From a virus: 24,915 nt of DNA. The notes under the pieces were generated by a model. It saw nothing but the letters and a program-made list of their open reading frames with translations. It was not told where the DNA came from and made no database searches. The position numbers and the translations under genes were made by a program. Every line of letters begins with the position of its first letter. Within the stretch, counting starts at the first letter, position 1. Below, one piece after another: positions 1 through 24,915 of the stretch. The DNA is taken from IMG/VR virus record IMGVR_UViG_3300030098_000847, positions 1 through 24,915 of that record. One strand, 5' to 3'.

Positions 1-159
1 TGGTCTGTATACTCTGCATTTACTCAGTATGCGACACACGACGACCGCTTTGGGTTTCGCCAGACTGCCAATGACAATACGTTGGAGCGTCAGTTCAAGC
101 GTAATGAAGATGTAGCTAAATGGATAGAACATCCAGAGTTTTTAAAGTTGGTCGCCTAG
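1..159 (+). CDS. C-terminal end of a DUF932-like phage/plasmid protein (partial)
   Basis: The frame is open from the window edge to TAG at 157-159, giving the last 52 residues of a protein that begins outside the window. The segment has the look of the C-terminus of the DUF932 family of phage and plasmid proteins: an aromatic residue, an AFTQYATHDDRFGF-like stretch resembling the family's 'NAVTEY..H' motif, then a charged tail ending in EHPEFLKLVA. Members have no firmly established biochemical role and are often found near replication genes, which fits here. The next ATG follows the stop directly. The family call rests on a short C-terminal piece only, so it is tentative; the reading frame itself is well supported by the tight junction with the next gene. 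Confidence 0.5.
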   Translation, partial: WSVYSAFTQYATHDDRFGFRQTANDNTLERQFKRNEDVAKWIEHPEFLKLVA

Positions 160-330
160 ATGGTGATGCAACGTGAAAAAACCTCTCAGGACATTGAGGA
201 GATCCTGAGAGACTATGTTGAGGAAACCTATGATGACATCAAACAAGAAGAGGAAAGGGAAAATGCTGAGATCATCGAAGATTTTGAAAGCCTCAAGGAA
301 GAGGAATCCTATGGCGATAGCTTTAAATGA
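160..330 (+). CDS. Small acidic hypothetical protein, 56 aa
   Basis: ATG follows the upstream TAG with no gap, and the frame runs 56 codons to TGA. The product is dominated by Glu, Asp and Lys in a pattern expected of one continuous charged helix (for example EEILRDYVEETYDDIKQEEE), with no cysteines or hydrophobic segment. There is no strong ribosome binding site, so translation is probably coupled to the preceding gene. Its 3' end overlaps the next small gene by 20 nt. I do not recognise a family. A charged-helix mini-protein in an early phage operon could bind a host or phage partner, but nothing in the sequence says which one. Confidence 0.5.
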   Translation: MVMQREKTSQDIEEILRDYVEETYDDIKQEEERENAEIIEDFESLKEEESYGDSFK

Positions 331-418
331 CAACCTATTTCACAAGCGAGTCATTGAAGATAAAAGGCGTAAGAATCTTTTAAAGAAACAAAACAAAAGA
401 CAGCTATTGGATTCTTGA
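311..418 (+). CDS. Small basic hypothetical protein, 35 aa
   Basis: I start this gene at ATG 311 because an AAGGAAGAGG-like Shine-Dalgarno sequence lies a few bases upstream. An in-frame ATG at 215 would extend it back through the coding region of the acidic mini-gene and has no such site. The product is rich in Lys and Arg (EDKRRKNLLKKQNKRQLL) and opposite in charge to the neighbour it overlaps by 20 nt. It stops one base before the primase start, so it sits in the same transcription unit. No family is recognised. The size is close to what chance allows, so the call relies on the binding site and the tight packing. Confidence 0.45.
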   Translation: MAIALNDNLFHKRVIEDKRRKNLLKKQNKRQLLDS

Positions 419-419
419 T

Positions 420-1172
420 ATGTATGATTTACCAGAGTTTGACGATCTAATGGAGTATCAGAAGATCAGGATTAATTGTCCTAATTGTGGTGGTATTAAA
501 ACATTTACTGCTACCAGAACTGATGGCATAATCTTGTACAACTGTTATAAAGCTGGATGCAATTTGTCAGGAAAGAAGAGGGTGTTATCTTCTAGCAGAT
601 ACATCAGACAAAAATCTATCACATTGCCGACGCAAGAAAAAAAACAGGACTTCAAAATACCAGATCACTTCTCTGTATATCTACCAAAGAAGATGTTGAG
701 ATATTGTAATGAAAATAAAATACAACTATACCATGATGTAAAACTTGACAGGGCAGTGTTTCCAATCTTTGACATCAAAACAAATGAAGGTAGTCTACCA
801 ATCGTAACGCCTAAAATTGTTGATGCTGTAGGTAGATCACTATCTAAGTATGGTGCTAAGTGGCATAGATATGCCGACTCAGGTTTACCTTTTATTTGTG
901 GTAATAGTGAGACTTGTTATGTCGTTGAGGACTCTGCATCTGCTGTTGCAGTTTCGCAACATGGTACAGGTTTAGCATTGTTGGGTACAAGTTTATCTAA
1001 CGAAGTACTCGATATTGTGGTAAAGTATCCATACGTTATAGTTTGTCTTGACAAAGATGCGTCATCAAAAGCTATTCGTATGAAGAACAGGATAGCTCAG
1101 TTTACTAGAGCAAATGTAAAATTATTAGAAGTAGATCCAAAAGAAAACCCGAAAGGAGTATTAAATGACTGA
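420..1172 (+). CDS. DNA primase (zinc-finger plus Toprim, stand-alone)
   Basis: The 250-residue protein is built like the primase half of T7 gp4. An N-terminal zinc-binding motif (C20-x2-C23 and C42-x4-C47) would read the template and hold it near the active site. It is followed by a Toprim catalytic fold with the acidic residues visible as YVVED (E170) and VCLDKD (D211, D213), which coordinate metal ions for RNA primer synthesis. Unlike T7 gp4 the helicase is a separate gene, found two small genes and a methyltransferase downstream. The 3' end overlaps the next ORF by 8 nt. Start: ATG 420 directly after the stop of the previous gene. The primase call is firm; primer sequence specificity cannot be read from the sequence. 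Confidence 0.85.
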   Translation: MYDLPEFDDLMEYQKIRINCPNCGGIKTFTATRTDGIILYNCYKAGCNLSGKKRVLSSSRYIRQKSITLPTQEKKQDFKIPDHFSVYLPKKMLRYCNENKIQLYHDVKLDRAVFPIFDIKTNEGSLPIVTPKIVDAVGRSLSKYGAKWHRYADSGLPFICGNSETCYVVEDSASAVAVSQHGTGLALLGTSLSNEVLDIVVKYPYVIVCLDKDASSKAIRMKNRIAQFTRANVKLLEVDPKENPKGVLND

Positions 1173-1332
1173 TGAAGATAAACCTTTAAGGTGGGATGCC
1201 GATATGGTAAAATTATTTGAATGGTATCACACTTGTCCGAAGCCTTGGAACCCACATTGGTATGAAAGTGAGGCAGGTGGTGTAACTATACATATTGTCA
1301 GACCAAGTGAGCAAAATGATGGAAATGCTTGA
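1165..1332 (+). CDS. Small hypothetical protein, 55 aa
   Basis: ATG 1165 lies in an ATGACTGA junction, overlapping the primase stop by 8 nt, and is preceded by a good AAAGGAG ribosome binding site. The product is acidic at its start, then Trp- and Pro-rich (FEWYHTCPKPWNPHWYE), and ends with a short beta-like stretch, GGVTIHIVRP. The many aromatic residues and the absence of a membrane segment suggest a small soluble folded domain or a peptide that binds a partner. I do not recognise a family. Position between primase and methyltransferase suggests co-expression with the replication genes. Confidence 0.55.
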   Translation: MTDEDKPLRWDADMVKLFEWYHTCPKPWNPHWYESEAGGVTIHIVRPSEQNDGNA

Positions 1333-1396
1333 CCATCTATACATTATTAGTATATGTCTTGGAGCAGTTTTTTTAATGTTGTTAGCAGGAGATTAA
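1316..1396 (+). CDS. Putative 26-aa single-pass membrane peptide
   Basis: An ATGATG start overlaps the previous gene by 17 nt and gives a 26-residue peptide that is almost entirely one hydrophobic helix (YIISICLGAVFLMLLAG), with acidic residues at both ends. It ends one base before the ATG of the methyltransferase. Phages often encode such tiny membrane proteins, which can act in membrane takeover, superinfection exclusion or lysis control. A start site is present but the ribosome binding site is weak (GTGAG). Existence of the gene is plausible rather than proven; the alternative is a 65-nt spacer carrying the methyltransferase ribosome binding site. Confidence 0.4.
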   Translation: MMEMLDHLYIISICLGAVFLMLLAGD

Positions 1397-1397
1397 T

Positions 1398-1928
1398 ATG
1401 ACATTGTTTAATAAATGTTTTGCAATGCCAAACAGTGAGACTTTTAAAATAAAACCGATTAGAGAATTTGTAGAACATTGGACAACTCAAGTTATTAATC
1501 CTATTATTGTTGATCCGTTTGCTAGAAATAGTAAAGTGGGTACGATAACAAATGACTTGAACCCCGATACTGATGCAATGTATCATTTGAAAGCTGATGC
1601 GTTTTTAAATATGTTAGTTGATCAAAAGATACAAGCAGATGTAGTACTCTATGATCCACCGTACAGTCCTAGACAGATCAGTGAGTGTTATTCTGCTAGT
1701 GGTATTAAAACTACACAACAAGATACTCAAAGTAGTTTTTATACTATAATAAAAAATCTTATAAGACCTCTTGTCAAACCTAATGGTATTGTGTTATCAT
1801 TTGGATGGAACTCAATGGGAGTTGGTAAGACGTTTGGTAAGTGTGAAGAAGTATTATTGGTAAATCATGGTGGAGCGCATAACGATACTATATGCGTTGC
1901 TCAAAGAAAGGATAGACATTATGAATGA
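1398..1928 (+). CDS. DNA (adenine-type) methyltransferase, stand-alone
   Basis: The 176-residue protein carries the catalytic DPPY motif of amino-group DNA methyltransferases (residues 86-89, LYDPPYS). Ahead of it lies a degenerate S-adenosylmethionine motif, VDPFARNS (38-45), and NDLNP (52-56), the kind of acidic loop that holds the cofactor ribose. Order motif I then DPPY is as in the alpha and gamma classes. It would transfer a methyl group to adenine N6 (or cytosine N4) in the phage DNA. The protein is short, leaving little room for a separate target-recognition domain, and no restriction enzyme gene is next to it, so protection against host restriction or marking of phage DNA is the likely use. 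AGGAGA precedes ATG 1398. The target sequence is unknown. Confidence 0.7.
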   Translation: MTLFNKCFAMPNSETFKIKPIREFVEHWTTQVINPIIVDPFARNSKVGTITNDLNPDTDAMYHLKADAFLNMLVDQKIQADVVLYDPPYSPRQISECYSASGIKTTQQDTQSSFYTIIKNLIRPLVKPNGIVLSFGWNSMGVGKTFGKCEEVLLVNHGGAHNDTICVAQRKDRHYE

Positions 1929-3129
1929 TTTATTAGGACTATTTTTATCTCATAAGTTTTATGATCAAAACAGAAGTCTAATAGCAGTAGACTTTTTTGA
2001 GAATGAAGCTAAGAAGATCTGGCGTAGTATTGAGTTAGGTCATGCTAGGTATGGCAGAGACTTGACCCCTGCTGAAGTTGAACAGGTATTGTTCAGTGAG
2101 TTTAGGACAATGACTACTAGCCAGAAAAAATCTATGATGATGTTAGTTCGATCTTTACCAAAAGATATTGGTGAGGATGTAGCAGAAGATGTTTTGAGAG
2201 ATCAATTCAAAGCATACTTTGGTAGACAGTTAGCTGATCTTGGCATTGCCATGATGGATAACAAGGTTAATGATCTAAATAAAGTTACTGATTTAATTAA
2301 TCGTTATCAAGAAAACTTTATGCCAAAAGAAACAATACAGGAGATTAAACATGACGTTGCTTCTTTACTCCACGCTAATAAAGATGTTTCCAAATACAAA
2401 TGGAACCTCAAAGGACTTAGAAATATCTGCTCAGGAATCGGTCCCTCGACCTTCTCTGCTATCTTTGCTTTGGTTGAAACTGGTAAAACAGCCTTTCTTG
2501 TATCTACACTCTTTTCTCCGAAAGGTTTTATGACCCAAGGTGCTAAAGTAATGATGTTAGGTAATGAAGAACCTGTTACAATGACCGGATTAAGAGCAGT
2601 AAGTTCTTTCACTGGTATGACTAAAGAGGAAATAGCTCTTGATCCAATGAAAGCACACAATCAATGGGATGTGTACCGTAATCAATGTGTGTTTTTAAAC
2701 ACTGAAGATGTAACTTCAATGGAAGAATTAGACATAGCTTTGTCTAAACACAAGCCTGACATATTAGGTATTGATCAGCTAGACAAAATGCAAATAGGAG
2801 GTAGTCATGCTAGGGATGATATACGGTTGGGTGAAATATATCGCACTGCAAGAACATTATCAAAGAAACATCAGTGTGCAATAATTGGTGTGTCTCAAGC
2901 TAATGCTGAAGCAGATGGAAGAACCGTATTACGCTTTACTCAAATGGCAGGAGCAAGAATTGGTAAAGCTGCAGAGGCTGATCTTGTAATTGGTATTGGT
3001 AAAGAAGCTGAAGAAGGTGGTGAGGATAATAAACTCAGGCATATCTACGTTAGCAAGAATAAGCTAGGAGGTAGGCATGGAACCTGCACTACTGTTATTG
3101 AACCAGAAGTTTCTCGTTACATTGATTAA
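1921..3129 (+). CDS. Replicative DNA helicase, DnaB/T7 gp4-helicase family
   Basis: This 402-residue protein has a helical N-terminal part (about 1-150) and a RecA-like motor domain. Visible motifs are Walker A ALVETGKT (183-190), NEE after strand 2 (215-217), Walker B ILGIDQLDK (281-289) with D285, the motif-3 glutamine in GVSQAN (Q326), and a C-terminal KNKLGGRHG (379-387) supplying the likely arginine finger. Such proteins form hexamers that unwind DNA with NTP hydrolysis ahead of the polymerase and work with the primase encoded upstream. I use ATG 1921, where an AAAGGA site is well spaced and the overlap with the methyltransferase is 8 nt, rather than ATG 1867. The first Walker A glycine is replaced by alanine. 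Confidence in the family is high. Confidence 0.85.
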   Translation: MNDLLGLFLSHKFYDQNRSLIAVDFFENEAKKIWRSIELGHARYGRDLTPAEVEQVLFSEFRTMTTSQKKSMMMLVRSLPKDIGEDVAEDVLRDQFKAYFGRQLADLGIAMMDNKVNDLNKVTDLINRYQENFMPKETIQEIKHDVASLLHANKDVSKYKWNLKGLRNICSGIGPSTFSAIFALVETGKTAFLVSTLFSPKGFMTQGAKVMMLGNEEPVTMTGLRAVSSFTGMTKEEIALDPMKAHNQWDVYRNQCVFLNTEDVTSMEELDIALSKHKPDILGIDQLDKMQIGGSHARDDIRLGEIYRTARTLSKKHQCAIIGVSQANAEADGRTVLRFTQMAGARIGKAAEADLVIGIGKEAEEGGEDNKLRHIYVSKNKLGGRHGTCTTVIEPEVSRYID

Positions 3130-3136
3130 AAAGTTC

Positions 3137-3165
3137 TTGACAAACGAGAAAAAGTATGTTATTGA
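3137..3165 (+). promoter_or_regulatory. Sigma70-like promoter after the helicase gene
   Basis: TTGACA (3137-3142), a 17-nt spacer and TATTGA (3160-3165) with an extended-10 TG at 3157-3158. It starts 7 nt after the helicase stop, in one of the few gaps of the + strand block. The -35 box is perfect and the -10 box is weak, but spacing and the TATGT before it match the promoter at 6142. It would be read by host RNA polymerase and drive the genes from 3209. Confidence 0.6.
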
Positions 3166-3167
3166 AT

Positions 3168-3189
3168 GTATTCCCCTTCGGGGGGATAC
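3168..3189 (+). other. UUCG-tetraloop hairpin at the predicted mRNA 5' end
   Basis: A 9-bp stem (one G-U pair) closes a C(UUCG)G loop at 3177-3180, one of the most stable RNA tetraloops. No T-run follows on either strand, so it is not a standard intrinsic terminator. It lies just below the predicted promoter, and initiation near 3172 would leave a UCCCC-UUCG-GGGGA hairpin at the very 5' end of the transcript. That would fit protection of the mRNA from decay. Structure is seen; function is inferred. Confidence 0.6.
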
Positions 3190-3208
3190 AACTTAATTAG
3201 GATTTATT

Positions 3209-3436
3209 ATGAATAAAAGAGAACTACAAAGACAGATATATAGTAATAATATATTAGAGTTTATCTGGCATTCTGCTAAGAGTAATCCTAACTGGAATAT
3301 AGAAACTGCTAAACTACTTGCATCTATGCATGGTTTAGACTATAAAGAAGTATATAAATTAGGTAGAAGTGCTAAAGTTAGAAGTAAATTTGTAGCTAAA
3401 GATTGGAATATCAATATTGAAAGGATGATTCAATGA
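3209..3436 (+). CDS. Hypothetical protein, 75 aa
   Basis: First gene below the promoter at 3137, with an AGGA ribosome binding site before ATG 3209. The product is basic and mostly helical in appearance, with a region MHGLDYKEVYKLGRSAKVRSK that resembles the spacing of a small helix-turn-helix-like domain (hydrophobic positions separated by a short turn, then basic residues), but no motif is clear enough to call it a DNA-binding protein. There are no cysteines or membrane segments. The stop codon overlaps the start of the cell-wall hydrolase gene by 4 nt (ATGA), so the two are probably translationally coupled. I do not recognise the family. Confidence 0.65.
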   Translation: MNKRELQRQIYSNNILEFIWHSAKSNPNWNIETAKLLASMHGLDYKEVYKLGRSAKVRSKFVAKDWNINIERMIQ

Positions 3437-3840
3437 TTGAAGCAATAACTTGTTTAGCATTAAATATTTATTTTGAGTCTCGTAATCAACCAATAGAGGG
3501 TCAAGTAGCTGTAAGTCAAGTAGTATTGGAAAGAGTAAAATCAAAGAAGTATCCAGATACTGTCTGTGAAGTGGTGTTTCAAGGGCCGACATACTCTTGG
3601 TCTGTTAATTATCCTATTAAGGATCGTTGTCAATTTAGTTGGTATTGTGACGGTCTTAGTGACAAGCCAAGGGATGAAATAGCGTGGCTAAATTCACTGG
3701 AGGTTGCAGAAAAAGTATATTATGGCTTGACAGATACTGTAAAAGGTGCTACACATTATCATAGTGTAAAGGTAGATCCTTGGTGGGCTAAATATAAAGT
3801 GAAAGTAAAACAAATTGGTGATCATATATTCTATAGGTGA
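3433..3840 (+). CDS. Cell wall hydrolase, SleB/CwlJ family (Hydrolase_2)
   Basis: The 135-residue protein is a single SleB/CwlJ-type domain. The N-terminal ALNIYFESRNQPIEGQVAV stretch matches the family signature around the catalytic glutamate (E15), and a CQFSWYCDG segment with the conserved aromatic residues follows near residue 72. Such enzymes cleave the glycan strand of peptidoglycan. There is no signal peptide, so it would stay in the cytoplasm unless released by a holin or carried in the virion. It lies inside the replication module, far from the GH24 lysozyme at 13525. In marine phages this family is seen as a second muralytic enzyme or a virion enzyme. ATG 3433 overlaps the previous stop by 4 nt. 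The family call is strong; the timing and use are inferred. Confidence 0.8.
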   Translation: MIEAITCLALNIYFESRNQPIEGQVAVSQVVLERVKSKKYPDTVCEVVFQGPTYSWSVNYPIKDRCQFSWYCDGLSDKPRDEIAWLNSLEVAEKVYYGLTDTVKGATHYHSVKVDPWWAKYKVKVKQIGDHIFYR

Positions 3841-3846
3841 GGTGAC

Positions 3847-4074
3847 ATGAAAAATTATAAAAAAAGATATATTGCAGTAGGTAAAATGTACGCATCAGAT
3901 GGTGTATATTATTGGGAGTGTTTATCTGAAAAACCTACGACTGAATTAAGAGCAGAGGGAGACTTATATAAAAGACTTTGGGGTGATGAGTACGTTGAAC
4001 TAGAGGTGCGTGAAGTAGATAAAAATTCTGATTATAAATTGTTTGATATGGTTGGGGCAAATTGTGATGATTGA
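3847..4074 (+). CDS. Hypothetical protein, 75 aa
   Basis: A GGTGAGGTGAC sequence supplies a ribosome binding site just before ATG 3847. The product starts with a basic, Tyr-rich segment (KNYKKRYIAVGKMYASD) followed by beta-like strands and an acidic C-terminus (YVELEVREVDKN). It has one cysteine close to the end and no membrane helix. The stop at 4072-4074 overlaps the chosen start of the DNA polymerase by 8 nt, so it may help load ribosomes on the polymerase message. I do not recognise a family, and its small size gives little to work with. Confidence 0.65.
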   Translation: MKNYKKRYIAVGKMYASDGVYYWECLSEKPTTELRAEGDLYKRLWGDEYVELEVREVDKNSDYKLFDMVGANCDD

Positions 4075-6145
4075 TTATGTATTAATTGTAGACTTGGAAG
4101 TTGACTTAAAGGGAGACAGAAAAGATCCATCACCATATAATAAAGACAATGACCTAGTGGCTATAGGTTACTTAAAAAGAAACTTGGATGGATCTAAAAT
4201 AGGTGGTTTAACTGTACAAATAAAAAACAAATCATCTAATAGTTTTGATCTTGATGACTTTGAAGATGCGATAAAAGGTGCTAAGTATATCGTAGCCCAC
4301 AATGCTAAGTTTGATGTAGCTTGGTTGCGTGAGGTAGGAATAGAATGTGATGTCAAGATCATTGATACTATGATTAATGAGTATGTACTTAGTAAGGGTT
4401 TACGAAATAAACTTTCGTTAGATGGTCTATCTGAGAAATATAAAGTTACTCGTAAAGAAAGTTCTCTTGGAGATACACTTATCAAAGGTTTAAACTACAG
4501 TGATATGTCTTTGTTTGATCAAGAAAGTTACTTAACTAATGATGTTCTTGCAACTGCTGAAGTATTTCAGAAGCAACAAGAGAGGTTCAGTAAATCTTCA
4601 AACCACTCGCTTGTAGCTATACGAGATCTCATGTGTGAGTTCTGCGATGTTCTTACTGATATCGAAAGAGCAGGTATGGCTATCGACATAGATGTTCTCA
4701 ACAAAGTTGATGAGGACTATGAGAAAGAACAAGGGTATCTTCAGATGTATTTAAATACTACAGTTAGTAAACTCGTAGGTGATACACCAATCAATCTCAG
4801 TTCTCCAGAGCAATTATCTCAAGTAGTTTATTCATACAAGTTAAAAGACAAAAAGACTTGGCGTGAAGTTATGAATATTGGAGTGGATGCTAGAGGTAAA
4901 CCAAGGCGTAGACCAAAGATGATGGACTCAGGTTTTGTCAAGTGTGTCGATGAGTGCTTTGTCCCCACACATAAAACTCAAGCAATAAAATGTAGACAAT
5001 GTTTTGGTAAAGGTGGATATTGGAAGATAAAAAAAGATGGCACTAGGTTTAAGAATATGACTAAGTGTGATCATTGTAATGGTACAGGTTTTGAATACAA
5101 AGAGTTGTCAGAGATGGCAGGACTGCAAGTGACCCCGACTGTTGCACTAGCATCAGCAGGAGGCTTCAAGACTGATAAGAATACGCTTGTCGAGTTGGAG
5201 AAGACACAAAGAAATCCAGAGGTCAAGAAGTTTCTTAACTCTTTGATACGATTGTCTGCTATAGATACATATCGTAGTTCGTTTATTGAGGGTATTAAAA
5301 AAGGTATACGAGAAGGTGACACTATACTTCACGCTAACTTTAATCAATGCATAACAGCGACAGGTAGACTTAGCAGTAGTAATCCCAATCTACAGAATAT
5401 GCCGAAAGGTAAACTGTTCCCTGTTCGCAAGGCGTTTGTCAGTAGGTTTGAAGGTGGGGAGTTACTTGAAGTGGATTATTCTCAGTTAGAGTTTAGGGTT
5501 GCTGGTATCCTTGCCAAGGACGAGAGAATAAAACAAGAAGTAAGGGAGGGCTTCGATGTCCACGCATATACGGCAAAGGTTCTTACAGATAATGGAGAGC
5601 CAACAGAACGTGGTGCTGCCAAAGCATCTACTTTCAGACCTTTATATGGAGGATCGCAGGGTACGTTTGCACAACGAGTATACTTTCAAGAGTTCTTTGG
5701 AAAGTACGAAGGAGTGTTCAACTGGCACAAGACTTTACAATCTGAAGCTATTGAGAATGAGATTGTTACAACTGCTACAGGTAGACAGTTTGCTTTTCCA
5801 AATGTCTATCGTACTAAACAAGGTAACGCATCTTCTAAAACTCAGATAGTGAACTATCCAGTTCAGTCTGTAGCTACTGCTGAGATTGTTCCTCTTGGTG
5901 TTATATTACTACACAAACAATTAAAAGAACGTGGACTAAAAAGTTTAGTTATCAATACTGTACACGATTCTGTTATAGTAGATTGTCATCCAGATGAAGT
6001 TGAGGAAGTAAAGCAGATTGCTCCTACTTGTTTAATTAAAGCACAAGATGAAGCAGAAAAAAGATTTGGTTTAGAAAAATTTATTCCTCTTGAGGTTGAA
6101 ATGTCGATTGGAAAAAATTGGATGGAACAAGAAGATTGTGCTTGA
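4067..6145 (+). CDS. Family A DNA polymerase with 3'-5' exonuclease and DnaJ-like zinc-finger insert
   Basis: The 692-residue replicative polymerase has an N-terminal proofreading exonuclease: VDLE (Exo I), AHNAKFD (Exo II) and YLTND (Exo III). At about residues 300-345 lies an insert with CVDEC and two CxxCxGxG repeats (CRQCFGKG, CDHCNGTG), like part of the DnaJ cysteine-rich domain. The polymerase domain shows motif A EVDYSQLEFR (near 469), motif B RGAAKASTFRPLYGG (near 518; K and Y as in Pol I, with Phe at the position of E. coli F762) and motif C VHDS (near 632). This insert is known from the marine phage HMO-2011. ATG 4067 is preferred over TTG 4043, as it gives an 8-nt overlap and a GGTTGGGG sequence upstream. 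It would act with the primase and helicase encoded upstream. Confidence 0.93.
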   Translation: MIDYVLIVDLEVDLKGDRKDPSPYNKDNDLVAIGYLKRNLDGSKIGGLTVQIKNKSSNSFDLDDFEDAIKGAKYIVAHNAKFDVAWLREVGIECDVKIIDTMINEYVLSKGLRNKLSLDGLSEKYKVTRKESSLGDTLIKGLNYSDMSLFDQESYLTNDVLATAEVFQKQQERFSKSSNHSLVAIRDLMCEFCDVLTDIERAGMAIDIDVLNKVDEDYEKEQGYLQMYLNTTVSKLVGDTPINLSSPEQLSQVVYSYKLKDKKTWREVMNIGVDARGKPRRRPKMMDSGFVKCVDECFVPTHKTQAIKCRQCFGKGGYWKIKKDGTRFKNMTKCDHCNGTGFEYKELSEMAGLQVTPTVALASAGGFKTDKNTLVELEKTQRNPEVKKFLNSLIRLSAIDTYRSSFIEGIKKGIREGDTILHANFNQCITATGRLSSSNPNLQNMPKGKLFPVRKAFVSRFEGGELLEVDYSQLEFRVAGILAKDERIKQEVREGFDVHAYTAKVLTDNGEPTERGAAKASTFRPLYGGSQGTFAQRVYFQEFFGKYEGVFNWHKTLQSEAIENEIVTTATGRQFAFPNVYRTKQGNASSKTQIVNYPVQSVATAEIVPLGVILLHKQLKERGLKSLVINTVHDSVIVDCHPDEVEEVKQIAPTCLIKAQDEAEKRFGLEKFIPLEVEMSIGKNWMEQEDCA

Positions 6146-6170
6146 CAAATTAAAATTAATATGTTATAAG
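6142..6170 (+). promoter_or_regulatory. Strong sigma70-like promoter at the end of the polymerase gene
   Basis: TTGACA (6142-6147), a 17-nt spacer and TATAAG (6165-6170), with an extended-10 TG at 6162-6163. The -35 box overlaps the polymerase TGA stop. It is the best promoter match seen in the window and shares the TATGT lead-in with the one at 3137. It would drive the genes from 6197 by host RNA polymerase; a good AAAGGAG ribosome binding site follows. Confidence 0.75.
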
Positions 6171-6196
6171 CATTATATATTTGAAAGGAGAAATAA

Positions 6197-7003
6197 ATGT
6201 CATTAGTTGAACTAGACTTTAATCAATCTACGAATCTTTTCGTAGTACCAGAAGATAATGGCCCACAAATACCTAGAGCATCAATAAATAGAGATGCATT
6301 CTATGGTGAAGAGATGGCTAGTGTGCCAGTGCCATCAATAAAACTGGAACATCCTGATCATGGACCTGTCTTTGGTAAAGATGTTGCTATTCGTGTTTTT
6401 GCAACAACCATGCAGACTTCTGTATTCGATAGTGATGCAGAAGAGTATTCAAATATATCACAACATTTTATCAGGTTTGCTGACAAAGCTACTGATTGGT
6501 TTGGTGGTAATAAGTGTGGATGGATGCCATCTAAACAGAAAGAAAAACTCAAGGCTTCAGACCCTGTAGCATATGCAAAAGCTAGTCGAACAAAATTGTA
6601 TAGACATTTGTTTGGTATGATTAGAATGAATGATGCAGTAAAACCAGGATCTGATCCTATAGAGTTTGATCCAATCCCATTCCGTATGCGTCTTGGTCCA
6701 TCTAACTTCTACGAAATAGGTAAAGTTGTTGGTGAACTTGAGAAGCAGAAGTTAAAGCACTTTAACTACGAGCTTGGCATAGACTTTAAAGTTGAGAAGC
6801 GAGGATCTAATCAGTGGTTCGTCCTTAATTACAAACCTATTATTGATAATAAAATCAAAGTAACTAAGGATGATGAAGCAAACTTGCTTACATTTCAACA
6901 GGTTATACAAAAAGAAAACGAGGATGTTACTGAAAGAATGAGAGAGAATATAGGTAACGGTAGCATTGGTGGTGAGTTTATAGAATCAACATCTGATGAA
7001 TAA
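6197..7003 (+). CDS. Replication-module protein, possible ssDNA-binding protein
   Basis: This 268-residue protein has an AAAGGAG site before ATG 6197 and is the first gene below the strong promoter at 6142. It contains a beta-rich central part with many aromatic and basic residues (for example FDPIPFRMRLGP and KVEKRGSNQWFVLNYKPI) and a C-terminus that ends in acidic residues, GGEFIESTSDE. Phage single-stranded DNA-binding proteins such as T7 gp2.5 end in an acidic tail that docks polymerase and helicase. Position between the polymerase and a recombination nuclease, and a strong promoter suited to a protein needed in many copies, fit the same role. I do not see a clear OB-fold signature, so the function is an inference from context, length and tail. 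Confidence 0.45.
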   Translation: MSLVELDFNQSTNLFVVPEDNGPQIPRASINRDAFYGEEMASVPVPSIKLEHPDHGPVFGKDVAIRVFATTMQTSVFDSDAEEYSNISQHFIRFADKATDWFGGNKCGWMPSKQKEKLKASDPVAYAKASRTKLYRHLFGMIRMNDAVKPGSDPIEFDPIPFRMRLGPSNFYEIGKVVGELEKQKLKHFNYELGIDFKVEKRGSNQWFVLNYKPIIDNKIKVTKDDEANLLTFQQVIQKENEDVTERMRENIGNGSIGGEFIESTSDE

Positions 7004-7865
7004 CCTTCAAACAAAATTGGACTTGTTTCTATCTGGAGGTCCAGAGATACCTAAACACATAATCTTTACAGCTAGTCAGATGTTTAATGAAAAGTTGTCA
7101 AATTTTAATTATAAAAAGTTAGGTAGCAGTAATGGACTTCCATCTATGTCTCAGATTGGCAAACCTATGTGTCAATTACAGGCATCAAAGCTAGGATGGA
7201 AAGAGGCAGACAAGCCAAATCACTTCAAGATTATGATGGCTTATGGTGACATGACTGAAGTTTTGGCTGTGGCTATTCTCTTGTCGGCAGGAGTAGAGAT
7301 AACTGATATGAATAAGAAAGTTAAGTTACCTACCAAAGCAGGAGATATGTATGGAGAACTTGATCTAGTTATAAAGTTAGGTGACAAAAGTGTTTGGGAT
7401 ATTAAGAGTGCTAGTTCTTGGTCATACGATAAACGCTTTGCATCTTACGAACAACTAAAGAAACAGGATGACTTTGGGTATTGCTGTCAGTTGTTTGGTT
7501 ATGCTAGAGCTGAAGGTGTAAAAGCAGGTGGGTGGATTGTAGTAAATAAGGGTACAGGTGAGATCAAAGTTATAGAAGCTGATCCAGAAGATGAAGATTA
7601 CTATATAGATTTGATTGAGCAGAAAGCATTGCAGGTATCCAAGACCACTGAGGATGCTCACTTTGAAAGACTGTATGACGATGCTGTAGAGACATATTAT
7701 AAGCGTACTACTGGTAATAGAAAATTACAGATGCCTTGTACATTTTGTGACTATAAGTTTTCTTGTTGGCCTAATCTAAAATACGCTAAGAACCCTGTCT
7801 CAAAAGCAGGTAACTATGAATACTATACTCAGATGGCTAGACGATATGAAACCAGCGTCAGCTAA
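6996..7865 (+). CDS. Cas4/AddB-like Fe-S PD-(D/E)XK exonuclease
   Basis: The 289-residue protein has the layout of the iron-sulfur nucleases Cas4, AddB and Dna2. One cysteine stands before the nuclease core (C59, GKPMCQLQ), then GDMTE (84-88), YGELDLVIK with D123, VWDIKSA with D135 and K137, and the RecB-type QLFGY motif (Q165, Y169). Three cysteines follow at the C-terminus (C248, C251, C257, PCTFCDYKFSC). The four cysteines would hold a 4Fe-4S cluster that staples the nuclease domain. The active site uses D-x-K in place of the more usual E-x-K. A role in resecting DNA ends for recombination-dependent replication, or in degrading host DNA, fits the context. The ATGAATAA junction overlaps the previous gene by 8 nt. 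It is not part of a CRISPR locus. Confidence 0.75.
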   Translation: MNNLQTKLDLFLSGGPEIPKHIIFTASQMFNEKLSNFNYKKLGSSNGLPSMSQIGKPMCQLQASKLGWKEADKPNHFKIMMAYGDMTEVLAVAILLSAGVEITDMNKKVKLPTKAGDMYGELDLVIKLGDKSVWDIKSASSWSYDKRFASYEQLKKQDDFGYCCQLFGYARAEGVKAGGWIVVNKGTGEIKVIEADPEDEDYYIDLIEQKALQVSKTTEDAHFERLYDDAVETYYKRTTGNRKLQMPCTFCDYKFSCWPNLKYAKNPVSKAGNYEYYTQMARRYETSVS

Positions 7866-8193
7866 AAATAAAGGAAGACTACTGCAACAGTGGGTGAGAG
7901 ATATACTTTTATCTAGACTAAAAGGTGTAGAGCAAGATGATATAAAATCTACACCAATGGGAGTAAACGGTCCAGATATAAGTTTATCTCCACTTGCTAG
8001 AAAGAAATGGCCTTGGGCTGTAGAGTGTAAATCAAGAGCAAAGTTTGCTGTATATGATATCATATCTCAAGCTGAAAGTCATGTAACTAAAGGAACTAAA
8101 CCGTTAGTGATAATCAAAGCAAATCGCAAAGAACCACTAGCAATTATTTACGCAAAAGATTTTTTGGAGATGTCATGTCAAAAAGCGAAATAA
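7846..8193 (+). CDS. PD-(D/E)XK endonuclease, Holliday junction resolvase-like
   Basis: Starting at ATG 7846, the 115-residue protein shows a conserved N-terminal SAKNKGRLLQQWVRD helix and a nuclease core with GPDISLSPLARK (catalytic Asp) and AVECKSR (E-x-K). This is the arrangement of the archaeal Hjc-type resolvases and of a widespread phage endonuclease. Next to the polymerase and exonuclease it fills the place held by endonuclease I (gp3) in T7-like phages, resolving branched replication intermediates and possibly cutting host DNA. ATG 7816 is an alternative start with an AGGT site, adding 10 residues, but homologs I recall begin close to the SAK..KGR motif. The 5' end overlaps the exonuclease gene by 20 nt. 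The nuclease family call is good; the preferred substrate is inferred. Confidence 0.72.
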   Translation: MKPASAKNKGRLLQQWVRDILLSRLKGVEQDDIKSTPMGVNGPDISLSPLARKKWPWAVECKSRAKFAVYDIISQAESHVTKGTKPLVIIKANRKEPLAIIYAKDFLEMSCQKAK

Positions 8194-8477
8194 CTCATAT
8201 GATTAATGTACCTGATTGTACGTTTGGTTTATTTATAACACACGATGGAAAAGGTATTAACATATCTTGTGGTGACTTTGCTACGGATGATGTGTATGAT
8301 ACGGAGCGACATCATATTATAAATGATATAGGTGATTCTTTGTTGTTATTAGTAAAAAGTGTCATTGATGATGCAGAGAAAAGATATCTAAAAGAAAATT
8401 CAGAAATATCAGAGGAGGATAAAGAAAAACTAAGGAATGTAATTTATGTAAATTTTAAACCAGAAACTAAACATTAA
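8175..8477 (+). CDS. Hypothetical protein, 100 aa
   Basis: A GGAGATG ribosome binding site lies before ATG 8175, and the gene overlaps the endonuclease gene by 19 nt. The product begins with beta-like strands (CTFGLFITHDGKGINISCG), continues with a helical segment that includes IGDSLLLLVKSVIDDAEKRY, and ends in charged residues. The hydrophobic stretch is amphipathic rather than a membrane segment. Two cysteines are present but not in a metal-binding pattern. I do not recognise a family. It is followed by a 9-nt gap with an AAGGAG site serving the next gene. Confidence 0.65.
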   Translation: MSKSEITHMINVPDCTFGLFITHDGKGINISCGDFATDDVYDTERHHIINDIGDSLLLLVKSVIDDAEKRYLKENSEISEEDKEKLRNVIYVNFKPETKH

Positions 8478-8486
8478 GGAGATTTT

Positions 8487-8771
8487 ATGAGTGATATGGT
8501 TAATCACCCACCTCACTATAATCAACACGGTGTAGAGTGTATTGATGCAATTAAAGCAACTACTGGAGATAACTTTAAAGATTACTTAAAAGGAAACATA
8601 CTGAAATATCTCTGGCGTTTTGATTACAAAGGTAAACCACTGGAAGATTTACAAAAAGCTAGGTGGTACTTAGATAAATTAATAGACGAAGTTTATAATC
8701 CTGAGTACGAAGAGTTAGATCCAGATAAAGAATTAGACAGACTAAGAGGGAGAAAATACATTGCAGATTAA
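8487..8771 (+). CDS. DUF3310 protein (T7 gp1.7-related domain)
   Basis: The 94-residue protein is almost entirely a DUF3310 domain. Signature segments are VNHPPHYNQHGVECIDAI at the start, LKGNILKYLWRF in the middle and LQKARWYLDKLI near residue 60. In T7 the domain occurs in gp1.7, which has been described as a nucleotide kinase acting on dGMP and dTMP; whether the short form has such activity is not clear from the sequence. It sits directly before a MazG-like pyrophosphohydrolase and two genes before a ribonucleotide reductase, a grouping that suggests a role in nucleotide metabolism. An AAGGAG site precedes ATG 8487. The domain call is firm; the function is inferred. Confidence 0.8.
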   Translation: MSDMVNHPPHYNQHGVECIDAIKATTGDNFKDYLKGNILKYLWRFDYKGKPLEDLQKARWYLDKLIDEVYNPEYEELDPDKELDRLRGRKYIAD

Positions 8772-9225
8772 TTATAAAGAGTGTTTAAATGAATGGCAAG
8801 ATTCTGTAACAAATGCCTTGACAATTAGAGCTTTATATGATAAGGTTCCTTTTCAAAGTAGAGGTCACAGTTTAAAAGTAAAAGATGAAAACAACATGCA
8901 AAGATTACAACTTTGTGTTAGTAACATGACAGAGGAGTATCAAGAACTAATAGAAGAATTAGATGCTATGCATTTACCTGATGATGAAATTAATCCAGAG
9001 AAGGTGATGAAAGAGTTATGTGATGTTCTCTATGTTGTGTTTGGTTTTGCATCGAGATATAAAGAATTAAAGTATTTAGATGAGGCTTTTCTAAGAGTGC
9101 ATGGTAACAACATGGAAAAGTTAGAAAAAGGAACTGTAAGAAACGATGGAAAGATTGTAAAACCTGATGGTCATTTACCACCAGATCTGTCTGACTTAAT
9201 AGAGAAAGGAGTAAACGATGGATGA
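8761..9225 (+). CDS. MazG-like nucleotide pyrophosphohydrolase, TTG start
   Basis: The 154-residue protein has the metal-binding helices of the all-alpha NTP pyrophosphohydrolases (MazG/PRA-PH type): EEYQELIEELD near residue 58 and KELCDVLYVVFGF near residue 85, giving ExxE and ExxxD-type acidic pairs. A C-terminal segment, HGNNMEKLEKG followed by DGKIVKPDGHLPPDL, is typical of the phage members. They hydrolyse (d)NTPs to monophosphates and can adjust nucleotide pools or alarmone levels in the host. The only upstream start that keeps the full domain is TTG 8761, preceded by GAGGGAG; it overlaps the DUF3310 gene by 11 nt. The next in-frame ATG would remove about 40 residues. The family is well supported, the exact substrate is not. 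Confidence 0.75.
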   Translation: MQINYKECLNEWQDSVTNALTIRALYDKVPFQSRGHSLKVKDENNMQRLQLCVSNMTEEYQELIEELDAMHLPDDEINPEKVMKELCDVLYVVFGFASRYKELKYLDEAFLRVHGNNMEKLEKGTVRNDGKIVKPDGHLPPDLSDLIEKGVNDG

Positions 9226-9454
9226 TCAAATGATTAAAACTCTTGAGGATGAAATTAAAGTTAAACAAGATGAACTACAACGTCTTAAATATGGTGATGT
9301 ATACGAAGCACAAGATACATATGAAGCTGCAAAAGTAGTATACGAAGAGGCTAGTAAAGGGTTATCAGATGCATTTAAAAAATTATCTGAAGCCAGATCT
9401 AATCATGGTTTATCACCAGCTACTTTATGGCGTAGTAGAACGTATCGATTTTAA
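9218..9454 (+). CDS. Small coiled-coil hypothetical protein, 78 aa
   Basis: An AAAGGAG site precedes ATG 9218, which overlaps the MazG-like gene by 8 nt (ATGGATGA). Residues 5 to about 62 read as one long coiled coil with regular hydrophobic spacing (IKTLEDEIKVKQDELQRL, then KVVYEEASKGLSDAFKKL). The last 15 residues are different: short, basic and aromatic (GLSPATLWRSRTYRF). There are no cysteines. Such a protein would dimerise, and the tail could bind a partner or nucleic acid. I do not recognise a family; nearby genes suggest co-expression with nucleotide metabolism functions. Confidence 0.65.
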   Translation: MDDQMIKTLEDEIKVKQDELQRLKYGDVYEAQDTYEAAKVVYEEASKGLSDAFKKLSEARSNHGLSPATLWRSRTYRF

Positions 9455-9627
9455 TGCATAACTTTGTTTTAGTAGTAAAGGTTGGAGTAGAAGAAGATCA
9501 TTATATGTTTCCTGTTGATGGGGCTGATGGTCTTCTTCAAACTCTTCCTAATGATGTCAAAGAGGTTCTTGAAGATCACTTTGAAGGTGTAGACATTTCT
9601 ATAGTAGAGGCAGATATATATGACTAG
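9454..9627 (+). CDS. Small acidic hypothetical protein, 57 aa
   Basis: A TAATG junction at 9452-9456 links this gene to the one before (1-nt overlap), and an ATGACTAG junction links it to the reductase (8-nt overlap), so both ends are tightly packed. The product begins with a beta-like strand (HNFVLVVKVGV) and continues with an acidic segment, with a net negative charge and no cysteines. A DNA-mimic or partner-binding role for the reductase is possible but unsupported. I do not recognise the family. It completes the otherwise empty 165 bases between the coiled-coil gene and the reductase, which supports its being real. Confidence 0.6.
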   Translation: MHNFVLVVKVGVEEDHYMFPVDGADGLLQTLPNDVKEVLEDHFEGVDISIVEADIYD

Positions 9628-11326
9628 ATTTAAATCAAATATGAACCCTATGTTCAGATCAAAATTTTCTGAAGATATATTTAATTTAAAGTACGCACAC
9701 ACTGGATGCGATAGTTGGGAACAACTTGCTAAAGTTTTAGTAGAAGATGTATGTGGTAACTATCGTCCCGATGAAGAAGCGTTAATGAGAAAGGAAGAAC
9801 GTAAACAACTTGCAGAGTATATAACTGCTCTCAAGTTCGTTCCTGGTGGTCGGTACTTATATTATGCAGGTAGAGATAGGCGTTTCTATAATAATTGTTT
9901 TCTTCTATCTGCCGAAGAAGACACAAGAGAGGATTGGGCCAATCTTAGCTGGAAAGCTGAGTCCTGTTTAATGACAGGTGGAGGTATCGGGGTTGACTAC
10001 TCAGTATATCGAGAGTCGGGTAGAACCCTTGGTGGATCAGGGGGTCTTGCCTCTGGCCCAATCCCCAAGATGCAAATGATAAACTCTATTGGTGCTAATG
10101 TAATGCAGGGTGGATCTCGTAGGTCTGCTATGTATGCATCATTACATTGGAAGCACAACGATATTCCCAACTTTCTTATAGCAAAGGATTGGGATAAACT
10201 GCCAGTAGGTAACACTGGTTTTAATTTTAAACAGATTAAGGAGCAAGATTTTAACTTTCGCGCTCCTTTAGATATGACTAATATTAGTATTAATTACGAT
10301 ACTAATTGGTTATTGGAGTATTGGAATACTGGATCTGTTGGAGATGTGTTTGTTAAGAATATTGAACAGGCATTACGAACAGCAGAACCAGGATTCAGTT
10401 TTAATTTTATGGAGAATGAAGATGAGACATTACGAAATGCTTGTACTGAAGTATGCAGTGCTGACGACAGTGATGTTTGCAATTTGGGGAGTATCAATTT
10501 GGGCCGTATTGAGTCGATATCAGAGTTGGCCCATGTAGTAGATTTAGCCACTAAATTTTTAATTTGTGGAACCTTGAGGGCTGAGTTACCTTATCAGAAA
10601 GTTTATGCAGTTAGAGAGAAAAACAGAAGATTAGGTCTTGGTCTTATGGGAATGCATGAGTGGCTTATTAAAAGAGGAGAAAAATATGAAGTTAGTTCCG
10701 ATCTTCACCGATGGCTATCGGTATATAAAGGAGTCAGCGATGACGTTTCTAGAAAATTTGCAGATGAATTATCCATATCTAGGCCAGTGGCGAATCGTGC
10801 TATCGCTCCAACTGGCTCTATTAGTATTCTTGCTGGTTCTTCTTCTGGCATAGAGCCAATCTTTGCTGTTGCATATAAGCGAAGATATTTAACTGGTGGA
10901 ACTAGGTGGAAGTATCAATACGTTATAGATAGTGCTGCACAAGAATTAATTGACTTGTATGATGTTGATCCAGAAAGTATTGAGTCGGCATTAGATCTTG
11001 CAGAAGATTATGAAAGAAGAATTAAGTTTCAGGCAGATGTTCAAGACTACGTTGATATGTCCATTAGTTCCACCATTAACTTACCTGCATGGGGTACAAA
11101 GTTTAATAACCCTGATACAGTTAAGAACTTTGCAAATACTCTAGCATCATACGCTCATAGGTTACGAGGATTTACTTGCTACCCTGATGGTAGTAGAGGT
11201 GGTCAACCTTTGTCTACAGTGCCATATTCTGAAGCAGTAGATAAGTTGGGTGAAGAATTTGATGAACACGTTGAGACACATGACATTTGCGAAATAACAA
11301 ATTCAGGAGGGGTTTGTGGCGTATAA
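9620..11326 (+). CDS. nrdJ: Adenosylcobalamin-dependent (class II) ribonucleotide reductase
   Basis: The 568-residue enzyme would reduce ribonucleotides to deoxyribonucleotides for phage DNA synthesis. Active-site residues line up with the family: C93 in NNCFLLS, the NACTE motif (N273, C275 as thiyl radical site, E277), C287 in DVCNLGSINL as partner of C93, and APTGSIS near residue 405 in the phosphate-binding loop. The C-terminal C557-x8-C566 pair would pass electrons to the active site. No small radical subunit gene lies nearby and the protein is shorter than NrdA, so a B12-dependent monomer or dimer is most likely. The N-terminal ATP-cone is absent, so dATP feedback control may be missing. 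ATG 9620 overlaps the previous gene by 8 nt. No thioredoxin or glutaredoxin gene is seen in the window. Confidence 0.88.
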   Translation: MTRFKSNMNPMFRSKFSEDIFNLKYAHTGCDSWEQLAKVLVEDVCGNYRPDEEALMRKEERKQLAEYITALKFVPGGRYLYYAGRDRRFYNNCFLLSAEEDTREDWANLSWKAESCLMTGGGIGVDYSVYRESGRTLGGSGGLASGPIPKMQMINSIGANVMQGGSRRSAMYASLHWKHNDIPNFLIAKDWDKLPVGNTGFNFKQIKEQDFNFRAPLDMTNISINYDTNWLLEYWNTGSVGDVFVKNIEQALRTAEPGFSFNFMENEDETLRNACTEVCSADDSDVCNLGSINLGRIESISELAHVVDLATKFLICGTLRAELPYQKVYAVREKNRRLGLGLMGMHEWLIKRGEKYEVSSDLHRWLSVYKGVSDDVSRKFADELSISRPVANRAIAPTGSISILAGSSSGIEPIFAVAYKRRYLTGGTRWKYQYVIDSAAQELIDLYDVDPESIESALDLAEDYERRIKFQADVQDYVDMSISSTINLPAWGTKFNNPDTVKNFANTLASYAHRLRGFTCYPDGSRGGQPLSTVPYSEAVDKLGEEFDEHVETHDICEITNSGGVCGV

Positions 11327-11936
11327 AAAAAGACGAGTATATAGTGGAGACTTTTATCCTCTTAAAAAAATACATAGGGAAGGGATGATAGGTTTTACAG
11401 AAAACTTGACAAATCCCTATTCCTATGGTACATCAAGGTATAAAGAATGGGAGCGTGGTTTTAACAAAGCATACTTTATACACTTGAAAAGGATAAAAAT
11501 GCAGCTTGATTTTTTTTACGAGCATGAAGATCTAGTAACAGATGAGAACGGTAAGGTGTGTTCTAAATGCAATGAGTATTTACCTTTATCTGCTTTCTCC
11601 CCCTGTTCTGGTGGAAATTATTTAAGAGCAGAATGTAAACCATGTAATACAAAAATGGCAAAGATACGAAAAAGATTAAAAGAAGAACATGGTATGCCTG
11701 AGAAAGGATACATTTGTCCAATCTGTAATTTAGGTGAAGATAAAGTTTTAAGAAGTGGTACTGCTACTAGTAATAGTCCTTGGGTTATTGATCATTGCCA
11801 TGATACTGATACATTTAGAGGTTGGCTATGTCATAAATGTAACAGAGCATTAGGTGGTCTTGATGACAGTTTAGATACAATAAATAGAGCAAAAGAATAT
11901 ATTGAAAACCATTTAAGAAAAGTATTTTTAAATTGA
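11316..11936 (+). CDS. Recombination endonuclease VII with extra zinc finger, GTG start
   Basis: Residues 131-200 form the endonuclease VII nuclease domain: a zinc site of four cysteines (C134, C137, C172, C175), the active site D159-H160 in VIDHCHD and N176 after the last cysteine, matching T4 gp49 (C23, C26, C58, C61; D40, H41, N62). T4 gp49 cuts Holliday junctions and branched DNA before packaging. Upstream is a second four-cysteine finger (C82, C85, C107, C110) and an N-terminal part with the segment YGTSRYKEWERGFNKAYF, faintly like the ribosome modulation factor motif. GTG 11316 has a very good AGGAGG site and an 11-nt overlap with the reductase. This is the second junction-cutting nuclease in the window, besides the enzyme at 7846. 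Confidence 0.82.
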   Translation: MAYKKRRVYSGDFYPLKKIHREGMIGFTENLTNPYSYGTSRYKEWERGFNKAYFIHLKRIKMQLDFFYEHEDLVTDENGKVCSKCNEYLPLSAFSPCSGGNYLRAECKPCNTKMAKIRKRLKEEHGMPEKGYICPICNLGEDKVLRSGTATSNSPWVIDHCHDTDTFRGWLCHKCNRALGGLDDSLDTINRAKEYIENHLRKVFLN

Positions 11937-11946
11937 GGGGGGTAAG

Positions 11947-12327
11947 ATGTATCCAATAGAACAAATAATACAAAAGATAAAACTTAAAGTTTTTAATAAC
12001 ACCTACTTTATTGCTTGTCTATTTATATTAATTTTTGTACTAGCAATGAATGTTACTATATCTTGGTCACAAGTACAACCTTCTATAACCTGTAAGCCTC
12101 TACCTATAGCAGCAGGTGTTATCGAAGGTATACATAAAGAAAGAATTATATTTAGAGGTGTATCAGAAAGAGGTCATGTCACTATTATTCATCTTAATAA
12201 AGAAACAGGAACGTGGTCTGCTAACGTAATATTACCTACAAATATTAATTCTTTGTGTATGGTAGACGCTGGAACCACTGGAGAGATAACAGATACTACT
12301 TTTGGTGATAAAAACGACATAAAATAA
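11947..12327 (+). CDS. Membrane-anchored hypothetical protein, 126 aa
   Basis: A GGGGGGTAAG sequence precedes ATG 11947. Residues 1-18 are amphipathic and basic, residues 19-40 form a single hydrophobic segment (TYFIACLFILIFVLAM) that could be an uncleaved signal anchor, and about 80 residues of beta-rich sequence follow. Topology with a basic N-terminus inside would place this domain in the periplasm. It is the last gene of the + strand block. Cysteines at residues 49 and 103 may form a disulfide there. I do not recognise a family; a small periplasmic domain on a membrane anchor in a phage could act in lysis control, but nothing decides this. Confidence 0.65.
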   Translation: MYPIEQIIQKIKLKVFNNTYFIACLFILIFVLAMNVTISWSQVQPSITCKPLPIAAGVIEGIHKERIIFRGVSERGHVTIIHLNKETGTWSANVILPTNINSLCMVDAGTTGEITDTTFGDKNDIK

Positions 12328-12369
12328 GCTAAATCGCGTATATGGCGTTTTAAGCCTCATACAGAGCAA

Positions 12370-12395
12370 GTAGGTAAATTTTGGACTATACCTAC
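12370..12395. other. Hairpin in the convergent intergenic region
   Basis: A perfect 7-bp stem, GTAGGTA (12370-12376) with TACCTAC (12389-12395), encloses a 12-nt loop. A second stem, ATACC (12388-12392) with GGTAT (12401-12405), cannot form at the same time. Neither is followed by a T-run. The 135-bp region holds no ORF worth calling and separates the two converging blocks. Confidence 0.45.
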
Positions 12396-12412
12396 CAGAG
12401 GGTATCTCTAAG

Positions 12413-12446
12413 GGCATTTCTCGGTCATCCTCCGAAGCCGTTTTTT
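12413..12446 (+). terminator. Weak candidate terminator for the + strand block
   Basis: GGC (12413-12415) and TCGG (12421-12424) pair with CCGA (12432-12435) and GCC (12437-12439), with an internal loop, and six Ts follow at 12441-12446. The stem is short and interrupted, so this is marginal. An A/T-only stem AAAAATA-CTA-TATTTTT (12448-12464) lies next to it and overlaps the stop codon of the last - strand gene. Confidence 0.3.
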
Positions 12447-12462
12447 CAAAAATACTATATTT

Positions 12463-12714
12463 TTATCGATATCCCTTAGTTTTTTTAGCAATTCTTCTAG
12501 GTTGTTTAGAAAACTGTTTTCCCTTCTTAGTATCTCTTCTTTTCTTTCTAGTAGTAGCAGCATACTCAGCAGAACTCATAGACCTTATGGCTGCTGAAGG
12601 TAAATATCTTTCTCCAGTAGCTTTTGGACCTTGCGTAGATGGTTTACCAGATTTGGTACGCCACTTTTGTCGTGTCCAGTTTTTAAGACTTCTTTGAGAT
12701 TTTTTTAGAGCCAT
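12463..12714 (-). CDS. Small basic conserved protein (KWRTKSGKPSTQG type), 83 aa
   Basis: The last gene of the - strand block encodes 83 residues with a very high Lys and Arg content. The segment LKNWTRQKWRTKSGKPSTQG followed by ATGERYLP and EYAATTRKKRRDTKKGKQFS resembles a widespread family of small basic proteins seen in marine phages and large algal viruses, for which I cannot give a name with certainty. The Trp-Lys and Tyr-Leu-Pro positions are the conserved core. Strong positive charge suggests nucleic acid binding, perhaps as a packaged virion protein. Its 5' end overlaps the 46-residue ORF upstream by 32 nt. The function is unknown. Confidence 0.7.
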   Translation of the reverse strand: MALKKSQRSLKNWTRQKWRTKSGKPSTQGPKATGERYLPSAAIRSMSSAEYAATTRKKRRDTKKGKQFSKQPRRIAKKTKGYR

Positions 12715-12823
12715 TTTTCTTTTTCCTACCTTTTAATGCTTTGAAGTCTGCACCAGTTATTCTGTTTCTTGGTGGTGCAACTCTAGCTATCTTTTTTTGT
12801 TTTGGTGACAATCTCTTAGCCAT
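12683..12823 (-). CDS. Tiny basic protein, 46 aa
   Basis: The - strand ATG at 12823 is joined to the previous stop as TAATG (1-nt overlap), and the frame gives 46 codons ending inside the next gene (32-nt overlap). The product is Lys-rich and ends in a run of basic residues (KGRKKKNGSKKISKKS), with the start MAKRLSPKQKKIARVAPP. It fills what would otherwise be a 108-nt gap between two close genes. Such short sequences with a central PPRNRITGADF are common in marine phages, which makes it more likely to be real than the length alone would allow. No function is known to me; see the cluster of similar genes. Confidence 0.55.
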   Translation of the reverse strand: MAKRLSPKQKKIARVAPPRNRITGADFKALKGRKKKNGSKKISKKS

Positions 12824-13125
12824 TACTTACTCCTCTTCTTAGGTCTATTCTTTTTTAAAACTTCTTTAGCTTTTTTAGCTATAGATGCTTGTTGAGGTTT
12901 GTTTGCAAACTTACTACGCTGTTCTAATACTGTAAGTATCTGTATCTTTCTAGCGTAAGGTTTATTTATACGTTTAACTTTAGCAACAGTTGCTCTAGCA
13001 TCAGCAGGTGTGGCATACTTAATACTGACAGTATCTTTTGGATTTTCATCAGTATATAATCTTCTGCCACTACCTTTTGGTTTCTTACCTGTTCCTACTT
13101 TTGGATCTTGTTTTTTTCTTGGCAC
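12823..13125 (-). CDS. Basic conserved hypothetical protein, 100 aa, GTG start
   Basis: The - strand start is GTG at 13125, with an AAAGGGTAC site upstream; no ATG gives a full-length product. The 100 residues begin with PRKKQDPKVGTGKKPKGSGR, then a more folded middle (DTVSIKYATPADARATVAKV) and end with VLKKNRPKKRSK. The middle resembles a small alpha-beta domain, with basic tails on either side. I know similar proteins from marine phages only as conserved hypotheticals. Its 5' end lies inside the previous 55-residue gene (41-nt overlap). Basic tails around a folded core suggest RNA or DNA binding, which is inference only. Confidence 0.6.
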   Translation of the reverse strand: MPRKKQDPKVGTGKKPKGSGRRLYTDENPKDTVSIKYATPADARATVAKVKRINKPYARKIQILTVLEQRSKFANKPQQASIAKKAKEVLKKNRPKKRSK

Positions 13126-13252
13126 TTTTTTTGTACCCTTTCTTTTGATCTTTCATTATTTTTGTTAAAGTTTTTGCTTGTCCTGCATGGAGTTTAGATG
13201 CTTTTCTAAGACCTCCAATAACTTTTTTTAGTGGTTTTGTATAATGTGGCAT
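13085..13252 (-). CDS. Tiny basic protein, 55 aa
   Basis: ATG 13252 is joined to the stop of the upstream gene as TAATG. The 55-residue product is basic throughout, beginning PHYTKPLKKVIGGLRKAS and ending in KKSAKKKTRSKSRNR. It has no cysteines, is predicted helical in the middle and overlaps the next gene by 41 nt. Its length and the tail of alternating Lys, Ser and Arg recall DNA-condensing proteins, but there is no family I can name. The existence of the gene is supported by the chain of tight junctions (TAATG at both 13252 and 12823) rather than by similarity. Confidence 0.55.
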   Translation of the reverse strand: MPHYTKPLKKVIGGLRKASKLHAGQAKTLTKIMKDQKKGYKKSAKKKTRSKSRNR

Positions 13253-13449
13253 TATCCTCTATAGCCTCCTCCAGCTTTTTTATAAGCAGCAGCCATCATT
13301 TGAGCTTTTCTCGCTGACCATTGTCCAGGTTTTCCACCCTTTCCTCCTGCTTTAATACGATTAAATATTCTTTTTCTTAGTGCAGGTTTAGTGTAATTAC
13401 CTGCCTCATTAACTCTACTTTTACTTTTAGTTTTCTTTTTTGCTGCCAT
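13252..13449 (-). CDS. Small basic conserved phage protein, 65 aa
   Basis: A perfect AAGGAGGAATTT site precedes ATG 13449, the best ribosome binding site of the - strand block, which suggests high expression. The 65 residues contain RVNEAGNYTKPALRKRIF, KAGGKGGKPGQWSARKAQ and a Gly-rich end, AYKKAGGGYRG. This combination of AGNYTKP, GGKPGQWSARKAQ and GGGY is a pattern I know from small proteins in marine phages and large viruses, without a function. The charge is strongly positive. It is the first of five consecutive tiny basic genes at the left end of this block. A virion or nucleic-acid-binding role is plausible but not shown. Confidence 0.72.
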   Translation of the reverse strand: MAAKKKTKSKSRVNEAGNYTKPALRKRIFNRIKAGGKGGKPGQWSARKAQMMAAAYKKAGGGYRG

Positions 13450-13524
13450 AAATTCCTCCTTTTAAATAATACGATCCTCATCCCATCTAGGGTGGATACC
13501 AATGTCTATGTGTTATCGCTAAAC

Positions 13525-13971
13525 TCATCCAAGAAACATTAATCGTTCATCGTTTCTCCTTTTTATTAATCCTTTTAAGCGTTTACCTCCAGCCCATATC
13601 CACCTTGGAAATTCATCTGCTGCACCAATGTAGTCTCCTCTGTTGATTTTACGTCTTAGTGTGCTACTCTGTAAAGAACCACTACCTAGATTAAATACGA
13701 ATGAACATAATGCGCTGTACTGTCCATCCTCTAGTGGTACTTTTATTAGTCGTAATACTGCAACTTGTGATTTTTTTACATCTCTTCTTAATAAATAGTC
13801 TGCCTGATCTTTATTTATATCAGGATGATCTTCTGTTACTCTTTTATTATCCAAACCCCATATGGCCCCATACCCGATAGTCCAATGTTGTGCTGGACAC
13901 AGATATGGGGAGGAAGAATATCCCTCGTAAAACTTAATCAAGTCAAGACCTTCTTCAGTTATACGCCTCAT
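13525..13971 (-). CDS. Endolysin, GH24 lysozyme (T4/P22/P1 type)
   Basis: The 148-residue protein is one GH24 lysozyme domain. The catalytic triad pattern E-x8-D/C-x5-T is present as E16, C25 and T31 in YEGYSSSPYLCPAQHWTIGYG, with Cys in the Asp position, as in the P1 type. SALCSFVFNLGSGSL (residues 86-100) and WIWAGGKRLKGLIKRR (near 124-139) are the usual C-terminal landmarks. It cleaves the bond between N-acetylmuramic acid and N-acetylglucosamine. There is no signal peptide or signal anchor at the N-terminus, so it would need a holin, for which the protein at 15317 is a candidate. ATG 13971 has an AAGGAAAC site. The family call is firm. Confidence 0.88.
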   Translation of the reverse strand: MRRITEEGLDLIKFYEGYSSSPYLCPAQHWTIGYGAIWGLDNKRVTEDHPDINKDQADYLLRRDVKKSQVAVLRLIKVPLEDGQYSALCSFVFNLGSGSLQSSTLRRKINRGDYIGAADEFPRWIWAGGKRLKGLIKRRNDERLMFLG

Positions 13972-13980
13972 GGTGTTTCC

Positions 13981-14658
13981 TTATTTATCCGAATAAAGAT
14001 TATTAAATGTTACTGATGGATCTAAGTAAGATTGATGTGATTCTGCTGAATGTGTCCACTGAGAAGGAGTAAAATCTGGCACTCCATCTCCTGTTCTCCA
14101 CAACGCAGGACTAGTAGCTCTAACTCTATTATTAGGAAGTGCGACTATATTTCCTGTCCAGTTTTCTGCATCCAATAACTGAATAACATGAGACTGTTTA
14201 TGCTGTGCAGGATCATCAGCAATAGCATGGTCAGTATAATCTACTGTAAATAAATATTTACCAGTATAAAACTCACCATCTATTTTACATAACCAAGGAG
14301 AGGAACTAACCCTGTCCATCACAATAACACTATGATGTCTAGATTCGCAATCCCAAGGCTGACATATGTGGTCTTCCATAGGATCAGGCCAACTCTCTAT
14401 TGGTGTGTCTGCTACTAGAGCTTGTATTGGCATTCTAGCCCACATAGCTCCACCGTGAATATTTTCGTCAGGACCATCTTCCCTGTCGATTTCACAACCT
14501 GTAAATACAACCTGAAAACTTAAAGACCTGTCAGGTATTGTATTTACTGCAAAAGCCATAGCGTGAAGGAAGTCACCGTGATAATTTTGATGGTTACAAG
14601 TGAACTCCCTTCGCACCCAACAACTAAAGTGTGGAATGTTACTTATTAAATAAGACAT
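13981..14658 (-). CDS. Conserved hypothetical protein, 225 aa
   Basis: The 225-residue product is unusually rich in His, Trp and Cys for a phage protein, with HFSCWVRREFTCNHQNYHGD near the start and DHICQPWDCESRHH near the middle. Regular alternation suggests a beta-rich fold, and residues such as LSFQVVFTGCEIDRED look like core strands. Metal or substrate binding by the His and Cys residues is possible. It ends 9 nt before the lysozyme gene and begins 2 nt after the repeat-protein gene, so it belongs to the same operon. I have a sense of having met related proteins in cyanophages and pelagiphages as conserved hypotheticals, but I cannot name a function. A capsid decoration or tail role is as likely as a lysis role. 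Confidence 0.65.
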   Translation of the reverse strand: MSYLISNIPHFSCWVRREFTCNHQNYHGDFLHAMAFAVNTIPDRSLSFQVVFTGCEIDREDGPDENIHGGAMWARMPIQALVADTPIESWPDPMEDHICQPWDCESRHHSVIVMDRVSSSPWLCKIDGEFYTGKYLFTVDYTDHAIADDPAQHKQSHVIQLLDAENWTGNIVALPNNRVRATSPALWRTGDGVPDFTPSQWTHSAESHQSYLDPSVTFNNLYSDK

Positions 14659-14660
14659 TA

Positions 14661-14849
14661 TTAACGTCTAGCTGTCCCACCTCGTCTAGCCATCATTGGC
14701 TTTTTCTTTCTCATAGGTGAAGCTCCACCTTTTGCATACATTTTGGTTTTCTTTCTAGAACCCATAGCCCCACCTTTTGCATACATTTTAGTCTTTTTTC
14801 TCGCAGCGGTAGCTCCACCTTTTGCGTACATTTTAGTCTTCTTCCTCAT
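14661..14849 (-). CDS. Tandem-repeat basic mini-protein (KKTKMYAKGGA repeats), 62 aa
   Basis: After an AAGGAGAG site and an ATGA overlap with the upstream gene, this ORF encodes four copies of a 15-residue unit. Three are nearly identical (RKKTKMYAKGGA plus three variable residues) and the last is degenerate (RKKKPMMARRGGTARR). The protein is almost entirely repeat, very basic, with Met-Tyr and Gly-Gly at fixed places in each unit. I know the KMYAKGG or KMMAKGG theme from marine phages but no function. Possible roles are binding nucleic acid or the virion interior, or serving as a scaffold; each is speculation. Confidence 0.68.
   Translation of the reverse strand: MRKKTKMYAKGGATAARKKTKMYAKGGAMGSRKKTKMYAKGGASPMRKKKPMMARRGGTARR
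14667..14846 (-). repeat. 45-bp in-frame tandem repeat, four units
   Basis: Four head-to-tail units of 45 bp lie at 14802-14846, 14757-14801, 14712-14756 and 14667-14711 (reading the - strand). The first three share the sequence coding for RKKTKMYAKGGA with few silent changes; the fourth has diverged. In-frame length and divergence at the 3' end suggest growth by duplication under protein-level selection. Confidence 0.8.
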
Positions 14850-15037
14850 TGTTCACTCTCCTTTTTTGTGTGACAACTACATTCGCAATCTTCTGGATTG
14901 CAATTACACTCATCACAACTGCCACAGTTGCATTCTTTGTGAGTGTCTTCATACCTTTCACCGTAAAAAATTTTACCCCAAGTCATTGTGCTTTCTCCCC
15001 AAAATCTCTGCATATAATAGTTTCTATAATATCCCAT
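14846..15037 (-). CDS. Cys-rich, metallothionein-like mini-protein
   Basis: From ATG 15037 the frame gives 63 residues; an internal ATG at 14986, preceded by GGGGAGAAAGCACA, would give 46 residues. The C-terminal part holds eight cysteines and a histidine in 21 residues: C36-x-C38-x2-C41-x2-C44-x-C46 then C51-x-C53-x-C55-H56 (63-residue numbering), between acidic residues and ending in KKESEQ. CxC and CxxC arrays of this density are the hallmark of metallothioneins, which bind several Zn, Cu or Cd ions in thiolate clusters. A conventional zinc finger would use only four ligands. No known phage family comes to mind. The stop overlaps the repeat-protein start by 4 nt. The metal-binding role is inferred from composition. 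Confidence 0.62.
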   Translation of the reverse strand: MGYYRNYYMQRFWGESTMTWGKIFYGERYEDTHKECNCGSCDECNCNPEDCECSCHTKKESEQ

Positions 15038-15038
15038 T

Positions 15039-15317
15039 TTACCATTTTACTTTATTAGCCCAATATGCAGCTGACATTTTACCCTTGGCAATATTCTTAC
15101 CATGTCTAGCCTTAAAAGATTTTCTTCTGGCTGTTTGTCTTGCCGACTCACCTTTCTTAGGTTTACCAGCAGTTTTAACACCTTGTTGCCCAAAACGTAT
15201 TAGTTTTACTTTAGTACCTTCCTTGGCTAGTACGGCATGGGATTTCTTTGGATGATTAGGTGTTCTCTTTGGTTTGTTGTATCCAGAAAATGTTTCTTTA
15301 CCTTTTTTTATAGTCAT
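15039..15317 (-). CDS. Basic conserved phage protein (SAAYWANKVKW end), 92 aa
   Basis: The 92-residue product has a conserved block, GYNKPKRTPNHPKKSHAVLA then KVKLIRFGQQGVKTAGKPK, and ends in the tidy motif KGKMSAAYWANKVKW. The whole is strongly basic with a more regular beta-like middle (TKVKLIRFGQQG), suggesting a small folded domain with a nucleic acid surface. The pattern is common in marine phages and large viruses as a conserved unknown family; I will not name the family without a search. ATG 15317 is joined to the holin-like gene by TAATG. It is the best conserved of the basic mini-proteins here and a good query for linking the window to relatives. Confidence 0.7.
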   Translation of the reverse strand: MTIKKGKETFSGYNKPKRTPNHPKKSHAVLAKEGTKVKLIRFGQQGVKTAGKPKKGESARQTARRKSFKARHGKNIAKGKMSAAYWANKVKW

Positions 15318-15778
15318 TACGAACTACTCCTAGATCTTTGTAAGGCCCGACTTCCAAACCAGAATGAGATAATAGCAGCAAATATTCCTTGCGTTTCTTC
15401 ATCCCATAATGTTTGTATAGCTATCTCCCACACAATACCGTCTGTATATATTAGACCGTATAGTGCAGTTCCTTTTATTACTGCAAATAATGTAAAGAAT
15501 AGATATGTTATAACTGGCCTGACACTTGCTCTTAGTCCTGCCATAAACCCTGTAGACTTCATAGACCGATCATGTTTATATAAAGCCTTGCTCTCACTTA
15601 TGTCAGCTTCTATATTAAGTGCTTCTAGCTTTTGTGTATGTGCTAGTTTAGATGCCTCTATCTGACGATCCATCATTGCCAATTCGTGTTTTCTGTCTTG
15701 CCAATCTGAGAACATATCAAATGCTTTAGGTAGTGCAGAACCTGCAAAACCTATTAATGATCCTAGTATTGTAATCAT
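15317..15778 (-). CDS. Holin-like membrane protein (3-TM GTA holin family)
   Basis: The 153-residue protein has a hydrophobic N-terminus (ILGSLIGFAGSALPKAF), a charged coiled-coil segment (about 24-75) and two further hydrophobic segments, VRPVITYLFFTLFAVIKGTA (about 86-106) and GIFAAIISFWFGSRAL (about 131-146). The SVRP start of the second helix and the FWFGSRAL end match the three-helix holins of phages and gene transfer agents. It would form pores in the inner membrane so that the lysozyme at 13525 reaches the wall. The membrane topology fits; the long soluble loop is larger than in classical holins. The start overlaps the MscS-like gene by 4 nt (ATGA). Experimental lysis activity is unknown. 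Confidence 0.65.
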   Translation of the reverse strand: MITILGSLIGFAGSALPKAFDMFSDWQDRKHELAMMDRQIEASKLAHTQKLEALNIEADISESKALYKHDRSMKSTGFMAGLRASVRPVITYLFFTLFAVIKGTALYGLIYTDGIVWEIAIQTLWDEETQGIFAAIISFWFGSRALQRSRSSS

Positions 15779-16098
15779 TCTTTAGGCTCCTCTATTATCT
15801 TTTCTATTTTTAAAAATTTAATTCTTTCATTAGGAACGTATCGCCACACATGACCTCTACCGTTAATTATGGAAAATACACTTTCATATATTCCTACTTT
15901 AACTAGTACGGCTCGATCTCCATCTACGATACATTTGTCACCTTCATTAAAACTAGCATCAAATTTAAATCTAACACCAGTAACAAAGTTTGTTATTAGA
16001 TCTTTAATAAAGAAACCAAGCCCTAGACTAAGAAAGATAGCGATGAGGGGTACTAGGGCATTGGTTAGGTCCAGTGATATGCTGTCCAGTGATTGCAT
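15775..16098 (-). CDS. Minimal MscS-like pore protein (TM3 plus beta domain), 107 aa
   Basis: The 107-residue protein aligns by eye with the pore part of the mechanosensitive channel MscS. A hydrophobic helix (11-31, ALVPLIAIFLSLGLGFFIK) runs into LITNFVTGV, which matches LSNLAAGV at the end of E. coli TM3. The beta domain follows: FNEGDKCIVDG (compare FRAGEYVDLGG), VKVGIYES and the WRYVPNERI end (compare IVIPNGKI). The two N-terminal helices and the large cytoplasmic vestibule of MscS are missing. It lies between the putative ejection-protein gene (1-nt TAATG overlap) and the holin-like gene (4-nt ATGA overlap). A pore, holin partner or antiholin role would fit. A channel function in such a short form is not known to me; this is a fold-level assignment. 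Confidence 0.65.
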   Translation of the reverse strand: MQSLDSISLDLTNALVPLIAIFLSLGLGFFIKDLITNFVTGVRFKFDASFNEGDKCIVDGDRAVLVKVGIYESVFSIINGRGHVWRYVPNERIKFLKIEKIIEEPKE

Positions 16099-19000
16099 TA
16101 TTTATTGTACTCCTCTGGTATTTTTTTATATATTTCTATTAATTCTTTTAATAGTGCAGCTTCTTGCTTATTTACATCTAATACAGTTTCTACATCTTCA
16201 CCTATTAAACCTACTGCTTGAGCAGACTTGAGTGCTTTTTGAAACTGATACGGTTTTGCTTTTGATACTTGCTTTATAATACCTAAATGATGAATTGAAG
16301 GAAATTTCTCACTTAATCTTCTTTTTAAATTACCTATTTCTTTCTTTAAATATATTGCTTTAAACTCATCATTAAAATCTCTATAAGCAGCATTTGTAGA
16401 TACAAATTCATTAAGGTTTCTTTCTATTAGACTAGATCCAATAAGTTCAAATGCATCGTCATATTCTGGTATTCCTGATGGTCTAAACAGTTTCCAATCT
16501 ACTAAACCTAATCTAGATATTTCTCTTTCTACTTTGCCCATTCGTTGCTTTTTAATAATACCAGTAAACTGTTTATACAATGGTGCTACATTTCTTAACG
16601 GAGTGGGTCTATATATTTTATAACGTGACCTTGGAACTTGAACTCCACCATCGTTAGATACCTTATAGTTTTCGTTTTCTATTATTTGTAGCTGACCATT
16701 TGGTAACTTTCGTATTCCATGATCTTGATAAGTTAATAAAGAATTACCCATAGGAAGATCTTTTAATATAACATCTACAAAATTTTCAAAAAAACCTTGA
16801 CTACTTTGAGCTTTACGCAATATTCTTATATTTTCATCGAAAGTATTTGTTGTAGGATCGTATAGCAACTCATCAGCTATATCTTTAATTAATTTTAAAG
16901 GTATTATAAGTGCAGCAACTATAGATCCAGCTGCCCTAGCAAGAGCTTGTTTAAATTTAACCATTGACATTGGATCTTCATCAAACAAGAAATCTAAAGA
17001 ATGTGCCTCTAGTTGCCTCATTATACCTGATCTAGAAGACGGTCCACCTAGAGCTTTGATAAAGTCTAACCTAGTTTTTTCTTTTAAATCAAATCTACCT
17101 TCCCCACCTGGAATTGTAAATTCTACTCCAAAAATATTTTGTTTTTCATCTACTGTTTGTTTTATAACTTCTGCTATAAAAGAGTAAGGTGCAAAAGGAT
17201 ACCAAGTAGAAATATCTAGTTGTCCAGGAGTTTTATCTTCATAAAGATTCCATTCAGTACCTGCATAATCAGAGTTTCTAGCAGCGTAGGCAGTTGTTAA
17301 TAACGCTGTACCAGATAACCCTTGAGATATTCTTTTTACAGCCATTTCTTTTTGAAAAGGTGTAGCATTTACGCTAAATAAATCTTTATACTTTCCAGCA
17401 GTAATAGGATTTAATAAAGATAGAGGGCTATGCTCATACATAAATTTGAAACTATTTATTAAGAATTTTGGAAATGGAATTGCCATAGATCCAACTACAG
17501 GAATATTTGACATTGAATATAAAACGTCTGAAAATTTTCTTCCTATTGGACCTTCACTTATGTTTCTTGTTTGGTAGTTGTACTCTAATGCCCATTGTAT
17601 ACCATCATTTATAAAACGATCATCAATCTCTTGTATTCTACCTTCTCTAACCATTTTAAAAATGTCTAGACCTTCTCTTGCCATTGACTGTTTTAAACCA
17701 ACCATAAAAGAAGCAGACTTCATGTATCTGTCTTGAGCAGAGTTAAGTATGTTAGCTTTCATTAACATATTTTCAAGAGGATCAAATGCTACACCTATGC
17801 CTCTATTTATAATACCTTTTTTATTACCTTCCATTTTAGATATAACATTTTGAACCTGCGCTGCTTCATAAACACCTTCAGGTCCATCTAGTAGTTTTCT
17901 TATTTCAGGCTTTTGACTTGCAAGAAAGTCTACAAACAATCTATTTTCTTGTGCATTAAACATACTATTTACATGATCAAATGCATCTTTTAATTCTACA
18001 GGTCTATGTCTAGGACCACCACCAATCATAGGTAGAGCCATTGTTAATAAATTATCTATTGTGCGAGTGGTCATGTCTACTGGTATTCTTATCATTCCAC
18101 CCATGACATTTCTTATAGTCGTTGCAGGTTGAGATATCATACCTAGTCTGACCATTCTGTTCCATTGACTACCTCTTTCATAGAGCGCACCGTCTGGACC
18201 TTTTCCCCAATGATCTAATCTAGCTCTTTCTGCTAACATAGAAGAGTAATATGCTTCAGTAGCTGGACTTAATTCTTGACTATTTTTACCTAAAACATCT
18301 GAGGCATATTTAAGTGGGTTCTTTGCAGCAGCTTCAAGATCTCCCTCACTATATAATTTACCTGTAACATCTTTAAAGTTTTTTTGTAATCCTTGATTAA
18401 ATTGTTCTATCCATAGTTTACTTACTTTTTTCTTTACTTGACTAGCTTGACCTAATACTTTAGCAGCTTGTGACGTAGTTCCTAGATAACTACCCTGCAT
18501 AAAAGATATAAACTCTATGTTGCTTACACCATTAGCATCTAATATTCTTACAAAGTCATCACTGTTAAAACCATTAGGTACATTTTCTATAGCATCAGAT
18601 ACTTGTTGAGATATTCTTTTGTTTGGATTATACATCATTTTAGACTCTTGTAGTATATCTACAAAAGCATCGTTTATTCTTTTCATTGAATTAGTGGTTA
18701 ATTTAAAGTCTACAAGATTAGGTAAATCTTTATCATTTAAATCAAAATACTTTTTCATCTGTTCTTGAAGATCTTTAAAACCTTCTTCTGCTAATTCCTT
18801 ATTAAAAAGTTCAGAGTCTCTTATAATTTCTTTTTGTATCTTTTTTTGTATTGCATTATCAAAAGGATCTAATACTTTTACCTCAGAGGTTTTTACTGTT
18901 TTTTGTATTGGATCTCCTGTTTTAAGATCAAAACCCATATTTAAAGTATAAGTATCATCGTCATTCACCTTAAATACATAGCCAATATTTTTATCTGCCT

Positions 19001-19811
19001 TAGTTTTACCTATATTAACAAAGCTACCTTCTGTAATATTACCGTTTAAAAATGCTTGTCCTGCTGGTGTATTTTCTAAATATATTCTTTTACCTTCTTC
19101 TATTACTTTTATGTAATCTTCAGATTTAAATAATTTTTTAACACCTCTACCTACGGCTGCAAAACCTGCTCCAGGAATTATTGCAGAGGCTGCTGCTGTT
19201 GCTCCTCGTACAGGATCATAGCTAAGTTCTTCATCATCCTCAAACGCATCACCATATCTATAATTTATAGATCTCTCTGCACCCTGAAGAGCAGCATCAC
19301 CTAAAAAAGCTCCGAATGTATCTGTTGCTACTCCTGCTAGAGTAGAGTTTAAACTAGCTTTAGCACCTACATCTAAGGCTGATTTTAATCCTGCTCTTAC
19401 TCCACCATACATGGCTGCTTTCGTTGCAAACCCAGCAGCACCACCAGTAACAACACTTAAATACGTTGAAGGTGCAGTTACAGCAGACATAAGATAATCA
19501 ACAAATGCTTTTGTATTACTTGCTGTATCATCTTCATAGAACATAGGCAATGCTCTATAGACTTCATATACTTCCTTTAGTTCTACTTTTTGATTATCAC
19601 TTATCTCGTTAGAAGAAACAGTACTCCATAATTTATACGCATCCATTTCATTAGAATCTATTTCTCTAAACTTTTCATAAAAAGCATCTAATAACTCTTC
19701 ATTGTTATTATAATCAAATTCACCAAAAGTATGACCTAAAACATTAGATGCTTTATTTAAAAATTCAGGGTTTCTTAATAATCCAGCATATGTCATTTCG
19801 TCTATCTGCAT
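16098..19811 (-). CDS. Putative internal virion/ejection protein, 1237 aa
   Basis: At 1237 residues this is the largest gene here, the size of the large internal virion proteins that podoviruses inject with their DNA (compare T7 gp16). I use ATG 19811, three nt below the stop of the upstream gene, with a G7 run that can act as a ribosome binding site; the frame stays open only 51 nt further up. The sequence shows Gly/Ala-rich hydrophobic stretches (about 106-178 and 203-223; GGAAGFATKAAMYGGVRAG, ASAIIPGAGFAAVGRG) and a later IPVVGSMAIPFPKFLINSF segment, fitting membrane insertion. There is no visible lytic transglycosylase motif, so wall digestion may come from elsewhere. Family not recognised; the role is inferred from size, hydrophobicity and location. 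It ends next to the MscS-like gene. Confidence 0.6.
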   Translation of the reverse strand: MQIDEMTYAGLLRNPEFLNKASNVLGHTFGEFDYNNNEELLDAFYEKFREIDSNEMDAYKLWSTVSSNEISDNQKVELKEVYEVYRALPMFYEDDTASNTKAFVDYLMSAVTAPSTYLSVVTGGAAGFATKAAMYGGVRAGLKSALDVGAKASLNSTLAGVATDTFGAFLGDAALQGAERSINYRYGDAFEDDEELSYDPVRGATAAASAIIPGAGFAAVGRGVKKLFKSEDYIKVIEEGKRIYLENTPAGQAFLNGNITEGSFVNIGKTKADKNIGYVFKVNDDDTYTLNMGFDLKTGDPIQKTVKTSEVKVLDPFDNAIQKKIQKEIIRDSELFNKELAEEGFKDLQEQMKKYFDLNDKDLPNLVDFKLTTNSMKRINDAFVDILQESKMMYNPNKRISQQVSDAIENVPNGFNSDDFVRILDANGVSNIEFISFMQGSYLGTTSQAAKVLGQASQVKKKVSKLWIEQFNQGLQKNFKDVTGKLYSEGDLEAAAKNPLKYASDVLGKNSQELSPATEAYYSSMLAERARLDHWGKGPDGALYERGSQWNRMVRLGMISQPATTIRNVMGGMIRIPVDMTTRTIDNLLTMALPMIGGGPRHRPVELKDAFDHVNSMFNAQENRLFVDFLASQKPEIRKLLDGPEGVYEAAQVQNVISKMEGNKKGIINRGIGVAFDPLENMLMKANILNSAQDRYMKSASFMVGLKQSMAREGLDIFKMVREGRIQEIDDRFINDGIQWALEYNYQTRNISEGPIGRKFSDVLYSMSNIPVVGSMAIPFPKFLINSFKFMYEHSPLSLLNPITAGKYKDLFSVNATPFQKEMAVKRISQGLSGTALLTTAYAARNSDYAGTEWNLYEDKTPGQLDISTWYPFAPYSFIAEVIKQTVDEKQNIFGVEFTIPGGEGRFDLKEKTRLDFIKALGGPSSRSGIMRQLEAHSLDFLFDEDPMSMVKFKQALARAAGSIVAALIIPLKLIKDIADELLYDPTTNTFDENIRILRKAQSSQGFFENFVDVILKDLPMGNSLLTYQDHGIRKLPNGQLQIIENENYKVSNDGGVQVPRSRYKIYRPTPLRNVAPLYKQFTGIIKKQRMGKVEREISRLGLVDWKLFRPSGIPEYDDAFELIGSSLIERNLNEFVSTNAAYRDFNDEFKAIYLKKEIGNLKRRLSEKFPSIHHLGIIKQVSKAKPYQFQKALKSAQAVGLIGEDVETVLDVNKQEAALLKELIEIYKKIPEEYNK

Positions 19812-19812
19812 A

Positions 19813-21102
19813 TTATTGTTCCCCCCCAACCATTTCAAAAATATGCATCTCAGCGTTAGCATCGTACCTAGCTCTAACTATTCCTTCATTAGAACGAAAA
19901 CTGTAAAATCCATCAGGATCTGCTGTCATACGTCCAAAGGCTTTTGTAAGTTCATCCTTGTTTTTTACACCAGTCATATTAAAAAATTGATCTGCTGTAA
20001 TTGGTTTACCTTTAAGTAATGTTTTAGATCCTGTAATTTCTGTTGCATCAACATTTCCAGCAAAAATATTTTTTGTATTTTTAAATTCAGGACTATTTAA
20101 TGTTGCGCTTTTAGCATTGTTAAATGCTCTAAAGGCACTAGTCGCACTTCCAGTAAGAAGTTGATTTTCAGATTCAGCTATTACTCTAGCAGAATAAACT
20201 TGAAAGTCTCTCATAACTCTTGCAGCTACTGCTTGTTTATTTTTATTTACTTTTTTAAGTAAGTTTTGATCAACAACAATAGTATTATCTTCTCTAACTT
20301 GAATAGCAGAATTAGGAACTTCTAAGTCTGTTGCAAATTTTATTTGAGTTTTTAACTCTTGCACTAACAACTGATTAATATTAGGAACAGTATCTTCTAA
20401 CAGTTTAAATTTATCTAGTTTATTTTTTTGTCTTCTAAGAAGTCTAAGAGTTGTAGCGTCAGGTTTAGGTCTTTGTGCTGGATCTCCATCTTCTGCTACA
20501 TCTTTTCTATAGTTCATTATCTCATCATATACAGCTTGACCCTGCTCTACATCTTCAAACGTATTTATAAACTTATTTTTTACTGTTTCAGACACACTAT
20601 ATCTTTTTGGAAGCCTACCTAAAAATGTTCCTAGTATAGTAGATCCAACCCTAGAACCCATAGTTTCAGGTGTCTGTCCTTCTTGTCGTATAGTCGTTTC
20701 TGTATCTTCTGCAAATGCTTGTGCCATTTGTTGACTTTGTGGTAAAGTACTAGTTGTAGATGTCATCTCTTGAGTTGTCTCTTGTGCATCACTTGCATCT
20801 TTTTCTAAACCTTCTAGTAATTTTATAGCTTGATCAGGATTCTTATTACTCATATTATATGCAGCAAAAGCTTCTACGTCTGTGGGTCTACGTCCAAGTT
20901 TTAATTCAGCACCAACTATAAGAGGCTCAAGAACTTGCTTTCTGTTCTGTAGTATCTCATCAGATTGTTGTTTTCTTTTACTTGCTTGTTCTATAACTTT
21001 TAATCCACGTTCAACATCTTTATCAAATTTCTCAAAGGCTTCTTCTCTAAGATCCTCTCTGCGTTGCATTGCAGCACTAAACGCTCTTTTAAAAAATGAC
21101 AT
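19813..21102 (-). CDS. Putative internal virion protein, 429 aa
   Basis: The 429-residue protein starts with a coiled-coil-like charged stretch (about 1-60, RREDLREEAFEKFDKDVERG), followed by a low-complexity Thr/Gln/Ser linker (about 105-135), and a longer mixed C-terminal part. It is directly upstream of the large ejection-protein candidate, with only a 1-nt gap between its stop and the next start, and just 1 nt downstream of the acidic-tail gene. This gene order is like the gp14-gp15-gp16 block of T7-like phages. The final codons end in GGG GGG at a 7-base G run. I do not recognise a family. The virion role is inferred from neighbourhood and composition. Confidence 0.55.
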   Translation of the reverse strand: MSFFKRAFSAAMQRREDLREEAFEKFDKDVERGLKVIEQASKRKQQSDEILQNRKQVLEPLIVGAELKLGRRPTDVEAFAAYNMSNKNPDQAIKLLEGLEKDASDAQETTQEMTSTTSTLPQSQQMAQAFAEDTETTIRQEGQTPETMGSRVGSTILGTFLGRLPKRYSVSETVKNKFINTFEDVEQGQAVYDEIMNYRKDVAEDGDPAQRPKPDATTLRLLRRQKNKLDKFKLLEDTVPNINQLLVQELKTQIKFATDLEVPNSAIQVREDNTIVVDQNLLKKVNKNKQAVAARVMRDFQVYSARVIAESENQLLTGSATSAFRAFNNAKSATLNSPEFKNTKNIFAGNVDATEITGSKTLLKGKPITADQFFNMTGVKNKDELTKAFGRMTADPDGFYSFRSNEGIVRARYDANAEMHIFEMVGGEQ

Positions 21103-21103
21103 A

Positions 21104-21580
21104 TTAAGCCTCCATCAAACCTTTACGCTTTGGTTCTTCTTCTACCTCTTCTTCTACCTCTTCAACTTCTTCTTCTTTACTTTTATTTTTCTCTTCTAAT
21201 CTTTTAATTTTTGCCTCTACAAATTTAGTATCAATCTTTCTAGGTATTTCTAAAATATAATCTACTTCTTCTTTATTACCTATAGCTTGTAGCACTCTAC
21301 CTACTTCAGGTGTCATAAGCAAAGCTACATCATATGTTGTGATACCTCCTGCTACCATATTATTGACTATAGCATCAGCGATACCTTCTATAGGCAATCC
21401 CTCTTCCATACAAAAAACAACTTTCTCATAGTTTTCACCTTTACCCAAAATCTGTATAAAGTAATCAAAAGCTTCTGTAGGAGAGGTTATTTGAGGAGGT
21501 TTTTGCCACTTAGCAGTTCCAAGCTCCTCTGTAAAAGAAGCTCCTGGAATTGGGCCATCACCTAAAAATTCATCTAACAT
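21104..21580 (-). CDS. Putative virion-associated protein with Glu-rich tail, 158 aa
   Basis: The N-terminal half contains IPGASFTEELGTAKWQKPP, a Pro- and Trp-containing stretch of a type I have met at the start of small conserved proteins in the structural clusters of marine phages, then a compact helical domain (TEAFDYFIQILGKGEN to VGRVLQAIG, about 37-101). The C-terminus is a long helix ending in a low-complexity acidic tail, SKEEEVEEVEEEVEEEPKRK. The Glu run is built from short imperfect repeats in the DNA at 21136-21180. A GGAGG site precedes ATG 21580. It could be a small structural or assembly protein with an acidic region that contacts basic partners such as the Lys-rich mini-proteins further down the operon. 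That link is speculation. Confidence 0.55.
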   Translation of the reverse strand: MLDEFLGDGPIPGASFTEELGTAKWQKPPQITSPTEAFDYFIQILGKGENYEKVVFCMEEGLPIEGIADAIVNNMVAGGITTYDVALLMTPEVGRVLQAIGNKEEVDYILEIPRKIDTKFVEAKIKRLEEKNKSKEEEVEEVEEEVEEEPKRKGLMEA

Positions 21581-21597
21581 ACTCTATACCTCCTATA

Positions 21598-21918
21598 CTA
21601 TACTTTAAAAGTTCCAAACTCACCTACTTGAGTGCCTTTTTGTGGATCTATACCATCTGCAACTAACTTTGCTTTTGCAACCATTCTATAAAAATCATAG
21701 ATCTCTTCGCTTGTTTTTGGTTTTACGACTCCTCCAGAACTAGGTTGACCTGGAGTAGGTGATCTTGATACTGTAAAACCTCTTTTAGATAATTCTAAAG
21801 CAGCGTAATCTTGTGGCGTTGCTTTTTTAGCTTTTTTCTTTTTTCCACCTAGCTTTCCAAGGATATTAAATCCTAACCCTATAGCTTGGCTTCCTGTTAA
21901 TCCTAGTGGTAATGCCAT
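21598..21918 (-). CDS. Hypothetical protein, 106 aa, structural region
   Basis: The protein opens with a hydrophobic, Gly-rich helix (LPLGLTGSQAIGLGFNILGK), followed by a Lys patch (GGKKKKAKKA), and then a mixed region with EEIYDFYRMVAKAKLVADG. Small proteins with a Gly-rich amphipathic start and basic patch can be membrane-active or can bind nucleic acid; many podoviral internal proteins have that profile. Its ATG is joined to the stop of the Q/N-rich protein gene by a TAATG junction, so both are translated from one message. I do not recognise a family. It is 17 nt ahead of the next gene with a good ribosome binding site between. Confidence 0.55.
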   Translation of the reverse strand: MALPLGLTGSQAIGLGFNILGKLGGKKKKAKKATPQDYAALELSKRGFTVSRSPTPGQPSSGGVVKPKTSEEIYDFYRMVAKAKLVADGIDPQKGTQVGEFGTFKV

Positions 21919-23702
21919 TATGTTAATCCAAATCCTGTGTTACCTACAAAATTTATAGCACCTTGAACATCAGATGTAAAATCAGATGCAATCATATCAA
22001 GTCCTGCTCCTAGATCTCCACCTATAGAACCTGTGTCTGTAGATGAACTATCCCCAAATAAACCTTTACCAAATTCTCCAGCTAAATCAGACACTACATC
22101 AAGTGCTAAGTTACCTATTTTATCTTGAAACATTGCATTTTCATTTTTCTTATATATAAATGAAGCATATGTAAGTTTTTTGTTAAACTGATCATTATCT
22201 CTAGAAGTAGTTCTTGCCCAAAACTCATTGTCTCTAAACTGTTGCCACATATTGTTTAGTGCAGTCTGACTCATGTTAAATCTATTCATAGTATTCATCT
22301 GATTAGCTGCATTCTGTAGTGCAGTGTTTTGAGTATTTATTTGTCTACGCCAAACAACATTTGACTGATCAATTAAAATACTATTCTTAGTATTAAACTG
22401 CTCTCTTTGATTTTCTAAATTAGCATTAAACTGAGCCATAGTATTCTTTTGACCAGCATTAAATTGTGCTATTGCATTCTGTTGTTGTGCATTAAACTTA
22501 CTTGTCTCATTAAACATAGATGCAAAGAACTGATCATTCTGTTGTTCGTTACGAGCGTTAAACTGTCTGGCTGAGTTTACTGCTGCTTGGTCATTGAATA
22601 TAGCTTGTACTCTTTGTTGTGAGTTTAATACGTTTGCTTGTTGTTGATTATTTAAATTAGCTAAATCTAATTGTAATGTTTGTTGTGCATTTAATACTTC
22701 TGCTTGTTGTCTGTTGTTTAGATTAGCTTGTTGAAATCTAGCAAATGTCTGAGCATCAGCAGCAGCTATTGGTGTAGCAGCTTCCATAGCAGCCTGTAGT
22801 ATAGATGCTCCTGCCATACTTGATGCACCCATACCTCTTGCAGCTAACCTTTGTTCTGCCAATCGTATCGATGGTGCAGCCCATGATGGTATCTCACCAC
22901 CTTCAAACTGAGAAGTTAAAGTAGCTAATTGACCTTGAACTGTAGACTCTGGTGCTACTTGTTCTTCTTGTGCTGTTACTAAATCTCTAAGATCTGTTTG
23001 AGTTGCTGCTGTTATTTGCTGTTGTTGTACTTGAGGTAATGAAGTAGTAGCAGTCATAGTAGCAGCTTGAGTTTTAGGTGCTACTGTTCCTGTTTGCGTT
23101 GTTTGAACAGTTGAGACAGGTGCTTGAATACCTCTAGGATCTACCTGATATCTAGCAGGGTCCATTAACTCTTCAGGTTTTACCTGTTGTAGTACAGGTT
23201 TAAATTCAGTACCTCCTGTAGTAGGCATTTCTCTTAGTTCATTTGCCTTACTACCAAACATATCGTAATGTTGTTTACCTGAAGCAAATTCTCCTCTAGA
23301 TACAGCAGCAGCAACATCTGGATTATTTAATAAATATGTTCTTTCATCAAATGTACCTTGATCTAATCTAGGAGCAGTAAATTGTTGTCTCATTACTCCT
23401 TGAGTAGTTTGTTGACCAAATGGATCTACATCACCTGCTCTAGTTCCTTGTGCAGATAGAAATGCTTCTGAACGACTAGGATCATCAAATGCACCTAAAA
23501 ATCCTACATCTCTAGCATCTTGTCTACCTTGCAAATTAGTTAAAGCAGATTGTAATTGCGCTGTATTTCCTTGAGTATTTAGATCTCTTAACTGTTGTGC
23601 AGTAAGATTTAAATCACCACCTAATAAATCTTCTCTAATGTTACCAGTGTCATCTAGAAAAGGTTGTAGTGTTTTTTCAAACTCCTCTGCTGTAGCCATC
23701 AT
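21918..23702 (-). CDS. Q/N-rich, repeat-containing putative virion protein with NPDV module, 594 aa
   Basis: Three parts can be seen. Residues 118-157 hold an NPDV module (YLLNNPDVAAAVSRGEF, then HYDMFG), like repeats in large secreted alphaproteobacterial proteins. Residues about 160-260 are a Thr/Gln/Pro-rich linker. Residues about 300-510 are a long Gln/Asn-rich coiled coil with repeated QFNA, NNRQQA and LNAQQ units (for example KFNAQQQNAIAQFNAGQKN), a pattern seen in phage tail or internal proteins with long rod-like shapes. The C-terminal 60 residues are Gly/Ser-rich with short hydrophobic stretches. The gene is next to a second one with the same module. GGAGAAT precedes ATGATG at 23702; the second ATG is equally possible. 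The structural role is inferred. Confidence 0.55.
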   Translation of the reverse strand: MMATAEEFEKTLQPFLDDTGNIREDLLGGDLNLTAQQLRDLNTQGNTAQLQSALTNLQGRQDARDVGFLGAFDDPSRSEAFLSAQGTRAGDVDPFGQQTTQGVMRQQFTAPRLDQGTFDERTYLLNNPDVAAAVSRGEFASGKQHYDMFGSKANELREMPTTGGTEFKPVLQQVKPEELMDPARYQVDPRGIQAPVSTVQTTQTGTVAPKTQAATMTATTSLPQVQQQQITAATQTDLRDLVTAQEEQVAPESTVQGQLATLTSQFEGGEIPSWAAPSIRLAEQRLAARGMGASSMAGASILQAAMEAATPIAAADAQTFARFQQANLNNRQQAEVLNAQQTLQLDLANLNNQQQANVLNSQQRVQAIFNDQAAVNSARQFNARNEQQNDQFFASMFNETSKFNAQQQNAIAQFNAGQKNTMAQFNANLENQREQFNTKNSILIDQSNVVWRRQINTQNTALQNAANQMNTMNRFNMSQTALNNMWQQFRDNEFWARTTSRDNDQFNKKLTYASFIYKKNENAMFQDKIGNLALDVVSDLAGEFGKGLFGDSSSTDTGSIGGDLGAGLDMIASDFTSDVQGAINFVGNTGFGLT

Positions 23703-23711
23703 ATTCTCCTA

Positions 23712-24827
23712 TTAAACTGGACTTCTGGTAGGTCCAAAACCAATTTGATCTCTAGGATCTACTGCAACAGGACCAGTTGGACCCATCATACCACCACCTT
23801 GAGGAGCAAAACTTCTAAGGTTCTGTCCTGCTATCTGTGCTGCCTGAGTTGCCTGTTGTGCTTGTGGCATCACTGGTGGTTGTTGTGTTTGTGGTGGTGG
23901 ACCCATCATACCTAGCTGTCTTTGTTGTGCCTGTTGCTCTGCTATTCTATTTGTTTGTTGACCTACAGTTCTTAGTTGATCTTCTAACTCATCTCTAGTA
24001 GTCATACCAATCTCTCGACCTTGCGCTCTTTGTCCTTCAGCCCTAGTTTGATATGCTCTTGATGCTTTTTCAAAAGCACTTAGATCCCCTGTTAAAGTTC
24101 CTAGATCTTTACCTAATCCAGTAACTCCTGTTTGTATACCTTGCTGACCTTGACCTAAAGCCATCTGACCACCAAATAATGTTTGTGGTTGTTTGTCATC
24201 AGGAACACCTATAGCTTGACCTATTGTTGATTGACCTTCACCTAATGCTTGTTGTCCTGCCATTAGTCCTGCCTGACCTGCTCCTAGTTGCTGTCCTAAT
24301 TGTGCCTGACCTGCACCTAGAGTTGCCTGACCTTCAAATAATGTAGCAGGTTGTACTGCTTCTCCTGTATCTGGATCAACTGCTGCCTGACCTATTGCCT
24401 GTTGAGTGGCTTGTTGTGCTGCCATTAACCCTGTCGGTTGTTGAGCATATATACCTGTTGCTTCTTGGGTTATATTACCTTCTTCATCTCTAAGTTCAGG
24501 AACACCTATAAAACCTTGAATACGACTATAATCTACTTCTGGTCCTACTTGAGTAATATTAGTGGTGCTACCTCCACCTCCTTGTGTAGCTCTAATTTTT
24601 GCTAAATCACCAGCAGAAAGATTCATTGTTCTAGTCTCTGGTTCTGGTTCTACTGGAACTTCAGGTGCTAAAGCTCTTCCCTCTGCCTGACCAAAGATTC
24701 TATAATGTTCTGCTCCTGATGAAATAGTACCTGCTTCAACAGCAGCTTTAACATCTGGATTAGCATCTAAATAATTTTTTTCTGCAATAAGTTCATTTAA
24801 AGTTGGATTTCCAAATTGATCTGGCAT
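23712..24827 (-). CDS. Gly/Gln-rich repeat protein with N-terminal NPDV module, 371 aa
   Basis: Residues 17-52 carry the same module as the neighbour (NYLDANPDVKAAVEAG, then HYRIFGQAEGR). The middle, about residues 140-250, is made of seven-residue-like units built on GQ and LG (QATLGAGQAQLGQQLGAGQ, then QTLFGGQMALGQGQQ), giving a very low-complexity, flexible or collagen-like segment. Residues 250-300 look coiled-coil, and the end is Pro/Gln/Gly-rich (MMGPPPQTQQPP). A GGAG site stands before ATG 24827. Such composition suits a virion surface or internal fibre. The module could bind carbohydrate or wall, by analogy with the bacterial proteins that carry it, but this is unproven. No known phage family is recognised. 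Confidence 0.55.
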   Translation of the reverse strand: MPDQFGNPTLNELIAEKNYLDANPDVKAAVEAGTISSGAEHYRIFGQAEGRALAPEVPVEPEPETRTMNLSAGDLAKIRATQGGGGSTTNITQVGPEVDYSRIQGFIGVPELRDEEGNITQEATGIYAQQPTGLMAAQQATQQAIGQAAVDPDTGEAVQPATLFEGQATLGAGQAQLGQQLGAGQAGLMAGQQALGEGQSTIGQAIGVPDDKQPQTLFGGQMALGQGQQGIQTGVTGLGKDLGTLTGDLSAFEKASRAYQTRAEGQRAQGREIGMTTRDELEDQLRTVGQQTNRIAEQQAQQRQLGMMGPPPQTQQPPVMPQAQQATQAAQIAGQNLRSFAPQGGGMMGPTGPVAVDPRDQIGFGPTRSPV

Positions 24828-24839
24828 CTCACTTACTCC

Positions 24840-24915
24840 TTATAGTGTCGCGTTACAAGCATCTAGAGCATCCCATACTCTCTTAGCATGGGCAGCATTA
24901 TCAAATGCTACAGTC
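24840..24915 (-). CDS. C-terminal end of an unknown gene (partial)
   Basis: The - strand frame is open from the window edge to TAA at 24840-24842, giving the last 24 codons or so. The visible piece (FDNAAHAKRVWDALDAC, then NATL) is helical in appearance. A 12-nt gap with a GGAG ribosome binding site leads to the next gene. Too little is seen to name a function; by location it belongs to the structural block that continues to the right. Confidence 0.55.
   Translation of the reverse strand, partial: TVAFDNAAHAKRVWDALDACNATL

Follow-up and report, generated by a model that had tools for sequence, protein, structure and literature searches.

The stretch of DNA analysed here, termed the window, is a 24,915-base IMG/VR virus record (IMGVR_UViG_3300030098_000847) of an uncultured ocean phage. 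Its DNA polymerase contains the CxxCxGxG insertion, which is typical for HMO-2011-type podoviruses (PMC9038755), and is 37-42% identical to the polymerases of CRP-3, CRP-212, HMO-2011 and HTVC033P over more than 95% of the length. The subject of this study is a small gene on the minus strand, called mini-MscS in the following, which is located among late genes together with these features:

13525..13971, minus strand: endolysin of the phage lysozyme family (PF00959, E 1.3e-40; phrog_7, endolysin, E 1.5e-53)
15317..15778, minus strand: gene for a putative holin-like membrane protein of 153 aa (phrog_6637, a family without function label; PHROG match 7.6e-37)
15775..16098, minus strand: mini-MscS gene, 107 aa, one transmembrane (TM) helix and an MscS-type beta-domain (open reading frame, relatives, MscS profile match, purifying selection)
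15820..15954, minus strand: beta-domain of mini-MscS, residues 49-93 (family conservation, hhalign register, strands in a low-confidence AF2 model)
16006..16062, minus strand: predicted TM helix of mini-MscS, residues 13-31, aligned to MscS TM3a (hydropathy, charge count in five homologues, hhalign register)
16098..19862, minus strand: large late protein of 1254 aa (open reading frame, overlapping the mini-MscS start by 1 nt)

Mini-MscS is a genuine gene and is subject to purifying selection, with dN/dS values of 0.03-0.09 in those pairs that are free of saturation. A preliminary description of this DNA had proposed a 107-residue product at 15775-16098 that is linked to both neighbours by overlaps, and the coordinates of the open reading frames confirm this on the minus strand: the start of the gene shares one nucleotide (16098) with the upstream 1254-aa frame, and its end shares four (ATGA, 15775-15778) with the downstream 153-aa frame. 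Direct reading of the DNA revealed that the starts of both mini-MscS and the 153-aa gene are preceded, at a distance of 8-11 nt, by a ribosome site of the GAGGAG type.

The two neighbours can be characterized to a different extent. Distant homologues of the 153-aa protein adjoin lysozyme genes in AcaML1 and ctXG6705, and the protein is probably holin-like. The 1254-aa protein has no convincing family match in the Pfam and PHROG comparison, and its size and place are the only grounds on which it might possibly be regarded as an ejection or internal virion protein.

The mini-MscS protein contains one strong hydrophobic stretch. As no lysine or arginine precedes it (net charge -2) and three are found within the next 15 residues, the helix is predicted to be oriented N-out/C-in, like TM3 of MscS. 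Only about 12 residues lie ahead of the helix, leaving no counterpart of TM1 and TM2, and the protein ends about 14 residues past the beta-domain, so that the C-terminal alpha/beta vestibule of MscS is absent as well. The earlier proposal that TM3 and the beta domain were kept while the first two helices and the vestibule were lost is thus supported by these lengths and by the profile match described below. In T4-like members of the family the C-terminus is extended by up to about 50 residues that look helical.

Profile comparisons strongly suggest that the helix and the beta-domain of mini-MscS are distantly homologous to TM3 and the beta-domain of MscS. The hhalign alignment of 60 family proteins with 38 bacterial MscS TM3-beta sequences yielded a probability of 96.3% and a score of 53.3 over 73 columns; an earlier round with 14 phage sequences had yielded 95%. 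Forty column shuffles of the profile reached scores of at most 20.8 and probabilities of at most 8%. YajC, a control of the same topology, remained at the shuffle level against the mini-MscS family (0.7%, score 14.2), and MscS against YajC gave 9.7%. Since shuffling of the helix only or of the tail only lowered the score, both parts contribute to the match. Residue i of the phage protein corresponds to residue i+80 of E. coli MscS up to about residue 75 and to i+77 thereafter (hhalign), and the motif pairs that had attracted attention originally, i.e., NFVTGV/NLAAGV, EGDKCIVDG/AGEYVDLGG and YVPNERI/VIPNGKI, indeed share one register in the profile alignment.

Database searches were less uniform. 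With a diverse phage profile, 23 of 23 matches among all PDB sequences (E<=10) belonged to the MscS family, with a best E of 0.021; a single homologue retrieved only MscS-family proteins as well (16 of 16), every E being above 0.1, and a profile built from T4-like members only retrieved them in three of eight cases, with chance matches among the rest. The one recurrent Pfam match was PF00924, which was found for seven of 14 T4-like members with a best E of 0.0016, the members shown scoring 12-17 bits and thus below the gathering score of 20.2 bits. The window protein itself had no Pfam match up to E=10, and its only two NCBIfam matches, MscS (E 0.046) and MscK (E 0.1), are weak. The profile search that had been suggested in the preliminary description was therefore unsuccessful in Pfam and weak in NCBIfam for the window protein alone, while the family as a whole matches MscS clearly. 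A VIA-align comparison returned mixed rows, none above Z 4.7. Two AF2 models are poor: the first (pLDDT 60) had MscS-superfamily chains at Foldseek ranks 1-44, and no MscS fold match was found for the second, worse one (pLDDT 58).

Eight residues of the beta-domain are invariant in the family (F50, G53, D54, D59, G69, W85, R86 and N90). Four of these, F50, G53, D54 and N90, are at MscS consensus positions, as are the mostly conserved G41, T73 and P89. In the helix, L25 and F29 align to L105 and L109 of the MscS pore gate and are mostly hydrophobic across the family, although position 25 is not invariant in the wide family. The Gly/Ala packing of MscS is partly retained, as small residues are found at positions 24 and 28, but not at the knobs.

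The search of IMG/VR initially revealed 24 relatives, then 25, and relaxed patterns together with wider profiles increased this to two overlapping sets, one of 401 or more contigs and the other of 419 or more. Carriers include HMO-2011-type podoviruses, in which a branch of 113 aa was also found, T4-like myoviruses and some contigs above 200 kb. Each of 172 loci examined has one member, some contigs contributing two loci. In a tblastn search of 50,697 phage records the family had no match beyond chance level; five identical matches (E 0.7, 26%) inside a larger frame of Manatee Spring phages were rejected as chance. Likewise, there was no confident match in the PHROGs, where weak matches (E 0.015 or more) were judged to be due to chance. 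No copy of the gene was detected in the 45-47 kb of sequence covered for the cultured HMO-2011-type phages CRP-3, HMO-2011, CRP-212 and HTVC033P, and a scan of bacterial genome contigs yielded no relatives.

In the window and its close relatives the gene of the large late protein is followed by mini-MscS, then by the gene of the 153-aa membrane protein and, further on, by the endolysin gene. A second podovirus branch (L196, L200) is organized differently, in that the large late gene directly abuts the 153-aa gene and mini-MscS follows the endolysin, behind a gene for a 51-53-aa protein with a single TM helix. In a third branch mini-MscS lies ahead of the genes for a 72-aa protein with two TM helices and for another lysozyme, which differs from that of the window. 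Thus, in HMO-2011-type relatives the gene occupies one of several places, all of them within the late/lysis region. The link to the putative ejection gene, which had been part of the original proposal, turned out to be incidental, and it was dropped as a functional clue because relatives carry mini-MscS elsewhere.

The context was also counted in 35 clusters formed at 80% identity; it should be noted that the sample consists of the loci with the best scores and is not random. At least one lysis-like neighbour (holin-like, endolysin or spanin) accompanies mini-MscS in 18 clusters. A multi-TM holin-like gene is located within 700 bp in 17 of the 35, and within 3 kb an endolysin is found in ten and a spanin in seven. 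The enrichment of small-TM neighbours (13/34 versus 37/310 other genes of the same loci) is significant (Fisher p 2.6e-4), with the restriction that the clusters are not fully independent. However, the link to lysis is not universal, because mini-MscS is next to TerS/TerL in ten clusters, one of which has a 3-TM neighbour in addition, and eight clusters exhibit neither context.

The most complete cassettes are those of T4-like phages. In L316, L297 and L306 the order is GH108 endolysin (PF05838, 8e-30), Rz (phrog_739, 1.4e-9), Rz1-like lipoprotein, 1-TM protein, mini-MscS and 2-TM protein, and several T4-like groups share this arrangement with either a GH108 or a GH19 endolysin. In the largest T4-like cluster mini-MscS overlaps the same 2-TM gene and adjoins baseplate-like genes, which were named by eye. 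The placement in a lysis cassette that had been described for the window therefore recurs among lysis genes, those of unrelated phages included (the 18 of 35 clusters), and we consider the connection of mini-MscS with lysis moderately well supported. The holin-like neighbours carry no holin annotation; the designation is derived from their size, TM hairpin and place. Common ancestry of the C-terminal part of the 153-aa protein, the T4-like 2-TM protein and the 72-aa protein was considered but is not supported, as the hhalign scores were at shuffle level.

Two further families were observed in the T4-like loci. The 2-TM family phrog_10198 (no function label; WRI.PR...VSVVVGAGAAWFGLY), which may be an unannotated holin, abuts mini-MscS in L317, L319, L352 and other loci. 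In several T4-like lysis cassettes mini-MscS is preceded by a single-TM protein of 92-95 aa (L306, 4715-4996; L316, 5124-5408), which looks helical at its C-terminus and has no family match.

Taken together, we give an even chance to the interpretation that mini-MscS is a phage-adopted minimal MscS core that forms a membrane ring or small pore and acts as an accessory of holin-driven lysis. An MscS core would have been reduced to one pore-type helix (N-out, C-in) and the beta-domain, with loss of TM1, TM2 and the vestibule. The protein would probably be expressed together with the late genes and, by analogy with MscS and microsporidian MscS2, would most likely assemble as a ring in the inner membrane. 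The ring or pore might then set or buffer turgor, membrane potential or holin assembly for the opening of the holin. A role as a lysis accessory is favoured because relatives recur beside different holin-like proteins, endolysins and spanins. The more specific possibility that the minimal core is a regulator of lysis, in which a tension- or turgor-responsive ring cues holin opening, appears rather unlikely; if true, the infected cell's mechanical state would influence when it is lysed.

One alternative would be an osmotic safety valve, i.e., a late phage channel of the MscS type that vents solutes and prevents bursting of the cell before the virions are ready, with the adjacency to lysis genes being incidental. 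Homology to the MscS core is in line with this function, as are the ten clusters near terminase genes, most of which are away from recognised lysis genes, and the miniature TcMscS retains mechanosensitive activity (PMC12334622). However, the tension-sensing TM1 and TM2 of MscS are absent, TcMscS still has two membrane helices, and the placement beside lysis genes recurs across unrelated phages. A valve is unlikely, but together with the scaffold considered next it is one of the two main rivals of the lysis accessory.

It is similarly doubtful that mini-MscS is not a channel at all but a membrane-anchored ring of beta-domains that serves as a scaffold, for example an antiholin or a platform for holin/spanin assembly. 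The single TM helix and the only partly kept Gly/Ala packing would fit, and in the T4-like relatives the helical-looking C-terminal extension would bind partners, a version that seems just as doubtful; yet L25 and F29, aligned with the gate residues L105 and L109, are mostly hydrophobic throughout the family. That mini-MscS is a YajC-like or other single-TM protein with a beta-domain, resembling MscS by convergence, is very improbable: one member matches YajC at E 0.61 and another RseC at 0.45, but the profile comparison gave YajC 0.7% versus 96.3% for MscS and all 23 PDB matches were to the MscS family. YajC was rejected as the family of mini-MscS for this reason, and RseC and various beta-proteins because they matched at chance level only.

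The possibility that mini-MscS is cargo for osmoregulation, which is kept for host fitness and takes no part in lysis or the release of virions, is likewise highly improbable. In its favour, viral mechanosensitive channel genes (MscL) increase with salinity (PMC13288924) and the gene may move between genomes; against it, mini-MscS overlaps tightly with late genes and recurrently has lysis neighbours. Movement is suggested by comparison of the window with G003 (L158-L160), a 54 kb phage record: mini-MscS is 90% identical, as compared with 67% for DNA polymerase, 45% for helicase and, over a part only, 24% for the large late protein. With the replication proteins so much less similar, mini-MscS would be either strongly constrained or recently exchanged. 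In G003 mini-MscS lies beside the gene of an unrelated membrane protein of 150 aa, and a search with six known endolysins as queries revealed none resembling them.

Returning to the lysis accessory, several known systems are comparable in part. Pinholins, e.g., S68 of phage 21, are small phage membrane proteins that are thought to form heptameric narrow pores in lysis. They have neither a beta-domain nor homology to MscS, and their partners are SAR endolysins, unlike the endolysin of the window, which lacks an evident N-terminal anchor. E. coli MscS and mini-MscS have in common the TM3/beta-domain register, hydrophobic gate positions and the motifs GD and PN, as found in the consensus of the family, but MscS comprises 286 aa with TM1-TM2 and vestibule, and the phage protein is below the Pfam cut-off. 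The same reduction is seen in MscS2 of the microsporidian Nematocida displodere, which also consists of a TM3-like helix and an MscS beta-domain only, forms heptamers in vitro and includes some members of 73-95 aa; it is, however, from a eukaryotic parasite, lacks a lysis context and has no assigned function (PMC11262690). TcMscS of Trypanosoma cruzi, a stretch-activated channel of 478 pS, is also a minimal MscS fold that has lost TM1 and part of the C-terminal vestibule (PMC12334622), but it has two membrane-embedded helices, and mini-MscS has one. MscS- and MscL-like genes are known from large eukaryotic viruses (PMC6163359) and viral MscL genes from estuaries (PMC13288924). A phage protein, gp51 of the sea-ice myophage PANV1, matched MscS 6RLD in HHpred (99.7%), with one uncertain TM helix; it was mentioned in passing in 2022 without lysis context and is compared here by its description only (PMC9239159).

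The initial assertion that no such system had been described thus requires modification, as minimal MscS proteins are known and a phage protein has been mentioned; what stands is the lysis association. Neither the mini-MscS family nor this association was found in the open-access papers searched, and the recurrent association appears to be undescribed in that literature. A recognisable channel core, reduced to a single helix and a single domain, has spread over several unrelated groups of marine phages, and it often sits inside their lysis cassette. To our knowledge, the determinants of lysis time in marine phages are largely unknown. If mini-MscS is a pore or tension sensor, it would tie lysis timing to turgor and the family would offer a natural means of finding the smallest part of MscS that still makes a channel. 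Phages may thus have put a pressure valve to use in lysis.

Three other observations were made in the vicinity of the lysis genes. A 225-aa gene of the window (13981-14658, minus strand; phrog_3704, labelled ferredoxin) is 82-95% identical in relatives including G003 and behaves like exchanged cargo, because helicase and DNA polymerase of G003 are only 45-67% identical. Next to it, a small open reading frame (14661-14849, minus strand) is made up of near-exact RKKTKMYAKGGA repeats, and similar KKGTKMYAKGGA repeats occur in the relative L009. Finally, L025 (6783-7109), L009 (8173-8499) and L022 (5377-5703) encode near their lysis genes a 108-aa protein that, by eye only, looks like an iron-sulphur carrier of the IscA/HesB type with a C-terminal CGCGESF.
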